Program-made: the position numbers and the translations under genes
Notes under the pieces: generated by a model
Told to the model about the DNA's origin: nothing
The model's database searches: none
What the model saw: the letters and a program-made list of their open reading frames with translations, nothing else
NCBI RefSeq assembly: GCF_003044185.1
Contig: NZ_PYYB01000001.1
Location: forward strand, 1,302,001-1,366,000
DNA from: Paraconexibacter algicola
GTDB taxonomy: Bacteria; Actinomycetota; Thermoleophilia; Solirubrobacterales; Solirubrobacteraceae
DNA length: 64,000 nt
Direction of reading: 5' to 3'
In this document: piece after piece, positions 1 to 64,000 of the stretch
How positions within the stretch are numbered: the stretch's first letter is position 1
How the letters are laid out: every line of letters begins with the position of its first letter

Positions 1-643
1 CGGTCAGCGAGTCGATCGAGCGGCCGGTCGCGCTGATGACGCCGACGCTGAGCGACTGCTCCTCCCCGAACGGCGAGCCGATCGCCGCGACGGGCTCGCC
101 GACCGCGACGTCCTTCGTCGACCCCAGCGGCAGCGGGCGCAGCTTCAGCCCGTCGAGGTCCTCGAGCTTCAGCAGCGCCACGTCGGCGAACGGGTCGAAG
201 CCGACGATCTTCGCGCCGACCTGGTTGCCGTCCTTGAAGCGGATGAAGACGCTGCCCGCCTTCTTGATCGCCGAGCCCTCGCCGCTGGTGACGACGTGGG
301 CGTTGGTGGCGATCTCGCCGCGGTCGTTCAGCACGAACCCGGAGCCCAGGCCGCTGTCGCCGCGACCGCTCTGCCCGCCGCCCAGCCCGGTCGCGATCAC
401 GGTCACGACGCCGAGCGACTCGCGCGCGTAGATGCCGCCCGGGTCGAAGCCCTTCGCGGTCTCGCTCGTGGTCGGCCCGTCGAGGTTCTCGAGCACGTCG
501 GCGCGCGAGGACGGCACGACGACCGTCTCGGTGCGCACCTCGGCCCGGGTGTCGGAGTCGTCGTCCTTCCCGCAGCCGACGGCGAAGGCCGCACCGCCCC
601 CGAGGGCGAGGGTGGCGAGGACGACGGCGGGACGACTCGTCAT
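1..643 (-). CDS. HtrA/DegP-like trypsin-type serine protease, lipoprotein (C-terminus outside window)
   Basis: The visible part begins with a lipoprotein signal: a hydrophobic stretch ending in AVGC followed by KDDDSD. After a low-complexity linker comes a trypsin-like fold with the catalytic His in TNAHVV (about residue 110) and the catalytic Asp in DPFADVALLKL. The Ser motif and any PDZ domain lie beyond base 1. The start codon overlaps the stop of the sensor kinase gene (ATGA), so the two are translationally coupled. Order regulator-kinase-HtrA recalls the mycobacterial MprAB-PepD arrangement, which suggests an envelope protein-quality role at the outer face of the membrane. Family assignment is secure; the membrane-anchored form is inferred from the lipobox. 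Confidence 0.88.
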   Translation of the reverse strand, partial: MTSRPAVVLATLALGGGAAFAVGCGKDDDSDTRAEVRTETVVVPSSRADVLENLDGPTTSETAKGFDPGGIYARESLGVVTVIATGLGGGQSGRGDSGLGSGFVLNDRGEIATNAHVVTSGEGSAIKKAGSVFIRFKDGNQVGAKIVGFDPFADVALLKLEDLDGLKLRPLPLGSTKDVAVGEPVAAIGSPFGEEQSLSVGVISATGRSIDSLT

Positions 644-2046
644 GCGGGGAGCTCCAGGGTGAAGGTGGTGCGACCGGGCTTGCTCTCGGCGATCAGCTCG
701 CCGGACATCCGCTCCGCGAGCTCGTGCGCGATCGCCAGGCCGAGGCCGGATCCCTGCGCGTCGTCGGAGGTGACGAAGGGCTCGAAGATGTGGGGGAGCA
801 TGGTGCGGTGGATGCCGGGGCCGAAGTCGGCGACCCCGACGCGGACGCGCTCGCCCCGGCGGCTCGCGCTCAGCACCACGTCGGTGCCGTCCGGCGTGTG
901 CGTCAAGGCGTTGTCGATGAGGATACGCAGCACCTGCGCGACGCGCTCCGGATCGCACACCGCGTGCACGCGCCCGGCGGGGACGCGCACCTCGAGCGTC
1001 GAGCGGTGGGCGAGCAGCGCCGGCCGGAACTCGCTCGCGACGAGCTCGGCGACCTCGGCGAGGTCGGTCTGCTCCGGACGCAGCTCCAGCGTGCCCGCCT
1101 CGAGCTTGGAGAGGTCCAGCAGATCGGTGGCGAGCTTGCCGAGCCGGTCGACCTGCTGGGCGATCTGGTCGAGGAACGTCGCGCGCGTCGCGTCGTCGAG
1201 GTCCTCGTCCTGGAGCAGCTCGACGAACCCGCCGAGCGAGAAGATCGGCGTGCGCAGCTCGTGCGAGGCGGTCGCGATGAAGCGGCTGCGGGCGTGCTCG
1301 AGCTCGGCGAGCTGGCGGCGCATGTCCTCGAGCGTCTGGGCGAGCCGGCCGAGCTCGTCGCTGTCGTCGACCGGGAACCGCGCGCTGAAGTCCCCGGCGG
1401 CGACGAGGCCCGCGACCGCCTCCAGGCGCCGCACGCGCCGGCCGAGCAGCTCGGCGACCACGGCGCCCGCCAGCGCGGCGAGCAGCGCCGCGACGAGCCC
1501 GGCGACGAGCACGCGGCGGCGCACGACGGCGACCTGGCCCTCGAGGTCGGCGAGCGGGTCGGTGAAGACGACGACCGAGCCGACCTCCGGCCGGCCGTCC
1601 CGCCCGGGGAAGAACAGCGGCACCGCGGCCTGCCCGACGCGCCCCTCGCTGCCCGCCTCGGTCCCGCGCTCGACGCGACCGCTGCGCGCGGCCGACTGGG
1701 CGACCGCGAACTGCAGGTCGGTGATGTCGGTCCGCGCGGTGGAGTCGGACTTCGGGAACGTCTGCAGGCCGAGCGTGCCGCGGTTGACGCCCAGCAGCGT
1801 CACGCGCGCGGTCGACGCGTCCGCGGCGGCGCGCACGGTGCGGTCGAGGACGCGGACGTCCTGGTTGGTCGTGATCGCCCGCTCGATCGGCTCCGCGTAC
1901 TGCCCCGCGGTGCGGGCGAGACCGCGCAGCCGCTCGTCGGTCAGCGACGCCTCCAGGCCCGGCACCACCGACAGGTACACGCCGCCGAACGCGGCGAGCA
2001 CGATCAGGCCGAAGATCGCCGCCAGGCGCGTGCGGATCGTCGCCAT
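640..2046 (-). CDS. Sensor histidine kinase (HAMP, HisKA, HATPase)
   Basis: This 468-residue protein has an N-terminal membrane segment, an extracytoplasmic sensor region of about 150 residues, a second membrane segment near 185-205, a HAMP linker, the phospho-acceptor box IATASHELRTP near residue 260, and an ATPase domain with N-box IDNALTHTP, G1 box DFGPGI and G2 box GSGLGLAIAHE. It should autophosphorylate on His and pass phosphate to the regulator encoded just upstream (15 bp gap). The sensor region shows no recognisable ligand-binding fold, so the stimulus is unknown; cotranscription with an HtrA protease suggests envelope stress. Confidence 0.93.
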   Translation of the reverse strand: MATIRTRLAAIFGLIVLAAFGGVYLSVVPGLEASLTDERLRGLARTAGQYAEPIERAITTNQDVRVLDRTVRAAADASTARVTLLGVNRGTLGLQTFPKSDSTARTDITDLQFAVAQSAARSGRVERGTEAGSEGRVGQAAVPLFFPGRDGRPEVGSVVVFTDPLADLEGQVAVVRRRVLVAGLVAALLAALAGAVVAELLGRRVRRLEAVAGLVAAGDFSARFPVDDSDELGRLAQTLEDMRRQLAELEHARSRFIATASHELRTPIFSLGGFVELLQDEDLDDATRATFLDQIAQQVDRLGKLATDLLDLSKLEAGTLELRPEQTDLAEVAELVASEFRPALLAHRSTLEVRVPAGRVHAVCDPERVAQVLRILIDNALTHTPDGTDVVLSASRRGERVRVGVADFGPGIHRTMLPHIFEPFVTSDDAQGSGLGLAIAHELAERMSGELIAESKPGRTTFTLELPA

Positions 2047-2061
2047 CGCGCCCGCCCGGTC

Positions 2062-2790
2062 CTAGTCGAGGTCGCGGAAGCGGTACCCGACGCCGCGGAC
2101 CGTGAAGAGGTACTCCGGGTCCTTCGCGTCGAGCTCGAGCTTCTCCCGCAGGTGGCGGATGTGGACGTCGATCGTGCGCGGGTCGCGGTAGGCGCTGTCG
2201 CCCCAGATCCGCGTCAGCAGCATGTCGCGCGTGAAGACCCGTCCGCGGCTCGTCGCCAGCGCCAGCAGGATCTCGAACTCGACGTAGGTCGTCTGCACCT
2301 CCTCGCCGCGGACGCTCACGCGCCGGCGGGCGCGGTCGAGCGTCAGCTCGTGGATGGTGACGGTCTCCTCGTCCTCCTCGGCGGCCCCGTCGTCGCGGCG
2401 TCCCATCCCCGCCCGTCGCAGCGCCGCCCGCACGCGCGAGCTCAGCTCGCGCAGCGAGAACGGCTTGGTGATGTAGTCGTCGGCGCCGAGCTCGAGCCCG
2501 AGGACCTTGTCGATCTCCTCGGACTTCGCGGTCAGCATGATGATCGGCACCTCGGCCTGCGGGCCGCTGCCGCCGCGGATGCGCCGGCAGACCTCCAGGC
2601 CGTCGACGCGGGGCATCATCACGTCGAGCACGACGAGGTCGAACTGCTGCTCCTTGAGCAGCCCGAGCGCCTCGGTCCCGTTGGACGCGGAGACCACCTC
2701 GTAGCCGTCCTTCTCCAGGGCGAAGGAGAGGAGCGTCTGGATCGACCGCTCGTCGTCGGCCAGGAGGATGCGCGGGGCGCTGTCGGCCAT
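2062..2790 (-). CDS. OmpR/PhoB-family response regulator
   Basis: This 242-residue protein has a receiver domain with acidic pocket ADDE, phospho-acceptor Asp56 in VVLDVMMP and conserved Lys109 in ITKPF, followed by a winged-helix DNA-binding domain with the typical ending FTVRGVGYRF. It is the first gene of the regulator-kinase-protease operon. A TACGAT hexamer at 2802-2807 on the minus strand lies 11 nt before the ATG without a Shine-Dalgarno sequence, a plausible -10 box. It probably regulates its own operon, but I see no obvious direct-repeat operator in the short gap to the divergent gene. Confidence 0.93.
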   Translation of the reverse strand: MADSAPRILLADDERSIQTLLSFALEKDGYEVVSASNGTEALGLLKEQQFDLVVLDVMMPRVDGLEVCRRIRGGSGPQAEVPIIMLTAKSEEIDKVLGLELGADDYITKPFSLRELSSRVRAALRRAGMGRRDDGAAEEDEETVTIHELTLDRARRRVSVRGEEVQTTYVEFEILLALATSRGRVFTRDMLLTRIWGDSAYRDPRTIDVHIRHLREKLELDAKDPEYLFTVRGVGYRFRDLD

Positions 2791-2863
2791 GGGGTGCGTC
2801 CATCGTAGATCCCCGGCCGTCCCGGCTCCGTCACGCGCGCGGGACGACTACCGTAGGGGCCAC

Positions 2864-4627
2864 GTGCTGGACCCGCGCATCTACCGAGCCGCTCTCGTCC
2901 CGGTGCTCGTCGCCGTGCTCGTCGCGGCGTTCTCGCTGGAGAACCGGCCGCGCCCCATCGGCACGACGCTCGCGCCCGACGCGTTCAGCGGCGAGCAGGC
3001 CAGCCTGACGCTCGAGCGGCTCGCCGCCGCGTACCCGCGCCGGCGGCCGGGGGACGCCGCCGACGAGGCGCTCGCACGACGCATCGCGCAGGAGCTCGAG
3101 GTGCTCGGCCCGCGCGCGGTGCGCACGCGCACGACGACCGCGCAGACGATCGAGGGGGAGCGGGAGCTGACGACCATCATCGCCACGCGGATCGGCGCGC
3201 CCGGACCGGGGCTGGCGATCGTCGCGCACCGGGACGCCGCCGGCGCCGGCGCGAAGGCGGAGCTCTCGGGCACCGCGGCGATGCTCGAGCTCGCCCGCGT
3301 GGCCGCGCAGGGCCGGGTGCGCCGCACGATCTCGTTCATCTCCACCAGCGGCGGCAGCGGCGGGGCCGCCGGCGCCGCCGCCGCGGCGCGGGCGCTGCCG
3401 GGCGACGTGAGCGCGGTGCTCGTGCTCGGCGACCTCGCGGGCGCGCAGGTCCGCAAGCCGTTCGTCACCGGCTTCTCCAACGGGCGTGGGCAGGCGCCGC
3501 TGCAGCTGCGGCGCACCGTCGAGGCGGCGGTGCGCGCCGAGGTCGGGGTCGAGCCGGGCGGTCCGCGTGCCCCGCAGCAGTGGGCGCGCCTGGCGGTCCC
3601 GTTCGCCACCGGGGAGCAGGGCGAGCTGCTGCGCGCGGACGTGCCCGCGGTCCTGCTGAGCGTCAGCGGGGAGCGCGGCCCGCGCGCCGACACCCCGATC
3701 GTGCCCGAGCGGGTCACGCGCTTCGGCCGCGCGGCGCTGCGGGCGATCACCGCGCTGGACAACGGCCCGACGCTCGGCGGGGACCCGCAGGCGGTCGTGC
3801 TGACCAACCGCAAGGTGCTGCCGCAGTGGGCGGTCCGGCTGCTCGTCGGGGTCCTGCTGCTGCCGGTGCTGCTCGTCGCGATCGACGGGCTGGCCCGCGC
3901 GCGACGGCGCAAGGAGCCGGTGGGACGCTGGGCGCTGTGGGTGCTCGCGACCGCGCTGCCGTACCTGCTGACCGCGGCGTTCGCGGTGCTCTTCCGGGTG
4001 ACCGGGCTGCTGCAGGTCGCGCCGCGCGGGCCCGCCCCGCCGGGGGCGGTGCCGGTGGACGGGAACGCGCAGATCGCGCTCGTCAGCCTGCTGCTCGTGT
4101 TCGTGCTCGGCTGGATCGGCCTGCGGCCGCTGGCGCTCCAGCTCGCCCGGGTGCGCGAGCGTCCCGCCGCGGAGGGCGCGGGCATCGCCCTGATCCTCGT
4201 CTCGGCGGTGGTCGTCGCCCTCGTCTGGGTCCGCAACCCGTACGCGGCCGCGCTGCTGATCCCGGCGCTGCACGGCACCGTGCTGATCGCCGCCGGGGGC
4301 GTGCGGCTGCCGCGCGTGGTCGGGGTGCTGCTCGTGCTCGTCGGGCTCCTGCCCGCGGCGCTCGCCGCGACGATGGTCGCGTCCGCGCTCGGCTACGGCC
4401 CGGCCGACGCGCTCTGGGCCGGGGTCCTGGCGATCGCGGGCGGGCACGTCGGGCCGCTGTCGTGGCTCGTGCTCGGCCTGCTGGCGGGCTGCGGCACCGC
4501 GACCGCGCTGGTCGCGCTCGCGCGCCGGCCGCCCGCCGCCGACGCGGACGGCGTCACGGTCCGCGGGCCGGTCACCTACGCGGGGCCGGGCGCGCTCGGC
4601 GGCGTCGACTCCGCGCTGCGGCGGTGA
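2864..4627 (+). CDS. M28-peptidase-like domain fused to a multi-pass membrane domain
   Basis: GTG at 2864 is chosen because TACCGT (2849-2854) sits 9 nt upstream and divergent transcription of the regulator occupies the bases before it. The 587-residue product has an N-terminal membrane anchor, an M28-type aminopeptidase-like domain (about 40-300) and then roughly seven hydrophobic segments. The M28 fold is recognisable from IVAHRD and from GTAAMLELARV, but key metal ligands are missing: the usual GADDN segment reads GAKAEL and the usual Glu-Glu pair reads SGGSGG. It may be a non-catalytic binding protein. Its stop overlaps the sortase start (GTGA), so the two are coupled. Confidence 0.72.
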   Translation: MLDPRIYRAALVPVLVAVLVAAFSLENRPRPIGTTLAPDAFSGEQASLTLERLAAAYPRRRPGDAADEALARRIAQELEVLGPRAVRTRTTTAQTIEGERELTTIIATRIGAPGPGLAIVAHRDAAGAGAKAELSGTAAMLELARVAAQGRVRRTISFISTSGGSGGAAGAAAAARALPGDVSAVLVLGDLAGAQVRKPFVTGFSNGRGQAPLQLRRTVEAAVRAEVGVEPGGPRAPQQWARLAVPFATGEQGELLRADVPAVLLSVSGERGPRADTPIVPERVTRFGRAALRAITALDNGPTLGGDPQAVVLTNRKVLPQWAVRLLVGVLLLPVLLVAIDGLARARRRKEPVGRWALWVLATALPYLLTAAFAVLFRVTGLLQVAPRGPAPPGAVPVDGNAQIALVSLLLVFVLGWIGLRPLALQLARVRERPAAEGAGIALILVSAVVVALVWVRNPYAAALLIPALHGTVLIAAGGVRLPRVVGVLLVLVGLLPAALAATMVASALGYGPADALWAGVLAIAGGHVGPLSWLVLGLLAGCGTATALVALARRPPAADADGVTVRGPVTYAGPGALGGVDSALRR

Positions 4628-5409
4628 GACGACCGGAGGACTCGCGGCGTCGGCGCGTCCTGCGCGCGCTCTCCACGATCCTCATCGTCGCCGGCGGCCT
4701 GATCGTCGTCGACGCCGTCCTGACCGTCACGTGGCAGGAGCCGCTGACCGCCTTCACGACCGGCCGGGCGCAGGCCGACCTCGAGGGCCAGCTGCGCGAC
4801 CTGCGCGACGACGGCGCGACCGCGCGCGAGGTGACCGAGCTGCGCTCGCTCGCCGCGGAGCCCGTTCGGATCGCGTACCTCGCCCGGTCGCTGCGCCAGC
4901 GCGCACGGGAGGGCCGCGCGGTCGCCCGCCTGCGGATCCCGGCGATCGGCGTCGACAAGGTCGTCGTGCAGGGCACCGACGCGGCGTCGCTGCGTCGCGG
5001 CCCCGGGATCTACGACCGATCCCCGTTCCCGGGGGTGCCCGGCACCACCGCGATCGCCGGCCACCGCACCACCTACGGGGCGCCCTTCCGGCACGTCGAC
5101 CAGCTCGACCGCGGCGACCGCATGATCGTCGAGATGCCGTACGGCACCTTCACCTACCGGGTGCAGCGGACCCGCATCGTCACGCCCCAGGACGTGTCGG
5201 TGCTCGAGAGCACGGGGACCGACCGGCTCGTCCTCACCGCCTGCCATCCGCTGTTCAGCGCCGACGAGCGGATCGTCGTGATCGGCCGGCTCGTCTCGGC
5301 GATCGGGCGGGGTGCCGGAAAGGGCGAACCGCTTCGCGGGCCGCAGCTCACCGACCGCGTCCAACGTCCGGCCACCGATCTCAAGCTGGACGCGGGAGCG
5401 GGTCGATGA
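4624..5409 (+). CDS. Sortase, class E-like
   Basis: Sortases cut a sorting signal and transfer the protein to the cell wall or to another acceptor. This 261-residue protein has an N-terminal membrane segment (about 15-33), a linker, and a sortase domain with His147 in AGHRTTYG, Cys207 in LTACHP and Arg216 in DERIVVIG, the complete catalytic triad. The LTACHP form and length resemble actinobacterial class E enzymes. The GTG start at 4624 overlaps the stop of the M28-like gene. No LPXTG-type substrate is encoded next to it, so substrates must lie elsewhere. Confidence 0.9.
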   Translation: MRRPEDSRRRRVLRALSTILIVAGGLIVVDAVLTVTWQEPLTAFTTGRAQADLEGQLRDLRDDGATAREVTELRSLAAEPVRIAYLARSLRQRAREGRAVARLRIPAIGVDKVVVQGTDAASLRRGPGIYDRSPFPGVPGTTAIAGHRTTYGAPFRHVDQLDRGDRMIVEMPYGTFTYRVQRTRIVTPQDVSVLESTGTDRLVLTACHPLFSADERIVVIGRLVSAIGRGAGKGEPLRGPQLTDRVQRPATDLKLDAGAGR

Positions 5410-5711
5410 CCTCCGCGGAAGGCACCGGTCCGGCCCCCGGACACGACGACGGACCCGGCGCCTCCACCCACCGGGAGGGCGGCTGCGCCCTCGACCCATC
5501 CGTGACCGACGAGGCCCGCACCGTGCGAATCCAGGAGCTGCAGCGACGGGTCGCCGCGCGCGACTACGTGATCGATCCGCTCGCGGTCGCCGAGGCGCTG
5601 CTGCGCCGGACCGACCCGCGCCGCGACCCGGTCCTGCTGCCGCCGGTCATCCGACGGCGTGCCGATAGCCCGCCAGCGCCCGCGGCGCCCCGTCGGGCCC
5701 GACGACCCTGA
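5406..5711 (+). CDS. Small FlgM-like protein (possible anti-sigma factor)
   Basis: The 101-residue product has a disordered Gly/Asp/Pro-rich N-terminus followed by a helical segment, about residues 36-65, with [19 protein letters not shown] and then AVAEALLRR. This matches the C-terminal pattern of FlgM-type anti-sigma-28 factors, where a helix, a short YxVDP turn and a second helix bind the sigma factor. It overlaps the sortase stop by ATGA and its last 65 bp overlap the 3' end of thiL on the other strand. No flagellar gene is in the window. The assignment rests on pattern alone; an unrelated small protein remains possible. Confidence 0.55.
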
Positions 5712-6636
5712 GCCGCCCGTCACCCGGCGTCGCCGCCGGGTGCACGCGGCCGATCCACGTGACCGTCGCGGGCATCGCGGCCGCGGCGCGCGGGGGCGCG
5801 GTGAGCAGTAGCTCGTAGTCGTCGCCCGCGGTGGCGGCGTGCTCGGCCGCGTCGACCCCGAGCGCCGCGCAGACCGTGTCCAGCCCGGGGGCGAGCGGCA
5901 GGTCCGCGAGCGCGATCTCGACGTCGACGGCGCTCGCGCGCGCGAGGTGCCCGGCGTCGGTCGCGACGCCGTCGGAGACGTCCATCAGCGCGCCGGCCCC
6001 GGCGGCCCGCAGCGCGCGGCCGAGCGCGAGCCGCGGCTCCGGACGCAGGTGCGCGCGGGCGAGCGCCGCGACCGTCGCGGCCGGGATGCCGTGCGCGGCC
6101 GGATCGACCCGGCCGTCGAGCAGCGCGAGGCCGGCCCCGGCACCGCCGAGCGGCCCGGTCACCCCGACCAGGTCGCCGGGCCGGGCGCCGTCGCGGCCGA
6201 GCAGCGCCGACTCCTCGTCGGCCCAGCCCACGACCGTCACGCCGACCATCAGCACCGGGCCGCGCGTCACGTCGCCGCCGGCGATCGTCGTGCCGGTGGC
6301 GGCGGCGAGCGCCTCCATCGCGGCGACGAGCTCGAGCACCGCCTCGCCCGGCAGGCCCTCGGGCAGCGCGAGCGTGACGTACGCCTCGCCGGCGTCCGCC
6401 GCCATCGCCGCGAGGTCGCTCAGCGCGGCGGCCATCGCCCGGTGCCCGACGTCCCCGGCTGTCACGCCCGGCAGGTCCAGCCGGAAGTGCACGCCGTCGA
6501 CCATCTGGTCGACGCTGACGACCTGCACGGGCCGGGCGCGGACGACGGCGGCGTCGTCCCCGACCCAGCGCACGACGCGGTCACCCCGGGGGGTGAGCAG
6601 CTCCTGCAGGGCGGTGATCAGCTCGTGCTCGCCCAC
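5647..6636 (-). CDS. thiL: Thiamine-monophosphate kinase
   Basis: ThiL phosphorylates thiamine monophosphate to the active cofactor thiamine diphosphate. The 329-residue length is typical. Hallmarks are GDDAAVV near the N-terminus, [13 protein letters not shown] (metal and substrate binding), the AIR-synthase-type [15 protein letters not shown], the GGDVTRGP segment and the late SDGVATD and GDDYELLLT motifs. No TPP riboswitch fits in the 48 bp upstream before infA. The gene converges on the small FlgM-like gene and overlaps it. Confidence 0.94.
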
Positions 6637-6684
6637 GACGGGCGGTGCTCCGGAGGGGCGGGACGGGGTCCCGCGCGGTGGCGC

Positions 6685-6903
6685 CTAGCGGTGGCGGTAG
6701 ACGATGCGGGCGCGCGAGAGGTCGTACGGGCTCAGCTCGACCCGGACGCGGTCGCCCGGGAGGATGCGGATGCGGAACCGGCGCATCTTGCCGGCGACGT
6801 GCCCGAGCACCTCGTGATCGTTGTCGAGCTTCACCTTGAACATGGCGTTGGGCAGGGCCTCGACGACCTCGCCCTCGAACTCGACCTTTTCTTCCTTGGC
6901 CAT
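6685..6903 (-). CDS. infA: Translation initiation factor IF-1
   Basis: The 72-residue product beginning MAKEEKVEF is a single OB fold with the IF-1 hallmarks [24 protein letters not shown] and [18 protein letters not shown], ending IVYRHR. It binds the ribosomal A site during initiation. ATG at 6903 is preferred over an in-frame TTG at 6912 because it gives the universal length. A TACCTT hexamer (6911-6916, minus) lies 7 nt upstream, so the mRNA may be leaderless. The usual neighbours rpmJ and rpsM are not adjacent here; infA stands between thiL and a PBP gene. Confidence 0.95.
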
Positions 6904-6970
6904 TGCGTCCAAGGTAGCACCGGATCGCGCTCCACGGCGCGCGCCGGGCGCACGAGGGCGCCTCCGACGG

Positions 6971-9142
6971 TCAGGGCGTCGGCGTGACGCCGCCGGCCGC
7001 GGGGTCCGGCGCGGGGGCGGCGGGGACCGGCGTCGCGACGGGCGGTGCCTGCTGCGGCGGCGCCTCGTACGCGTCGTCCGGGGTCTGCTGGCCGCCCGCG
7101 CCGGTGTCGGTGGTGCCGGGCGTCGTCGCGTCGTAGGGACCGGGGGTCGGCGTGGCCGCCGGGCCGGGGGCGCCCGACTTCGCGTAGCGCCCGAAGAACG
7201 GCGAGGAGACGAACGGCTCCTTCGGCTTGGGCCACTCCTTGCAGGTGCCCCTGTCCGCGGCCATCGTCATGAACGAGTTGAAGATCGCGGCCGGCGCCTT
7301 GCCGCCGAACATCGTGCCCCAGCCCTGCACGTTGGTCATCGGCACGCGGCTGCCGGGGTACCCGACCCACACGACGGTCGTGAGGTTGGAGGTCATGCCC
7401 GCGAACCACGAGTCGGCGAAGCCGGTCGTCGTGCCGGTCTTGCCGGCGGTCGGACAGCCGGGGACGGCGGCCGCGGTGCCCGTGCCGGAGCGGACGTTGG
7501 CCTCCATCGCCTTGATCGCCTCGTGCGTCTGGCCGTCGGTGAAGATCTTCGTGCGGCGGGTCTTGCCGAGCGAGTTGTCGATCTTGCCGTCGGGGAACCG
7601 CACGCGCTGGATCGCGATCGGCTTGATCCGGTAGCCGCCGTCGTTGATCGTCGTGTAGGCGCGCGCCATCTCCAGCACGGTGCAGCAGTTGCGCATGCCG
7701 CCGAGGACCTCGGCGGGGAACGCGTCGAGCTTGCTCGTGACGCCCATGTCGTAGGCGGCCTGGCGGACCGCGTCGGGGCCGAGGTCGAGCGCGAGCTGCT
7801 GGAAGACGGTGTTGTCGGAGGACACGACCGCCTGGAACAGCGAGCGCCGCCCGCCGTACGCGCCGCCGTCGGAGTTCGACACCTCGATCTTGGTGCCGGT
7901 CTCCTTGTCGACGAAGTTCAGCTTCTTCGAGTCGTAGCTCGTCTTGTTGATGTCCACGCCGCGGCGCAGTGCCGCCATGATCGCGAACATCTTCGCCGTC
8001 GAGCCGGGCTGCCGGCGGCCCTGGGAGGCGAGGTCGAACTTCGACTCGCCGAAGCTCCGCGACGATGCCATCGCCTTGATGTAGCCGTTCTTCGGGTTGA
8101 TCGACACGATCGCCGAGGACGGGTCACCGGGGTTGGGGAGCCGCTCCGCGATCGCCTTGCGGGCCTGCTGCTGGGCCTTGAGGTCGATCGTCGTGTAGAC
8201 CTTCAGCCCGCCCTTGCGGACGCGCTCGACGCCGTACTTGCGCACGAGCTCGCGGCGGACGTACTCGAAGAAGTAGCCCTCGCGCCGCTCGGTGAAGTAG
8301 TTCGTCTTCTTGACGCCGAGCGGGGCGGCCTTCGCCTCCTCGGCCTCCGACTGCGTGATGTAGCCCTCGTTGGCCATCGCCTGCAGCACGTCGTTGCGGC
8401 GGTTGAGCGCGCGCTGCGGGTGCTGGTAGGGGTTGTAGGCGGAGGGCAGCTGCGGCAGACCGGCGAGCATCGCGGCCTCGGGCAGCGTCAGCTCGCGGGC
8501 GCGCTTGTCGAAGAACAGGCGCGAGGCGGCCTGGATCCCGTAGGCGTTCTGACCGCCGACGGTGCCGTAGGGCACGGAGTTCAGGTACTTCGTGAGGATC
8601 CACTTCTTGCCCTGGGCGCCCTCGTGCTTGTTCTCGAGCTCCTCGGCGAGCTTCGCCTCGCGGATCTTGCGCTTGAAGTCGTCGGAGCGGTCCTCGGTGT
8701 AGAGGTTGCGGATCAGCTGCATCGTCAGCGTCGAGCCGCCCTGCACCGTCTTGCCGCTCTGCAGGTTCTTCACGCCTGCGCGGATGACGCCCTCGAAGTC
8801 GACGCCCTGGTGCTCGTAGAACCGGCGGTCCTCGATCGCCACGGTCGCGTCCTCGACGATCTTCGGGATCGACGTGGAGGGGACGGGCAGGCGCAGGATC
8901 GTCGACTGGATGAAGCCGATCCGGGTGCCGTCCTTCGCGAGGACCTCGGTGTTGGCGCCCTGCTCGATTGGCTTGAGCGTCGAGAGCTCGGGGCCGGAGG
9001 AGGCGATCCCGACGACGTAGCCGACGGCCGAGAGCACGCCGACGATCCCCAGCGCGCTCAGCACGCCGAAGGTCAGGAAGATGATCCGCGCGGGGCCGCC
9101 ACGGTTGCGGCGACGGCGGCGCTGTCGTTCACGTCGGGACAT
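6971..9142 (-). CDS. Class A penicillin-binding protein (glycosyltransferase and transpeptidase)
   Basis: This bifunctional peptidoglycan synthase has 723 residues. A short Arg-rich cytoplasmic tail precedes one membrane segment (about 19-46). The GT51 domain carries catalytic Glu104 in [13 protein letters not shown] and the [10 protein letters not shown] motif; the transpeptidase domain carries the acyl-Ser box GSTAKM, an SSDN box and KTGTT. A Pro/Thr/Ala/Gln-rich tail of about 80 residues follows, probably disordered and extracellular. The gene stands alone between infA and the divergently oriented region. It is probably one of several class A PBPs in the genome. Confidence 0.95.
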
Positions 9143-9194
9143 GCGCTCGTAGCGGATGGTAGCGGCACGCCGCCGCCGTCCGAGCCGGTGCAGC

Positions 9195-9974
9195 TCAGCG
9201 TGCGCCGGCGCCGCGCAGGGCCGCCAGCGCGGTCGCGCGGATGTCCGCCTCGTGGGCGGGGCGCGTCGAGGGCAGCGTCGGGGCGGCGAGGATCAGCAGC
9301 CGGATGCCCTCGAAGGTCGACTCGGCGATCCGCACCTGCACGTCGGGGAGCGCCTCCTGCACGGCGGCGAGGGCGGCGGCCTCGTCGGCGTCCGGCCGGA
9401 TCCACACGGACACCTCGACGGCGACCGTCGCGCTCTCGATCGACTCGTTGCGCAGCACGCCGGCGGCGAGCTTCTCGTTGGGGATGATCACCCGCGAGTC
9501 GGTGCCGGTCCGCAGCCACGTGCTCGTGAGCCGCACGTCCTCCACGGTCCCCGTCTCGCCCTCGAACGTCACCTGGTCGCCGACGCGCAGCGGCTGGGTG
9601 ATGGCGATCTGCATCCCGGCGATCGCGTTCGCGAGCACCTGCCGGGCCGCGAAGCCGACCACGGCCGCGGCGATCGCGCTGGACGCGAGGACGGTGCCGG
9701 CGATGCGGTCCAGCGCGGCGAACTGCGACAGCGCGACCCCGAGGCCGATGACGACGATCGTCACCTCGGTGACGCGCCGCAGGAACCGCACGCGCGTGTC
9801 GGCCTCCGCCGAGAGCTCGCCGCCGCGCACGATGGTGGCCAGCGCCGTGGCGCGACGGACGATCACCCGGTCGACCAGCGCGGCGAGCGCGAACGCGATG
9901 ACGAGGCTCAGCGCCGCCGTGAGCTGGTTGTCGTAGCGCGTGAAGAACGTCTCCGCGAGGATGTACGGCGGCAT
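9195..9974 (-). CDS. MscS-family small-conductance mechanosensitive channel
   Basis: The 259-residue protein has about three N-terminal membrane segments. The pore helix is glycine/alanine-rich (VVGFAARQVLANAIAG), followed by the MscS beta domain (PLRVGDQVTFEGETGTVEDV, RTGTDSRVIIPNEKL) and an alpha-beta C-terminal domain. Such channels release solutes on hypo-osmotic shock. ATG at 9974 is chosen because TACCTT (9983-9988, minus) sits 8 nt upstream. Longer readings into the divergent gene lack membrane-protein character. Confidence 0.88.
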   Translation of the reverse strand: MPPYILAETFFTRYDNQLTAALSLVIAFALAALVDRVIVRRATALATIVRGGELSAEADTRVRFLRRVTEVTIVVIGLGVALSQFAALDRIAGTVLASSAIAAAVVGFAARQVLANAIAGMQIAITQPLRVGDQVTFEGETGTVEDVRLTSTWLRTGTDSRVIIPNEKLAAGVLRNESIESATVAVEVSVWIRPDADEAAALAAVQEALPDVQVRIAESTFEGIRLLILAAPTLPSTRPAHEADIRATALAALRGAGAR

Positions 9975-9982
9975 GGGCGTCG

Positions 9983-9988
9983 AAGGTA
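9983..9988 (-). promoter_or_regulatory. Candidate -10 box of the mscS-like gene
   Basis: TACCTT on the minus strand, 8 nt before ATG 9974, with no Shine-Dalgarno sequence between. It fits the leaderless pattern of other units in this window. If real, it lies inside the longest reading of the divergent mannosyltransferase gene and favours the shorter GTG start for that gene. Confidence 0.45.
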
Positions 9989-10020
9989 CCCGAGCGTCGC
10001 GTCGCACCGCCCTGCCGGCG

Positions 10021-11268
10021 GTGCGCCTGGACGTGGCCTGGGCGCACGCCCTGCGCGAGGCGCTCGTCGCGTTCGCGATCTCCCGCGCGCTCGTGCTCGT
10101 CAGCGGCGCGCTCGCCGCCGAGCTGCTCGGGCAGTCCGGGCGCGCCCCGGGCTTCGACCCGGCCGGGGTGACGCACCCGTTCGGCGGTCTCGGCGACGCG
10201 CTCGTCGCGCCGATGGCGCGCTGGGACACCGTCTGGTTCCTGGCGATCGCCGACGGCGGCTACGGCGACGATCCCGCCCGGCCCGCGTTCTTCCCCCTGT
10301 ACCCGCTGCTGGCCAAGGCCGTCGGCGCGCCGCTGGGCTCCTCGCTCGTCGGCGGGATCCTCGTGTCCTGGGCGGCGTTCCTCGTCGCGCTCGCGGTCCT
10401 GCACCGCCTGGCGATGGTCGAGCTCGGGGACGGCCGCGCCGCCCGCTACGCCGTCCTGGCCTGCGCGCTCTTCCCGACCGCGTTCTTCCACACCGCCGTC
10501 TACAGCGAGGGGCTCTTCCTCGCGCTGTCGATCGGCGCCGTCTACGCGGCGCGCCGGGGCGCCTGGGCGTGGGCCGGTGCGCTCGGGGCCCTCGCGGCCG
10601 GCACCCGCAGCGCCGGGGTCCTCCTCGTCGTGCCGCTCGCGCTGCTGCACCTGCGCGCCCGCCGCGAGGCGGGACTGCCGCCGCTCGGACGCCGCCCGTC
10701 CGAGCACCGGCCGCTGCTCGCGGTCGCCCTCGTGCCCGTCGGGATGCTCGCGTTCTGCGGCTGGTTCGCGCTCACCGGCGGGGACGCCCGCGCCCCGGTC
10801 GACGCCCAGCAGGTCTGGTTCCGCGAGTTCGCCGGGCCGTTCGTCGGGCTCTGGGACGGGACCGTCGCCGCCGCCCAGGGCGCCCGCCAGCTGCTGTCCG
10901 GGGCGCGCGACCCCGTGTACTTCACCGCGGCCGGCGGCGATCCGTTCGTCGTCGCGCAGGAGAACCTCGTGCTGCTCGCGTTCCTGCTGGCCTGCGTGCC
11001 CGCGATCGTCGGCGTCCTGCGCCGCCTGCCTGCCGCCTACGGGGCGTACGTGGTCGCGGCGCTGGCGCTGCCGCTCAGCACCCCGGTCGCCCCGCAGCCG
11101 CTGATGTCCACGCCGCGGTTCCTCGCCGTCCTCTTCCCCCTGTACCTGTGGGCCGGCCTGCGGCTCGCCCGCGCGTCGGCCCGGACCGCGACGCTCGCCC
11201 TCGGCGCGAGCGCCATCCTCCTGTGCGTGCTCACCGCCCGCTTCGCCACCTGGCACTGGGTCGCCTGA
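10021..11268 (+). CDS. PIG-V-like integral-membrane mannosyltransferase
   Basis: The product is a polytopic membrane protein of about 415 residues resembling the GPI-mannosyltransferase II (PIG-V) family. It has the luminal-loop signature RWDTVWFLAIADGGY near the N-terminus, FFPLYPLL, and the tract ALFPTAFFHTAVYSEGLF. In actinobacteria such proteins use polyprenyl-phosphate sugars to glycosylate lipids or proteins outside the membrane. The start is uncertain: GTG 10021 avoids the divergent promoter, while in-frame ATG 9973 would overlap the mscS start codon within a CATG. Its stop overlaps the next gene start (TGATG). Confidence 0.78.
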   Translation: MRLDVAWAHALREALVAFAISRALVLVSGALAAELLGQSGRAPGFDPAGVTHPFGGLGDALVAPMARWDTVWFLAIADGGYGDDPARPAFFPLYPLLAKAVGAPLGSSLVGGILVSWAAFLVALAVLHRLAMVELGDGRAARYAVLACALFPTAFFHTAVYSEGLFLALSIGAVYAARRGAWAWAGALGALAAGTRSAGVLLVVPLALLHLRARREAGLPPLGRRPSEHRPLLAVALVPVGMLAFCGWFALTGGDARAPVDAQQVWFREFAGPFVGLWDGTVAAAQGARQLLSGARDPVYFTAAGGDPFVVAQENLVLLAFLLACVPAIVGVLRRLPAAYGAYVVAALALPLSTPVAPQPLMSTPRFLAVLFPLYLWAGLRLARASARTATLALGASAILLCVLTARFATWHWVA

Positions 11269-11999
11269 TGGACCGCGCCTACGACGTCGTGCTGCTCGAC
11301 GCGCTCGGCACGCTGCTGGACCTCGAGCCGCCCGGGCCGCATCTCGTCGCCGCGCTCGCCGCGCGCGGCGTCACCGTCGGCGAGGACCTCGCCCACCGCG
11401 CCATGGTCGCCGAGATGACCTACTACCGGGCCCACTGCGACGGGGCGGGCACCCCCGCGGCCCTCGAGGACCTGCGCGACCGCTGCGCGGCGATCGTCGC
11501 GCGGGAGCTCGGCGCCGCCGTGGCCGCGCTCCCGGCCATCGAGGTGCGCGCCGCGATGCTCGACGCGTTCCGCTTCCCCGCCTACCCGGAGGTCCCGGCG
11601 GTCCTGCGCGCGCTGCGCGCGACCGGCGCCCGACTCGTCGTCGTCAGCAACTGGGACGTCTCGCTGCACGACGCGCTGCGTGCCGCCGGTCTCGACGGGC
11701 TGCTCGACGGAGCGGTGTCCAGCGCCGAGACCGGGGTCGCCAAGCCCGACCCGGCACTGCTGCACGCCGCGCTCGGGCTCGTCCCCGCCGTCGCGCCGGA
11801 CCGCGTGCTGATGGTCGGCGACACGCCACCGGACGTGCTCGCCGCCCGCGCCGCCGGGGTGGCCGCCGTGCTCGTCGACCGCTTCGGCGCGGTCGCGGCC
11901 GACGACCCGCTGCTCACCGGCCCGCCGCGCGCCCACCACGCGCCCGACCTGCGCGGGCTGCCTGAACTGGTCGCGGGCCCCGGTCCGTACCCTGGGTGA
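11268..11999 (+). CDS. HAD-superfamily hydrolase (haloacid-dehalogenase/phosphatase type)
   Basis: The 243-residue protein has HAD motif I as LLDALGTLLD (nucleophile Asp, with Leu where phosphatases have the second Asp), motif II VVVSNWD, Lys in GVAKPDP and motif IV MVGDTPPDV. The DALGT form is closer to 2-haloacid dehalogenase-like members than to classical phosphatases, so the substrate is uncertain. It is coupled to the mannosyltransferase by TGATG and followed five bases later by the CPBP protease gene. Confidence 0.85.
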   Translation: MDRAYDVVLLDALGTLLDLEPPGPHLVAALAARGVTVGEDLAHRAMVAEMTYYRAHCDGAGTPAALEDLRDRCAAIVARELGAAVAALPAIEVRAAMLDAFRFPAYPEVPAVLRALRATGARLVVVSNWDVSLHDALRAAGLDGLLDGAVSSAETGVAKPDPALLHAALGLVPAVAPDRVLMVGDTPPDVLAARAAGVAAVLVDRFGAVAADDPLLTGPPRAHHAPDLRGLPELVAGPGPYPG

Positions 12000-12004
12000 C
12001 AGGC

Positions 12005-12901
12005 ATGACGGATCTGCGCGACACGACGACCGCCGTCCCGGGCCAGCGTTCGGCCCCGCCGCCGCAGTTCCCGGAGCTCCCGGACGGCGTCGAGCCGGGC
12101 ACCCGGGTCCCGCGCTGGAAGCCGTGGACCGCGTTCGTCGCGCTGATCATCGGGTTCGTCGCCGCGTCGATGGGCTTCATCGTCATCGCGTCGATCTCGA
12201 CCGCCTTCGGCTACACGTTCGAGGACCCGCCTCCCGGCGTCACGATCATCGCCACGATCGTCCAGAACGTCTTCCTCATCGGGGCCGCCGTGTTCTTCGC
12301 CGCGAAGGTCGCGCGCCCGCGACCGTGGCAGTTCGGCCTGCGTCGCCCCGCCTGGTGGCCCGCGGTCGGCTGGACCGCGCTGGCGTTCGTCACGTTCCTG
12401 GCGTTCAGCGCCATCTGGGTCTCCGCGCTCGGCCTCCAGAACGAGGAGGACACGCTGCCCACCGAGCTCGGCGTCGACGAGTCGACCGCCGCGCTGATCG
12501 CCGTCGCGTTCCTCGTCACCGTCGTCGCCCCCGTCGGCGAGGAGCTGTTCTTCCGCGGCTTCTACTTCCGCGCGCTGGCGAACTGGAAGGGCATCTGGCC
12601 GGCGGCGATCATCACCGGGATCACGTTCGGGAGCATCCACGCGGGCGGCTCCCCGATCGGCTTCCTCGTGCCGCTCGGCTTCTTCGGCTTCGTGCTCTGC
12701 CTGCTGTACGTCCGGACGAAGTCCCTGTACCCGCCGATCGTCCTGCACGCGATCAACAACTCGATCGCGTTCGGCAGCACGCAGGACTGGAGCTGGCAGA
12801 TCCCGCTCGTGCTCGCGGGCAGCCTCGCGATCATCAGCCTGGGCGCCTACGCGGTCCGTCGCGGCTGGGGTCCGGCGCCCGCCCGGTCGCTGCCGGTCTA
12901 G
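12005..12901 (+). CDS. CPBP-family intramembrane metalloprotease
   Basis: The 298-residue protein has a Pro-rich cytoplasmic N-terminus and about eight membrane segments. The CPBP (CAAX protease/Abi) motifs are all present: GEELFFRGFYFRAL with the Glu-Glu-x3-Arg core, a His in GSIHAGG, and HAINNS with the second His and Asn. These proteases cleave within the membrane; some mature secreted peptides or give self-immunity. ATG 12005 is used; an in-frame GTG at 11996 is possible but lies only 2 nt after a TACCCT hexamer. Confidence 0.9.
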   Translation: MTDLRDTTTAVPGQRSAPPPQFPELPDGVEPGTRVPRWKPWTAFVALIIGFVAASMGFIVIASISTAFGYTFEDPPPGVTIIATIVQNVFLIGAAVFFAAKVARPRPWQFGLRRPAWWPAVGWTALAFVTFLAFSAIWVSALGLQNEEDTLPTELGVDESTAALIAVAFLVTVVAPVGEELFFRGFYFRALANWKGIWPAAIITGITFGSIHAGGSPIGFLVPLGFFGFVLCLLYVRTKSLYPPIVLHAINNSIAFGSTQDWSWQIPLVLAGSLAIISLGAYAVRRGWGPAPARSLPV

Positions 12902-12946
12902 ATCCAGGATCGCGACGCCCGTCGCGCGGGTACGATGCCCGCACCG

Positions 12947-13975
12947 ATGCGTCGCCTCCTGCCCCTCGCCCTCGCCGCCACCGCCGTCCTGCCGGCCACC
13001 GCCGCCGCCCAGGACCCGGCCGCCGCCCCCGCCCCCGCGCCCGCGGCCACCCCCGCGCCGGCCGCCACCCCGGCTCCCGCGGCCACCCCCGCGCCCGCAG
13101 CGGAGGCGAAGCTCGACATCGCCACCGAGAAGGTCGGGAAGACCGGGACCGTGCTCACCGGCGACCGCTGGCGCGTCCGCGGCTCCCTGCAGCCGTACGT
13201 CGACGGCCAGACCGTCACCGTGCGCTTCTACCGCGGCGGCAAGAAGATCGGGGCGCGCACCGTCAAGGCGCAGCGCTCGAGCACCGGCAAGAGCGGCGGC
13301 TTCCTCGTCGGCTTCACGACCCGCGGCACGGGGGACGTCACCGTACGCGCCAGCCACCGCGCCACCGCGCAGCTCGGGACCGCGATCGCCCCCGCCCGCA
13401 CGGTGAAGGTGCTGCCGCGCAGCGTCCGCGGTGGCTCCACCGGGTCCGCCGTGCGCGCCCTGCAGCGCGCGCTGGCTCGCCACGGCTACGTCATCGGGCA
13501 GCGCGGCGTGTTCGACGCGCGCACCTCGCGCGCGGTGCTGGCGTTCCGCAAGAACCTCGGGATGGCCCGCACCACCCAGGCCAACGAGGACGTCATGCGC
13601 CGGCTCGCCCGCGGCGAGGGCGCGTTCCCCGTCCGCTTCAAGAACCACGGCCGGCACGTCGAGGCCGACATCAGCAAGCAGGTCATGGCCCTGATCGGCG
13701 CGGGCGGGAAGGTCGAGCGGATCTACCACGTCAGCTCCGGCGCGCCGTCGACCCCGACGATCCTCGGCACCTTCCGCGTCTACCGTCGCGACATCGGCCG
13801 GCTGCCCAACGGGATGCTGCACTCCGCGTTCTTCCGCGGCGGCTACGCGATCCACGGGTACCCGAGCGTCCCGACCTACAACGCCAGCCACGGCTGCCTG
13901 CGCGTCCCCAACGCGGACGCGCTGAGCATCCGCAACTGGACGCGGCTCGGGACGATCGTCGACACCTACCGCTGA
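12947..13975 (+). CDS. L,D-transpeptidase with peptidoglycan-binding domain
   Basis: This secreted enzyme has 342 residues counted from ATG 12947. A signal peptide ends near ATAAAQ. Then comes a Pro-Ala-Thr repeat linker built of PAPAAT units, a beta-rich domain, a PG_binding_1 domain (GSAVRALQRALARHGY), and a C-terminal YkuD catalytic domain with HGYPSVP and SHGCLRVPN, the latter carrying the active Cys. It should make 3-3 cross-links or attach proteins to peptidoglycan. TACGAT at 12931-12936 lies 10 nt upstream of ATG 12947 and overlaps the alternative ATG 12935, which favours the later start. Confidence 0.92.
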   Translation: MRRLLPLALAATAVLPATAAAQDPAAAPAPAPAATPAPAATPAPAATPAPAAEAKLDIATEKVGKTGTVLTGDRWRVRGSLQPYVDGQTVTVRFYRGGKKIGARTVKAQRSSTGKSGGFLVGFTTRGTGDVTVRASHRATAQLGTAIAPARTVKVLPRSVRGGSTGSAVRALQRALARHGYVIGQRGVFDARTSRAVLAFRKNLGMARTTQANEDVMRRLARGEGAFPVRFKNHGRHVEADISKQVMALIGAGGKVERIYHVSSGAPSTPTILGTFRVYRRDIGRLPNGMLHSAFFRGGYAIHGYPSVPTYNASHGCLRVPNADALSIRNWTRLGTIVDTYR

Positions 13976-13984
13976 GCCGCGGGC

Positions 13985-14070
13985 GGGGGGCGCCGGGGGT
14001 CCCCCCTCGCTGCGACGCTCCGCCTCCGGCTCCGCGTCGGACGCCGCTCGGGGGACCCCCGGCGCCCCCC
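13985..14070. repeat. Long inverted repeat between convergent genes
   Basis: Two perfectly complementary 21-nt arms (13985-14005 and 14050-14070) flank a 44-nt centre that itself holds a smaller hairpin (CGACGC at 14013-14018 with GCGTCG at 14034-14039). The element lies 10 bp after the L,D-transpeptidase stop and 51 bp before the convergent YbdK-type gene ends. There is no T-run on either side. It could be a bidirectional terminator, a REP-like element or a cruciform-forming site. Confidence 0.75.
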
Positions 14071-14121
14071 GCTGGCGGTGAACGGACGTTTCCAGCCCCT
14101 GGAGGGGCCGGAGATGGATAG

Positions 14122-15255
14122 CTAGAGCGGGGTCTTCGTCTCGGCGGCGAGGTGGGCGAGCAGGGCGGGCATCCCGCCGCGGGCGTGGGCGGCGCGCTGT
14201 CGGTCGGCGGAGCCGCCGTCGCGCAGCAGCCGCTCGATCTCGGTGAGGGCGTCCGCGTCCCCGAGCTCGGCGGCGACGTCGCGCACGCGAGCCGTCCACC
14301 AGCGGGCGATCTCCGGCACCGGGCGCAGCGCCCCGTCGTGCCAGAGGGTCGCCGCCAGGCCGTCGCGGGCGGCGCGGAAGCTCGACTCCTCGAGCGCCTC
14401 GCGCGTGGAGGGCACCGGCCACGGGCCGCCCTCCCGGGCGCCCTGGGCGGCGACCGCGCGCACGAGCGCGGTCAGCCCGAGCGCGTCGCGCAGCGACGGC
14501 TGCGCGTCCATCGCGCGGACCTCGACGGTCCCGAGCTGCGGGTGCGGGCGCAGGTCGGCCCACAGGAACGTGTAGTCGGGCAGGTCCCCGGCCTCCACGA
14601 CCGCGACGACGTCGTCCACGTAGTCCTCGAACGAGCTCCATGCGCGGGGGATGTCGGCGCGCGGATAGCCGCGGAACAGCTGGGCCCGCGCGCTCTGCAG
14701 GCCGCTGTCGGCCCCGTGCCACCACGGTGAGGCGGCGGCGAGCGCCTGCAGCAGCGGCAGCAGCTCGCGCAGGGCGGTGCACGCCCGGATCGCCGCCTCG
14801 GCGTCGGGCATGCCGACGTGGACGTGCAGCGCGGCGGTCGGCGTGCGGCGCAGCAGGCCGCGCAGCTGGTCGTGGATCGCGGCGTGCCGCGGCGCGGGGT
14901 GGTGCACGACGTCGCCGCGTGCCCCGTCGGGGTGGATGCCCGCCCCGATCGCGGTCGCGCCGGTGGCCCGCAGTGCCGCGCGCAGCCGGTCGAGCGCGCC
15001 GACCCCGTCCACGGCGGTGGCGCAGACCGGGGAGGCGAACTCGACGAGCGCCGCGTACGTGTCCGGGTGCGCGCTTCCGGCCCCGGCCGGCACCACGAGC
15101 CGCTCGAGCGTCTCCACGGCGGTGTGGCTGAGGGCGTGCGTGACCGGGTCGACGAGCAGCAGCTCCTCCTCGACCCCGAGCGCGAACCCGGTGCTCGTGC
15201 CGAAGCGGATCTCGGGGATCGCCCGCTCGCGCGCGGGTCGGTCGTCGTGCGTCAT
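14122..15255 (-). CDS. YbdK-type carboxylate-amine ligase (glutamate-cysteine ligase 2 family)
   Basis: The 377-residue protein belongs to the GCS2 family: FALGVEEELLLVDP at the N-terminus, LHVHVGMPD in the ATP/Mg site, FRGYPRADIPRAW, and TVEVRAMDAQPSL. Family members have weak gamma-glutamylcysteine ligase activity; many actinobacterial members have no established substrate. The ATG at 15255 is preferred because it overlaps the upstream gene stop (ATGA). The two genes form one short operon running towards the inverted repeat at 13985-14070. Confidence 0.87.
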   Translation of the reverse strand: MTHDDRPARERAIPEIRFGTSTGFALGVEEELLLVDPVTHALSHTAVETLERLVVPAGAGSAHPDTYAALVEFASPVCATAVDGVGALDRLRAALRATGATAIGAGIHPDGARGDVVHHPAPRHAAIHDQLRGLLRRTPTAALHVHVGMPDAEAAIRACTALRELLPLLQALAAASPWWHGADSGLQSARAQLFRGYPRADIPRAWSSFEDYVDDVVAVVEAGDLPDYTFLWADLRPHPQLGTVEVRAMDAQPSLRDALGLTALVRAVAAQGAREGGPWPVPSTREALEESSFRAARDGLAATLWHDGALRPVPEIARWWTARVRDVAAELGDADALTEIERLLRDGGSADRQRAAHARGGMPALLAHLAAETKTPL

Positions 15256-15614
15256 GCGCGTCCGCGGCTGAACCGCGCCAGCGTCGCGAGGCCGTACCCG
15301 TAGACCAGCAGGCCCAGCAGCGCCGGGACGCCGCGCCGGACCCAGCGGTCGTCGCTGCCGTCGACGATCGAGGCGAACGGCGCGAGCGCGACGTCGTTGA
15401 CGTCGTCGACGAGCTCGCGGACGGTGCCGTGGGCGGCCTCGCGTGCCCGCTCCTGCTGCGGGGAGGGGTCGACGGCGACGCTCGGCCGGTCCGCCACGGC
15501 GGCCGCGGTCTCGCGGCTCGCCTCGCGCGTCTCGTCGATCGCGAACAGCGCGAAGCCGACGAGGATCGCGAGGCTCAGGAGCACCGACACGGCGCGGATG
15601 GGGCCTTCGAGCAC
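15252..15614 (-). CDS. Hypothetical protein with two membrane segments
   Basis: I do not recognise this protein. From GTG 15614 it has about 120 residues: a hydrophobic segment near the N-terminus, an acidic, probably extracytoplasmic stretch with coiled-coil character, a second hydrophobic segment, and a short Arg-rich end. GTG 15614 is preferred over ATG 15635 because TACGCT (15622-15627, minus) lies 7 nt upstream, while the longer form would overlap the pyrE start codon. It is coupled by ATGA to the YbdK-type ligase, so an associated membrane role is possible. Confidence 0.6.
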   Translation of the reverse strand: MLEGPIRAVSVLLSLAILVGFALFAIDETREASRETAAAVADRPSVAVDPSPQQERAREAAHGTVRELVDDVNDVALAPFASIVDGSDDRWVRRGVPALLGLLVYGYGLATLARFSRGRA

Positions 15615-15620
15615 AACGGA

Positions 15621-15627
15621 TAGCGTA
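15621..15627. promoter_or_regulatory. Overlapping divergent -10 boxes for pyrE and the small membrane gene
   Basis: TAGCGT (15621-15626, plus) lies 7 nt before the pyrE ATG 15634. On the other strand TACGCT (15622-15627) lies 7 nt before GTG 15614. The two hexamers share five bases, so the promoters would exclude each other. Read by eye; no -35 boxes are convincing. Confidence 0.45.
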
Positions 15628-15633
15628 GAGCGC

Positions 15634-16191
15634 ATGGACGCCCGTTCCCGGCTGATCGACGAGCTTCGTACGCACGCCCTCGTGCTCGGCGAGGTGACCC
15701 TCTCCAGCGGTGCGACCGCCCAGTACTACGTCGACGCGAAGCGGGCGACGCTGCTCCCGGTCGGGTTCGCCGCGCTCGGCGAGCTCGTCGCGCACCACGC
15801 CCGCGAGTGGGGGGCGACCGCGGTCGGCGGGCTGACGATGGGCGCCGATCCCGTGGCGTGCGCCGCGCTGGCGGGCGGCGCGGACGTCAAGGCGTTCTTC
15901 ATCCGCAAGGGCGCGGCCAAGCAGCACGGGCTGCAGCGGCGCGTCGAGGGCCCGCTCCTGACCGCGCAGGACCGGTGCCTGGTCGTCGAGGACGTCGTGA
16001 CGACGGGCGGCTCGACGATCGAGGCGATCGAGGCGCTGCAGGCCGAGGGTCGCACGATCGTCGGCGTGCTGACCGTCCTGGACCGGCTCGCGGGCGGGGC
16101 CGAGCGGATCCGCGCGGCGGCCGGGGAGGGCGTGCCGTACGTGGCCCTGGCGACGATCGACGACGTGCACCCCGACCGTCCGGATCGCTGA
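15634..16191 (+). CDS. pyrE: Orotate phosphoribosyltransferase
   Basis: PyrE joins orotate and PRPP to give OMP in pyrimidine synthesis. The 185-residue product has the family features TLSSGATAQYYVDAKR, GLTMGADPVA, the flexible-loop Lys in FIRKGAAKQHG and the PRPP motif VVEDVVTTGGST. It is separated from the other pyr genes. ATG 15634 is supported by TAGCGT 7 nt upstream, with no Shine-Dalgarno. Its stop overlaps the cutA start (TGATG-type). Confidence 0.94.
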   Translation: MDARSRLIDELRTHALVLGEVTLSSGATAQYYVDAKRATLLPVGFAALGELVAHHAREWGATAVGGLTMGADPVACAALAGGADVKAFFIRKGAAKQHGLQRRVEGPLLTAQDRCLVVEDVVTTGGSTIEAIEALQAEGRTIVGVLTVLDRLAGGAERIRAAAGEGVPYVALATIDDVHPDRPDR

Positions 16192-16511
16192 TGGCCGGCG
16201 AGCGCGTCTGCCTCGTCACGGCGCCGGCGGAGCGCGCGGACGACATCGCGCGCGTGCTCGTGCAGGAGCGGCTCGCCGCGTGCGTGAACATCGTGCCGTC
16301 CGTGCGATCGGTGTACCGCTGGGAGGGCGAGGTCCAGCAGGGCGAGGAGGCGCTCCTGGTCGTCAAGACGACGGCGGACCGACTGGTCGCCTTGGACGCG
16401 CGGCTGGCCGACGTCCACCCGTACGACACCTACGAGCTCGTCGCGCTCGAGGTCACGGGCGGCAACGCGGCGTACCTCGCCTGGATCGGCGCGGGCGTCA
16501 CGCCCGGCTGA
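16191..16511 (+). CDS. cutA: CutA1-family divalent-cation tolerance protein
   Basis: The 106-residue product is a typical CutA1: a ferredoxin-like fold with LVTAPAERADDIARVLV, ERLAACVNIVPSVRSVYRW, a KTT segment and HPYDTYELVAL followed by the Trp-containing C-terminus. The family forms very stable trimers linked genetically to copper tolerance, though its molecular role is unsettled. It is translated from an ATG overlapping the pyrE stop and is the last recognisable core gene before the accessory patch at 16.5-18.6 kb. Confidence 0.92.
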   Translation: MAGERVCLVTAPAERADDIARVLVQERLAACVNIVPSVRSVYRWEGEVQQGEEALLVVKTTADRLVALDARLADVHPYDTYELVALEVTGGNAAYLAWIGAGVTPG

Positions 16512-16660
16512 GCGGGCGGGGCAGGCGGGACCGCTTCGTGCCGCGGGCCGTTCGCGGCGAACCGGGTGAGCGCCCGCCCACATCTGGATCGCGGATCACG
16601 CAGATGGGCCGGAGGACGGCGCCGGATGCTGAGATGCTCCCTCCGTAGGATTCGCCCGTG
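16512..16660. other. Intergenic stretch at the left edge of the accessory patch
   Basis: No gene is visible. A CATCTG...CAGATG inverted repeat sits near 16582-16610 and a TAGGAT hexamer at 16646-16651 may serve the following small gene. I looked for a partial copy of the tRNA-Arg 3' end that could mark an attachment site and did not see one. Confidence 0.5.
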
Positions 16661-16870
16661 ATGAAGCGGCTGCTCGTATCTGCCGTCGCGTGCCTCGTGG
16701 TGGGGCTGGTGGCAGGTCTCATCTTCGGGCCCATGGTCGGACTGCTCGCCGGCGTCGCCGGCTTCGGTGGGCGGGCCGTTGATCATTGGATAGATGCGCG
16801 ACGACGCTTGTCGACGACCGAAACGCGCGCGGCCGGACGCCGGAGGTCGCGACGCAGGCCGCGCGATTGA
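16661..16870 (+). CDS. Small hypothetical membrane protein
   Basis: I do not recognise this 69-residue product. It has two hydrophobic segments (about 4-20 and 24-40) rich in Val, Leu and Gly, then a strongly basic Arg-rich tail. ATG 16661 follows TAGGAT by 9 nt; an in-frame GTG directly before it is equally possible. No partner gene is evident. Being short, it could be a chance reading frame in G+C-rich DNA, but the two clean membrane segments argue for a real gene. Confidence 0.42.
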   Translation: MKRLLVSAVACLVVGLVAGLIFGPMVGLLAGVAGFGGRAVDHWIDARRRLSTTETRAAGRRRSRRRPRD

Positions 16871-17022
16871 CCCGTTGGGTCACCGGCGGACGCTCCATGC
16901 CGGCCGAGGCCGGCGGAAAGAGACCGCAGCCGCGCAACCAGCTGTGCCTCACGGCACGCGACACGATCGCGACCGCAGTGGGCTGCTTCAGCCTCCGAGA
17001 CATCCGTCGAGGCCGGGCCGAG

Positions 17023-17331
17023 ATGTCCATCATTCCGGGCCCGCGCAAGACCCCGGCGCAGCTCGCTCGGCTAGAGGCCACCCGGCAGGCCCTCCAGCGA
17101 CGCCATCCGGAGTGGACGCTCCCGCGCTTCCGGCAGCGGACGGCGCGACGATCCGGCCTGGCGCCCGACGGCGTGGCCGTCGTCCGCCTCGGGTCCGGAC
17201 TGACCGCCCCCACCGCGAAGGTGCACGACAACTTCTTCGAGTTCGTTGGTCGCGAGGCTAGGCGCCGTGCACGTCTGCACCTGCTCGACGCACCGGGCAA
17301 CGTCGTCGCGCTAGGCCCCGCCGTGCGATAG
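17023..17331 (+). CDS. Hypothetical protein, about 102 residues
   Basis: No family is recognised. From ATG 17023 the product starts MSIIPGPRKTPAQLARLEAT and is basic, with a helical N-terminal half and a later segment FFEFVGREARRRARLHLL. Third codon positions are mostly G or C, which supports coding. Earlier in-frame starts exist (16897 ATG, 16786 TTG), but the longer forms overlap the preceding small membrane gene and have less coding-like composition. It lies 53 bp before the toxin-antitoxin pair and may be accessory DNA. Confidence 0.4.
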   Translation: MSIIPGPRKTPAQLARLEATRQALQRRHPEWTLPRFRQRTARRSGLAPDGVAVVRLGSGLTAPTAKVHDNFFEFVGREARRRARLHLLDAPGNVVALGPAVR

Positions 17332-17347
17332 CGACGCCGTCCGCCGG

Positions 17348-17384
17348 TTGTTGGCTGCGAATAGCAGCGCTACCTTGGGTAGCG
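17348..17384 (+). promoter_or_regulatory. Promoter and palindromic operator of the toxin-antitoxin operon
   Basis: TTGTTG (17348-17353), a 17-bp spacer and TACCTT (17371-17376) form a plausible promoter; ATG 17385 is 8 nt after the -10 box. A perfect palindrome, GCTACC-TTG-GGTAGC (17369-17383), covers the -10 box and the transcription start region, as expected for an autoregulatory toxin-antitoxin operator. Confidence 0.55.
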
Positions 17385-17573
17385 ATGGCGACCATCCATC
17401 AACCACTCCCGCCGCAGTACACCGCCGAGGAGCTCGAGCTCGCTCGCGACGGCGTGCTGCGCCTCAGAACGCGAGACATCGCCGACGTCCTGAAGGAGAT
17501 CGGCACGCTGTCGTTGCCCGCGGGCGACGCAGGCTCCCGCGCGCTGGACGACGTCCGCGGCGACCGTGTCTGA
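17385..17573 (+). CDS. Putative antitoxin partner of the PIN-domain toxin
   Basis: The 62-residue product begins MATIHQPLPPQYTAEELELA and contains RTRDIADVLKEIGTLSLP. It is assigned as antitoxin from its size, its position directly before a PIN-domain gene and an 8-bp overlap with it. It does not clearly match AbrB, RHH or Phd DNA-binding patterns, so it may be a divergent type or a toxin-neutralising protein without a classical DNA-binding domain. The palindrome over its promoter suggests autoregulation. Confidence 0.55.
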   Translation: MATIHQPLPPQYTAEELELARDGVLRLRTRDIADVLKEIGTLSLPAGDAGSRALDDVRGDRV

Positions 17574-17988
17574 CGCGGCCGCCGCACTGACCTATATCGA
17601 CACGTCGGCAGCGATCAAGCTCGTCTTCGAGGAGGCGGAGAGTGTCGCGCTGGGGGCGTGGTTGACCTCCTCGGGCGCCGCGCTCGTCTCGAGTGCGCTG
17701 CTCGAGGTCGAGTTCGAGCGCGCGGTGAAGCGCGCTGCCTCGCAGGGCCAAGAGCCGAATCCCGGCGTGGTCGCCGCGGTGCTCTCCGCGATCGACCTGA
17801 TCGACCTGGACGTCGCTCAGCTGCGGGTGGCAGCGCAGCTGCCGGATCCCTATCTCCGCGCACTCGATGCCATCCACATTGCAGCGGCGCTCGCCCTTGC
17901 GCCGAAGCTGGCGACGGTCGTCACCTACGACGTGCGGATGCTCCGGGCGTTGGCGGCGCGGTCGATCCCGACGGCTTCTCCGGCCTGA
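17566..17988 (+). CDS. PIN-domain ribonuclease toxin (VapC-like)
   Basis: The 140-residue product has the PIN-fold acidic residues: TYIDTSAAIKL at the N-terminus (first Asp), Glu in LLEVEFERAV, and LRALDAIHIAAAL with the distal Asp, then VTYDVRML. VapC toxins cut specific RNAs and halt growth until neutralised by the partner antitoxin. The GTG start overlaps the antitoxin gene by 8 bp. Its 3' end overlaps the integrase remnant on the other strand. The gene looks intact. Confidence 0.85.
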   Translation: MSDAAAALTYIDTSAAIKLVFEEAESVALGAWLTSSGAALVSSALLEVEFERAVKRAASQGQEPNPGVVAAVLSAIDLIDLDVAQLRVAAQLPDPYLRALDAIHIAAALALAPKLATVVTYDVRMLRALAARSIPTASPA

Positions 17989-18578
17989 CCGAGGGCGGCG
18001 GGGCCGGCGCGCCGCGGTCCTCCGCGAACGCCGCCGACAAGCGGCGGGCCGCATCGTGTCGCGGGACGTGGTGCACGTACCGCATTGTCGTGCCGATCTC
18101 GCTGTGGTCCATGTAGGCCTGGACCACGACGAGATCGAACTCGCGCACTGCGACGGTGCCGAAGGTGTGACGGAGGTCGTGGAACGTCATCGGGTTGTCC
18201 TCCTTCTCGCGGAGGTGCTCCAGGCCGGCGTTGTCGAGACCGCGGTAGAACGCGTCGCGCACCGTGCCGCTCTGGAGCCGACCGAACGTGGCTCTACCTG
18301 AGGGTCGCGAGCAGACGGTCGAGCTCCGCCTTCGCAGCCTGGGGCGTGAGGTGCCCGCCGGGGCAGTGGCCGTCGGCGGCCCGCCAGATGATCGCGCCAC
18401 GCGCGGTCTGCCGGCCGCTGTCCCGGACCCACGCGGGTCCGAGGACACGCCGCGTCTTGTCGCCGCCGGCCTGCGCGAAGCTCGCCACGTAGACCCGCCC
18501 GTTCAGACGGGCATCGACGATCAGATGCCCCGTGATCCGCGCGTCCATGGACTCCTGAAGAACAGGAATCGGGAACAA
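17921..18578 (-). pseudogene. Decayed tyrosine integrase (N- and C-terminal parts, centre deleted)
   Basis: Two fragments in different frames belong to one phage-type integrase. The upstream part (18294-18578) encodes an N-terminal arm-binding-like domain with GRVYVASFAQAGGDKTRRVLG, ending in a stop at 18294. The downstream part (ending 17921) encodes the catalytic C-terminus with FHDLRHTFGT, YMDHSEIGTTMRYVHH and its nucleophile Tyr. The core-binding domain and the first catalytic Arg are missing, so a deletion near 18294 also shifted the frame. It lies just 3' of tRNA-Arg on the same strand, the usual position of an integrase in a tRNA-inserted element. Confidence 0.8.
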
Positions 18579-18628
18579 GAAGCGACCTGAGACGGGTCCA
18601 ACAAGTGCTGAACCCAGCGTTCATCGGA

Positions 18629-18702
18629 TGCCCCGAGCTGGATTCGAACCAGCGGCCTACCGCTTAGGAGGCGGTCGCTCTATCCACCTGAGCTATCGGG
18701 GC
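18629..18702 (-). tRNA. tRNA-Arg (anticodon CCT)
   Basis: The minus strand reads GCCCCGATAGCTCAGGTGGA at the 5' end. The acceptor stem pairs GCCCCGA with TCGGGGC; the anticodon loop CTCCTAA is closed by ACCGC/GCGGT; the T loop is TTCGAAT. Anticodon CCT reads AGG codons. CCA is not encoded. TACCCT (18711-18716, minus) lies 8 nt upstream as a likely -10 box. An integrase remnant lies directly downstream. Confidence 0.95.
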
Positions 18703-19135
18703 CTGCGGGCAGGGTACGGAACGCGCCCGGGCGGTGCCCGGGGCGGGGTCCGCGCCGTCGCGGCGCGTGACGGCCGCCGCGCGCGCCGCAACCACCGACC
18801 GGAATGCGACGTACCGCGCAAGTCGGCGCAAAAGCGCTCCTGACACCCCGACGAACCGGCGAAGGGTTTGGACACCCGGGCGAACCGGGAAATCGTGCCA
18901 TGGCCCGCGGGGCCAAGAATCGGGGCTTCCTGACCCCGTAGCTCTGTTCTCCGGTGAGAAAACTGCGGACACGACCCACCCGAACGGAGTACGCTCGCGC
19001 CCTCGACCGGACGGGACGAACCGTCCAACCCCAGCCGGGGTGGAGCGTTCCGGGTCGGGACAGCCATCGCTCGAACAGCAGCGCTGAGGGAGTCGTGCAC
19101 ACCAAGAAGGTCGACATGAAGCGGAGCCCGGGATC
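18703..19135. other. Gene-free region between tRNA-Arg and the peptide transporter operon
   Basis: I see no convincing gene in these 433 bp. The tRNA side has G+C-rich hairpins (CCCGGGC-GGT-GCCCGGG near 18727-18743). On the transporter side TTCTC-CGGT-GAGAA (18947-18960) is a perfect small palindrome that could be an operator, and TACGCT (18990-18995) is a weak -10 candidate. A long leader for the transporter mRNA is possible. Confidence 0.5.
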
Positions 19136-20122
<987 letters not shown>

Positions 20123-20195
20123 GCACGGTCCAGATGCGCTCGCACCACTTCCGTTCCGCATCACCCATGTCCGTCCGTTCCGAAAGGACCATCCC

Positions 20196-21974
20196 ATGAT
20201 CAGGAGTCGTCTGCGATTCCTCCTGTTGGCGATGTTCGCCATCTCCGCCTTCGCGTTCGCCGCCTGCGGTGACGACGACGACTCCAGCTCGTCCTCGTCG
20301 TCCTCGGGCAGCAGCTCCGAGTCGGCGCCCGTCGCCGACGTGCCGCAGGGCAAGAAGGGCGGCAAGCTCCTGGAGCTCGCCGCCAGCGACGTCGACTACC
20401 TCGACCCCGGCCACAGCTACTACCAGTTCGGCTTCCAGACCATCTACGCGATGGGCAAGCCGCTCTACTCCTTCTCGCCGACCGACGCCCAGAAGGCGCA
20501 GCCGGACCTCGCCGACGGCGAGCCCGTCATCTCGGCGGACAAGAAGACCGTCACGGTCAAGCTGAAGAAGGGCGTCAAGTACTCGCCGCCGGTCAACCGC
20601 GAGGTCGTCGCCAAGGACGTCAAGTACGCGATCGAGCGCTTCTTCACCGTGAACGTCGGTGGCCAGTACACCGCGTACTTCAACGCGATCGAGGGCGCCC
20701 CGGAGACGAACACCAAGACGTTCAAGACGTTCTCGGGCATCGAGACCCCGGACGACTACACGCTGATCTTCAAGCTCAAGCGGCCCGTCGGCGTCTCGTT
20801 CGCCGCCGCGCTCGTCATGCCGATCACCGTCCCGGTGCCGGAGGAGTACGCGAAGAAGTTCGACGAGAAGAACCCGTCGACCTACAACACGAACGTCGTC
20901 GCCACGGGGCCGTACATGATCCCCAACGACGCCAACGGCAAGCTCACGGGCTACGTGGCGGGCAAGAGCATCAAGCTCGTGCGCAACCCGAACTGGGACC
21001 CGAAGCTCGACTACAAGCCGGCGTACCTCGACGAGATCGAGATCCGCACGAACGCGACCGACGCGAACGTCGCCGCCCGCCAGGTGCTCGACGGCCAGGG
21101 CATGATCCTGGACACCAACCCGCCGGCGCAGATCCTGCCCCGGCTGAACCGCCAGTACAAGGGCCAGTTCACGCAGGTCCCGTCGGGTGGCTACCGCTAC
21201 TTCCCGATGAACACGAAGATCCCGCCGTTCAACGACCTGAACGTCCGCAAGGCCGTCCTCGCCGTCTTCGACCGCGAGGCCGCCGTCAAGGCGCGCGGCG
21301 GCGCATTCGCCGGCGACGTCGCCACGCACTTCCTGCCGCCGGAGTTCCCCGGCTTCGAGGAGGCCGGTGGCATGGGCACGGACCTCGACTACATGAAGAA
21401 CCCGCGCGGTGACGCCGCCGTGGCCGCCAAGTACATGAAGGCCGCGGGCTTCGCCTCCGGCAAGTACGAGGGCGACGACGAGGTCTTCATGATCACCGCC
21501 AACGTCGACCCGGCGAAGGCGCAGGGCGAGGTCGCGAAGGCCCAGCTCGAGAAGCTCGGCTTCAAGGTCCGTCTGCGGACCGTCCCGCAGGACGCGGTCT
21601 ACACCGAGTGGTGCCAGGTCCCGTCCAAGAAGGTCAACATGTGCGGCGCCGCCGGCTGGTTCAAGGACTACGCCGACCCGGAGTCCATGCTCGTCCCGAC
21701 CTTCAAGGGCTCGGAGATCAAGCCGGACGGCGGGAACAACAACCTCGGCCAGCTGGACGACCCGGCCATCGACAAGGCGATGGACGCGGCGGCCCTGCTC
21801 GAGGGCGACGCCCGCAACGCCGCCTGGGGCGCGATCGACAAGCAGATCATGGGCCAGGCGCCCGCGGTCCCGTTCATCTGGGACAAGACCACGCTGGTCT
21901 GGTCCAAGAACGTGCAGGGTGTGGGCAACCCCTACAACTCGCTCGTCGACCTCACGTTCACGTCGCTCAAGTAG
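20196..21974 (+). CDS. ABC transporter substrate-binding lipoprotein (SBP family 5)
   Basis: The 592-residue lipoprotein has a signal peptide ending in the lipobox FAAC, an acidic Asp/Ser-rich tether, and an SBP_bac_5 domain with features such as KLKKGVKYSPPVN, RNPNWDPKLDY and FNDLNVRKAV. Family members deliver oligopeptides, dipeptides or other substrates; specificity cannot be read from the sequence. A good Shine-Dalgarno (AAAGGA) precedes the ATG. Many AAG lysine codons make it slightly less G+C-rich than its neighbours. Confidence 0.92.
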   Translation: MIRSRLRFLLLAMFAISAFAFAACGDDDDSSSSSSSSGSSSESAPVADVPQGKKGGKLLELAASDVDYLDPGHSYYQFGFQTIYAMGKPLYSFSPTDAQKAQPDLADGEPVISADKKTVTVKLKKGVKYSPPVNREVVAKDVKYAIERFFTVNVGGQYTAYFNAIEGAPETNTKTFKTFSGIETPDDYTLIFKLKRPVGVSFAAALVMPITVPVPEEYAKKFDEKNPSTYNTNVVATGPYMIPNDANGKLTGYVAGKSIKLVRNPNWDPKLDYKPAYLDEIEIRTNATDANVAARQVLDGQGMILDTNPPAQILPRLNRQYKGQFTQVPSGGYRYFPMNTKIPPFNDLNVRKAVLAVFDREAAVKARGGAFAGDVATHFLPPEFPGFEEAGGMGTDLDYMKNPRGDAAVAAKYMKAAGFASGKYEGDDEVFMITANVDPAKAQGEVAKAQLEKLGFKVRLRTVPQDAVYTEWCQVPSKKVNMCGAAGWFKDYADPESMLVPTFKGSEIKPDGGNNNLGQLDDPAIDKAMDAAALLEGDARNAAWGAIDKQIMGQAPAVPFIWDKTTLVWSKNVQGVGNPYNSLVDLTFTSLK

Positions 21975-22001
21975 CCCTGATCGACTGACCTGATCGCTGG
22001 A

Positions 22002-22030
22002 GCCGCTCCCGCCGACCCGGCGGGGGCGGC
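22002..22030 (+). terminator. Strong stem-loop after the substrate-binding protein gene
   Basis: A 13-bp stem (22002-22014 with 22018-22030, one G-U pair) closes a 3-nt loop ACC, 27 nt after the lipoprotein gene stop and 20 nt before the permease start. There is no U-run. Such intra-operon hairpins often protect the upstream mRNA or lower read-through, giving more binding protein than permease. Confidence 0.6.
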
Positions 22031-22050
22031 CCCGGCAGCCGAGAGACACC

Positions 22051-23007
22051 GTGGCCTTCTACATCGTCAAGCGCCTGCTGTGGACCGTCGTGCTGATGGT
22101 GCTCATCAGCGCGATCACGTTCTACATCTTCTACAAGCTGCCCAGCGCGGACCCCGCGGCGCTGCGCGCCGGCCGGTCGCCCTCCCCGGAGACGCTGGCC
22201 CTGATCCGCGAGCAGCTGGGGTTGAACAACCCCTGGTACACGCAGCTGAAGGACTTCCTCACGGACCTGTTCTTCCACTTCGACCTGGGCAACTCGTTCG
22301 TCAACAACGAGCCCGTCCGCCCGACCCTCTTCGACCGCATCCCCGCGACGCTCTTCCTCGTGTTCGGCGCGGCCGTGGTCTGGGTGATCGTCGGCGTCAC
22401 CGTCGGCATCATCAGCGCCGTCTTCCGCGGCACCATCTGGGACCGCATCCTCATGGGCGGTGCCCTCCTGGCGATCTCCGCGCCCGTCTACTGGCTCGGC
22501 CTGATCGCCCTCTTCCTCTTCTCCGACGACATCGGCAAGTTCGGGATCCTGCCGGGCTCAGGCGCCTACCAGGACGCCAACGGGTTCTTCGACAAGGCCC
22601 ACACGCTGATCATGCCGTGGATCGTGCTGTCCGCCGCGTTCGCGGCGATCTACGCGCGGCTGCTGCGCGCGAACCTGCTCGAGACGCTCAGCGAGGACTA
22701 CATCCGCACCGCGCGGGCGAAGGGCCTCAGCGAGCGCCGCGTCGTGCTGCGGCACGGCCTGCGCTCGGCCGGCACGCCGATCGTCACCGTCCTGGGCCTC
22801 GACATCGGCATCCTCTTCGGCGGCGCGATCCTCACCGAGTCGGTGTTCAACATCCCGGGGGTCGGCCGCTACGCGTTCGACGCGATCTCCCGCGGCGACC
22901 TCGCCACGATCCAGGGCACCACCGTGTTCCTGGCGCTCGGCGTCGCGCTCATGAGCCTGATCGTCGACGTCATCTACGCCTTCCTCGACCCGCGTGTGAG
23001 GTACTGA
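22051..23007 (+). CDS. Peptide/nickel-type ABC transporter permease (DppB/OppB family)
   Basis: The 318-residue permease starts at GTG 22051. It has the DppB N-terminus (FYIVKRLLWTVVLMVLIS), the LREQLGLNNP-type segment read here as IREQLGLNNPW, and the cytoplasmic loop YIRTARAKGLSERRVVLRHG that docks on the ATPases. It forms the membrane channel with the DppC-type subunit. It ends one base before the ATPase gene. Confidence 0.92.
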   Translation: MAFYIVKRLLWTVVLMVLISAITFYIFYKLPSADPAALRAGRSPSPETLALIREQLGLNNPWYTQLKDFLTDLFFHFDLGNSFVNNEPVRPTLFDRIPATLFLVFGAAVVWVIVGVTVGIISAVFRGTIWDRILMGGALLAISAPVYWLGLIALFLFSDDIGKFGILPGSGAYQDANGFFDKAHTLIMPWIVLSAAFAAIYARLLRANLLETLSEDYIRTARAKGLSERRVVLRHGLRSAGTPIVTVLGLDIGILFGGAILTESVFNIPGVGRYAFDAISRGDLATIQGTTVFLALGVALMSLIVDVIYAFLDPRVRY

Positions 23008-23008
23008 C

Positions 23009-24030
<1,022 letters not shown>

Positions 24031-24034
<4 letters not shown>

Positions 24035-24837
24035 GCGAGAAGCTGATCGAGGTCCGCGACCTCGTCAAGGAGTTCCCGATCCGCGGGGAGATGTTCACGC
24101 GCCGCGGCGCCGGATCCGTCCGCGCGGTCGGCGGGGTGTCGTTCGACGTCCTCGAGGGCGAGACGTTCGGGCTCGTCGGCGAGTCGGGCTGCGGCAAGTC
24201 CACGACCGCCCGGCTCATGACCCGCCTGCTGGATCCCACCAGCGGCACGATCGACTTCCGCGGGACCGACATCGCCACGCTGTCGCGCAAGCAGCTCAAG
24301 CCGCTGCGCCGCGACATGCAGATGATCTTCCAGGATCCGTACTCGTCGCTGAACCCGCGCAAGACGGTCGGCTCGATCATCGGCGAGCCGTTCGTCATCC
24401 ACGGCGTGGAGTCCGACGACGGCGCGCGCAAGAAGCGCGTCCAGGGCCTGATGGAGACGGTCGGCCTCAACCCCGAGCACTACAACCGGCTGCCGCACGA
24501 GTTCTCCGGCGGACAGCGGCAGCGGATCGGGATCGCGCGCGCGATCGCGCTCTCCCCGAAGCTCATCGTCGCCGACGAGCCGGTGTCGGCGCTGGACGTG
24601 TCGATCCAGGCGCAGGTGCTGAACCTCCTGCGCGACCTGCAGCGCGAGATGGGCCTGACGCTCGTGTTCATCGCGCACGACCTGAGCGTCGTGCGCTACA
24701 TGTGCGACCGGGTCGCCGTGATGTACGCCGGGGAGATCGTGGAGCTCGCGACGAGCGAGGACCTCTACGACAACCCGCAGCACGAGTACACGAAGCAGCT
24801 GCTCGCCGCCGTGCCCGGACAGGCGTCCGGGGTCTGA
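24031..24837 (+). CDS. Peptide ABC transporter ATPase (DppF/OppF family)
   Basis: The 268-residue second ATPase has Walker [10 protein letters not shown]-loop [11 protein letters not shown], signature FSGGQRQR, Walker [13 protein letters not shown] and H-loop FIAHDLS. The GTG start at 24031 has a strong Shine-Dalgarno (GGGGAGGAG) inside the preceding gene. The C-terminus is shorter than in many DppF proteins and lacks a full Cys-rich extension. It closes the operon; a convergent gene ends 7 bp later. Confidence 0.93.
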
Positions 24838-24844
24838 ACGGCGC

Positions 24845-25471
24845 TCAGCGGTCCCAGAACGACGTGCGGGCCATCGCGCCCGCCTTCGTCATGCCGATGT
24901 GGACGTGGTCCAGGTGGCCGACGGTCGCGTCGACGCGTCGTTTCCGTGTGCGGCCGTCGCGGCCGTAGCACGGCGCGTAGGGCCCGAAGTCGGGGCGGCC
25001 GGCGCTCCAGTACGAGCAGTCCCAGATCAGCTCCTGGACGCCCATGCGCCGCGCGAGCGCCTGCGGGGTCCCGGCCGTGTCGGGCGCGAGCAGCAGGCGG
25101 ATGAGCCGCTTGCCGGCGGCGCGCTGGGCGGGGTCGCGGCTGTCGAGGTGCCAGTCGATCGCGCGCCCCTCGGCGTGCAGCGACGCGCTTGCGGGACCCC
25201 ACCGCTCGCAGCGGTAGGTGCCCCAGCTGACCCCGGCGGCGTGCCGGTCGAGCCAGCGCAGCAGGCGCTGCACCCCCGGGCGCGGGGTGCGCAGGCAGCG
25301 CCGCGCCGGGTCGTACTCCTGGGGGTCGGGCTCGCGGTCGGCGAGCGCGTGGGCGGGATTGCCGGGGACCGGACGCAGCTCGACCGGCCCGAGCCGGAAG
25401 GCGGCGGCGCCCGCGGTGAACAGCAGGGAGACGGCGAGGGCGGCGACGAGCGCCCGCAGCAGCTGCGGCAT
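24845..25471 (-). CDS. Secreted peptidase-like protein (M15/LAS-type metal site)
   Basis: The 208-residue product has an N-terminal signal/anchor segment (ALVAALAVSLLFTAGAAAF). The mature part carries SLHAEGRAIDWHLD and HLDHVHIGM, the His-x6-Asp and His-x-x-His-type zinc pattern of LAS-superfamily peptidases such as D,D-carboxypeptidases. Four cysteines may form disulphides outside the cell. A role in trimming peptidoglycan peptides is likely, but the substrate is unknown. It converges with the transporter operon. Confidence 0.7.
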   Translation of the reverse strand: MPQLLRALVAALAVSLLFTAGAAAFRLGPVELRPVPGNPAHALADREPDPQEYDPARRCLRTPRPGVQRLLRWLDRHAAGVSWGTYRCERWGPASASLHAEGRAIDWHLDSRDPAQRAAGKRLIRLLLAPDTAGTPQALARRMGVQELIWDCSYWSAGRPDFGPYAPCYGRDGRTRKRRVDATVGHLDHVHIGMTKAGAMARTSFWDR

Positions 25472-25508
25472 GCGACGTCGATCGGCCGCCGGACGGGCGG
25501 CCTTGAGC

Positions 25509-25769
25509 TCAGGCCTCCTCGGCCAGACGGGTGGCGTCGATCGCGCGGCGCGTGCCCTCCACGGCGCACCAGGCGGCGACGAGCCCGAGCGCGGCGGCGA
25601 GCAGCACGGTCAGCAGGCTGAGGCCGGCGGCGGCGAGCCCGGCGAGCAGCGCCCGGATGTACCAGCCGCGCGCCTCGCGGCGCAGCTCCTCGACGCGGGC
25701 GTCGCGGGCGGCGTCCCGGCGTGCGGCCTTCGCGGCCCGGCGGGTGCCCTCGCTGCGGTCGCGGCCCAC
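25509..25769 (-). CDS. Small hypothetical membrane protein
   Basis: The 86-residue product starts at GTG 25769, eight bases after the nitroreductase stop codon ends on this strand, with GAGG just upstream. It has a basic helical N-terminal half (repeated RRAAKAARRDAARDARVEEL) and a long hydrophobic segment near 37-65 that may be one or two membrane helices. No family is recognised. Its tight spacing suggests cotranscription with the nitroreductase gene. Confidence 0.55.
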   Translation of the reverse strand: MGRDRSEGTRRAAKAARRDAARDARVEELRREARGWYIRALLAGLAAAGLSLLTVLLAAALGLVAAWCAVEGTRRAIDATRLAEEA

Positions 25770-25776
25770 CGGGACC

Positions 25777-26298
25777 TCAGTCCAGCCAGTGGGCGACGAG
25801 GTCGAGCCCGGCGCGCTCGGGCACGCGCTGCTCCTGCCGGGGCTCGCCGAGGTGCAGCAGGCCGAGCGCCCGCTCGTCCTCGCCCATGCCCAGCGCGGCA
25901 CGCCCCTGCGGGATCCGCAGCACGGCCGGGGTGCGCCAGTAGCCGGCGAGGCCGCGCGCGTGCGCGCCGAGCAGCACGAGGTAGGCGGCGACCGCCGCCG
26001 AGCACAGGTCCTCCTCGTCGACGACGGGGTCCTGCGGCGAGGTCACGTAGGACACCGCGACGAGCGTCGGGGCCCGGTCGAGCTTCGCGCCCGACCCCGC
26101 GATCTGCGCGTCGGCGGCCTGCTTCAGCCGCGCGAGCGAGCCCGGTCCTAGGACGCGGAACCGCCACGGGTTCGTGAGGTGGTGGTTCGGCGCCCACGTC
26201 GCGAGCTCGAACAGCTCCTCGAGCGTCGCGCGGTCGACGGGGGTCTCGCCGTAGGCCTTGTGCGTGCGGCGGGTGCGGACGGCGGTCTCGAGGTCCAT
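25777..26298 (-). CDS. Nitroreductase-family flavoprotein
   Basis: The 173-residue FMN-dependent oxidoreductase has the family start AVRTRRTHKAY, the segment ELATWAPNHHLTNPWRFRV, and LGLLHLGEP near the end. It is short for the family but complete. Such enzymes reduce nitro compounds, quinones or flavin-linked substrates with NAD(P)H; the substrate is unknown. The ATG overlaps the upstream gene stop (ATGA). Confidence 0.87.
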   Translation of the reverse strand: MDLETAVRTRRTHKAYGETPVDRATLEELFELATWAPNHHLTNPWRFRVLGPGSLARLKQAADAQIAGSGAKLDRAPTLVAVSYVTSPQDPVVDEEDLCSAAVAAYLVLLGAHARGLAGYWRTPAVLRIPQGRAALGMGEDERALGLLHLGEPRQEQRVPERAGLDLVAHWLD

Positions 26299-26945
26299 CA
26301 GGCCTCGCCCGCCTCCTCCTCGTCGTCCTCGTAGAGGGACTCGCAGGCCAGCTCGGTCCCGCGGTCGTCGAACAGGCGGATGTCGAGGTAGTCCTTGCGG
26401 TAGGCGTCGGGCGCGATCAGCGTGAAGCGGCCCTCCTGCACGACGCACTGGTCGACCGGCAGGTCCGCGAGCTCGGCCACGACGACCGCGCCGCGGTCCA
26501 CCAGCGGCCGGCCCCACACGAGCGTCATCGCCGCGACGTTGCCCTCCTCGCCGCGCCAGCCGCCGATGACCTCCTCGCAGAGGTCCAGCTGCCAGTCCGG
26601 GTTCGCCTCGGCGATCTCGGCGGTGTAGTCGGCGGTGGAGAAGAACCCGGAGGGCTCCTCGCCCTTCTCGGTGGCGGGCAGGTAGCTGACGTACCCGTAG
26701 AGCTCGTAGTTCTCGGTCGTGCGGATCGACGCCGGGATGTACGTGCGGCCGTTCCAGGTGCGGTCCGGGTACCAGGAGATCTCCCCGGTGGTCTCGCCGA
26801 GGTCCTCGTCGTCGTCCCCGTCGTCGATCCGCGCGCACGCGGCGAGGAACTCGGCCTTCAGCCGGTCCGCCCAGCGGCCGTAGGGGAGGAGCTCCTGCGG
26901 CGGCTCGGCGGCGAAGCGGGGGACGAAGCGATCCACGGGCGGCAT
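26298..26945 (-). CDS. Hypothetical protein, 215 residues
   Basis: I do not recognise this soluble, acidic protein. It has an Asp-rich stretch near residue 45, several aromatic motifs (ISWYPDRTWNGRTYIP, YELYGYVSYLP) and an Asp/Glu-rich C-terminus. No signal peptide or membrane segment is present. TAGACT (26955-26960, minus) lies 9 nt before the ATG, a likely leaderless promoter. It is coupled to the nitroreductase gene. Confidence 0.7.
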   Translation of the reverse strand: MPPVDRFVPRFAAEPPQELLPYGRWADRLKAEFLAACARIDDGDDDEDLGETTGEISWYPDRTWNGRTYIPASIRTTENYELYGYVSYLPATEKGEEPSGFFSTADYTAEIAEANPDWQLDLCEEVIGGWRGEEGNVAAMTLVWGRPLVDRGAVVVAELADLPVDQCVVQEGRFTLIAPDAYRKDYLDIRLFDDRGTELACESLYEDDEEEAGEA

Positions 26946-26957
26946 AGGCCGCCAAGT

Positions 26958-27383
26958 CTAGGAGGCGGACAGCTCGAGCATGAGCGTCACGGGGCCGTCG
27001 TTGACGAGCTCGACCTCCATGTGCGCGCCGAACACGCCGCGCTGCGCGTCCAGCGCCGCGCAGAACCGCTCGTAGAGCGGCTCGGCGACCTCCGGCCGGG
27101 CGGCCGCGACGTAGCTGGGGCGGGTGCCGCGGCGCGCGTCCCCGTAGAGCGTGAACTGGCTGACCACGAGCACCTCGCGGTCGCCGAGCGGCTCGTTCAT
27201 GCGTCCGTCCGCGTCGGGGAAGACGCGCAGCGCGCGGACCTTCTCCGCGAGCCGGTCGCCGACGGCCGCGGTGTCGTCGTGGGTGACGCCCAGCAGGACG
27301 AGCAGGCCGGGGCCGATCGCGCCGACGACCTCGCCGTCGACCGTGACGCTCGCGCGCGCGACCCGCTGGACGAGCGCGCGCAT
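26958..27383 (-). CDS. dtd: D-aminoacyl-tRNA deacylase
   Basis: DTD removes D-amino acids wrongly attached to tRNA. The 141-residue protein has the family start [17 protein letters not shown], the SQFTLYGD catalytic segment (SQxT) and the NxGPVT motif as NDGPVTLML. Its ATG overlaps the stop of the upstream AEC carrier gene. Confidence 0.95.
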
Positions 27384-28318
27384 CAGGTCACCGCCGCCAG
27401 GACGAGCGCCCCGGTCACGACCGCGGTGGTGGACCAGGCGACCGCGCTCGCCGCGATCCGCAGGTCGAGGCCGTAGACGTGCGCGACGATCAGGGCGTTG
27501 ATCCCGCACGGCATCGCGGCCTGGGCGAAGTACGCGTCCGGGATGTCGACGGTCGTCAGCGCCCCGACGGTGAGCGCGCCCGCGGCGAACAGCGCCGGGG
27601 CCAGGAGCACGCGGCAGCCGAGGACGACGAGCACCGGACGGGTCAGCGGTGGCGGGAAGCGCATGTTGCCGTCCTCCGCCTCCTGGCGCAGGTGCACGCC
27701 GAGCGCGAAGAAGCCGACGGGCAGCAGCGCCAGCGCCCCGTAGCGGGCGATGTCCGAGAGCGCCTCGGGCGCCCACGCGTCCGGGGCGACGAGCGCGAGC
27801 CCGAGCGCGAGCAGCGGCGGGTTGCGCACGAGGAACGCCCGGACCCGCTCGCGGGGCGTCTCGCCGGCCTTCGTGCCGAGGGCGGCGCCGATCGCGAACG
27901 CGGGCACGAACAGCATCGGGACGCTGACCGCGAGGTCCCAGGTGATCGCCTCGGGGATGACGTCGGTCCCCAGGACGGCGGCGGTCAGCGGCAGGCCGAG
28001 GTAGCCGGTGTTCGCGAGGATGCTGCCGACGACCACGGCACCGGTCGCGGCGTCGTCGAGGTGCAGCAGCCGGCGGGCGAGCTGGAACGCGACGAGCCCG
28101 ACGATCGCGAGCTCGGTGTAGGCGAGCAGCAGGCCGACCCCGAGCCCGGCGGTGAGCTCCAGCCGCGTGACCGCGAAGAACGTGATCAGCGGCAGCAGCC
28201 CGTACAGCAGCACGTCGAACGCGCGGCCCGTGCCCGCGACCGCGCGCTCGCCCCAGCGGGCCTCGGAGGCCATGCCGGCCGCGGCCGACGTGATGATGCC
28301 GACGAGGACGAGCAGCAC
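27383..28318 (-). CDS. AEC-family (auxin efflux carrier-type) transporter
   Basis: The 311-residue protein has about ten membrane segments and the AEC signatures [13 protein letters not shown] in the first half and [17 protein letters not shown] in the second. Bacterial AEC proteins export small organic acids or amino acids; substrate unknown. The start is a GTG at 28318, placed 3 bp after the galT-like stop, so the three genes galT-like, AEC and dtd form one operon. Confidence 0.88.
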
Positions 28319-28321
28319 GGC

Positions 28322-29314
28322 TCAGGCGTCGCGCAGCTCGGCGGCCGCGGTCTCGGGCGCGACGACGTTCAGGTGCAGGCCGGTGCCGAGCTCGAGTCCG
28401 GCGAGCGGCGTCAGGCGCGGCAGCAGGTCCACGTGCCAGCAGAAGTGCTCGGAGCCCTGCGGCGCGGTCCGCACCCAGAGCGTCAGCGGCGGCGGCGCCC
28501 CGAAGCGGCGGGCGAGCCGGCCGAGCACGTCGTGCAGCAGCACGGCGACCCCGTCCCCGGCGTCGGCGAACGACATCTGCGGGGTGCGCGGCACGAGCAT
28601 CAGCTGGTAGGGGGCGCGGCTGGCGAACGGCGCGATCGCCACCGCCTCCTCGCCGACCGCGACGAGCCGGTCGCGCAGGCGCACCTCCTCCTGCAGCAGG
28701 TCCCCGAGGAGGTTGCCGCCCATCGTCCGGGTCGCGTACGCCCCGAACCGCTCGCGCTCGCGGGCGACCAGCGCGGGCACGAAGTCCATCGCGTACAGCT
28801 GCGCGTGCGAGTGGGCGCGCGACGCTCCGCCCTCCGGCCGCTCGTTGACGTGCACGTGCACGTAGGAGGCGTCCGCGTGCGCGCGCATCCGCTCGCGCCA
28901 GACAGCGACGGCGTCGACGACCCGCTGCTGGGGCAGCTCGGCCAGGCACGCGACCGGCTCCGGCGCGGTGACGATCACCTCGTGCGTGCCCGCGGCCGGG
29001 AGCGCGGTGAAGAGGTCGGGCTTCGCGAACCGCTCGGGCGGGCTGGCGGCCGCGTCGGGCGTGAGCGCCGGGTAGCGGTTGGGCACGACGCGGACGCCCC
29101 AGCCGGGCGTGTCGGGGGCCCGGCCGGCCGGGCCGGTCGCGTGCAGCTCGGGCGGGGTGCGGTCCTCGTGCCCTTCGGCGAACGGGTCGTCGCCCGGGTC
29201 GATCGGCGGCACGGGCGGGACCTCCAGGCCGACGCCCGCGCCGCCGCGCGCCGCGCGCTCGGGCGCGATGACGGTCCGCAGACCGGTGAGGGCGTCGACG
29301 CGGATCTCGGGCAC
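28322..29314 (-). CDS. Galactose-1-phosphate uridylyltransferase-like protein
   Basis: The 330-residue protein is a HIT-superfamily nucleotidyltransferase of GalT type: [19 protein letters not shown], the active-site His motif HSHAQLYA, and a second histidine cluster [11 protein letters not shown]. GalT converts galactose-1-phosphate and UDP-glucose. No galK or galE is nearby, so the physiological substrate is uncertain. The start is GTG 29314 with TAGTCT (29321-29326, minus) 6 nt upstream. Confidence 0.82.
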
Positions 29315-29374
29315 GCCCCCAGACTACGGACGCGGCACGCCGGGGAGCCGTCGCGCGGTGCGCGCGTGGCGCCC

Positions 29375-29405
29375 TTGACCTCAACCGTGGTCGAAGGTGC
29401 ACGCT
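29375..29405 (+). promoter_or_regulatory. MerR-type promoter with 19-bp spacer
   Basis: TTGACC (29375-29380) and CACGCT (29400-29405) are 19 bp apart, the over-long spacing typical of MerR-family promoters. A dyad TCAACC-GT-GGTCGA-type repeat (29381-29394) and an outer ACCT...AGGT pair (29378-29398) lie between them. ATG 29412 is only 6 nt after the -10 box. No merR gene is in the window. Confidence 0.5.
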
Positions 29406-29411
29406 GGATCC

Positions 29412-29744
29412 ATGACCACCTTCACCACCCCCAGCCAGCAGATCGTCGACGTCGTCACCACGTGGGAGGGCGTGACCACCCACTGGGGCGACCGCGGCGA
29501 GCTGTCGTTCCGCGTCGGCCGCCGCGAGATCGGCCACCTGCACGGCGATCACGCCGCCCACTTCCTGTTCTCCCGCGCGCTCGCGAGCGAGCTGCGCGCG
29601 GCGGGCCGGGTGGGCCCGCACCCGATCTTCCCCGAGCACCCGAAGCTCGCCGCCCGCCCGATCCGCAACGCGATCGACGTCGCCGACGTGATCGAGCTGC
29701 TGAGGCTCAACCACGAGCAGCTGCTGGCCCGCGCGGCCGCGTGA
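29412..29744 (+). CDS. DUF5519 (luciferase-family) protein
   Basis: The 110-residue product has the pattern of small actinobacterial DUF5519 proteins annotated as luciferase-family: [16 protein letters not shown], then [20 protein letters not shown] and a C-terminal [13 protein letters not shown]. They are unrelated to real luciferases in size and lack a known function. ATG 29412 is chosen from the MerR-type promoter just upstream; an in-frame GTG at 29397 would lie inside that promoter. It stands alone between oppositely oriented genes. Confidence 0.78.
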
Positions 29745-29776
29745 GCGGCCGCCGGACCAGCGCACGCCGCGGCGGG

Positions 29777-30481
29777 TCAGTCCCCGCCGCGGACGACGGC
29801 GACGAGCACCGGCCGGATCAGCGGCCAGGGGTCACGGGTCTTGCGCCCGCGCGGCTCGAACCGCTCGGTCAGCGCCAGGCCGCGCATCGTCGCCAGCACG
29901 GTCAGCAGGCGGCCCTCCATGTCGGCGTCGCGCAGGCCGTCGGTCAGCAGGTTCGACGACAGCGACGCGACGCTGCGGGCCATCATCCGCTCGAGCGGCA
30001 CGAGGCGCTCGTGCAGCTCCGGGTCGTCGGCGGCGGCCACCCAGACCTTCACGAACACCGTGAAGATGTCGCTGGAGAAGTCCCCCCACAGCAGGTCCAG
30101 GAGCGCGCCCGCCTGGCCGTCCGCGTCGTCCCCGATCGCGGTGAGCCGCTCGCCGAGGTCGCTGATCCGCTGCTCGGTCAGCCGCTCGACCGCCGCGGTG
30201 ACGAGGTCGACCCGATAGGGGAAGTGGTGCGTCTGCGCGCCCTGCGAGACCCCGGCGAGCTCGGCGACCCGGCGCGTCGTGGTGGCGGCGTAACCGGCCT
30301 CCAGCAACGACTCGATCGTCGCGTCCAGGAGCTTGGCGCGCGTCTCGGCGGTCCGCTGCTCCTGGGTGCGTCGGGGCCGGGCCGGCGGCGTCGTGCCCGT
30401 GGCCCGGCGGACGGCCTTCACCGCCGCCTTCCCGGAGCGCTGGACGGCGCGCCGCGGGTCGTCCAGCGGTGAAGGGGGCAT
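29777..30481 (-). CDS. TetR-family transcriptional regulator
   Basis: The 234-residue protein has an unusually long basic N-terminal extension (about 40 residues) and a TetR helix-turn-helix ([20 protein letters not shown], then [17 protein letters not shown]), followed by a helical ligand domain. It lies 24 bp after the acyl-CoA dehydrogenase gene on the same strand and is probably cotranscribed with it. The likely ligand is an acyl-CoA. Likely target sites are the two related sequences before the thiolase and acyl-CoA synthetase genes. Confidence 0.88.
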
Positions 30482-30505
30482 CCGCGGAGTCTCCCAGAGA
30501 CCCGC

Positions 30506-31681
30506 TCAGAGGCCCATCGTGCGCCCGATGAGCTCCTTCATGATCTCGTTGGTGCCCGCGTAGATCTTCGTGATCCGCGAGTCCAGCCAGACCTTCGAGA
30601 TCGGGTACTCGGTGGTGTAGCCGTAGCCGCCGTGGAACTGCACGCCGGTGTCCGCGATCTTGCAGAGCAGGTCGGTGGTGACGTACTTCGCCATCGCGGC
30701 CTCCTCGACGGTGCAGGTGCCCTGCACGTACCGCTCGATGCAGCGGTCGACGAAGCAGCGGCCCATCTCGACCTCGGTGCGCAGCTCGGCCATCGTGAAG
30801 CGGATGTGCTGGTTGGAGCCGATCGGCTTGCCGAACGCCTTGCGCTCCTTGACGTAGTCGAGCGTCATGTCGAGCGCCTTCTCGCAGCCGGCGATCGAGG
30901 TCACGGCGAGCGTCAGGCGCTCGGGCACGAGCCGCGAGACGAGCTGCAGGAAGCCGGAGCCCTCCGCGCCCAGCAGGTTCTCCTGCGGGACGCGGACGTC
31001 CTCGAAGAACAGCTCGGCGGTGTCGGAGGCGTGCTGGCCGACCTTCTCGATCTGCTTGCCGCGCTCGAAGCCCGGCATGCCGCGCTCGACGACGAACATC
31101 GACAGGCCACCGTGCTTGTCGTCGCTGGTGCGCGCGGCGACGAGCACGAGGTCGGCGTTGATGCCGTTGGTGATGAAGGTCTTCGCGCCGTTGATGACGT
31201 AGTCGGTGCCGTCGCGCCGCGCGGAGGTCTTGATGCCCGCGAGGTCGGAGCCGGTGCCGGGCTCGGTCATGGCGATGGCGAGGATCTGCTCGCCGGACGC
31301 GATGCCGGGGAACCAGCGGCCCTTCTGCTCGTCGTTGGCGGACGAGATCAGGTAGGGCAGCACGACGTCGGTGTGCAGCAGCGGCCCGCCGATCGCGTCG
31401 CCGACGCCCGCCTTGACGCCCTCCTCGCCGAGGACGACGTTGAAGCGCCAGTCGTCGATGCCGTTGCCGCCGTACTCCTCCGGCACCTCCATGGCGAGGA
31501 AGCCGTGCTCGGCGCACTTCGTGAAGAGCTCGCGCGGGACGATCTGCGCCTTCTCCCACTCCGGGTAGTGCGGGACGACCTCGCGCTGCAGGAAGGTCGC
31601 GTAGCTCTCGCGGTAGTCGTGGTGCTCGGGCTCGAAGATCGTGCGCTTGCTCGGGGCGGGGGCGGTGGTGGCCATGTTCAT
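30506..31681 (-). CDS. Acyl-CoA dehydrogenase
   Basis: The 391-residue flavoenzyme has the family order: [20 protein letters not shown], the FAD site [22 protein letters not shown], the central [12 protein letters not shown], and the C-terminal [18 protein letters not shown] and [10 protein letters not shown] segments. The catalytic base is the Glu of GTNEIMKE or the equivalent position. It would catalyse the first step of beta-oxidation. ATG 31681 overlaps the thiolase stop (ATGA); an internal ATG at 31675 is the alternative. Confidence 0.93.
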
Positions 31682-32871
31682 GCTGCCTTCGTGTAGAGGG
31701 AGACCACGGCGGCGCCGCCGAGGCCGATGTTGTGCTGGAGGGCGACGGTGGCGCCCTCGACCTGTCGCTGGTCCGCCTGGCCGCGGAGCTGCCAGGTCAG
31801 CTCGGCGCACTGGGCGAGGCCCGTCGCGCCGAGCGGGTGGCCCTTGGAGATGAGGCCGCCGGAGGGGTTGACGACGGGGCCGGCCCCGCCGTAGGTGGTC
31901 GCCTCGGACTCCACGAGCGTGTGGCCCTCGCCCTCGGCGGCGAGGCCGAGCGCCTCGTAGGTCACGAGCTCGTTGGCGCTAAAGCAGTCGTGCAGCTCGA
32001 TGACGTCGACGTCGGCGATGTCGACCTGCGCCTCCTGCAGCGCGGCGGTCGCGGCCTTGCGGCTCATGTCGGCGCCGACGAGCGTGCGCGCGGAACGCGA
32101 GCTGAAGGTGTCGGGCACGTCGGTGACGAGCGCCTGGCCGGCGAGCTCCACGGCGCGGTCCCAGAGGTCGTGCTCGTCGACGAACCGCTCGGAGGCGATG
32201 ATCGCCGCACCCGCGCCGTCGGAGGTCGGGGAGCACTGCAGCTTCGTCAGCGGCGCGTAGATCTCGGGCGCGTCCTTGATCTCCTGCAGCGTGTACTCGG
32301 TCTGGAACTGCGCGTAGGGGTTGTTGACCGAGTGCTTGTGGTTCTTCCAGCCGATCCAGGCGAAGTGCTCGGGCTTGGAGCCGTAGAGCTCCATGTGCTC
32401 GCGCCCGGCCATGCCGAACATCTGCGGGGCGAAGGGCGCCTGCTCCCACTCGCGCAGCTCGCCGAGGGCCATGACGTGCTTGTCCATCGGGTTGGTCCGG
32501 TCGGGGTACTTCATCCCGAGCGAGCCCTTCTCCATCTTCTCGAAGCCGAGCGCGAGCGCGCACTCGGCGAGGCCGGCGCGGACCGCGCGGCGCGCGAGGT
32601 ACAGGGCACTGGAGCCGGTCGAGCAGTTGTTGTTGACGTTGACCACCGGGATGCCGGTGAGCCCGAGGCCGTACACGGCCCGCTGGCCGGCGGTCGAGTC
32701 GCCGTAGCAGTAGCCGACGTAGGCCTCCTGCACGGCGTCGTAGCCGATGCCAGCGTCGGCGAGGGCGGCGCTGCCCGCCTCGACGGCCCAGTCGGGGTAG
32801 TCCCCCTCCTTCGTGCCGGGCTTGGAGAACGTGGTCATGCCGACGCCGATGACGTACGTGCGGTTGCTCAT
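31678..32871 (-). CDS. Thiolase (acetyl-CoA acetyltransferase/SCP-2 type)
   Basis: The 397-residue protein resembles lipid-transfer (SCP-2) thiolases: [19 protein letters not shown] contains the nucleophile Cys, and the later motifs [11 protein letters not shown] and [10 protein letters not shown] supply the His residues and active-site loop. It would cleave 3-ketoacyl-CoA in beta-oxidation. TACCTT (32880-32885, minus) is 8 nt upstream of the ATG, and an operator-like sequence shared with the acyl-CoA synthetase gene lies directly before it. Confidence 0.9.
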
Positions 32872-32890
32872 GGGCGCGCAAGGTAGCAGA

Positions 32891-32910
32891 TACCGAACGC
32901 ACGCTATGTA
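32891..32910 (-). promoter_or_regulatory. Putative TetR operator before the thiolase operon
   Basis: On the minus strand this 20-mer contains GCGTTCGGTA and matches 16 of 20 bases of the sequence at 34728-34747 before the acyl-CoA synthetase gene. It is an imperfect dyad (TAC...GTA ends). It sits 5 bp upstream of the TACCTT -10 candidate, where a repressor would block transcription. Confidence 0.5.
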
Positions 32911-32919
32911 AGTCGGCGG

Positions 32920-32966
32920 GGCGGCGCGCGCAGCCCCTGCGGCGGGCGCCGCGGGGGCGCGCCGCC
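32920..32966 (-). terminator. G+C-rich hairpin after the acyl-CoA synthetase gene
   Basis: A 10-bp outer stem (32920-32929 with 32957-32966) continues, after small bulges, into inner stems CCCC/GGGG and GCGGC/GCCGC. On the minus strand it begins 7 nt after the acyl-CoA synthetase stop. There is no U-run, so it may be a Rho-assisted or mRNA-protecting structure. Confidence 0.55.
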
Positions 32967-32973
32967 GGGTCGG

Positions 32974-34629
32974 TCAGGCCTCGTACTCGGCGAGCTTGCG
33001 CTTGAGGACCTTGCCGGTCGGGTTGCGCGGCAGCGTGTCGAGGAAGACGACCTCGCGGGGCACCTTGTAGCGCGCGAGGTTCTCCTTCACGAGGCTCTTG
33101 AACTCCTCCTCGGTGGCCTCCTCGCCGGGCAGCAGCGCGACGAACGCGCGCAGTCGCTTGCCGAACGTCTCGTCGTCGACGCCGATCACCGACGCCTCCG
33201 CGACCTTCGGGTGCGAGTGCAGCAGCTCCTCGACCTCGGCCGGGAAGACGTTCTCGCCGCCCGAGACGATCATGTCGTCGTCGCGGCCGTCGATGAACAG
33301 CAGGCCGTGCTCGTCGACGTGGCCGACGTCGCCGGTCGCCATGTGCCCGTCGATGACCTCCTTGCCGCCGCCGCCGGTGTAGCCCTCGAACGCGAAGCCG
33401 TTGCTGACGAAGATCCGGCCGGTGACGTGCGGCTCGGTGATGAGCTCGCGCTGCTCGTCGTAGAGCCGGACGGTCGTGCCGCGCGGCGAGCGCCCCACGC
33501 AGTCCGGGGCGATCGCGAGCTCCTCGGGGGTGGCGACCGTCGCGTAGGCGACCTCGGTCGAGCCGTACAGGTTGTAGACGACGGGCCCGAACGCCTTCGT
33601 CGTGCGGCGGCAGAGCTCGCCGCCGAGCTGCGACCCGCCGACGAACACGATCCGCAGGGCGCTGAGGTCGAGGCTCTCGCGGACTGCGGGATCGACCTCG
33701 AGCATCCGCGTGAGCATGATCGGCACCGAGATGAACGCGGAGGCCCGGTGCTCGGCCAGGTCGCGCAGGGCCTGCTCCGGGTCGAACTTGCGGCGCAGCA
33801 CGAGCGTCGAGCCGAGGCCGACGCCCAGGACGACGTGGGCGAGGCCGAGCGCGTGGAAGATCGGCGGCCCGATGACCGTCGTCTCGCCGCCCTTGAAGGG
33901 GATGCGGCCGACGAGCGAGCCCGGCAGGATCAGCGACTTCGGCGTCGGCCGCGGCGCGCCCTTGGGCGTGCCGGTCGTCCCGCTGGTCAGCACGATGAGC
34001 TTCGCGGCGGCGCCGACCCGCGGCGGCGGGGCGGTGGAGGAGCGGGCGACGACCGCGTCGATCGTGTCGTCGGCGGGCTCGTCGGTCCACGCGCGCAGGC
34101 GGCCGGCGCGCGGCTCGAGGCCCTCGAGGAACGCCGAGTACTCGTCGTCGTGGATCAGCAGGTCGGTGCCCTCGCGCCCGGCGACCTCGCGGATCTGCGG
34201 GCCGGCGAAGTCCGTGTTCAGCAGCACGAGCCGCACGCCCGCCTTCGCGCCGGCGAACAGCGCGATGACGAAGCCGCGGTGGTTGCGGGCGAGGAGCGCC
34301 ACGCCGTCGCCGGGGCCGAGGCCGCGCTCGCGGAAGTGGTTGGCCAGTGCGTTGGAGGCGGCGTCGAGCTCGGCGTAGGTCATCTCGCCGCGCTCGTCGC
34401 GGATCGCGATCGCGTCGGGGACGCGCTGCGCGACCGCGGCGATCGAGCCGCCGAGCAGCCCGTAGCGCAGATAGCAGGAGACGGCCTTGGCGGTCTTGTG
34501 CGGCGGCTGGGGGTGGAGCATCCCTACCTCGCGCAGGCGGTTCGCGTAGAACAGCTCGTTCCCGATCCGGGTCGCCACGCGGGCGGCGGGGGCGGGGACG
34601 CGGGCGAGGAGGTCGGTCACGGCGGCCAT
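32974..34629 (-). CDS. Acyl-CoA synthetase (AMP-forming)
   Basis: The 551-residue ANL-family enzyme has P-loop LTSGTTGTPKGAPR, the YGSTEVAYA motif, GDVGHVDEHGLLFIDGRDDD, SGGENVFPAEVEE and the C-terminal Lys in NPTGKVLKRKLAE. It activates fatty acids to acyl-CoA for the dehydrogenase and thiolase downstream. ATG 34629 is chosen because TATCTT (34637-34642, minus) is 7 nt upstream. It has its own operator-like site about 100 bp upstream. Confidence 0.93.
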   Translation of the reverse strand: MAAVTDLLARVPAPAARVATRIGNELFYANRLREVGMLHPQPPHKTAKAVSCYLRYGLLGGSIAAVAQRVPDAIAIRDERGEMTYAELDAASNALANHFRERGLGPGDGVALLARNHRGFVIALFAGAKAGVRLVLLNTDFAGPQIREVAGREGTDLLIHDDEYSAFLEGLEPRAGRLRAWTDEPADDTIDAVVARSSTAPPPRVGAAAKLIVLTSGTTGTPKGAPRPTPKSLILPGSLVGRIPFKGGETTVIGPPIFHALGLAHVVLGVGLGSTLVLRRKFDPEQALRDLAEHRASAFISVPIMLTRMLEVDPAVRESLDLSALRIVFVGGSQLGGELCRRTTKAFGPVVYNLYGSTEVAYATVATPEELAIAPDCVGRSPRGTTVRLYDEQRELITEPHVTGRIFVSNGFAFEGYTGGGGKEVIDGHMATGDVGHVDEHGLLFIDGRDDDMIVSGGENVFPAEVEELLHSHPKVAEASVIGVDDETFGKRLRAFVALLPGEEATEEEFKSLVKENLARYKVPREVVFLDTLPRNPTGKVLKRKLAEYEA

Positions 34630-34727
34630 GCGCGCCAAGATACCGACGGGGCGTTCTGCGGGAGGAGTCGCCGCCCGCGGTCCGAGCGCCCGGTCGGGCG
34701 TCCCGGCCGCAGGACGGCTTCCGCATC

Positions 34728-34747
34728 AACGTAGCAAGCGTTCGGTA
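34728..34747 (+). promoter_or_regulatory. Second copy of the putative TetR operator, before the acyl-CoA synthetase gene
   Basis: The plus strand reads GTAGCAAGCGTTCGGTA at its core; the minus strand supplies an upstream promoter candidate TTGCGC-18 bp-TACGTT that overlaps it. A perfect 10-bp palindrome GTTGCGCAAC (34749-34758) lies 1 bp beyond. The shared 10-base half GCGTTCGGTA is identical in both copies. Confidence 0.5.
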
Positions 34748-34764
34748 AGTTGCGCAACCGGGCG

Positions 34765-35553
34765 CTACGTGCGACGCGCCAGGCCCGATCGGGGCGGCAG
34801 CGGGAAGAAGCCGCTCGTGCGCTCGACGTACTCGGCGTAGCCCTCGCGGCGCGAGCCGATCGTCTTCTCCAGGCGCTCCTTGCCGGAGGTCTTCGTCAGC
34901 AGCTGGGTCATGATCAGCGGGCCGACGACGGTCCACCACGCGCCGCTCTCGAGCGCCACGAGGTAGATGCCCCACCACACGCAGAAGTCCCCGAAGTAGT
35001 TGGGGTGGCGCGTGTAGCGCCACAGACCTCGGTCCATGACCTTGCCCTTGTTCGCCGGGTCGGCCTTGAAGCGCGCGAGCTGCGCGTCCCCGACCGCCTC
35101 GAAGAACAGCCCGACGGCCCACAGCGCCACGCCCGCGATCGCGAGCGCGCCGACCGCGTCGTCCTGCGCGGCGGCCGCGGTGACCGGCAGCGACACGAGC
35201 AGGACGAGCACGCCCTGGAGGCCGAACACCATGCCGAGGCTCACGAGCGGGAAGCGGTCCCCGTGCTTCTCGCGCATCTCGACGTAGCGGTAGTCCTCGC
35301 CCTTCTCGTGCAGCTTGCGCCGCGTGAGGTAGAGCCCGAGCCGCAGGCCCCAGAGCCCGACGATCACGAGCAGCAGCAGCCGACGGCCGTCGTCGCCGTC
35401 ACCGGCGAGGAACGCGGCCGCGGCGACCACGACGTACGCGAAGCCCCAGACGGGGTCGACGATCGACACGTCCTTCAGCCGCAGGGACAGCAGCCAGGTG
35501 CCGAGCATCAGCACGGCGACCGAGGCGGCGGCGGCGATCAGGACGGTGCCCAT
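34765..35553 (-). CDS. DUF1295 membrane protein (steroid-reductase/isoprenylcysteine methyltransferase-like)
   Basis: The 262-residue protein has about six membrane segments and the DUF1295 C-terminal pattern GLWRYTRHPNYFGDFCVWWG, followed by GKERLEKTIGSRREGYAEYV. The RHPNYFGD motif is shared with sterol reductases and isoprenylcysteine methyltransferases and probably binds NADPH or SAM. It follows the cyclopropane-synthase-like gene by one base and probably acts with it on membrane lipids. Confidence 0.85.
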   Translation of the reverse strand: MGTVLIAAAASVAVLMLGTWLLSLRLKDVSIVDPVWGFAYVVVAAAAFLAGDGDDGRRLLLLVIVGLWGLRLGLYLTRRKLHEKGEDYRYVEMREKHGDRFPLVSLGMVFGLQGVLVLLVSLPVTAAAAQDDAVGALAIAGVALWAVGLFFEAVGDAQLARFKADPANKGKVMDRGLWRYTRHPNYFGDFCVWWGIYLVALESGAWWTVVGPLIMTQLLTKTSGKERLEKTIGSRREGYAEYVERTSGFFPLPPRSGLARRT

Positions 35554-35554
35554 G

Positions 35555-36592
35555 TCAGGCGGTACGGGGCTCGAGGAGGTAGTGGCTCACGAGCCACTCG
35601 TTTCCGTGTCGCCACTTCCAGATCTCATCGGTCGAGATGAGGAACAGCCGCCAGCCCCCGAGGACGACCCGGGCGCGGTCGGGCGGGAAGACGGTCTCGA
35701 GGATTCGCAGCGCCTCGTCGCGGCGGCCGTCGAGGTTCGCCAGCCAGGCGACGAGCGTCTTGGCGTAGTGCCGGCCGTCGACGACCCAGCGGTCGCGCAC
35801 GACGAGGTCGTCCTGGAAGTGCAGCAGCAGCTCGTGGCTGGGCATCAGCCCGGCGGTGAAGAACCGCTCGGCCGCCCACGTGCCCTCGAACAGGTACGGG
35901 ACCTGCCGCTGGCTGAACACGTGGATGAACAGCTTGCCCTCGGGCTCCAGCCACGTGCTGACGCGGCGCAGCAGCTCCTTCCAGTTGCGCATGTGCTCGA
36001 ACATCTCGATCGACATCACGCGGTCGAACCGCCGGTCGGTCGCGAAGACGTTCACGTCGCAGGTCTGGATCTCGAGGTTCGTGAAGCCCTTCTCGCGGGC
36101 GATGCCCTCGATGTACTCGCGCTGGCCGTGCGAGTTCGAGACGCCGAGGATCGTGGCGTTCGGGTACTGCTCGGCGAGCCACAGCGACAGCGAGCCCCAG
36201 CCGCACCCGAGGTCGAGGATCGTCATCCCGTCGCGGACCTGGGCGCGCTCGCAGGTCAGCCGCAGCATCGCCTCCTCGGCCTGCGCGAGCGTCTGCACGC
36301 CGTCGGCCCACAGGCAGCCGCTGTACTTGCGCCGCGGCCCGAGGATCAGGCCGATGAAGTCGGCCGGCAGCTCGTAGTGCTGCTCGTTGGCCTCCTGCGT
36401 CGCCTCGGCGATCGGGCCGGTGGACTTGTGCGCGACGAGCTCGCGCAGCCGCTGGTCCTGCGCCTCGATGCCGCCGCGGCGCTCGCGGCGGACGCGGTCC
36501 CAGGCGCCGTAGCGGGAGCCCAGGCGCAGCACGGGGTCGGGGATGAGGTCGCGCTGCAGCGCGCGATCGAGCAGCTCGTAGCGGTCAGGCAT
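35555..36592 (-). CDS. Cyclopropane-fatty-acid-synthase-like SAM methyltransferase
   Basis: The 345-residue protein has the SAM motif ILDLGCGWGSLSLWLAEQ, SNSHGQREYI, a post-I acidic residue in DVNVFA, SIEMFEHMRNW, and the C-terminal KTLVAWLANLDGRRDEAL and LFLISTDEIWKW. This is the shorter type of CFA-synthase homologue, lacking the N-terminal lipid-binding domain of E. coli Cfa. It probably methylates or cyclopropanates an unsaturated lipid. TAGACC (36600-36605, minus) lies 7 nt before the ATG. Confidence 0.85.
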   Translation of the reverse strand: MPDRYELLDRALQRDLIPDPVLRLGSRYGAWDRVRRERRGGIEAQDQRLRELVAHKSTGPIAEATQEANEQHYELPADFIGLILGPRRKYSGCLWADGVQTLAQAEEAMLRLTCERAQVRDGMTILDLGCGWGSLSLWLAEQYPNATILGVSNSHGQREYIEGIAREKGFTNLEIQTCDVNVFATDRRFDRVMSIEMFEHMRNWKELLRRVSTWLEPEGKLFIHVFSQRQVPYLFEGTWAAERFFTAGLMPSHELLLHFQDDLVVRDRWVVDGRHYAKTLVAWLANLDGRRDEALRILETVFPPDRARVVLGGWRLFLISTDEIWKWRHGNEWLVSHYLLEPRTA

Positions 36593-36686
36593 CGATGCAG
36601 GTCTACGCGCCAGCCGCCGGTGACGGATCAGCGGCCGGGTCGCCCCGGCGGGGTTTGCGGGCCCTCGTGCCGGACACCCCGGACCC

Positions 36687-36761
36687 ATGCTCTACACCAT
36701 CGTCCTGATCCTGCTCGTCATCGCGCTCGTGATGTTCATCACCGGCCGCCGCCGCGTCTGA
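36687..36761 (+). CDS. 24-residue single-span membrane microprotein
   Basis: ATG 36687 opens a frame encoding MLYTIVLILLVIALVMFITG followed by RRRV and a TGA stop. One hydrophobic helix followed by a basic end fits a membrane peptide with a cytoplasmic C-terminus. Short hydrophobic proteins of this kind occur in many actinobacteria, without an assigned function. It lies alone between two minus-strand genes; only a weak GGAC precedes the start. Confidence 0.5.
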   Translation: MLYTIVLILLVIALVMFITGRRRV

Positions 36762-36792
36762 CCCGCCCCCGCGCGGCCGGGGCGCAGCCCCG

Positions 36793-37392
36793 TCAGCCGC
36801 CGAGCGCGTAGCGCCGGATGTCGGCCGCGAGGTCGGCTTCGTCGGCGTAGAGGCCCTGCTTCGTGAAGACCTTCTCGCCGCGGGCGTCGAAGAAGATGGT
36901 GGCCGGGTAGGCGGCGCTCACGCCGAGGTCGAGCGCCGCCTTCTCGTTCGGGTCCTTGTAGCTGGGGTAGCTCACGGGGAAGTCGCCGAGGAACTCGCGC
37001 GCGTCGCCGTCGTTGTCCCCGGAGTTCAGGCCCAGGAAGGCGACCCGCTTGCCGAACTCCACCGACAGGTTCTGGAAGTGCGGGAACTCGGCGCGGCACG
37101 GACCGCACCACGACGCCCACTTGTTCACGATCACCGGGGTGCCGGCCTCGCGCAGGGCGGCGAGGCGCTGCTCGACCGCGTCGCGGCCCCCGCCGAGCAG
37201 CTGCGAGGACTGCTCGTGGATCGCCGCCAGCGGCGCCGGGGACCCGGTCAGCTCCTGCTCGATCTGGGACGGCGAGTAGCGCAGCTCGTCCTGCGACGGC
37301 GCGGCGTTGTCACTGCCCGTCTGCGAGAGCCCGACGGCGACGAGGGCGACGAGCGCCACTAGTCCCACGGCGATCAGGAGCTTGGTGCGCAT
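36793..37392 (-). CDS. TlpA/ResA-like membrane-anchored thioredoxin
   Basis: The 199-residue protein has an N-terminal membrane anchor (LLIAVGLVALVALVAVGL), an extracytoplasmic linker and a thioredoxin fold with the redox motif WCGPC in NKWASWCGPCRAEFP and a cis-Pro region AAYPATIFF. Such proteins reduce disulphides outside the membrane, for example in cytochrome c maturation. The ccm genes lie 10 kb away, so a link is possible but not shown. ATG 37392 is preferred because it begins the anchor. Confidence 0.87.
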   Translation of the reverse strand: MRTKLLIAVGLVALVALVAVGLSQTGSDNAAPSQDELRYSPSQIEQELTGSPAPLAAIHEQSSQLLGGGRDAVEQRLAALREAGTPVIVNKWASWCGPCRAEFPHFQNLSVEFGKRVAFLGLNSGDNDGDAREFLGDFPVSYPSYKDPNEKAALDLGVSAAYPATIFFDARGEKVFTKQGLYADEADLAADIRRYALGG

Positions 37393-37574
37393 GCACGCAG
37401 GATGGCAGAGGGCGAGACGCGGTCCGCCGTCAGCTATGCTCCTGGGCACCGCGGCGCGAGGGGCACGGACAGGAGCCACCCCCGCCCGCCCAGCCGGGAT
37501 CCGTCCCGGGCCGTTCCGACCGCCACGGCGAACCGTTCGCCCGACGCGGTCCCTCCCCGATTTCCGTGCCGCCC

Positions 37575-40500
37575 ATGGCCGACTCCACGATCGTGGCCTC
37601 CGAGGCCGCTGCCCTTCCCGATTCCCGCCGCGTGGCGCAGGCGGAGGAGCTGACCCGCGAGCGCTTCATCCACGAGGGCGAGACGCCCGAGGTCGCGCTC
37701 GCACCCGGCACCGCGCGCCGCCGGGCGCTCGACGCGGCACTGCTGGAGGTCGACGCCGGACGGAGCACCCCGTCGACGAAGTGGCGGCGCCGCTACTCGC
37801 TGCTGCTCGGCCTCGAGCGCGTGCTGTCCGACGACGAGCCGCGCCTGGCCGACGGCACGCTGCTGAACCCGCACCAGGTCGACGCGCTGGCCGGCACGCT
37901 GACCGCGCTGCTCGCGACGGCCCAGAGCGCCGACCTCGGGGCCGACGAGGCCGACGAGATCGAGGTCGCCGCCCCGGTCTTCGCGGTCGACGACCACGCC
38001 GAGGCGGAGGCGCGCGCGGCCGCCGCGGCGCTCGAGCAGGAGCTCGAGGGCTACGACATCGACGACGCGTTCGCGCTCGACGAGGACGACGAGGACGACC
38101 ACGCCGCCGCGAAGTCCGAGGACGAGGACGACGCCGCCGACGAGGACGTCGACGAGGACATCGACCGCGTCGCGCTCGACGACCCCAACGCGCACAAGCG
38201 GTTCTGGTTCGAGCACGCCACGGGCGCCGGCAAGACGGTCGCCGCGATGGGGTTCGTCGCCGCCACCCGCACCGGCGGCGTCCTGATCCTCACGCACCGC
38301 CGCAACCTCGTCGACCAGTTCCTCGGCGAGCTGCGCACCCGCGGCTACGGCGACCGCGAGTCGCCGCCGCTGCTCGGGGGCGACGGCGTCGAGGCGGGAA
38401 ACGGGCCGGTCACGGTCGAGACCTATCAGTGGTTCGTGCGCAACGCGGGCCGCATCTCGCCCGCCTACACGGTCGTCATCTGCGACGAGGCCCACACCGC
38501 GCTGGGCGAGAAGACCTCGCAGGCGATCCGCGAGTGGACCGGCCCGGTCTTCATCGGCATGACCGCGACGGGCGCGCTGATCGCCCGCCACGTCACCGAC
38601 CTCTTCCCGACGCAGACCTCCCGCTTCGACCTCGCGCAGGCCGCGCGCCGCGGCGTCATCGCGCCGCTGCGCTGCCTGCGGATCCCGCCCGGCGTCGGGG
38701 TGAAGACGATCGCGAAGGTGCCGCTGCGCAAGGGCGACGTCGACGTCGAGTTCGACCAGGACCTCCTCGCCGAGCTGCTGGACCAGCTGCCGTTCAACAT
38801 GGCGATCGCCGACCTCTACAAGACGCGCTTCAACGGCGTCCCCGGGGTCGTCTACGCGGCGGGCGTGCGCCACGCGTCCAACGTCGCCGAGGCCTTCCGC
38901 GACGCCGGCATCAAGGCCGAGGCGGTCTCCGGCGAGACGAAGAAGCGCGACCTCGCCGAGATCCTCGCCCGCTACGAGCGCGGGGACATCGACGTCCTCG
39001 TCAACGCGCAGCTGCTCGCCGAGGGCTGGAACTCCCCGCGCGCGACCGTCTGCATGCACCTGGCGCCGACCGCGTCCAAGCGCATCTACCAGCAGCGCGT
39101 CGGCCGCGTCACGCGCCGCCATCCGGGCAAGGAGGCCGGGGTCGTCGTCGACTTCGTCGCGCCCGCCACCCGCCACGACGACCCGGTCGTCACCCTGCAC
39201 TCGCTGCTGGACCGCGACGTCTACCGCGGCGGCGCGATCGTCGTCGGCCCGGTGCGCCGCGGCCGCGGTCGGCGCGTGCGCGTCGAGCGCCGCGTCATCC
39301 CCGTGTGCGCCGAGGAGGCCCGCCGCCACGAGGTCTTCGAGCGCGAGCTCTGGCGGATCGCCGTCGAGCACCTCGAGTGGGGCGAGCAGCACATGTGGGC
39401 CGCGCTGGCCGGGGCGCGCGTGCAGTCCGGCGGCTGGCGCCGCGCCCGGGCGATGCTCCACTTCGATCGCACCGGCGAGCTCAAGCGCCAGTTCCTCGTC
39501 AACACGGTCAAGCGCAACGCCTCCTCGCAGCTGCGGATCCGCGCGCTGCAGGAGATCGCCGCCTCGCGCGACCCGGAGGCGTTCGACGTCGCGCACGACG
39601 AGGTCGGCACCTGGGCCCGCGACGCGCGCCGCGAGGGCACGAAGGTGCTGCTGCAGGCGCTGACCGAGAAGCGCATCGGCCGTCGCGACCAGAACAACGC
39701 CTGGATCTGGCGGCTGGCGGAGTACACGCGCGAGCTGCACGAGGAGTACGCCGTCCAGCGCTGGCCGGAGACGAAGCGGCTGCTCGGCCTGCTCGTCAAC
39801 TCGGCCGGTGGTGCGCACGCGCGCAACGCGCGGCGGCTGGTCCAGGTCGCCAAGACGAAGGACCGCCGCCTGAGCGCCGCGATCCTCGCCGCTGCGGTGG
39901 CCCACACGCCCGAGGCGGAGTCGGTGCTGCGTGACGCGCGGACGCGGATGTCGCGCAAGCCCAGCGCCCTGTCGCGCGAGCTGCTGCGCAACTTCCCCAA
40001 GGCCAAGCGCGGCCGGCGGCGCCGCAAGAAGAAGGGTGCGGGCGGCGCGGAGGCGGCTGCGGCGCCCGAGGCGGTCGCCGCGGCGACCGTCGAGTCCGGG
40101 CCCGACGTCGTCGACCTGATCGCCGACGCGGCCGCGACGCTGCCGAAGGCCCGCCGCAGCGCGAAGCCCGTCGCGCCCGTCGAGGCGCCCGCCGCCGACG
40201 GCGACCAGGACGCGGACGGCCTGCCGCTGCGCTCGCGCCAGCCCCGGCGGCCCGTGAAGGTCACCAACGAGCAGCCCGAGGTCGAGCCGCCGAAGCCCGA
40301 CCGCTCGGCGGACGGGACCGTCGTGCAGCGGCCGGTCGCGCTGCGCAAGGTCACGATCACGCCCGACGAGGACGAGCAGCCGACGCCACGGCGCCGGTCC
40401 GGGTCGCGCCGGCGCAAGGGCGCCGCCAAGGACGCTGCCGCCGAGGCGCCCGCCGCGACCGAGGAGGCCCCGACGTCCAAGCGCGCCCGGCGGCGCCGCG

Positions 40501-41048
40501 CGAAGAGCTCCGCGCAGGCGGACGCGGCCGAGCCGGAGACCGGCGCCTCGTCGCCGGACCCCGCCGAGACGCCGGCGACGCGCACGACGGCGAAGCGCAA
40601 GGCCGCCGCGTCCGGCGGCGAGGACGCGCCCGCCCCTGCGTCGCGCAGGCGCGCGACGCAGGCGAGCGACGGCGACGCCCCGGCCCCCGCCCGGAAGGCC
40701 GCGACGAAGGCGAGCGACGGCGACGCGCCGGCCCCCGCGACGCGCAAGCGCGCGACGAAGAAGACCGACGGTGACGCCCCGGCCCGCGCCCGCAAGGCGG
40801 CGGCGAAGGCGACCGACGGTGACGCTCCGGCCTCTGCGACCCGCAGGCGCGCGACGAAGAAGACCGACGGTGACGCTCCGGCCCCCGTGAAGGCGCGCGC
40901 GACGAAGGCCGCCGCGCCCGCGGCCGACGCGGACGCCGAGGCGCTGCGCCGCAAGCGCTCCGAGGCCGCGAAGAAGGCCGCGGCCACGCGCAAGGCCAAC
41001 GCCGCGCGCAAGGCGGCCGAAGCCGCCGCGGCCGCGACCGACGGCTAG
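37575..41048 (+). CDS. Large DEAH-type superfamily 2 helicase with acidic insertion and H1-like tail
   Basis: The 1157-residue protein has SF2 motifs: a Q-like LLNPHQVDAL (about 96-105), Walker A HATGAGKT (about 213-220), DEAH at about 304, MTATG, and motif VI QQRVGRVTRRHPG (about 506). The first and second are normally about 25 residues apart; here about 110 residues intervene, including an Asp/Glu tract (about 168-197). After the helicase core comes a helical region (about 570-810) and a 340-residue disordered tail rich in Lys, Arg, Ala and Pro, with six near-repeats containing DGDAPAPA and ending in KKAAATRKANAARKAAEAA, like histone H1 or bacterial Hc1 tails. A nucleic-acid remodelling role is inferred; the exact function is unknown. 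Confidence 0.8.
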   Translation: MADSTIVASEAAALPDSRRVAQAEELTRERFIHEGETPEVALAPGTARRRALDAALLEVDAGRSTPSTKWRRRYSLLLGLERVLSDDEPRLADGTLLNPHQVDALAGTLTALLATAQSADLGADEADEIEVAAPVFAVDDHAEAEARAAAAALEQELEGYDIDDAFALDEDDEDDHAAAKSEDEDDAADEDVDEDIDRVALDDPNAHKRFWFEHATGAGKTVAAMGFVAATRTGGVLILTHRRNLVDQFLGELRTRGYGDRESPPLLGGDGVEAGNGPVTVETYQWFVRNAGRISPAYTVVICDEAHTALGEKTSQAIREWTGPVFIGMTATGALIARHVTDLFPTQTSRFDLAQAARRGVIAPLRCLRIPPGVGVKTIAKVPLRKGDVDVEFDQDLLAELLDQLPFNMAIADLYKTRFNGVPGVVYAAGVRHASNVAEAFRDAGIKAEAVSGETKKRDLAEILARYERGDIDVLVNAQLLAEGWNSPRATVCMHLAPTASKRIYQQRVGRVTRRHPGKEAGVVVDFVAPATRHDDPVVTLHSLLDRDVYRGGAIVVGPVRRGRGRRVRVERRVIPVCAEEARRHEVFERELWRIAVEHLEWGEQHMWAALAGARVQSGGWRRARAMLHFDRTGELKRQFLVNTVKRNASSQLRIRALQEIAASRDPEAFDVAHDEVGTWARDARREGTKVLLQALTEKRIGRRDQNNAWIWRLAEYTRELHEEYAVQRWPETKRLLGLLVNSAGGAHARNARRLVQVAKTKDRRLSAAILAAAVAHTPEAESVLRDARTRMSRKPSALSRELLRNFPKAKRGRRRRKKKGAGGAEAAAAPEAVAAATVESGPDVVDLIADAAATLPKARRSAKPVAPVEAPAADGDQDADGLPLRSRQPRRPVKVTNEQPEVEPPKPDRSADGTVVQRPVALRKVTITPDEDEQPTPRRRSGSRRRKGAAKDAAAEAPAATEEAPTSKRARRRRAKSSAQADAAEPETGASSPDPAETPATRTTAKRKAAASGGEDAPAPASRRRATQASDGDAPAPARKAATKASDGDAPAPATRKRATKKTDGDAPARARKAAAKATDGDAPASATRRRATKKTDGDAPAPVKARATKAAAPAADADAEALRRKRSEAAKKAAATRKANAARKAAEAAAAATDG
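40620..40905 (+). repeat. Imperfect tandem repeat inside the helicase tail
   Basis: Six units of about 48-51 bp encode variants of DAPAPATRKRATKKTDG. The units alternate between SRRRAT/TRKRAT and ARKAAT forms. Such a tract can expand or contract by recombination without breaking the frame. Confidence 0.7.
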
Positions 41049-41239
41049 CGCGGCTTCGCGCCGCCGGGCTGCTTGAGCGCCTCGGCGGCCGCCTTGGCCT
41101 TGTCCTTCGTCGTGCCCTTGCTCTTGGCGATGTCCTTGAGCTCGTTGAGGTCCTGCTTGAGGGCCTCCTGGCCGCCGCGCTTCTCGATCACGGCGTCGGC
41201 CTGCTTCTTGGCCTTCCCGAGCATGCTCTTGAGGTTCAT
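41045..41239 (-). CDS. Small basic helical protein (MT0933-like antitoxin possible)
   Basis: The 64-residue product starts MNLKSMLGKAKKQADAVIEK and is Lys/Ala/Glu-rich and probably all helix. It resembles in composition the small MT0933/Rv0909-type antitoxin-like proteins, but the match is weak and no toxin gene is adjacent. TAGCCT (41246-41251, minus) is 6 nt before the ATG. Its stop and the helicase stop share a CTAG. Confidence 0.5.
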   Translation of the reverse strand: MNLKSMLGKAKKQADAVIEKRGGQEALKQDLNELKDIAKSKGTTKDKAKAAAEALKQPGGAKPR

Positions 41240-41248
41240 CCCTCGAGG

Positions 41249-41968
41249 CTAGCGCGACCGCTCCAGGTGGACCTCACCTGCGTCCAGCGCGGTGCGCCCG
41301 CCGCCCGGCAGGGCGACGACGAGCCGGCCGAGCCCGTCGATCCCCGAGGCGATGCCGTGCCCCTGCGCCCAGCGCACCTCGCGACCCGCGAGCCCGTCGC
41401 GGGCGCGCCAGCGGTCCAGCAGCGCATCGGACGGCAGTCCGAGCGCAGCGTCGAGCGCGTCCAGCAGGGACGCGAGCACCGTCTCGAGCTCGCCCGGCGA
41501 GCGCTCCATCGAGGCCGCCGTCGCGTGCAGCTCCGGTGGCAGGTCCGCGACCCGCACCGCGACGTTCAGCCCGATCCCGATGATCGCCCAGCCCTCCTGC
41601 GGGCGCCCCTCGCAGAGGATCCCCGCGACCTTCCGGCCCGGCCCCGCGTCCGTGTCGTCCCCGGGCAGCAGGACGTCGTTGGGCCACTTGATGCGCGCCG
41701 CCTCCCCGACGACGTCGGTCACCGCCACGGCCGCCGCCAGCGGCAGCAGCGCGAAGCGGTCGCCCGCCCCGCGGACGACGACGCTCATCAGCAGCGCGTG
41801 CCCGGCCGGGGCCGACCAGGTGCGGCCCTGCCGGCCGCGCCCGGCGCTCTGCGCCCCGGCGGTGACGAGCGTGCCGTGCGGCGCGCCCGCGACGGCCAGC
41901 TCGCGCGCGCGGTCGTTCGTCGAGGTGGTCTCGCGCAGGTGCAGCCGCGGGGTCCCCAGCGCGGTCAC
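41249..41968 (-). CDS. birA: Biotin-protein ligase
   Basis: BirA attaches biotin to acyl-CoA carboxylases. The 239-residue protein has the catalytic loop QSAGRGRQGRTW, the KWPNDVLL motif and GIGLNV. It lacks an N-terminal DNA-binding domain, so it is a ligase only, not a repressor. The ATG overlaps the stop of the SAM hydrolase gene. Confidence 0.93.
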   Translation of the reverse strand: MTALGTPRLHLRETTSTNDRARELAVAGAPHGTLVTAGAQSAGRGRQGRTWSAPAGHALLMSVVVRGAGDRFALLPLAAAVAVTDVVGEAARIKWPNDVLLPGDDTDAGPGRKVAGILCEGRPQEGWAIIGIGLNVAVRVADLPPELHATAASMERSPGELETVLASLLDALDAALGLPSDALLDRWRARDGLAGREVRWAQGHGIASGIDGLGRLVVALPGGGRTALDAGEVHLERSR

Positions 41969-42759
41969 GCCGGTGAGATCCGGACCTCGGCGTCGAGCTC
42001 GAGCCCCAGCGCGTCCCGGGCCGAGCCGCGGTTCACGGCCAGGGCGAGCGTGCGGTACGCGTCCTCGTAGACGAGCAGCCCGCCCGCCTCGACGTCGGCG
42101 AACGTCGTCGCGTAGCGGGCGTCGCGGCCGTTGACGCGCACCGGGGTGCCCAGGCGCAGCCCCGACCCCGTCAGCTCCTCGTGCTCGACGTCGAGCGTCA
42201 CGTTGCCGAAGCGATCGAACGCGATCGCGTGCGCCACCAGCCCGTCCCCGTCGGCCATCGCCAGCGGCATGCCGATCAGCAGGATCTCGTCGGCGTCCAG
42301 CGGCTCCCCGGCGGCCGCGAGCGGCTCCCCGGCGGCGATCGCCGCGGCCACGGGCGCGAACACGTCACGGCCGTGGAACGTGGCGGCCGCGGCCTCCAGG
42401 CGGTGCGGCGACCGCGTCACGTCGACCGCCTCGACCACGCCGCCGAAGCGCTGCGCCGCGAGCGACAGCAGCCCGTTGTCCGGCCCGACGAGCACCCGGT
42501 CCTCGTCGGCGCAGCGCAGCGCCACCGCGCGACGCTGGGTGCCGACCTCCGGGTCGACGACCGCCAGGTGCACGCCGGGCGGGAAGTACGGCAGGGCGCG
42601 GCGCAGCACCAGCGCGCCGGTGCGGACGTCGTGGCGCGGGATCCCGTGCGTCACGTCGATGACGCGGACGTCCGGGGCGATGCGGGCGATCACGCCGTGG
42701 CACACGCCGACGAAGTCGTCGTCGAGGCCGTAGTCGGAGAGGAAGGTGAGGAGCGTCAT
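41965..42759 (-). CDS. SAM hydroxide adenosyltransferase (DUF62 family)
   Basis: The 264-residue protein belongs to the family that hydrolyses S-adenosylmethionine to adenosine and methionine: TFLSDYGLDDDFVGVCHGV, DVTHGIPRHDVRTGA, VVDPEVGT, GPDNGLL and FDRFGNVTLD. Related enzymes make fluorinated or chlorinated products, but the actinobacterial hydrolases are common. TAGGAT (42769-42774, minus) is 9 nt before the ATG. It is coupled to birA by ATGA. Confidence 0.92.
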   Translation of the reverse strand: MTLLTFLSDYGLDDDFVGVCHGVIARIAPDVRVIDVTHGIPRHDVRTGALVLRRALPYFPPGVHLAVVDPEVGTQRRAVALRCADEDRVLVGPDNGLLSLAAQRFGGVVEAVDVTRSPHRLEAAAATFHGRDVFAPVAAAIAAGEPLAAAGEPLDADEILLIGMPLAMADGDGLVAHAIAFDRFGNVTLDVEHEELTGSGLRLGTPVRVNGRDARYATTFADVEAGGLLVYEDAYRTLALAVNRGSARDALGLELDAEVRISPA

Positions 42760-42802
42760 GCGCAGCCGATCCTAGCCGCGCCGGGTTCGTGCCCCGCAAG
42801 CA

Positions 42803-42859
42803 GCGGGAGCGGCCGCGCCCCGAGGGTCCAGTCCCGAGACGCGGCCGCTGAAATCCCGC
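42803..42859. repeat. Strong stem-loop in the heme operon/SAM hydrolase gap
   Basis: AGCGGCCGCG (42808-42817) pairs perfectly with CGCGGCCGCT (42840-42849). Outer GCGGGA and TCCCGC extend the stem across a 4-nt bulge. No U-run follows on either strand. Confidence 0.6.
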
Positions 42860-42903
42860 AAATGACGCACGCGCGGAGGTTCCAAGACCGCAGTGCGATG
42901 CAC

Positions 42904-42933
42904 ATGGTCAGGGGGTCAGCGGTCCCCGACCAT
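42904..42933. repeat. Second stem-loop downstream of cobA-hemD
   Basis: ATGGTC-A-GGGG (42904-42914) pairs with CCCCGACCAT (42924-42933), a 10-bp stem with one bulged A and a 9-nt loop. On the minus strand it begins about 73 nt after the cobA-hemD stop. It could be a terminator without a U-tract or part of a structured RNA. Confidence 0.55.
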
Positions 42934-43006
42934 CCGTTGCAACACGGTTCTTACCCCACAGTTGGCCGATCTCACCCAGATTTCTCAAGCTGGCGCGTCA
43001 GCGTCA

Positions 43007-44530
43007 TTATTCGGGGGGATCTGCGACACCCTGCGGTGGAACGGCAACGGCGCCTGCATCCGCGACGAGCGCCGCGATCAGCCCGTCCGGATCGTGCTGC
43101 GTCGCCTCGACGTGCGGCGTCAGCCCGTGCGCCCGCAGCGCCTCCGACGTGACCGGGCCGATCGACGCCAGCCGCGCGCTGCAGCCCGCCACGAGCGCGG
43201 CATCCCCGACCGCCTCGACGAAGAACCGCACGCTGCTCGCGCTCGTGAAGGTGATGTAGTCGGCGTCCAGCGCGGCCGTCCGCGCAGCGTCGTCCAGCGG
43301 CTCGGCGACCGTGCGGTACAGCGGCAGGATCTCGACCTCCGCCCCGCGCTCGCGCAGCGCGTCCGGCAGGACGTCCCGCGCCTCCTCCGCCCGCGCGATC
43401 AGCGCGCGCGTGACCGGCACCTCGCGCAACGCCTCCACGAGCGACTCGGCGATCGACCGCGGCGGCACGACGTCCGCCTCGATCCCGCCGGCGCGTAGCG
43501 CCCGCGCGGTCCCCGGTCCGATCGCCGCGATCCGCGGGCCCGCCAGGGCGCGCGCGTCCCGCACGCTCTCCAGCAGCCGCGCCGCGCCGTTGGGACTCGT
43601 CACGCAGACGAGGTCGAACTCCTGCAGCGCCGGCACCGTCACCGGCAGCGGCTCGATCCGGATCGCGGGCGCCTCGACCGCCGTCGCGCCCAGCGCCCGC
43701 AGCCGACCCGCCAGGGCGCTGGCCTGCGCGCGGGCGCGCGTCACGGCGATCGTGCGACCCGCCAGCGGTCGCGCCTGCTCGAGCCACGCGAGCTCGTCCC
43801 CGAGCGCCGCGACGTCCCCGATCACCGTGATCGCCGGGGCGCGCATGCCCTCCTCCACCGCGCGCTGCGGCAGCGTCCCGAGCGTCGCGACGAGCGACCG
43901 CTGGTCGCCGAAGGTGCCGCGCATGACGATCGCGGCGGGCTGCTCGGCGGGCCGGCCGCCCGCGATCAGCTGCTCGCTGATGCGCGGCAGCTGCTTGACG
44001 CCCATGTAGAAGACGAGCGTGCCCGGGAACGCCGCCAGCGCCGGCCAGTCCACCTGCGTCTCCGGCTTGGCTGGGTCCTCGTGCCCGGTCACGAACGCCA
44101 CCGCCGGCGCCAGACGCCGCTGCGTGACCGGGATGCCCGCGTAGGCGGGCGCCGCCACGCCGGAGGTCACCGCCGGCACCACCTCGAACGGCACGCCGGC
44201 CGCCCGGCACGCCTGGGCCTCCTCGCCGCCGCGCCCGAAGACGAACGGGTCGCCGCCCTTCAGCCGCACGACCGACCGGCCGTCCAGCGCGTGCTGCACC
44301 ACCAGCGCGGTGGTGTGCTCCTGGGGCACCTGCTTGCCGCCGCCGATCTTGCCGACGTCGACGAGCTCCGCGTCCGGACGGCAGCCGTCCAGGGCGTCCG
44401 CCGGGATGAGTTTGTCGAAGAGGACGACGTCCGCGCTCTCCAGCAGCTCCAGCGCCCGCACGGTCATCAGGCCGCGGTCGCCGGGACCGGCGCCGACGAG
44501 ATAGGCGGTGCCGGGGACGGCGGCGCTCAC
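43007..44530 (-). CDS. cobA-hemD: Fused uroporphyrinogen-III C-methyltransferase/uroporphyrinogen-III synthase
   Basis: The 507-residue fusion joins two activities. Residues about 1-245 are the SAM-dependent methyltransferase (VGAGPGDRGLMTVRALELL, VRLKGGDPFVFGRGGEE, VVPAVTSGVAAPAYAGIPVT), which makes precorrin-2. The rest is uroporphyrinogen-III synthase (TVAVTRA-type start read here as TIAVTRARAQ, VCVTSPNGA, DYITFTSASSV), which closes the tetrapyrrole ring. Such fusions are common in actinobacteria and clostridia. The GTG start overlaps the hemC stop. With the precorrin-2 dehydrogenase of the same operon, siroheme can be made. Confidence 0.93.
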   Translation of the reverse strand: MSAAVPGTAYLVGAGPGDRGLMTVRALELLESADVVLFDKLIPADALDGCRPDAELVDVGKIGGGKQVPQEHTTALVVQHALDGRSVVRLKGGDPFVFGRGGEEAQACRAAGVPFEVVPAVTSGVAAPAYAGIPVTQRRLAPAVAFVTGHEDPAKPETQVDWPALAAFPGTLVFYMGVKQLPRISEQLIAGGRPAEQPAAIVMRGTFGDQRSLVATLGTLPQRAVEEGMRAPAITVIGDVAALGDELAWLEQARPLAGRTIAVTRARAQASALAGRLRALGATAVEAPAIRIEPLPVTVPALQEFDLVCVTSPNGAARLLESVRDARALAGPRIAAIGPGTARALRAGGIEADVVPPRSIAESLVEALREVPVTRALIARAEEARDVLPDALRERGAEVEILPLYRTVAEPLDDAARTAALDADYITFTSASSVRFFVEAVGDAALVAGCSARLASIGPVTSEALRAHGLTPHVEATQHDPDGLIAALVADAGAVAVPPQGVADPPE

Positions 44531-45435
44531 GACAGGACCTCCGGGGTCTGGTCCAGCAGGGCACGGGCCCCGGCGGCGAGCAGGCGCTCGCCCAGCCGGC
44601 GGCCCAGGTCGGCGGGCAGCTCGCCGGGCCCCGCCTGCAGCACGTCGGTGACGACCGCGCTGCCGTCGGGGGCGCCGACCCAGCCGTGCAGCTCCAGGCG
44701 GTCCTCGTCGCCACGCACCGCCCGGGCGCCGACCGCGCTGTGGCAGTCCGCCCCGAGGGTCCGGACGGCCTCGCGCTCGGCGGCGAGCGTGTCGTGCGCG
44801 TCGCGGTCGCTCAGCGCGTCGAGGGCGGCGCGGGTGGCCGTGTCGTCGGCCCGGCACTCCAGGGCCAGGCTGCCCTGGCCCGCGGCGGGCACGAACGTCC
44901 GGGCGGGCAGCGGCGTGCCGACCGCGTCGAGGTCGTGACCGAGCCGTCGCAGGCCGGCCGCGGCGAGCACGATCGCCGCGAGGTCGCCGCGCTCCAGCAG
45001 GGCCAGGCGCGTCCCGACGTTGCCGCGGATCTCCACGATCTCGAGGTCCGGGCGCGCCGCACGCAGCAGCGCGGCGCGGCGCAGGCTGCTCGTGCCGACC
45101 CGCGCGCCCGGCGGCAGCTCCTCGACCGTCCCCGCCACGACGCCGCGCGCCGTGCAGAGGACGTCCCGCGGATCCTCGCGGGCCGGGACGCCCGCGATCA
45201 CGAGACCGTCGGGCAACGTCGTGGGGACGTCCTTGGCGGAGTGCACGCACGCGTCGACGCGCCCGTCCAGCAGCGCGAGCTCGAGCTCCTTGACCCACTT
45301 CTCCTTGTCCGGCGCGGCCCGGTCGCGGTCCCCGGTCGTCGTCACCTCGACGAGCTCGACGTCACCGCCCAGCAGCGACGCGACGTGGTGCGCCTGCGCG
45401 AGCGCGAGCGGGCTCGCGCGGGTGCCGATCCTCAC
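44527..45435 (-). CDS. hemC: Porphobilinogen deaminase
   Basis: HemC joins four porphobilinogens into hydroxymethylbilane. The 302-residue protein starts RIGTRASPLALAQA and has VHSAKDVPT, the GTSSLRRAALL segment, RGNVGTRL and GADCHSAVGA with the cofactor-binding Cys. Its GTG start overlaps the hemA stop and its stop overlaps the cobA-hemD start. Confidence 0.96.
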   Translation of the reverse strand: MRIGTRASPLALAQAHHVASLLGGDVELVEVTTTGDRDRAAPDKEKWVKELELALLDGRVDACVHSAKDVPTTLPDGLVIAGVPAREDPRDVLCTARGVVAGTVEELPPGARVGTSSLRRAALLRAARPDLEIVEIRGNVGTRLALLERGDLAAIVLAAAGLRRLGHDLDAVGTPLPARTFVPAAGQGSLALECRADDTATRAALDALSDRDAHDTLAAEREAVRTLGADCHSAVGARAVRGDEDRLELHGWVGAPDGSAVVTDVLQAGPGELPADLGRRLGERLLAAGARALLDQTPEVLS

Positions 45436-46802
45436 GTCGCCGCGGAGCCGTCGCCCGCGCGCCGGCGCAGCGGACGGACCTCGGCGTCGGTCGACCGGGC
45501 GGCCTGGTCACGACCCCCGTGGGCGCCGCTCTCCAGGCCGAACAGCTCACGGACGATCTCCAGGCGACCGTGCCCGGGCGTCTCGACGTCGGCGTCCGCC
45601 AGCGCCTTGATGCGCAGCGTCGGCTCGTGCAGCACCCGCTGGACGATGGCGCGGGCCATCGCGTCGACCCGTGCGAGGTCGCGCGGCGAGGCGGTCTCCC
45701 AGCGGCCCGCGTTCTCCGCCAGCACCTGCTCGGCGACGATGCTCGCCTGCTCGCGCAGCGCGGCGATCGTCGGCAGCACGTCGAGCTGGCCCATCCAGCT
45801 CGCGAAGCGACGGATCTCCTGCTCGACGATCTCGATCGCGTCGTCGCGTTCGCCCTCGCGTCCCTGCAGGTTGCCGGCGACGACCCGCTGGAGGTCGTCG
45901 ATGTCCAGCAGCGTCACGCCCGGCAGGTCCGCGCAGGCGGCCTCGATGTCGCGCGGGACGGCGATGTCGATGAGGACGAGCGGCCGGCCGTCACGCGCGG
46001 CCATCACGAGCTCGAGCTCGTCGACGCCGACGATCGGGTGCGGCGAGGAGGTCGAGGAGACGACGACGTCCGCCGACTCCATCTGCGCGGGCAGGTCGTG
46101 CAGCGGCACGACGCTGCCGCCGATCCGCTCGGCCAGCGCGCGCGCCCGGTCGGCGCGACGGTTCGCGACGAACATCGCGGAGACCCCGTGCTCGGCGAAC
46201 GCCCGGGCGGTGAGCTCGCTCGTCTCGCCCGCGCCGATGATCACGACGTCGCGCGACGCGAGCTCGCCGACGACCTCCTGCGCGAGGTCGACCGCGACGC
46301 TCGACACGCTCGTGCGCGCCACGCCGATCTCGGTCTCGTTGCGCACGCGCTTGCCGGTCTGCAGCGCCGCGGTGAAGAGGCGGTTGGTCAGCGGACCGGT
46401 GGTGCCGGCGGCGAGCGCGGTCTCGTAGGCGCGCTTGACCTGGCCCTGCACCTCGTGCTCGCCGACGATCATCGACTCGAGGCCGCTGGTCACGCGGAAC
46501 AGGTGGCGGGCCGCGTCGCAGTTGCGCGGGGCGTAGACGACGCTCGACAGCTCGGTCGGTCGCATGCCGCTGCGCCGCGCGATCTGCGAGAGCAGCGCCA
46601 CCTCGGCGGCGACCGCGTCGCTGACCACGAGGTAGAACTCGGTGCGGTTGCACGTGGAGATCGCGACGGCCTCGGCGACGTCGCCGCCCTCGACGAGCTC
46701 CTGCACGAACCGCTCGGCCGCGCCGTCGGTCAGCGCGAGCCGCTCGCGCAGCGCGACCGGGGCCGTCTTGTACGAGACCCCGAGAGCGAGCAGCTCGCTC
46801 AC
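45432..46802 (-). CDS. hemA: Glutamyl-tRNA reductase
   Basis: HemA reduces glutamyl-tRNA to glutamate-1-semialdehyde, the first step of C5 tetrapyrrole synthesis. The 456-residue protein has ALGVSYKTAPVALRE, the catalytic Cys in ISTCNRTEFYL, GLESMIVGEHEVQGQVK, the NADPH motif VIIGAGETSELTA and a C-terminal dimerisation helix. The last 30 residues are an Arg/Asp-rich extension. GTG 46802 overlaps the ccmD-like stop. hemB and hemL are not in the window. Confidence 0.95.
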   Translation of the reverse strand: MSELLALGVSYKTAPVALRERLALTDGAAERFVQELVEGGDVAEAVAISTCNRTEFYLVVSDAVAAEVALLSQIARRSGMRPTELSSVVYAPRNCDAARHLFRVTSGLESMIVGEHEVQGQVKRAYETALAAGTTGPLTNRLFTAALQTGKRVRNETEIGVARTSVSSVAVDLAQEVVGELASRDVVIIGAGETSELTARAFAEHGVSAMFVANRRADRARALAERIGGSVVPLHDLPAQMESADVVVSSTSSPHPIVGVDELELVMAARDGRPLVLIDIAVPRDIEAACADLPGVTLLDIDDLQRVVAGNLQGREGERDDAIEIVEQEIRRFASWMGQLDVLPTIAALREQASIVAEQVLAENAGRWETASPRDLARVDAMARAIVQRVLHEPTLRIKALADADVETPGHGRLEIVRELFGLESGAHGGRDQAARSTDAEVRPLRRRAGDGSAAT

Positions 46803-46996
46803 GAGCCGACCTCGGAGGGCTCGCGCGCGGCGAGCTCCTCCTTCTGGCGGTCGACGATCTCGTGCAGCTCGACGAGCTCGCGCTCCATCCGGCTGATCCG
46901 CAGCGCCATGATCCCGATGTAGATCAGCAGCAGGAGCAGCAGGACGAGATAGGCGGCGACGACGTAGCCGCCCTTGTCGGGGAGCGTCTCGGTCAC
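46799..46996 (-). CDS. CcmD-like small membrane protein
   Basis: The 65-residue product has one membrane segment (YVVAAYLVLLLLLLIYIGIM) followed by a charged helix RISRMERELVELHEIVDRQK. Size, position after ccmC and topology fit CcmD, which helps load heme onto CcmE via the CcmABC complex. The family is too short and variable for a sequence-only call. GTGA overlaps occur on both sides. Confidence 0.7.
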   Translation of the reverse strand: MTETLPDKGGYVVAAYLVLLLLLLIYIGIMALRISRMERELVELHEIVDRQKEELAAREPSEVGS

Positions 46997-47736
46997 GACG
47001 CGGCCTCCGGGGCATCGAAGTGGCGCGGAGCGGCGGAGCGCCCGTAGGCCACCTCGTCGTCCCCGAGCTTGCGCTTGAGCGCGCGCAGCCGGAAGCGCGT
47101 GTTCTTGGCGGTCAGCTCGAACCGCCACAGGAAGACGTAGAGCATCCCGATCGCGAGGATCCCCGCGAGGAACGCGACGTTCATCTCCGGCGTCAGGCCG
47201 CTGCCCGACGTCGTCAGGACCCGCGGATGGATGTACGCGTCCGCGAGCCGCACCGCGAGGAAGTTCACCGGCACGAAGGCGCCCGCGGTGATCGCGAACA
47301 CCGACGCGTACCGCGCCTGACGCTCCGGGTCCTCGATCGAGAACCGCATCGGCTGGTAGGTGCAGAACAGCAGGAAGACGATCAGGAAGCTCACGAGCGT
47401 CGCCTCGCGCCACTCCCACCAGACGCCCCAGGCGGCGTTCGCCCAGATCATCCCGGTGATCAGCGCGCCGGTCCCGAAGATCAGCGACAGGTGGATCGCC
47501 GTGTAGCTCTTCAGGTCGTACCGGGGGTCGCGCGTGCGCAGGTGCTTGATCGCCATGACGCCGCCGAAGATGAAGCCGAGCAGCGTCACGATCGCCAGCG
47601 GGACGTGGACGTAGATGATCTTCTGCGAGATCCCCTCGGCCGCGGCCATCGGCGCGTACCAGCCGGCCAGCGCAAACGCCCCGATCAGGGCGACGAGGGT
47701 GGCGATCGACAGAGGGCGGAGTCGGGTGCCGTACAT
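46993..47736 (-). CDS. ccmC: Cytochrome c maturation heme-handling protein CcmC
   Basis: The 247-residue protein has about six membrane segments, the conserved Trp-rich heme-binding loop WGVWWEWRE and flanking His residues (YVHVPLAI and AIHLSLIFG). CcmC presents heme to the chaperone CcmE in system I. It follows ccmB by 14 bp. ccmE, ccmF and ccmH are not seen here. Confidence 0.92.
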   Translation of the reverse strand: MYGTRLRPLSIATLVALIGAFALAGWYAPMAAAEGISQKIIYVHVPLAIVTLLGFIFGGVMAIKHLRTRDPRYDLKSYTAIHLSLIFGTGALITGMIWANAAWGVWWEWREATLVSFLIVFLLFCTYQPMRFSIEDPERQARYASVFAITAGAFVPVNFLAVRLADAYIHPRVLTTSGSGLTPEMNVAFLAGILAIGMLYVFLWRFELTAKNTRFRLRALKRKLGDDEVAYGRSAAPRHFDAPEAAS

Positions 47737-47750
47737 GGTTGGCGGGACCT

Positions 47751-48458
47751 CTAGTCGTCGAGCAGGAAGTCGAACACGGCGTAGGCGAGGAGCCCGAAGA
47801 TCAGATCATAGAGCGCGAGGACCGCAGGCCACCGGCCCGCAACCGCCATCGCGCCCTCCTGGGCCAGGAGCGGCGCGATGCCGTTCGCCAGGCAGATGAT
47901 CACCGGCACGAGCAGCGGCAGGGCGATCAGCGGCAGGATCAGGTCGCGCGCCCGCGTCTGGATCGACAGCGCGCCGACGAGCGCGCCGATGATCGCGATC
48001 CCCAGGTCGGCGAGCGCCAGCATCCCGACCAGCCGCAGCCACTCGCCGGCGTCCGGGGTCGGGCCCAGCAGCAGCACGGCGAACGCCGGGAGCATCACGA
48101 CCTCGAGCACGACGAGGAACGCGAGGAAGCTCAGGACCTTCGCGACGAACAGCGACGTGCGGTCGACCGGGGCGAGCAGCAGCGCGTCGAAGCCGCCCTC
48201 CTCCTTGTCGGAGACGAACAGGCGGTTGGCGCCGAGCATCGCGGCGAACAGCAGCGTCACGCTCAGCACGCCCGCCGCCAGCGGCCCCTCGACCGTGCGC
48301 TGGTCCAGGCCGAAGTGGAAGATCACGAACGTCGTGATGCTGAAGAGGCCCATGGCCGGCACGACCTGCGGGACCTTGCGCTCGAGCAGCAGCTCCTTGC
48401 GCAGCAGGGCGGCGACCGCCGCGCGGCTCGGGGTGGTGCGGCCGGTCGTCGCGCTCAC
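47751..48458 (-). CDS. ccmB: Heme exporter membrane protein CcmB
   Basis: The 235-residue membrane subunit starts at GTG 48458, overlapping the ccmA stop. It has about six hydrophobic segments and the CcmB patterns LLRKELLLERK, FGLDQRT and VSDKEEGGFDALLLAPVDR. With CcmA it forms the ABC part of the CcmABCD complex that releases heme-loaded CcmE. Confidence 0.9.
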   Translation of the reverse strand: MSATTGRTTPSRAAVAALLRKELLLERKVPQVVPAMGLFSITTFVIFHFGLDQRTVEGPLAAGVLSVTLLFAAMLGANRLFVSDKEEGGFDALLLAPVDRTSLFVAKVLSFLAFLVVLEVVMLPAFAVLLLGPTPDAGEWLRLVGMLALADLGIAIIGALVGALSIQTRARDLILPLIALPLLVPVIICLANGIAPLLAQEGAMAVAGRWPAVLALYDLIFGLLAYAVFDFLLDD

Positions 48459-49138
48459 CGGTACAGCTCCCCGATCTCGTCGACGGACACCTCGGCGGCC
48501 GGCCGCAGCAGCACCTGCTTGCCGCGGCGCAGGCCGAGCGCGAGGTCGCCGTCCGCCAGTCCGCCCGCCGGGTCGTGGCTCGTGACGATCCGCGTGCGGC
48601 CCGACGCGCGGCCGATCAGCGGCTCGACGAGCTCGATCGCCGCCGGGTCGAGGTTCGACAGCGGCTCGTCGAGCAGCAGGATCTCCGGGTCGTGCAGCAC
48701 CGCCCGGCAGACCGCCGCGCGCTGCACCATGCCCCGCGAGTAGGTGTGCACCGGGTCGTTCGCGCGCACGCGGAGCTTCACCGCCTCCAGGAGCTCCTCG
48801 ATGCGGTCGTCGCCGACCCCGTGCAGGCGCGCGTGGAAGCGCAGGTTCTCGCGCGCGCTCAGGTCCCGGTACAGCAGCGGCTCGTGGGTCAGCAGGCCGA
48901 CGCGCGAGCGGACCGCCCACGCCCGGTCGGGCAGCGCCTCGCCGAGCAGCTCGACCACGCCGCGGTGCGGGCGCAGCAGGGTGGCGAGGACCCGCAGCAG
49001 CGTCGACTTGCCCGCGCCGTTGGGACCGAACACCACGAGCGAGGCGCCCGCCGGGACCGCGAGCGTCAGGTCGTCGAGCACCACGCGCTCGCCGAACCGG
49101 CGGACGAGCCCGCGCAGGACGACGGCGTCAGTCGGCAT
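48455..49138 (-). CDS. ccmA: Heme exporter ABC ATPase CcmA
   Basis: The 227-residue ATPase has Walker A GPNGAGKST, a Q-loop region LLTHEPLLYRDLSARENL, signature YSRGMVQRAAV (Ser-Arg-Gly in place of Ser-Gly-Gly, as in many CcmA proteins) and Walker B ILLLDEPLSNLD. The neighbouring ccmB and ccmC identify it as CcmA. Its first 11 bp overlap the end of the moaB-like gene. Confidence 0.9.
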   Translation of the reverse strand: MPTDAVVLRGLVRRFGERVVLDDLTLAVPAGASLVVFGPNGAGKSTLLRVLATLLRPHRGVVELLGEALPDRAWAVRSRVGLLTHEPLLYRDLSARENLRFHARLHGVGDDRIEELLEAVKLRVRANDPVHTYSRGMVQRAAVCRAVLHDPEILLLDEPLSNLDPAAIELVEPLIGRASGRTRIVTSHDPAGGLADGDLALGLRRGKQVLLRPAAEVSVDEIGELYR

Positions 49139-49628
49139 CGTGGTGGCCGCCGGCGCGACGGCCGCCCTGCCGCTGCGCCGTGGCGACGGCATGGCGCAGG
49201 ACCGGGGCGATCACGGGGAACAGCTCGTCCAGCGCCTTCGGGCTGCCCGGCAGGTTCACGACGAGCGTCCCGCCGACGAGCCCGCTGACCCCGCGCGACA
49301 GCATCCCCATCGGCGTGTGGCGCAGCGACTCCGCGCGCAGCGCCTCGGCGATCCCGGGCACCTCGCGGTCGAGCGCCGCGCGGGTCGCCTCCGGGGTGAC
49401 GTCGTCGGGCGTCAGCCCCGTCCCCCCGGTGGTCAGGACGAGCGCGAACCCCGCGTCGGCGTAGTGGTGCAGCCGGTCCTCGATCAGCGCGGCGTCGTCC
49501 GGGAGGACCTCCATGGCCGCCACGTCGGCGCCCGCCTGTTCGGCGAGGTGTGCCAGGTGCGGGCCGCCGACGTCCTCGCCGCGGGCGGCGGCGACGGACG
49601 TGGAGACGGTGATCACGGCGGTCCGCAT
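49128..49628 (-). CDS. Molybdenum cofactor biosynthesis protein MoaB/MogA
   Basis: The 166-residue protein adenylates molybdopterin or acts in molybdate insertion. It has TVSTSVAAARGEDVGG, LVLTTGGTGLTPDDVTPEAT and LPGSPKALDELF. Whether it is MoaB or MogA by function cannot be decided. ATG 49628 is preferred because TACGCT (49638-49643, minus) lies 9 nt upstream, giving the operon a possible internal promoter after moaC. Confidence 0.9.
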   Translation of the reverse strand: MRTAVITVSTSVAAARGEDVGGPHLAHLAEQAGADVAAMEVLPDDAALIEDRLHHYADAGFALVLTTGGTGLTPDDVTPEATRAALDREVPGIAEALRAESLRHTPMGMLSRGVSGLVGGTLVVNLPGSPKALDELFPVIAPVLRHAVATAQRQGGRRAGGHHDAD

Positions 49629-49680
49629 GCGTGACGGAGCGTAGAGCGGGCGGGGCGGGCGGGGTCGTGCGGAGGACCGG

Positions 49681-50160
49681 TCACGAGCGCACCCAGTGGC
49701 CGCTGCGCCCACCGGACTTCTCCAGCAGCACGACCTCGGTGATCTCGACGCCCTTGTCGAGCCCCTTGACCATGTCGTACACGGTGAGCGCCGCGACGCT
49801 GACCGCGGTCATCGCCTCCATCTCGACACCGGTGCGCGCGGTGACCGACGCGGTGCCCGTGAGCACGATCGTGCCCGCGGCGGCGTCGATGACCCCGTCG
49901 ACCTCGACGTGGTCGAGCCCGATCGGATGGCACAGCGGGATCAGCTCGCCGGTGCGCTTGGCGGCCTGGATTCCCGCGATCCGCGCGACGCCGAGCACGT
50001 CGCCCTTCGGCGCGTCCCCGGCCGCGACGCGCGCAGCCGTCTGCGCGCCCATCCGCACCGTGGCGCGGGCGACCGCCGTGCGCGCGGTCACCGGCTTGGC
50101 GCCGACGTCCACCATGCGGGCGGTGCCATCGGCGTCGAGATGCGTCAGCTCGCCGCTCAC
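49681..50160 (-). CDS. moaC: Cyclic pyranopterin monophosphate synthase
   Basis: MoaC completes cyclic pyranopterin monophosphate in molybdenum cofactor synthesis. The 159-residue protein starts at GTG 50160 and has [51 protein letters not shown] and a late [14 protein letters not shown]. MoaA, its partner, is not in the window. The start overlaps the precorrin-2 dehydrogenase stop. Confidence 0.95.
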
Positions 50161-50903
50161 GCGGCCTGCGGCGCGTGCGCGCGCTGCGCGTCCGCGATCA
50201 GCGCGTGCACGCCGGCGCTGTCCCCGGCGCGCAGCAGCGCAATCGGGTCCGGGTCCCCGTTGACGATCGACTCGAAGAACGCCTTGCGGTCCTGGTAGGT
50301 GGGCAGCGTGCCCTTCGCCCAGCCGCGCACGTCGTTGAGCATGATCGCCAGCGTCTCGTACTCGGTGCCGAACAGCTCGCCGATCTCGCGCTTCATCCGC
50401 TTCGCCAGCGCGGGCGACGCGCCCGCAGTGGAGATGGCGATCGCCAGCGGACCCATCCGCACCAGCGCGGGGAGGATGAAGTTGCACAGCGGCGGGACGT
50501 CGACGATGTTCACGAGCATGGCGCGGCGCTCCGCGTCGTCGTAGATGCGGATGTTCACGTCGGTGTCGTCGGTGCACGCGATGACCATGAAGATGCCCTC
50601 GAGGTCCTCCGGCCCGGCGTACTCGCGCTGCTCCCAGCGGATCGAGCCCTCGCGGGCGAGCTCCTCGAGCTCGGGGCCCGCGTCGGGGGCGATGACCGTG
50701 ACGTCGCCGTCGCAGGCCAGCAGGCCCTCGGTCTTCTCCAGCCCCATGGCGCCACCCCCGATCACGAGGCAGCGGCGGCCCTTCAGCTTCAGGCACGCGA
50801 TGTAGAAGGGCGTCTGCAGCATGTCCTTCACGCAGGTCTGGTCACAGATCCCGCGCTTGAACTGGCAGACGCACTCCTTCCCGGCATAGGCGGCAGCAGG
50901 CAT
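50157..50903 (-). CDS. Precorrin-2 dehydrogenase with Cys-rich N-terminal extension
   Basis: The 248-residue protein oxidises precorrin-2 to sirohydrochlorin with NAD. The dehydrogenase part starts near residue 28 and shows [27 protein letters not shown] and [13 protein letters not shown]. Before it lies an extra segment with Cys11, 13, 20 and 24 ([14 protein letters not shown]), an arrangement that could hold a metal or Fe-S cluster. A chelatase function cannot be excluded. TACCTT (50913-50918, minus) 9 nt before ATG 50903 supports the long form. It heads the tetrapyrrole operon. Confidence 0.88.
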
Positions 50904-50938
50904 GGTCGATCAAAGGTACTCCCACGTATGCCTCAGAG

Positions 50939-51766
50939 ATGACTCGTCCTGCCTCCAAGGAGCGGTACTTCGACGACGACGCGATGATCCGGCGCGTCCA
51001 CCGCGAGCAGACCGTCGCGCTGTGCGGCGGCCGGTCGCTGCTGCTGATGGCCGCCCATCCGGTCGCGTTCGAGGGCTTCTTCATGTCGACCGGCTCGCTC
51101 GACGAGCCGTACGAGCGCCTGCGGCGCGCCGGCCTGGTGCTCGACACCATCGCCTGGGGTCCGCGCCCGCGCGCCGACGCGATGCTCAAGCGCGTCCGCG
51201 CCATGCACCGCGCGGCGTCCGGCGAGATCCCGCACGCCGCCGGCCCGTTCCCTGCCGGCACGCCGTACCGGGCCGACGATCCCGAGCTGCTGTTCTGGAT
51301 CCTCGCGTCGCTCGTCGACTCCGCCCTGCTCGTCTACGAGCGCTGCGTGCGCTCGCTCGACGACGCCGAGCGCGAGGCGTACTGGCAGGACTACCGGGTG
51401 ATCGGCAAGTGCTTCGGCATCCCGTACAAGGCGATGCCGCGCACGATCGACGACTTCGACGACTACATGGCGCGGATGCTCGCCTCCGACGAGCTGCACG
51501 TGACGCCGCAGGCGCGCGAGCTCGGCATCCAGATCGTGCTCAACCCGCCCGTGCCGCTGGCGCTGCGTCCGGTCGTCGAGCTGGCCAACCAGGTGACCGT
51601 CGGCTGGCTTCCGCCGCGCATCCGCAAGATGTACGGCCTGCGCTGGGATCCCGCCCGGGCGGTCGCGCTGCGCGGCGGCGCCGAGTACGCGAAGCGGGTC
51701 GTCGTGCCGCTGCTGCCCGACAGGCTGCGGCTCGTGCCGAGCGCTCGGCAGGCCGCCGCAGCCTGA
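50939..51766 (+). CDS. DUF2236 (MpaB-like) oxygenase-family protein
   Basis: The 275-residue protein fits the DUF2236 family: RYFDDDAMIRRVHREQTVAL, LLLMAAHPVAFEG, a central RADDPELLFWILASLVDSA and later YKAMPRTIDDFDDYMARML. Some relatives bind heme through a conserved His and act as latex-degrading or ergosterol-type oxygenases. The His of HPVAFEG is a candidate ligand. Substrate unknown. It is divergent from the tetrapyrrole operon with 35 bp between starts. Confidence 0.85.
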   Translation: MTRPASKERYFDDDAMIRRVHREQTVALCGGRSLLLMAAHPVAFEGFFMSTGSLDEPYERLRRAGLVLDTIAWGPRPRADAMLKRVRAMHRAASGEIPHAAGPFPAGTPYRADDPELLFWILASLVDSALLVYERCVRSLDDAEREAYWQDYRVIGKCFGIPYKAMPRTIDDFDDYMARMLASDELHVTPQARELGIQIVLNPPVPLALRPVVELANQVTVGWLPPRIRKMYGLRWDPARAVALRGGAEYAKRVVVPLLPDRLRLVPSARQAAAA

Positions 51767-51820
51767 CCTACGTCGAATGACCCTGGCGACTCTCGGTCGC
51801 CGTCTCTAGAACTTGGTCGG

Positions 51821-53215
51821 ATGGATGTGCGGGGGCACTGGATGCTCGGGGTCGTGGTCGGACTGCTGCTCGGCGCAGCACCGGCGCAGGCCCGTGACTA
51901 CGACGGGGGCAAGGCGTTCTTCACGACGCCGATCGCCGGGGACGCGACGACGGACCCGCGCAGCGGCGACTGGGTCGCCGGGATGCGCAACGCCAGCCGC
52001 TACCCGTACGTGAACGGGCCGACGAACCTGTTCGCCCCGCCCGTCTACGACGTCACCTCCAGCACGCCCGAGCGGCTGGTGCGCTGCCGCTTCTGCGGCG
52101 CCTACACCGGCACGGGCGAGACGAAGTACGAGGACCGGGTGAAGGTCCCGATCCCCGACGGCGCGATCCCGGACCCCAGCGAGGACGGGCACATCGCGTT
52201 CGTCGACCGCGCGCGCGGCCTCGAGTGGAACCTCATCAACGCCCACGACAACGGCGACGGCACCTGGCGCGCCGGCGGGGCGGGCCAGTTCTCGCTCGCG
52301 GGCGACGGGCACCAGAACGTCGCGCTCGGTGGCGGCAGCGCCACCGGCTCGCACCTGCCGCTCAGCCAGGCGATCTCCACCGACGAGGTCCAGGCCGCGA
52401 TCGCCGACGGCAGCTACCTGATCCCGCACGCGCTCCAGTTCGGGGCGCCCAACATCGACGGGCGCTGCTGGGTCTACCCGGCCCTCGGCAGCGACGGCAA
52501 CGTCCGCGGCGGCCTGCCGGAGGGCGCGCGGATCCAGCTCGACCCCCTGCTCGACGTCAGCACGCTGCCGCCCGGTCCCCGGGTCCTGGCGCGCACCCTC
52601 CAGGTCTACGGGGCGTACCTGCGCGACCTCTCCGGCGCGTTCGCCTTCTACCTGCGCCCGCAGCGCGGCAGCGCGCCCGCCTGGTCGACGCTCGGCATCG
52701 ACGGCGACGCGCTCCAGACGATCCCGACCGAGCGGTTCCGGGTGCTGACCGTGAACTACGCCACGATCGGGACCGACCAGCCCAAGGTCCAGCGGCCCGA
52801 CCGCTCCTGCGGCCCCGGCGCCGACCAGGTCGCGCCGCAGCAGCAGCGCGGCTCGTCCACGGTGCAGGGCGCGGGCACCACCACCGGCAGCGGGGGTTCC
52901 ACCACGCGGCCCGGCGCAGCGGACCGGGCGCGGGGCGCCCGGCCGCTCGCGCCCCGCAACCTGTTCGTCCGGGTCCGGGACGTGCGCGGCGTGCGGCGCG
53001 TGCAGTTCGTCTGGTACGCCCGGCAGTCGCCGTCCGAGGTTCCCCGCTACCGGCTCTACGTCGACGGCAAGCTGCGCGCGACCGTGCCGCGGACGTACAC
53101 CGGGTACCTGCGGATCCCGCCCGGCCGCCACGTCGCGACCGTCGCCGGCGTCTCGCGGACCGGGGTGGTCGGCGTGCGGCGCGCACCGGGCGTGCGCTTC
53201 ACCGTCCCGGGCTGA
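51821..53215 (+). CDS. Secreted protein of unknown function
   Basis: I do not recognise a family. The 464-residue product has a signal peptide (MLGVVVGLLLGAAPAQA). The mature N-terminal part is rich in Gly, Asp and aromatic residues, with CRFCGAY and GRCWVYPAL. A disordered Gln/Ser/Thr/Gly linker (about 340-375) follows, then a C-terminal beta domain with RDVRGVRRVQFVWYARQ and VPRYRLYVDGKL that looks like a fibronectin-III-type module. TAGAAC (51807-51812) is 8 nt before the ATG. It probably acts at the cell surface. Confidence 0.68.
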   Translation: MDVRGHWMLGVVVGLLLGAAPAQARDYDGGKAFFTTPIAGDATTDPRSGDWVAGMRNASRYPYVNGPTNLFAPPVYDVTSSTPERLVRCRFCGAYTGTGETKYEDRVKVPIPDGAIPDPSEDGHIAFVDRARGLEWNLINAHDNGDGTWRAGGAGQFSLAGDGHQNVALGGGSATGSHLPLSQAISTDEVQAAIADGSYLIPHALQFGAPNIDGRCWVYPALGSDGNVRGGLPEGARIQLDPLLDVSTLPPGPRVLARTLQVYGAYLRDLSGAFAFYLRPQRGSAPAWSTLGIDGDALQTIPTERFRVLTVNYATIGTDQPKVQRPDRSCGPGADQVAPQQQRGSSTVQGAGTTTGSGGSTTRPGAADRARGARPLAPRNLFVRVRDVRGVRRVQFVWYARQSPSEVPRYRLYVDGKLRATVPRTYTGYLRIPPGRHVATVAGVSRTGVVGVRRAPGVRFTVPG

Positions 53216-53230
53216 CGGGCGGCCGCCCGC

Positions 53231-54835
53231 TCAGCGGTTGCGCAGCGTGCGGGCGACCCGCAGCGCCACGCGACCGGCGGGCAGCGCGCCCTGGCGCAGC
53301 GCGCGGTCCCGGTCGGGCTCGCGGCGCGAGCGGGCCTCGGCGATCGCCCGGGCCGCGCGCGCGACCTGCTCGTCGTAGGGGAACCAGAAGAACGGCCGGC
53401 CGCGCGGCGGGTCCCAGGTGACGACCTTCGGCTCGGCGCAGGTGCGCAGCGCGATCGCGCCGCGCGCGCGGCCGATGCCCGACCCCTGCACCCCACCCCA
53501 CGGGATCTGCGGGGCGCTGCGCGCGACGAGGTGGTCGTTCATCCAGACCATGCCGACGCGCAGCTGCCGCGCGATCCGCTGGCCCTTGTACTTGTCGGCG
53601 GTCCAGACCGAGGCGCCGAGGCCGAGATCGCAGTCGTTGGCGCCCGCGATCGCCTCCTCCTCGCTGTCGACGACGGTGATCGACAGCACCGGTCCGGGGA
53701 CCTCCTCGCGCCACATCCGCATCTGCGGCGTCACGCCCGTGAGGACCGCGGGAGCGACGAACGCGCCGCTGAGGCCCTCGACGGCGGCGCTGCCGCCGGT
53801 GTGGAGCGTCGCGCCGGAGCCGACCGCGTCCTCGAGCAGCTCCCGCACGCGGGCGGCGCGCTCCCCGCCGACGAGCGGACCGATCTGCGTGGCGTGGTCG
53901 CGCGGGTCGCCGACCCGCAGCGCGGCGGTCGCGTCGAGCACGCCGCGCAGGAACCGGTCGGCGACCTCGCGCAGGACGAACACCCGCTCGATGCTGCCCC
54001 CCGACTGGCCGGCGTTCGCGAACGCGCCCCAGACCGCGCCGTGCGCCGCCCGGTCGACGTTCGCGTCCGCGCAGACGATCGCCGCGTCCTTGCCGCCGAG
54101 CTCGAGCACGCTGCGCTTCAGGCCGCGCGCGCACGCCTCGTTGACGTCGCGACCCGCGAGCAGCGAGCCGGTGAAGCGGATCTGCGCGACCGGCGCGTCG
54201 ACGAGCGCGCCCCCGACGTCGGCGTGACCGTGCGCGATCCGCAGCAGTCCCTCCGGCAGACCGGCACGTGCGAACACGCGCGCGATCCGCTCGCCCGCCA
54301 GGCACGCGTGCGGGGACGGCTTGAGCACGACGCCGTTGCCCGCCATCAGGGCGACGGCGACGTCGCCCAGCGGGGTGGCGAACGGCTCGGTCGCCGGCCC
54401 GATCACGCCCACGACGCCCAGCGGCTCGTAGGACCAGCGGGCCCGCGTGAGCGGGCGCAGCACGCGCGAGACGTGCGCCTTCTCGCCGGCGAGGATCTTC
54501 GGGCCCGCCTCGGCGAGCCACTGGAGCGTCTCGACCGCCGGGAGGATCTCCATCAGCTCGACCTCGGCACGCGGACGGCCCTGCTCCCGGCACAGCAGCT
54601 CGGCGATCTCCGCGGTCTCGTCGATCACCGCCTGCGCGGCGCGCTCCATGTAGCGGGCGCGGTCGCGGATGCGCAGCTGCGCCCAGAGCCGCTGGACCGC
54701 GGCCGCTCCGCGGACGACCTCGGCGACGTCCCGCGGCCGCGTCGTCGTCACGGACCCGAGGACCTCACCGGTCGCGGGGCTGTGGGCCTCCAGGACGGTC
54801 GCGGCGTCGGGGGCGGCGGTGCTGGCGTCGGCCAT
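53231..54835 (-). CDS. Aldehyde dehydrogenase homologue lacking the catalytic cysteine
   Basis: The 534-residue protein has the full ALDH fold: GNGVVLKPSPHA, QIRFTGSLLAGRDV, the Glu motif LELGGKDAAIV, EEVPGPVLSI and WGGVQGSGIGR. Two catalytic positions differ. The usual GQxC nucleophile site reads FANAGQSGGSIERV, with Gly279 (codon 53999-54001) where Cys belongs. The oxyanion Asn position reads Thr149 in IGPATEPF. The frame is continuous, so this is substitution, not a frameshift. The protein may be a dead enzyme, a scaffold or one with changed chemistry. CAGAAT (54842-54847, minus) is 6 nt before the ATG. Confidence 0.85.
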   Translation of the reverse strand: MADASTAAPDAATVLEAHSPATGEVLGSVTTTRPRDVAEVVRGAAAVQRLWAQLRIRDRARYMERAAQAVIDETAEIAELLCREQGRPRAEVELMEILPAVETLQWLAEAGPKILAGEKAHVSRVLRPLTRARWSYEPLGVVGVIGPATEPFATPLGDVAVALMAGNGVVLKPSPHACLAGERIARVFARAGLPEGLLRIAHGHADVGGALVDAPVAQIRFTGSLLAGRDVNEACARGLKRSVLELGGKDAAIVCADANVDRAAHGAVWGAFANAGQSGGSIERVFVLREVADRFLRGVLDATAALRVGDPRDHATQIGPLVGGERAARVRELLEDAVGSGATLHTGGSAAVEGLSGAFVAPAVLTGVTPQMRMWREEVPGPVLSITVVDSEEEAIAGANDCDLGLGASVWTADKYKGQRIARQLRVGMVWMNDHLVARSAPQIPWGGVQGSGIGRARGAIALRTCAEPKVVTWDPPRGRPFFWFPYDEQVARAARAIAEARSRREPDRDRALRQGALPAGRVALRVARTLRNR

Positions 54836-54879
54836 GGCGCGATTCTGGCAGCCCGGCCGCGCGGCGCGCGGGCCTCGCG

Positions 54880-55218
54880 TCAGGCCGCGGCGCTGGCGCG
54901 CTGCGCGAGCGCGTCGAGCAGCAGGGCGCGCACGCCGGGGGCGAGCGTCTCGTCGGCCAGCAGCAGGTCCGGGGCGGCCTGCCCGCGGTCGGCGCCCGCC
55001 CAGCCGGCGAGCAGCTGGTCGCTGCCGTCCCAGACGATCGCGCAGACGACGGTGCGGGCCCGCGGATCGAACCGCAGCTCGCGGGCGAGGTCGAGCTCGT
55101 CGTGCGCGAGCCCCAGCCGGCCGAGCAGGTCGCCCAGCCGCGGACGGTCCGCCGCGTGCGGGAGGCGCAGGCGCACGCGGGTGCCGTCGGGAAGGGATGT
55201 GGTGGCGTCGAGCCGCAC
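54880..55218 (-). CDS. Hypothetical protein, 112 residues (possible GNAT-like N-terminus)
   Basis: The product starts MRLDATTSLPDGTRVRLRLP and is small and soluble. The opening strand-and-helix pattern (DGTRVRLRLPHAADRPRLGD) recalls the start of GNAT acetyltransferases, but the acetyl-CoA loop is absent, so it is not a complete enzyme of that type. The start is a GTG with GAGAAG upstream. A CRP-type palindrome lies 60-80 bp before it. Confidence 0.58.
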   Translation of the reverse strand: MRLDATTSLPDGTRVRLRLPHAADRPRLGDLLGRLGLAHDELDLARELRFDPRARTVVCAIVWDGSDQLLAGWAGADRGQAAPDLLLADETLAPGVRALLLDALAQRASAAA

Positions 55219-55276
55219 TGCAGGATCTTCTCGTCAGAACGGATGAATCCCGTGTGCGGACCGTGAAGATCCTGGA

Positions 55277-55296
55277 CGTGTGACCCACCTCACACG
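55277..55296. promoter_or_regulatory. CRP/FNR-type palindrome
   Basis: CGTGTGA-CCCACC-TCACACG is a perfect 7-bp inverted repeat with a 6-nt spacer and contains TGTGA-N6-TCACA, the CRP/GlxR consensus. It lies in the gap between rarA and the small gene starting at 55218, centred about 68 bp upstream of that start. Confidence 0.5.
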
Positions 55297-55301
55297 GTCA
55301 T

Positions 55302-56594
55302 TCAGGGCAGTCCGCGGGCGCGCCGCAGGTCCTCCACGCGCTGGCGGTGGCGCGGTTCCATGTCGTCCGGCTCGTAGAACCGCAGCCCCCGGATCGCCTC
55401 CGGGCGCACGTCCTGCGGCGTGAGGTGACCGGGCCGGTCGTGCGGGTAGTCGTAGCCGGGCTCGCGGCGGCTCGCCGACCGCAGGTAGGCGGGGGGCGGC
55501 GCCGCGCCGTGCTCGCGCACGTGGGCACGGGCGGCGTGCAGGGCGGCCCCGACCGCGTGCGACTTCGGGCTCAGCGCCAGGTGCACCGCGGCCTGCGCGA
55601 GCGGGTAGTGGGCCTCGGGCATGCCGACGAGGTGCGCGGCCTGCATCGCGGCGACCGCCACCGGCAGCGCGGTCGGATCGGCGAGGCCGATGTCCTCGCT
55701 GGCGAGGATGACCATGCGCCGCGCGATGAACCGCGGATCCTCGCCGGCCTCGAGCATCACCGCGAGGTAGTAGAGCGACGCGTCGGGATCCGACGCCCGA
55801 GTGGCCTTGATCCAGGCGCTGATCGTGTCGTAGTGCTGGTCGCCCGCCTTGTCGAACCGGATCGCGCGGCGCTGCAGCGCGTCCTCGGCGTGCGCCAGCG
55901 AGACGCTCGGCGCGCCGGAGCTGGCCGCCGTCACCGCGGCGAGCTCGAGGGCGCCGAGGGCGGTCCGCGCGTCGCCGCCGCAGCGGTCGGCCAGGAACGC
56001 GAGCGCCCCGTCGTCGGCGGGCAGCGGGACCTCCCCGCGCTCGACCGCCCGGTCGAGCAGCACGCGCACGCCGTCGGCGGTGAGCGCCTGCAGCTCGTAC
56101 AGGCGGGTCCGCGAGAGCAGCGCCGCGTTGACCTCGAAGCTCGGGTTCTCGGTCGTGGCGCCGATGAGCGTGACGAGCCCGTCCTCGACCGCCGGCAGCA
56201 GCGCGTCCTGCTGGCCCTTGTTGAACCGGTGGATCTCGTCGAGGAAGAAGACGGTCGGCTGGCCGCCGCGGCGCCGCTCGGTCGCGCGCGCCATCACCGC
56301 CCGGACCTCGGCGCGACCCGCCTCGACGGCACTGAGCTCCTCGAACGCGGCGCTGGCCGCGCGCGCGACGATGCGCGCGAGCGTCGTCTTGCCCGTGCCC
56401 GGTGGACCGTAGAGGAGCATCGAGTGCGGGCGCCCGGTCTCGATCGCGGTGCGCAGCGCGCTGCCGGGGGCGAGCAGGTGGTCCTGCCCGACGACGTCGG
56501 CGATCGTGCGCGGGCGCAGGCGCGCGGCGAGCGGCGCGTCGCGGGACGGCGGCGGCTCCTCCGGGGTCGGTTCGGGTGCGAACAGCTGGTCCAC
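55302..56594 (-). CDS. rarA: Replication-associated recombination protein A (MgsA/RarA/WRNIP1 family)
   Basis: The 430-residue AAA+ ATPase acts at stalled replication forks. It has LRPRTIADVVGQDHLLAPGS, Walker [13 protein letters not shown], Walker B VFFLDEIHRFNKGQQ, sensor IGATTENPSFEVN, and the C-terminal tetramerisation region with KATRASDPDASLYYLAVML and ASEDIGLADP. The start is GTG 56594; no ATG lies nearby in frame. Confidence 0.94.
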   Translation of the reverse strand: MDQLFAPEPTPEEPPPSRDAPLAARLRPRTIADVVGQDHLLAPGSALRTAIETGRPHSMLLYGPPGTGKTTLARIVARAASAAFEELSAVEAGRAEVRAVMARATERRRGGQPTVFFLDEIHRFNKGQQDALLPAVEDGLVTLIGATTENPSFEVNAALLSRTRLYELQALTADGVRVLLDRAVERGEVPLPADDGALAFLADRCGGDARTALGALELAAVTAASSGAPSVSLAHAEDALQRRAIRFDKAGDQHYDTISAWIKATRASDPDASLYYLAVMLEAGEDPRFIARRMVILASEDIGLADPTALPVAVAAMQAAHLVGMPEAHYPLAQAAVHLALSPKSHAVGAALHAARAHVREHGAAPPPAYLRSASRREPGYDYPHDRPGHLTPQDVRPEAIRGLRFYEPDDMEPRHRQRVEDLRRARGLP

Positions 56595-56632
56595 GGGGCC
56601 GATGGTGGCGCGCCGCCCGGACGCCTCGCGCC

Positions 56633-57790
56633 TCAGAGCGCCGGCAGCGGCCCGCCCGCGAGCCCCAGCACGGCACCGACGGCCGCGGCGCCGAGCAGCA
56701 CCCGGACCACGCCCTGGCGCAGGACGAGCAGCCCGATCGCGGCCGCTGCGGCGACCGCCCACTGCCACGGCTCCTCGAGCGCCCCGGCGAGCGGCACCCC
56801 GGCCCCGAGGATCGCCCCGATCGCCGCCGGTCCCGCGCCGTCGAGGAACGCCCGCGCCGACGCGTTGCCGCGCAGCCGCTCGAAGCGGGCGCCGCCGAGC
56901 GCCACCGCGAGGAACGACGGCGCGAACGCGACCGCCGCGGCGAAGAGCGCCCCGCCGACGCCGGCCGCCGCGTAGCCGACGCCCGCCACGGTCTGCACCA
57001 CCGGGCCGGGCGTCAGCTGCCCGATCGCCACCGCGTTGAGGAACTCGGCGTCGGTCATCCAGCCGTACGCGTCGACCGCGTCCGCCTGCATCAGCGGCAC
57101 GATCACGAACCCGCCCCCGTAGGAGAGCGCCCCGACCTTCAGCGCCGTCCACGCGAGCGCCGGCAGCGCGCCCGCCCCGGTCGTCACCGCCAGCGCGGCG
57201 AGGCCCGGCAGGGCGACCGACGCAGCGCCGCCGCCCGCCAGGCCGCGCCGCCACGTCAGCTCCACGAGCCCGCAGCCCAGCAGCACGAGCACGACCCACG
57301 GACCGACCACCACGGTCGCCACCGCGGCCACGGCCACGTAGGCGATCCCGCGCGCGAGCGCCGCGCCGCGCAGCCCCGCGACGGAGCCGCGCGCGAGGCC
57401 CCAGGCCGCGTCCAGCACGACGGCGACGACCGCCCCGCCCGCCGCCGCCGACACGCCACGGACCCAGTCGGGCGGCGCGTCCTGCAGCGACACCGCGATC
57501 AGCCCGATCAGCAGCAGCAGCCCCGGGACGATGAACGCCAGGCCGCCGACGACCGCGCCGCGCAACCCGGCGACCCGGTGCGCGCAGAAGATCGCCAGCT
57601 GCGTCGAGGCGGGCCCGGGCAGCAGGCCGCACGCGGCGTTCGCGTCGGTGAACGTCTCGTCGTCGATCCAGCGCCTGCGCTCCACGCACAGCTCGCGCAG
57701 CAGCGCGACGTGCGCCGGGGGTCCGCCGAAGCCGATGCAGCCCAGCCGTCCCCACTCGCGCAGGACGGTCGAGAGCGGCACCTCCGGCAT
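56633..57790 (-). CDS. chrA: Chromate transporter, two-domain ChrA
   Basis: The 385-residue protein has two homologous ChrA halves with about ten membrane segments. The first half begins GCIGFGGPPAHVALLRE and has LLPGPASTQLA; the second has GALSYGGGFVIVPLM and GQLTPGPVVQT. ChrA exports chromate. It lies 38 bp upstream of rarA and may be cotranscribed with it. ATG 57790 is preferred; longer readings run into the divergent M20 gene. Confidence 0.93.
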   Translation of the reverse strand: MPEVPLSTVLREWGRLGCIGFGGPPAHVALLRELCVERRRWIDDETFTDANAACGLLPGPASTQLAIFCAHRVAGLRGAVVGGLAFIVPGLLLLIGLIAVSLQDAPPDWVRGVSAAAGGAVVAVVLDAAWGLARGSVAGLRGAALARGIAYVAVAAVATVVVGPWVVLVLLGCGLVELTWRRGLAGGGAASVALPGLAALAVTTGAGALPALAWTALKVGALSYGGGFVIVPLMQADAVDAYGWMTDAEFLNAVAIGQLTPGPVVQTVAGVGYAAAGVGGALFAAAVAFAPSFLAVALGGARFERLRGNASARAFLDGAGPAAIGAILGAGVPLAGALEEPWQWAVAAAAAIGLLVLRQGVVRVLLGAAAVGAVLGLAGGPLPAL

Positions 57791-57878
57791 CCCGGGATCG
57801 TCCCAGAGGCGGCGCCCGCGACGTGACGGGCGTGTGAACGGTCGGGACGCCCGGTCGGCGGGGGTAGCATCGACGGCG

Positions 57879-59213
57879 ATGCCCGACGCCCAGACCTCAC
57901 CCGCCGCCGAGCAGCTGCAGCAGGAGGCGACCACGCTGCTCCAGACGCTGATCCGGTTCAACACGGTGAACCCGCCGGGCGCCGAGCGCGCGGCACAGGA
58001 GCACACCGCCCGGCTCCTGCAGGACGCCGGCTTCGAGGTCACGCTCGTCGGGCGCCTGGAGGACCGGCCGAACCTCGTCGCCACCCTGCGCGGCGCCCAG
58101 GACGGCCCGACGCTCTGCCTGCTCTCCCACATGGACACCGTGCTCGCCAACCCGGCCGAGTGGCAGCGCGACCCGTGGTCCGGGGACGTCGACGAGGACG
58201 GCATGCTCTGGGGTCGCGGCGCCCTGGACATGAAGTCCCAGACCGCGGCCGAGGTGACCGCCGCGGTCGCGCTCGCCCGGTCCGGCTGGCGGCCCGCCCG
58301 CGGCACGCTGAAGGTCGTCGTCGTGGTCGACGAGGAGGTCGGCGGCGCCGAGGGCGCCGTGTGGATCTGCGAGCACCACCCCGAGCTCGTGTACGCCGAC
58401 GAGCTGCTCAACGAGGGCGCCGGACCGGTCATCCCCTACGACGGCACCCGGCACCTCGGCGTCTGCGTCGCCGAGAAGGGCGTCTTCCGCTTCGACCTCA
58501 TCACCGACGGCGTCGCCGGGCACGCGTCGATCCCGCGGATCGGCGACAACGCGCTGCTGAAGGTCGCGCCGCTGCTCGCGCGGATGGCCGAGGCCCAGCC
58601 CGCGTTCGACCTCACCGAGGGGCCGCGCGCGATGCTCGCCGGGCTCGGCCTGCCGGTCGACGGGGACGACCCGACCGCCTCGCTGGAGACGCTGCGGGCC
58701 ACGGACCCGGTGCTGGCGATGCTCGTCGAGCCGATGCTCGGCGTGACGCTCGCCCCGACCAAGGCGCGCGCCAGCGAGAAGATCAACGTGATCCCGAGCC
58801 GTGCGGAGATCCGCGTCGACTGCCGGGTCCCTCCGGGGCTCGGCGCCGAGCAGACCCTCCGGCGCGTCCACGAGCTGCTCGGCGGCGAGGGCTACCGCCT
58901 GGAGTTCACCGAGCAGGTGCCGGGCAACTCCTCCCCGGACGACACGCCGCTGATGGACGCGATCCGCGCCTGGGTCGAGCGCGAGGACCCCGGCACCCGC
59001 GTCATCCCGACGATCCTCCCCGGGTTCACCGACTCGCGCACCTGGCGCTCGACGTTCCCCGACTGCGTCGCCTACGGGTTCTTCCCGCACCGCCACATGA
59101 CCCTGTTCGAGACCGCGCCGCTGATCCACTCCAAGGACGAGCGGATCGACGTACGCGACCTCGGGTACGCCACGCGCTGCTACGCCGACATCGTCCGGGA
59201 GCGCCTCGGATGA
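57879..59213 (+). CDS. M20-family metallohydrolase
   Basis: The 444-residue zinc enzyme has the M20 ligands: LLSHMDTV (His, catalytic Asp), WGRGALDMKS (bridging Asp), VVDEEVGG (catalytic Glu and ligand), and a C-terminal His in LIHSKDERID. The lid domain with NVIPSRAEIRVDCRVPP lies between. Substrates may be acyl amino acids or peptides. TAGCAT (57865-57870) is 8 nt before the ATG. The stop overlaps the DUF1385 gene (ATGA). Confidence 0.9.
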   Translation: MPDAQTSPAAEQLQQEATTLLQTLIRFNTVNPPGAERAAQEHTARLLQDAGFEVTLVGRLEDRPNLVATLRGAQDGPTLCLLSHMDTVLANPAEWQRDPWSGDVDEDGMLWGRGALDMKSQTAAEVTAAVALARSGWRPARGTLKVVVVVDEEVGGAEGAVWICEHHPELVYADELLNEGAGPVIPYDGTRHLGVCVAEKGVFRFDLITDGVAGHASIPRIGDNALLKVAPLLARMAEAQPAFDLTEGPRAMLAGLGLPVDGDDPTASLETLRATDPVLAMLVEPMLGVTLAPTKARASEKINVIPSRAEIRVDCRVPPGLGAEQTLRRVHELLGGEGYRLEFTEQVPGNSSPDDTPLMDAIRAWVEREDPGTRVIPTILPGFTDSRTWRSTFPDCVAYGFFPHRHMTLFETAPLIHSKDERIDVRDLGYATRCYADIVRERLG

Positions 59214-60016
59214 GCGCGACCCCGGAGAAGCTCCGCCTCGGCGGGATGGCGCTCGGCAACGGGCTGCTCGTGCACGGGCCGACCGCGTGGTCGGCGGCGA
59301 TCCGCCGGGCCGACGGGACGATCGGCGTCGCGTCCGGGCGCAAGCCGCGCCTGCGCGGCCGCGTCGAGGACGTCCCGGGCGCGCGCGGCGTCGTGAAGCT
59401 CGGCGAGGCGATGCTCGTCATCCCGCTCGTCAAGCGCGCGCTGCCCGACGCCAAGCTCCCGTTCCAGAGCGCGTCGACCGTCGCCGCGATGGGGGCCACC
59501 GCGCTCGCCGGCCAGCTCGTGCGCAAGCGCCTGCCGGGCACGGGCGGGGAGGCCGCGGTCGCGGTCCTGTCGCTCGCCCCGTCGCTGCTGGCCCTGCGCA
59601 GCGGCGACCTCGCCGCCTACCACGGCGTCGAGCACAAGGCGATCGCCGCCTACGAGCAGGGCGACGGCGCGGACGCCGCCGAGGCGGCCAAGGAGCACGA
59701 CCGCTGCGGCAGCCACCTGATGGCGCCGCTGCTGACCGCGAACGTCGCGGGCGGCGCGCTGCTGCGCCGGCTCGTGGAACGACCCACCCCGGCGCACGGG
59801 GCGGCGCTCTCGCTCGCCTCGCTCGGGGTCGCCGTCGAGGTGTTCGTGTGGAGCGAGAAGCACGCCGACTCCGCGGTCACCCGCGCGCTGCGCCGGCCCG
59901 GGCACGAGCTGCAGCGCGTCCTCGGCACCCGCGAGCCGACCGCCGAGCAGCTCGAGGTCGGCGCCGCCGCCCTCCAGGAGATCCTCCGCGCCGAGGGCGC
60001 GGAGACCACCGCCTAG
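59210..60016 (+). CDS. DUF1385 (YqhQ-like) protein
   Basis: The 268-residue protein has the DUF1385 hallmark YHGVEHKAIAAYE and an N-terminal LGNGLLVHGPTAWSAAIRR in place of the usual GGVMMRGP-type motif. A central segment is hydrophobic (two possible membrane helices). The function of the family is not settled. Its stop shares a CTAG with the convergent anti-sigma gene. Confidence 0.82.
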   Translation: MSATPEKLRLGGMALGNGLLVHGPTAWSAAIRRADGTIGVASGRKPRLRGRVEDVPGARGVVKLGEAMLVIPLVKRALPDAKLPFQSASTVAAMGATALAGQLVRKRLPGTGGEAAVAVLSLAPSLLALRSGDLAAYHGVEHKAIAAYEQGDGADAAEAAKEHDRCGSHLMAPLLTANVAGGALLRRLVERPTPAHGAALSLASLGVAVEVFVWSEKHADSAVTRALRRPGHELQRVLGTREPTAEQLEVGAAALQEILRAEGAETTA

Positions 60017-60795
60017 TTCGTGCGGACGAGGTCCGGGCCGGACGGCGACGGGTTGCCGTCGCCCGGCTCCCGCGTGATCGCGACGCCCGGGTAGACCGCC
60101 GGGTCGACGGCGGCGTGGAACGTCACGTCCGACGCCCCGGCCGCGTCGGGGTGGAACGTCCCGGCGGAGATCCGCTGCGGCGCTCCCGGCCGGTCATCCG
60201 GCCCGACGAACCACAGCTCGTAGTAGACGCCCTTCGGCAGCGCCGGGAGCGTCGAGGAGCGCAGCGTCACGACCCGGCCGGTCTCGCCGCGCCGCACGAC
60301 GAGGTCCGCGGAGAGCGGGCCGCCCGCGGCAGGACGCAGCTGGGCGCGCAGCTCGACCGGGAGGGGCGGCGTCGCGTCGTCCCCGCCGCGGCCGAGCAGG
60401 ACCGCGGCCAGCGCCACGGCCGCGCAGGCCGCCGCGGCCGCGAGTCCGGCGCGCCGCCGGCGGCGGGCGGCAGGCGCGGGCGCCGTCGTGGCCGCGCGGC
60501 GCGCCGCGAGCTCGTCGACGGGCGCGGCCGGATCGGCGGTCGGGGACGGGACGCCCGCCTGCGGGGTGGCGGCGACCGCGGCGAGCACGCGGGCCTCGAG
60601 ATCGGCGGGCAGCGCCGAGGGCACCGTGCCCTCGAGCATCCGCGCCACCTCCTGCAGCTCCTGCGCCTCCACGCGCAGGCACGCCGACGCCGCCAGGCGC
60701 CGCTCGACCGCGGTCGCGCGCGGCCCGTCCAGACGCCCGAGGACGTGCGCCGCCAGATCGGGCGTGCGGGGCAACCGGTCAGCCAACGAGACCAC
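60013..60795 (-). CDS. RskA-type transmembrane anti-sigma factor
   Basis: The 260-residue protein has a cytoplasmic sigma-binding N-terminus, one membrane segment (AGLAAAAACAAVALAAVLLG, about 115-135) and an extracytoplasmic RskA domain with YYELWFVGPDDR and AGTFHPDAAGASDVTF. The zinc-binding His-x3-Cys-x2-Cys of many anti-sigma factors is degraded to a single Cys (ERRLAASACLRVE). It overlaps the sigma factor gene and should release it after proteolysis. Confidence 0.88.
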   Translation of the reverse strand: MVSLADRLPRTPDLAAHVLGRLDGPRATAVERRLAASACLRVEAQELQEVARMLEGTVPSALPADLEARVLAAVAATPQAGVPSPTADPAAPVDELAARRAATTAPAPAARRRRRAGLAAAAACAAVALAAVLLGRGGDDATPPLPVELRAQLRPAAGGPLSADLVVRRGETGRVVTLRSSTLPALPKGVYYELWFVGPDDRPGAPQRISAGTFHPDAAGASDVTFHAAVDPAVYPGVAITREPGDGNPSPSGPDLVRTN

Positions 60796-61354
60796 GCTCC
60801 TCGAGGTCGAGCCGCAGCGCGCGCAGCGCGTAGTAGGTGCGGCTGCGCACCGTGCCCACCGGGACGCCGAGCCGGTCGGCGATCTGCGCGTCGGAGAGGT
60901 CCTCGTCGAACGTCAGCTCGACGACCTCCCGATGCTTGGGGGAGAGGCGCTGCACCGCCTCGCGGACGGTGAACTCCTGCGCGACGCGCTCGACGAGCTC
61001 CTCGCCGCCGACCGGGTCGACCGGCTCGGGGACGCTGCCGTCCTGCGCGGCCGCCACGAGCCGCGGCCGGACGCTCGCGCGGCGCAGCTGGTCTACCGCG
61101 GCCCGCTGGGCGAGCGTGAAGACGAACGCGCGCACGCTGCCGCGCCCCGCGTCGAACCGCGGGGCGCTCTGCCACAGCCGCACGAACGTCTCCTGCACCA
61201 GGTCCTCCGCCTGTCCGGGGTCGCCGAGCGTGCGCAGGCCCAGCCGGTGGATCCGGCCCGCGTAGGAGCGGTAGAGGGCGACGAGCGGCTCCCCGCGGTC
61301 ACCGGCGGCGACCTGGGCCAGCAGCTGCGCCTCCTCACGGTCGCGCACGTCCAT
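60779..61354 (-). CDS. ECF-family RNA polymerase sigma factor (SigK-like)
   Basis: The 191-residue sigma factor has region 2 (AEDLVQETFVRLWQSAPRF, then GSVRAFVFTLAQRAAVDQLR) and region 4 (LSPKHREVVELTFDEDLSDA, then IADRLGVPVGTVRSRTYYAL). It is paired with the RskA-type anti-sigma factor whose start lies within its last codons. The divergent secreted-protein gene may belong to its regulon. Confidence 0.93.
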   Translation of the reverse strand: MDVRDREEAQLLAQVAAGDRGEPLVALYRSYAGRIHRLGLRTLGDPGQAEDLVQETFVRLWQSAPRFDAGRGSVRAFVFTLAQRAAVDQLRRASVRPRLVAAAQDGSVPEPVDPVGGEELVERVAQEFTVREAVQRLSPKHREVVELTFDEDLSDAQIADRLGVPVGTVRSRTYYALRALRLDLEERGLVG

Positions 61355-61423
61355 TCACGGGGCTCTTCGCAGCGCGCGCAGGAAGGGTTCACCGCGAGGG
61401 GACGATCTGGCAGCATCCTCGCC

Positions 61424-62854
61424 ATGATCGGTCGGGGGGTCGCCGTCGCAGCGTCGCTCGTCGCCCTGGCGGCGGCGACGAGTCCCACGGCGCAAGCGCA
61501 GACGTCGACGGCGGTCATCGTGCCGACGCTCGACTGCGTGCGGATCTCGCCGACCCGGCTCGAGGTCACGGGGGTGTTCGGCTACTGGAACACCGGCTCC
61601 ACGGCGACGGATGTCGCGATCTCGGCGAACAACGTCTTCACCCCTCCCCCGGGGTTCCGCGGGCAGCCGACGACGTTCCAGCCGGGCCGTCAGCAAGCCG
61701 CGTTCACGGTGACGTTCCGCACGGACGTCACGCCGACGATCACCTGGAGCCTCCAGGGCCGGGCGCTGACCGTCGATCCGGCCACGGCGCCGCGTTGCGC
61801 GGGCTACGACGGCACCTTCACCGACGCGGCGATCATCGGCACGCCGGTTGTCGGCCAGCGGCTCGCCGCCCGGGTCCCGACGCTCGACGGTGGCCATGCG
61901 CCGTACTTCTCCTACCGATGGCAGCGCTGCGCCACGGTCGACGAATCGAGCTGCGTCGACATCCCGGGCGCGGACGCGCCCGGGTACGTCCCGACCACCG
62001 GGGACGCCGGCAGCCGCCTGCGCGTGCGGACGGTCGGCGTGAGCCCGTTCTCGGCCTCGGCGTTCCTGGATGGCCGCCCGACGGCGTTCGACGGCCCGTT
62101 CACCCGCACCTCGGACAGCGCGATCAGCGCACCGGTGGCGGCGCGGCCCGCCGTCTCCGCGCTGCCCGAACTGACCGGATCGACCGAGCCAGGCTCCACG
62201 CTGACCGTCGTCGGTGCGACCTTCACCGGTGACGGCCTCGGGACCCCGACCCGCACGATCGAGCGCTGTGGACCCAGCAGCTGCACTGCGGTCCAGACCG
62301 GTGGCACCGGCTACACGGTCGTCGAAGCGGACCGCGAGACCACGCTCCGCGTCGTGGAGGAGGTCGCCGGCGTGGACGGGATCACCGCGCGCGCCGTGTC
62401 GGCGGCCCGCGCGGTTCCGGCTGCACCTGCACCACCGACCACGGTGACGGCGCCGCCGACCACCGTGACGCAGACGGTGACGGCGCCGCCGACCACGGTG
62501 ACCGTTCCTGGTCCGACGGTCGGCGGCCAGGGTGCACCGACGACGCCGTGCACGCAGACCTGCTCGCCGGCCATCACGACCCTCCGGCGCACCGCGACCG
62601 CCCTGCGGTCCACGGTGCTCGTGCCGGCCCGCGCCACCGTGGTGCTGCGCGTCCTGGTGGCGGGCCGGCCGCTCCCGCTCGCCGCGGGGAGCCGCGTCGG
62701 TCCGGTGCGCGTGCGCCGAACGACCACGCAGGTGCGTCTGCGTGCCACACCGGGACCGCTGGACGTCGCGCTGCGCGTCCGCGCCCCGCGCGGGGCCGTG
62801 CTGGAGGTCAGCGCCGCCCGTGGGGCCGAGAGCGTCACCGTGCGACGGCGGTAG
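61424..62854 (+). CDS. Secreted repeat protein with Ig-like actinobacterial module
   Basis: The 476-residue product has a signal peptide ending near SPTAQAQ, a beta-rich N-terminal domain, then a module of the SYRWQRC type (PYFSYRWQRC, IPGADAPGYVPTTGDAGSRL) that recurs in surface proteins of this group. A second related module follows, then a Pro-Thr-Val tract with three PPTTVT units and a basic beta-rich C-terminus. No catalytic motif is seen. CAGCAT 7 nt before the ATG is a possible -10 box. It is probably a surface structural protein. Confidence 0.7.
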   Translation: MIGRGVAVAASLVALAAATSPTAQAQTSTAVIVPTLDCVRISPTRLEVTGVFGYWNTGSTATDVAISANNVFTPPPGFRGQPTTFQPGRQQAAFTVTFRTDVTPTITWSLQGRALTVDPATAPRCAGYDGTFTDAAIIGTPVVGQRLAARVPTLDGGHAPYFSYRWQRCATVDESSCVDIPGADAPGYVPTTGDAGSRLRVRTVGVSPFSASAFLDGRPTAFDGPFTRTSDSAISAPVAARPAVSALPELTGSTEPGSTLTVVGATFTGDGLGTPTRTIERCGPSSCTAVQTGGTGYTVVEADRETTLRVVEEVAGVDGITARAVSAARAVPAAPAPPTTVTAPPTTVTQTVTAPPTTVTVPGPTVGGQGAPTTPCTQTCSPAITTLRRTATALRSTVLVPARATVVLRVLVAGRPLPLAAGSRVGPVRVRRTTTQVRLRATPGPLDVALRVRAPRGAVLEVSAARGAESVTVRRR

Positions 62855-63022
62855 GCGGCGCGAGGAGAACCCCGGCGCCGGGGCTCGCGCAGATGGGGTC
62901 CTCAACCCAGGTTGCAGGGGGTGCCGGCCGGGAAGACCCGTGGCACACTGGGGCGCGGGACCGTCCAGCCCGGACGCGCACCGGTCCAGCCGACGGGCGT
63001 CCGTGCCGATACGCGAGGAACC
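62855..63022. other. Intergenic region before ftsH
   Basis: A small hairpin CCCCGGCGCCGGGG (about 62870-62883) follows the secreted-protein gene and may end its transcript. TTGCAG at 62912-62917 is a -35 candidate without a good -10 partner. A Shine-Dalgarno GAGGAA is clear at 63015-63020. Confidence 0.5.
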
Positions 63023-64000
63023 GTGCCGACCGACCAGCAGCTCCTGGACAGCAAGACGAAGCTCACGGAGGCGCTCCAGAGCGCGGTTGCGTCGCTGCAG
63101 AGCGTGACCGTGCAGCCGGTGCCCGACGACGGCGGCTGGGCGACCCGCCTGCAGGACTTCGCCGCCGACTGGGGCGGCCTGCTCGGCCTCGTCTTCATGG
63201 CGGCGATCGTCTACGTCCTGTGGCGGACGCTGAAGATGATGCCGCGGACCAAGCCGGTCCAGATCAAGCCGCAGGCGAAGCTCAAGGTCGGCTGGGACGA
63301 GATCGCCGGCGCGGACGAGGCGAAGGCCGAGCTCATGGAGGTCGTCGACTTCCTGCGCGACCCGAAGCGGTTCAAGAAGCTCGGGGCGACCGTGCCCAAG
63401 GGCGTGCTGCTGCACGGGCCACCCGGCACCGGCAAGACGCTGCTGGCCAAGGCGGTCGCGCACGAGTCCGGCGCCCAGTTCTTCGCCCAGAGCGCCTCCT
63501 CGTTCGTGGAGATGTTCGCCGGCCTCGGCGCCGCCCGCATCCGGCGGCTGTTCGACGAGGCGCGCAAGAACGCGCCCGCGATCCTCTTCATCGACGAGAT
63601 CGACGCGGTCGGGGCGCGCCGCGGCAGCGACAACAACTCCGAGCGCGAGCAGACGCTCAACCAGCTGCTCGTCGAGATGGACGGCTTCGAGTCCACCGGC
63701 GACCTCGTCGTCATGGCCGCCTCCAACCTGCTCGAGAAGCTCGACCCGGCGCTGCTGCGCCCCGGGCGCTTCGACCGCCAGGTGTTCGTCTCCCCGCCCG
63801 ACGTCGAGGGCCGCCACCGCATCCTCGAGGTCCACACCCGCGACAAGCCGCTGGCCGCCGACGTCGACCTGCGCACCGTCGCGGCGCAGACCAGCGGTCT
63901 CACGGGCGCGGACCTCGCGAACCTCGCCAACGAGGCCGCGATCTTCTGCGCCCGACGCGGCGCCGAGGCGCTGACGATGGCGGACTTCGACGGGGCGCTC
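63023..64000 (+). CDS. ftsH: ATP-dependent zinc metalloprotease FtsH (C-terminus outside window)
   Basis: GTG 63023 follows GAGGAA by 2 nt. The visible 326 residues contain a short N-terminal segment, one membrane segment (about 51-68), and the AAA+ domain with Walker A GPPGTGKT, pore segment [14 protein letters not shown], Walker [12 protein letters not shown] and second region of homology LRPGRFDRQ. Classical FtsH has two membrane segments and a periplasmic domain of about 70 residues; this one has a single segment. The zinc site HEAGH would lie beyond base 64000. Confidence 0.9.

What the first reader, a model, noticed from the sequence alone, without database searches (positions are those of the whole stretch)
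29375..29412. MerR-type promoter driving a lone DUF5519 gene as a leaderless mRNA
TTGACC and CACGCT are separated by 19 bp with dyad symmetry between them, the geometry that MerR regulators correct by twisting DNA. The start codon follows 6 nt later. DUF5519 has no known role, so a metal, redox or drug signal would be a first functional clue.
Basis: partly seen in the sequence, partly recalled or inferred. Interest (0 to 1): 0.5.

Follow-up and report, generated by a model that had tools for sequence, protein, structure and literature searches.

The report
SoxR-type promoter before DUF5519 gene
A small gene of unknown function in an actinobacterium sits behind a conserved switch of the kind worked by the redox sensor SoxR, which suggests that its protein is made when redox-active chemicals are present.

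Summary
TTGACC and CACGCT lie 19 bp apart (29375-29405), with an imperfect dyad (TCAACC-GT-GGTCGA) right after the -35 element and ATG 6 nt on, before a PF17648 gene (former DUF5519, recalled). Not chance: 46 of 52 distinct homologous loci carry the same -35, dyad and spacing; 0 of 1040 shuffles do. In 31 of 52 the divergent neighbour is soxR, a MerR-family [2Fe-2S] sensor gene; three boxes repeat the E. coli soxS core exactly. The window's genome has soxR 1.1 Mb away. A profile built only from other genomes' boxes hits this genome three times at E<=10: an ABC-transporter promoter, this site (E 0.023), and soxR's own promoter (E 0.41). So the likely signal is redox-active compounds, through SoxR. 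A second MerR-like regulator fits the site as well by motif and is the main rival; nothing was tested at the bench. The leaderless geometry recurs: 16 of 47 boxed genes have ATG 37-38 nt from the -35 start; 26 have it at 54-93, 24 of these behind a Shine-Dalgarno-like motif. The protein model resembles the YjbR/MmcQ fold; its chemistry is unknown.

The parts
29375..29380 (+). -35 element TTGACC
   Evidence: TTGAC invariant in the 34 aligned boxes of homologues
29381..29394 (+). 14-nt operator dyad TCAACC-GT-GGTCGA (SoxR-box position)
   Evidence: same register as the E. coli soxS core TCAAGTTAACTTGA
29381..29399 (+). 19-bp over-long spacer typical of MerR-family promoters
   Evidence: -10 columns A2 and T6 conserved at this distance in 34 homologue boxes
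29400..29405 (+). -10 element CACGCT (weak: only A2 and T6 of TATAAT)
29412..29412 (+). predicted transcription start = A of the start codon (leaderless)
   Evidence: geometry; not measured
29412..29744 (+). PF17648 'Luciferase' (former DUF5519, recalled) gene, 110 aa

Best explanation
The site is a SoxR-dependent promoter. A SoxR dimer encoded elsewhere in the genome sits on the dyad in the 19-bp spacer; when its [2Fe-2S] cluster is oxidised by redox-active compounds it twists the DNA so that the -35 and -10 elements face RNA polymerase on one side, and transcription starts at or next to the A of the ATG. The PF17648 protein is therefore made from a leaderless message when redox-active compounds are present. 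With an ABC exporter-like transporter and soxR itself it forms a predicted regulon of three promoters in this genome. Shown here: the anatomy, its conservation, the link to soxR genes, the presence of SoxR in the genome. Inferred: binding, the oxidised-cluster signal (known SoxR mechanism), the start site, and that the protein acts on or protects against redox-active small molecules.
For: 46 of 52 homologous loci carry the box; 31 of 52 have soxR divergent upstream, and 30 of these 31 have the box. Three boxes (L005, L070, L073) have the E. coli soxS core TCAAGTTAACTTGA letter for letter. Window-genome SoxR: TIGR01950 186.1 bits against cut-off 116.9, 53% identical to E. coli SoxR over 135 residues, with CX2CXCX5C. 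SoxR and the PF17648 gene in 101 genomes (window's own and relatives): both 33, gene only 6, SoxR only 7, neither 55. Among the 39 genomes with the gene, the box is found in 30 of 33 with SoxR and 2 of 6 without. Profile R1, built without the window site, hits this genome at E<=10 only at the ABC-transporter promoter (E 2e-4), here (E 0.023) and at soxR's promoter (E 0.41). GC-rich boxes like the window's occur where no close MerR#2 relative was found: the L031 core (G025) is 13 of 14 identical on the other strand; L027 and L029 have TCAACC half-sites with soxR next door. In none of the 53 loci does the MerR#2 protein match better than SoxR.
Against: The window's dyad departs from TCAAG...CTTGA and scores near the bottom of the SoxR set: 27.3 bits, while 45 of 46 homologue boxes score 30.8-61.5 leave-one-out and one lower at 25.2. 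The MerR#2 matrix scores it higher (34.2 bits) and the MerR#2 profile ranks it first in this genome (E 0.009). The genus coded g12 (three genomes) has SoxR and the gene without a box, two genomes have a box but no SoxR found (G006, G067), and locus L081 has a soxR match without a box. Genome-wide E of 0.023 and 0.41 are modest and the tool calls such E-values rough. Co-occurrence counts are not corrected for phylogeny. No binding or expression data.
Confidence: 0.75

Rival explanations
1. The site is worked by the second MerR-like regulator of this genome (MerR#2, G000:C1:2508068-2508505, CDC-x5-C loop, below the cut-off of each NCBIfam family it matched), perhaps a metal sensor, or by both regulators.
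For: MerR#2's own divergent promoter is TTGACC-19-CACCAT with ATG also 37 nt from the -35 start and a TCGACC-CG-GGTCGA dyad, 11 of 14 identical to the window core; profile R2 from 12 MerR#2-linked sites of relatives hits the window site first (E 0.009), ahead of the ABC site (0.095) and MerR#2's own site (0.32).
Against: MerR#2 is only weakly associated with the gene (both 9, gene only 30, MerR#2 only 5, neither 57 of 101; p 0.035); where a MerR-family gene adjoins the homologues it matches SoxR better, and MerR#2 matches best in none of 53 loci; like GC-rich boxes occur in genomes without a close MerR#2 relative.
Confidence: 0.15
2. A decayed site: an ancestral SoxR box that has drifted and is no longer used in this genome; the gene is transcribed from another promoter.
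For: Imperfect dyad, weak -10 CACGCT, score near the bottom of the SoxR set; the gene does not adjoin soxR here; some relatives lack the box.
Against: The spacing, TTGACC and the ATG at exactly 37 nt are kept; the site is the second-best SoxR-profile hit of a 4.74-Mb genome.
Confidence: 0.1

Closest known systems
E. coli soxS promoter / SoxR
   Same: 19-bp spacer, dyad directly after the -35 element; core TCAAGTTAACTTGA shared letter for letter by three homologues of the window gene; SoxR 53% identical with the [2Fe-2S] cysteines
   Different: the target is a PF17648 gene, not a soxS-type regulator; the window's own core is GC-rich and imperfect; the message is predicted leaderless
Streptomyces coelicolor SoxR regulon (PMC4146615; abstract, passages and Introduction read)
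   Same: few direct targets, an ABC transporter among them
   Different: its six named targets are an ABC transporter and redox or tailoring-type enzymes; no DUF or luciferase is mentioned in its main text and what I read names no PF17648 member
YjbR / MmcQ (DUF419) fold
   Same: predicted fold of the window protein: Z 10.7 to DR2400 (2a1v, rmsd 2.9, 103 aligned), Z 9.9 to E. coli YjbR (2fki, rmsd 2.7, 102 aligned)
   Different: no PF04237 match at E<=1; profile comparison gives probability 1.6-2.1%

Membership tests
MerR-family promoter | -35 and -10 elements 19-20 bp apart with a dyad between them | tested here: met
SoxR-regulated promoter | fits a profile of soxR-linked boxes better than the rest of its genome | tested here: met
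   E 0.023, second of three hits; window site not in the training set
SoxR-regulated promoter | fits SoxR better than other MerR proteins of the genome | tested here: inconclusive
   the MerR#2 matrix and profile score it as high or higher
SoxR-regulated promoter | binding by SoxR and redox-dependent activation | not testable with these tools
   needs gel shift and expression
SoxR (regulator in the same genome) | TIGR01950 over cut-off and CX2CXCX5C | tested here: met
   motif definition from PMC4146615
leaderless mRNA | start codon at the transcription start | tested here: inconclusive
   geometry fits; no start site measured
PF17648 'Luciferase' (former DUF5519, recalled) | Pfam match over gathering score | tested here: met
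   61.3 bits against 23.7
YjbR/MmcQ (PF04237) | sequence-profile match | tested here: not met
   only the predicted fold is alike

The most novel reading that the evidence does not exclude
The SoxR-linked PF17648 proteins of this order form a subfamily of small enzymes or binding proteins that act directly on redox-active small molecules (quinones, phenazines, hydroxypyrones). Their histidine-rich H-x-H-G-D-x-x-x-H stretch, whose last H replaces the D of most distant members, would be the active or metal site, and the Pfam name (fungal luciferase, an oxygenase of 3-hydroxyhispidin; recalled) would reflect shared chemistry. soxR with this gene is then a two-gene redox-drug response unit that repeatedly switches between leaderless and leadered translation.
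Probability: 0.2. Interest if true: 0.7.

Novelty: new member of a known kind. Interest (0 to 1): 0.5.

Why it matters
A protein family without a known role gets a testable signal (redox-active compounds through SoxR) and a testable partner (a divergent soxR in 31 of 52 loci). It extends the known kind of SoxR target (transporters, oxidoreductases) to a family that four searches of the open-access library did not show linked with SoxR (most subscription papers are not held, and the 176-genome SoxR survey cited in PMC4146615 was not read). The repeated shift of the same promoter between leaderless and Shine-Dalgarno forms is a natural comparison for how leaderless genes arise.

Tried and rejected
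Chance match: rejected. The bare pattern TTGACC-N17..21-CACGCT occurs three times in the genome, so hexamers alone would not have convinced. A loose IUPAC dyad pattern with 2 mismatches gave 56 places against 9 for the reversed pattern, too noisy to define a regulon; profile R1 was used instead. Wider phylum: 79 of 396 genomes hold PF17648; in the 30 loci fetched (all from outside the order, up to 1.5 kb each side) a motif scan found no SoxR or MerR gene and the best box-like stretch scored 11/13 once, with half the right arm missing; so the link is seen only in this order, as sampled. That scan's MerR motif is narrow and would miss MerR#2-type proteins; the same motif found 30 divergent soxR genes, and a later tblastn found 31 (L081 added), which is the number used. 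YjbR homology by sequence: not supported. Solved structures: the single sequence found nothing and the profile only noise-level hits at E 0.03 or worse. E. coli yjbR lies about 6.5 kb from soxR with five genes between; taken as coincidence. Papers: SoxR with DUF5519, DUF5519, PF17648, and SoxR with luciferase family/domain phrases gave 0 papers each; searches on SoxR regulons, fungal luciferase, SoxR binding sites and SoxR with leaderless were seen as listings only, apart from PMC4146615. Rows dropped: 5 of 58 loci as duplicates; L079 left out of the tree by the program, and its upstream stretch was placed from an extrapolated start. In the co-occurrence counts two genomes with the gene only at E 4e-4 (G054, G093) were counted as lacking it, SoxR was counted at E 1e-30 or better and MerR#2 at E 1e-20 or better. 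Profile R1 was given 34 of the 45 distinct homologue boxes; the MerR#2 matrix held 13 sites including this genome's own, profile R2 held 12 without it.

Full report
WHAT IS THERE. The sequence at 29375-29411 reads TTGACC, 19 nt, CACGCT, GGATCC, then ATG at 29412. The first 14 nt of the spacer, TCAACC-GT-GGTCGA, form a dyad with one mismatch, placed directly after the -35 element. The gene 29412-29744 (110 aa) matches PF17648 'Luciferase' over its cut-off; that this is the family formerly called DUF5519 is recalled. Neighbours are a galT-like gene running away and a TetR-like gene running towards it. The window lies in contig C1 of a 4.74-Mb genome; the named homologues are labelled mostly Solirubrobacterales, Solirubrobacteraceae or Thermoleophilia, the rest Actinobacteria without an order or a candidate species.

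CONSERVATION. Searching 101 genomes (the window's own and 100 relatives) with the protein gave 41 with a match; a scan of GTDB genomes gave 28 loci. Thirty loci of the first set (the window's own included) and all 28 of the second, less 5 duplicates, make 53 distinct loci, 52 without the window. In the 250 nt upstream plus 30 nt, 37 of 52 score 13/13 on the TTGAC + TCAA...TTGA positions, 8 score 12, 1 scores 11 and 6 score 7-8. Dinucleotide shuffles reached at most 10 (0 of 1040 at 11 or more), and 2 of 1332 other stretches of the same loci reached 12-13. The consensus is TTGACTTCAAGCTCACTTGAACTTGTAnnnT, with the A2 and T6 columns of the -10 element invariant or nearly so (the boxes were cut as fixed 31-mers).

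THE REGULATOR. In 30 of 52 loci a motif scan finds, divergently upstream, a gene with a MerR helix-turn-helix motif and C-x-G-C-x-C-x5-C; all 30 have the box. A tblastn check with this genome's SoxR finds 31 divergent soxR genes (65-80% identical; L081 added, which has no box and only a 116-residue match) and one more on the same strand, L030. That cysteine pattern is the SoxR [2Fe-2S] signature (PMC4146615, Introduction). The E. coli soxS promoter, read from NC_000913, is TTTACC-TCAAGTTAACTTGAGGAAT-TATACT; the core TCAAGTTAACTTGA recurs letter for letter in L005, L070 and L073. The window's genome encodes SoxR at C1:241043-241492 (74% to a relative's protein; TIGR01950 186.1 bits against 116.9; 53% to E. 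coli SoxR).

GENOME-WIDE. Profile R1, built from 34 boxes of other genomes, has three hits at E<=10 in the whole genome: C4:193432-193462 (E 2e-4), before an ABC ATPase followed by an ABC-2 permease (Pfam); the window site (E 0.023); and soxR's own promoter (E 0.41). In two genomes of the same genus, G003 and G007, like ABC ATPases follow such boxes (L219, L209; judged by reading the sequences). G003's box there has a TCAACC left half like the window's. Other hits in 16 chosen genomes lie before genes that read as a quinone-oxidoreductase-like protein, an MFS transporter and other ABC proteins (30 loci looked at, read by eye, no family search run). In two of the 16, the hit lies at a MerR-type gene that is not soxR (L207, L208), so R1 is not specific to SoxR. 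Hits of R1 at PF17648 promoters in those genomes are partly circular, because such boxes trained it.

CO-OCCURRENCE. Of 101 genomes, 33 have both SoxR and the gene, 6 the gene only, 7 SoxR only, 55 neither (Fisher 7e-14, not corrected for phylogeny). Of the 39 with the gene, the box is found in 30 of 33 with SoxR and 2 of 6 without (p 0.0055). Against the reading: three genomes of one genus (G018, G038, G052) have SoxR and the gene but no box, and G006 and G067 have a box but no SoxR found (several genomes are incomplete).

THE RIVAL REGULATOR. A second MerR-like protein (MerR#2) has a divergent target with the same geometry: TTGACC, 19 nt, CACCAT, ATG at 37. A position matrix gives the window site 27.3 bits for SoxR and 34.2 for MerR#2 (sets of different size, so not directly comparable), and profile R2 from 12 MerR#2-linked sites ranks the window site first (E 0.009). 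Motif alone therefore cannot decide. What favours SoxR is linkage (31 of 52 loci adjoin soxR; MerR#2 matches best in none of 53), co-occurrence (MerR#2: 9/30/5/57, p 0.035), and like GC-rich boxes in SoxR-bearing genomes without a close MerR#2 relative: G025's core TCGACCACGCTTGA is 13 of 14 identical to the window core read on the other strand.

LEADERLESS OR NOT. In 47 boxed genes the distance from the -35 start to the first in-frame ATG is two-humped: 11 at 37 nt (window included), 5 at 38, one each at 34, 39 and 41, 26 at 54-93, and 2 with GTG only. Of the 26, 24 show a Shine-Dalgarno-like motif (a loose test); at 37-38 the leader is too short to hold one. In this genome soxR's ATG is at 38 (read) and the ABC gene's at 41. 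On a weakly supported tree of 52 of the 53 proteins the two forms need at least 12 changes (34, 39 and 41 were not counted as leaderless, and L072 and L074 were given their downstream ATG). So the leaderless geometry recurs and is not essential to the regulation; no start site was measured.

THE PROTEIN. The window protein and 26 homologues keep, among others, W18, G20, R28, G29, E30, G41-H42-L43-H44-G45-D46-H47-A48-A49-H50-F51, R66, H70-P71, R82 and D89. Homologues outside that set vary at 46-47 (for example HGDRVAHF, HGSRVAHF) but those seen keep H50. In distant members of the phylum HLHGD and H70 recur, and position 50 is D in 22 of the 26 rows aligned; two of the others have H there, and some rows are visibly wrong frames. 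So H50 is typical of this subfamily, not unique to it. The model (pLDDT 94.2, pTM 0.87) is most like YjbR/MmcQ proteins (Z 10.7 to 2a1v, 9.9 to 2fki); Foldseek's best E is 0.029, and there is no sequence-profile support. No function follows from the fold.

VERDICT. It is a new member of a known kind. SoxR binding, the redox signal and the 5' end are predictions.

Noticed in passing
G000:C1:2507974-2508505 (L057, L148): A second MerR-like regulator (CDCSTIDEC loop) with a divergent 72-aa membrane-like CC protein whose promoter is TTGACC-19-CACCAT with ATG 37 nt from the -35 start; similar boxes beside its relatives in other genomes.
   Followed up: partly
G000:C4:193432-193462 (L191): Strongest SoxR-profile site of the genome, before an ABC ATPase and an ABC-2 permease gene; similar ABC ATPases follow boxes in G003 and G007.
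   Followed up: partly
L032, L184, L185 (G038, G018, G052): One genus keeps SoxR and the PF17648 gene but shows no box before the gene: perhaps a natural loss of the link.
   Followed up: no
L187, L188 (G003, G055): Second, more distant PF17648 copies in two genomes show no SoxR box.
   Followed up: no
window 26298-26945: A 215-aa open frame on the minus strand without any Pfam match at E<=1.
   Followed up: no
NC_000913 4270658-4277933 (L254): E. coli yjbR, the fold relative of the window protein, lies about 6.5 kb from soxR with five genes between; probably coincidence.
   Followed up: partly

What the first reader, a model, noticed from the sequence alone, without database searches (positions are those of the whole stretch)
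53231..54835. Aldehyde dehydrogenase without catalytic Cys and Asn
Gly279 replaces the nucleophile Cys and Thr149 replaces the oxyanion Asn, while the Glu motif, NAD-binding parts and frame are intact. Two independent losses at the active site with an otherwise conserved sequence suggest a retained non-dehydrogenase role.
Basis: seen in the sequence. Interest (0 to 1): 0.6.

Follow-up and report, generated by a model that had tools for sequence, protein, structure and literature searches.

The report
Conserved dead aldehyde dehydrogenase
In one family of soil actinobacteria, a gene that began as a normal aldehyde-oxidising enzyme has lost its catalytic residues, at least twice and probably three times, yet many lineages keep it intact at the same chromosomal spot, so the protein probably now does a non-enzymatic job.

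Summary
The 534-aa ORF on the minus strand (53231..54835) is an aldehyde dehydrogenase (ALDH) homologue (PF00171) with Gly279 at the catalytic Cys and Thr149 at the oxyanion Asn. It is not a sequencing error: all 40 orthologues of its clade lack the Cys (Gly, Arg, Pro or Gln instead), and none keeps the Asn. Nicotinamide-side residues equivalent to Trp168, Gln349 and Phe401 are lost too, so 'NAD-binding parts intact' is too generous.

Orthologues elsewhere in the order and class keep a full active site at the same locus (ALDH-moaC-mogA-ccmABC-hemA). The gene was therefore inactivated in place, at least twice and probably three times. Purifying selection persists (omega 0.06-0.14, against 0.06-0.10 for catalytic orthologues). 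Several sites in non-catalytic helices, mainly Arg, became fixed only in the dead clade. Other relatives deleted the gene cleanly from the locus.

Best reading: a dispensable but selected ALDH-fold pseudoenzyme acting as a binding or scaffold protein, linked by position to heme/cytochrome c/Moco genes. The partner is unknown. Dead ALDHs are known (ALDH16A1; GRM1 microcompartment AldDH), so this is a new variant of a known kind.

The parts
53231..54835 (-). ALDH-fold pseudoenzyme, 534 aa (P0001), with a ~60-aa C-terminal tail beyond the Pfam domain
   Evidence: PF00171, E 1.3e-127, residues 13-472; AlphaFold mean pLDDT 90.1
53999..54001 (-). codon 279 GGG: Gly at the catalytic Cys position
   Evidence: orthologues 23 G, 14 R, 2 P, 1 Q, 0 C
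54389..54391 (-). codon 149 ACC: Thr at the oxyanion Asn position
   Evidence: orthologues A/S/T/G/D, 0 N
54392..54394 (-). codon 148: Ala at the Trp of the PWN motif
   Evidence: 0 of 39 clade members keep Trp
53696..53698 (-). codon 380: Pro at the Phe of EEIFGP (nicotinamide contact)
   Evidence: 0 of 40 clade members keep Phe, 34 of 34 catalytic orthologues have it
53858..53860 (-). codon 326: Arg at a Gln invariant in catalytic orthologues (equivalent to ALDH2 Gln349, a nicotinamide-ribose contact, by own knowledge)
54101..54103 (-). codon 245: Glu general base, retained here and in 35 of 40 clade members
54617..54661 (-). codons 59-73, helix segment RARYMERAAQAVIDE, more conserved in the dead clade than in catalytic orthologues
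   Evidence: entropy change -0.70; 1% null -0.60; helix 56-72
53234..53356 (-). C-terminal tail, codons 494-534, helix 506-532, with newly fixed Arg505 and Asp508
55302..56594 (-). rarA-like AAA ATPase gene, upstream neighbour throughout the order (start codon inferred)
   Evidence: name from own knowledge of the family
50157..50903 (-). precorrin-2 dehydrogenase/sirC-type gene, conserved downstream neighbour
49128..49712 (-). mogA-type molybdopterin-binding gene, conserved neighbour
48455..49192 (-). ccmA-type ABC ATPase, start of the ccmABC-hemA block
46993..47736 (-). ccmC-type cytochrome c assembly gene

Best explanation
This is a pseudoenzyme: an ALDH-fold protein that can no longer perform ALDH chemistry but is kept by selection. 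SHOWN: the ancestral gene at this locus had a full ALDH active site. In the clade that includes this organism the Cys, Asn, Trp, the nicotinamide-side Phe and a Gln are all gone, while fold residues and reading frame are preserved and protein change is strongly constrained. New positions, mostly Arg, in non-catalytic helices, one strand and the tail are fixed in the dead clade. INFERRED: the protein now works by binding, most likely as a scaffold or regulatory partner, using some of the surface around helix 56-72, helix 178-190, the strand beginning at 131 and the C-terminal tail. The ancestral enzyme probably had this binding role as well as catalysis. Gene position suggests a partner in the neighbouring Moco, heme or cytochrome c maturation genes, but the identity of the partner is a guess (about 0.3).
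For: Clade-wide loss of the active site with intact frames. Orthology of active and dead forms from one fixed gene order, with one strong match per genome. Active Cys and Asn at the same ALDH-moaC-mogA-ccmABC locus outside the order, which sets the ancestral state. omega 0.06-0.14 in dead groups against 0.06-0.10 in active ones. Positions such as Arg55, Gln68, Arg131, Arg190, Arg262, Arg326 and Asp508 nearly or fully fixed in 40 dead orthologues but not in 34 active ones, and a 15-residue window (59-73) more conserved than the 1% shuffle limit. Confident ALDH fold (pLDDT 90.1; closest solved structure a succinate semialdehyde dehydrogenase, TM 0.82/0.92). A shrunken 423-aa relative in G012 keeps the N-terminal helix segment and the tail while losing catalytic loops.
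Against: No partner, ligand, expression or phenotype data exist. The gene has been cleanly deleted from the same locus in several relatives, so the role is not essential. GC content at codon positions 1 and 2 rose by about 0.08-0.12 in dead forms but only about 0.01-0.03 in control genes, which points to partial relaxation of constraint. Neighbourhood alone does not prove a shared pathway. The omega values rest on strongly diverged sequences, so synonymous change is close to saturated.
Confidence: 0.72

Rival explanations
1. Slowly decaying gene: catalysis became dispensable, and what is seen is weak residual selection (for example against misfolding) on the way to deletion, with no specific new role.
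For: Clean deletions at the same locus in G040, G025, G022, G013, G026 and G016, a 35%-identical form in G017 and a 423-aa form in G012; drift to GC-rich amino acids and a net charge change from about -12 to +6.6 that neighbouring genes do not show.
Against: omega 0.06-0.14 over a deep clade, 52 columns fixed in both active and dead forms, and newly fixed sites. Bacterial pseudogenes do not normally stay intact over genus- to family-level divergence (own knowledge).
Confidence: 0.13
2. Nucleotide-bound sensor: it still binds NAD(P)(H) or ADP-ribose by the adenosine half and reports redox state to a partner.
For: Lys172, Gly223 and Ser224 are retained in this protein and in 30, 40 and 36 of 40 clade members.
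Against: The Lys is replaced by His, Ala or Thr in 10 of 40; the nicotinamide-side residues are lost throughout.
Confidence: 0.09
3. New enzyme activity: the pocket was rebuilt for a different, non-Cys chemistry using the retained Glu245 or a new residue.
For: Glu245 kept in 35 of 40 dead forms; Gly280 fixed in 40 of 40.
Against: Active-site segments became the most variable relative to catalytic orthologues (residues 239-253 and 374-388, entropy +0.94 and +0.99). The neighbouring Cys278 occurs in only 7 of 40 and no new nucleophile is conserved. The Cys position itself varies between G, R, P and Q.
Confidence: 0.05
4. Sequencing or assembly error at codon 279.
For: A single base separates TGC (Cys) or TGG-like codons from GGN in principle.
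Against: Shared by 40 orthologues in independent genomes, with the Asn, Trp and Phe also changed.
Confidence: 0.01

Closest known systems
Canonical NAD(P)-dependent ALDHs (Pfam PF00171; closest solved fold 5vbf succinate semialdehyde dehydrogenase)
   Same: Fold, domain layout, general-base Glu, adenosine-side NAD residues; the C-terminal tail is shared with the catalytic orthologues
   Different: No Cys nucleophile, no oxyanion Asn, no nicotinamide-side Phe or Trp; no NCBIfam equivalog reaches its cut-off
Vertebrate ALDH16A1 pseudoenzyme (PMC10650815)
   Same: ALDH-fold protein lacking catalytic residues, kept by evolution, reported to work through protein interactions
   Different: Animal protein from a separate loss; here a single-domain bacterial gene whose active orthologues sit at the same locus in related bacteria
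Second AldDH of GRM1 bacterial microcompartments (PMC4207490)
   Same: Bacterial AldDH with the catalytic Cys replaced (Ser or Pro), proposed scaffold or regulator
   Different: That one is an extra paralogue beside an active AldDH in a microcompartment locus; here the sole orthologue was inactivated in place and the neighbours are cytochrome c/heme/Moco genes
Thermus thermophilus ALDH with C-terminal arm (PMC6127216)
   Same: C-terminal extension ending in a helix beyond the oligomerisation domain
   Different: That enzyme is active; whether the tail here binds the opposite monomer was not tested

Membership tests
ALDH superfamily (homology) | Full-length PF00171 match and ALDH fold | tested here: met
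ALDH superfamily (functional enzyme) | Catalytic Cys nucleophile | tested here: not met
   Gly279
ALDH superfamily (functional enzyme) | Oxyanion Asn | tested here: not met
   Thr149
ALDH superfamily (functional enzyme) | General-base Glu | tested here: met
   Glu245
ALDH superfamily (functional enzyme) | Nicotinamide-side NAD residues (Trp, Phe, Gln) | tested here: not met
   Ala148, Pro380, Arg326
ALDH superfamily (functional enzyme) | NAD(P)-dependent aldehyde oxidation | not testable with these tools
   needs purified protein
ALDH pseudoenzyme (as ALDH16A1) | Catalytic residues lost, protein under purifying selection | tested here: met
ALDH pseudoenzyme (as ALDH16A1) | Function through protein-protein interaction | not testable with these tools
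   no interaction data
GRM1 microcompartment second AldDH | Gene lies in a microcompartment locus beside an active AldDH | tested here: not met
   neighbours are rarA, sirC, moaC/mogA, ccmABC, hemA

The most novel reading that the evidence does not exclude
A bacterial ALDH whose ancestral form already had a binding role in cytochrome c/heme/Moco assembly, so that catalysis could be lost repeatedly in place while a new Arg-rich interaction surface was selected.
Probability: 0.2. Interest if true: 0.75.

Novelty: new variant of a known kind. Interest (0 to 1): 0.5.

Why it matters
Known dead ALDHs are isolated examples. Here active, dead, shrunken and deleted versions of one orthologous gene lie at one locus across a bacterial order. 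The succession of states can therefore be read directly, and the question of what the enzyme did besides catalysis becomes testable by swapping active and dead orthologues. It also warns that automatic annotation of these genes as aldehyde dehydrogenases is probably functionally wrong.

Tried and rejected
Sequencing error: rejected by 40 independent orthologues. Shifted nucleophile (Cys278): present in 7 of 40 only. Ancient paralogue rather than orthologue: disfavoured because each genome has one strong match in the same gene order. Basic charge as evidence for nucleic-acid binding: dropped, because GC-biased relaxation can produce the same shift. rarA as the key functional link: weakened, because rarA was not seen beside the catalytic gene in four genomes outside the order, where moaC/mogA and ccm genes still are. 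YN00 pairwise dN/dS was mostly unusable because synonymous sites are saturated. Literature searches found nothing specific to this gene in this group.

Full report
OBSERVATION. The ORF 53231..54835 (-) is open, 534 aa. Codon 279 (53999-54001) is GGG and codon 149 (54389-54391) is ACC. PF00171 covers residues 13-472 with E 1.3e-127. No NCBIfam equivalog reaches its cut-off. Against catalytic orthologues, NAGQTCSG becomes NAGQSGGS, PWNYP becomes PATEP, and EEIFGP becomes EEVPGP. Seven other ALDHs found in the same genome keep Cys and Asn.

NOT AN ERROR, NOT ALONE. The family search found a strong match in 41 of 121 genomes, one per genome, and the order search in 110 of 201. In the 40 dead orthologues of the family, the Cys position holds G 23, R 14, P 2, Q 1; the Asn position A 16, S 15, T 6, G 1, D 1 (one gap). 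The Phe401-equivalent is kept in 0 of 40, the Trp168-equivalent in 0 of 39, the Glu268-equivalent in 35 of 40, the Lys192-equivalent in 30 of 40 and the Glu399-equivalent in 13 of 40. ALDH2 numbering is from own knowledge. A Gln invariant in 34 catalytic orthologues is Arg in 39 dead ones, with one gap.

ORTHOLOGY AND ANCESTRY. Active and dead forms share one gene order: rarA, ALDH, (mpaB-like oxygenase), sirC, moaC, mogA, ccmA, ccmB, ccmC, hemA, hemC. Four genomes outside the order carry the ALDH next to moaC/mogA and ccm genes, with intact Cys and Asn, so the catalytic state is ancestral. The names moaC, hemA, hemC and rarA rest on the sequence and own knowledge; sirC, mogA, ccmA, ccmB and ccmC have Pfam support.

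NUMBER OF LOSSES. In the ALDH tree (catalytic columns removed) the 43 dead sequences need two losses: one for the main clade plus L133/L148, and one for L103, which is nested among active forms (98*). A tree of five neighbouring genes places L133 with active members of its own family (100*) and needs three losses. An AU test does not reject that placement for the ALDH itself (p 0.195). L133 and L148 share Arg326 and Gly459 with the main dead clade, so replacement of their gene by a dead copy is not excluded. Hence at least two losses, probably three.

SELECTION. IQ-TREE codon models give omega of about 0.13-0.14, 0.10, 0.10 and 0.06 in four dead groups and 0.10, 0.06, 0.10 and 0.06-0.08 in four active groups. 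Synonymous saturation makes these approximate. Fifty-two columns are fixed in both. Mean entropy is 0.97 in active and 1.22 in dead forms; the largest rises are at residues 239-253 and 374-388 (catalytic and NAD segments), the largest fall at 59-73, beyond the 1% shuffle limit. Positions fixed in the dead clade but not in active orthologues include Arg55, Gln68, Asp72, Arg131, Arg190, Arg262, Arg326 and Asp508. The comparison is not corrected for tree shape.

RELAXATION TOO. Mean net charge of the ALDH moved from about -12 to +6.6, while five control genes moved by at most about 3.4. GC at codon positions 1 and 2 rose from 0.67-0.69 and 0.47 to 0.79 and 0.55 in the ALDH, with small changes in controls. 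This is what partial relaxation under GC-rich mutation would give, so the charge shift is not used as evidence of function.

LOSS OF THE GENE. In several relatives the neighbourhood is present but the ALDH is missing: G040, G025, G022, G013, G026, G016. G017 holds a 35%-identical form, and G012 a 423-aa form beside rarA that keeps the N-terminal helix segment and tail but lacks the Glu245 segment and other loops. The protein is thus dispensable in some lineages.

STRUCTURE. AlphaFold from 31 homologues gives mean pLDDT 90.1 and pTM 0.88, with an ALDH layout and a C-terminal helix 506-532. Foldseek's best solved match is 5vbf, a succinate semialdehyde dehydrogenase.

MECHANISM. The most likely mechanism is binding without catalysis: the fold is retained, the pocket is dismantled, and constraint has moved to non-catalytic helices and the tail. 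A partner among the neighbouring cofactor and cytochrome c maturation genes is plausible from position alone and is not shown.

KNOWN PRECEDENTS. Human ALDH16A1 is described as a pseudoenzyme acting through protein interactions (PMC10650815). GRM1 microcompartment loci with two AldDHs have one with the Cys changed to Ser or Pro (PMC4207490). A C-terminal arm is described in Thermus ALDH (PMC6127216). No report on this gene in this actinobacterial group was found in the library searched.

Noticed in passing
window 54880..55218 (-): 112-aa ORF between rarA and the ALDH, no Pfam hit; the rarA-ALDH gap is also wide in some relatives, but whether the same gene fills it was not checked.
   Followed up: no
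window 51821..53215 (+): 464-aa ORF convergent with the ALDH, no Pfam hit, with a signal-peptide-like N-terminus; it was not among the conserved neighbours.
   Followed up: no
window 50939..51766 (+): MpaB/Lcp-type oxygenase gene (PF09995) recurs on the opposite strand beside the ALDH, or beside its empty place, in many relatives whether the ALDH is active, dead or absent.
   Followed up: partly
L212-L215: ALDH-moaC/mogA-ccm linkage is conserved outside the order in the class, suggesting an old functional link between this ALDH and cofactor or cytochrome assembly.
   Followed up: partly
L184 9037..10305: 423-aa shrunken ALDH relative beside rarA in G012, lacking catalytic loops but keeping the N-terminal helix segment and tail.
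   Followed up: partly
L103 (G209): Independent and apparently recent inactivation: Cys to Ser, Trp to Phe, Phe to Arg, Asn still present, among active close relatives.
   Followed up: partly
L131, L140, L147, L105: rarA lies in the opposite orientation next to active ALDHs in these loci.
   Followed up: no
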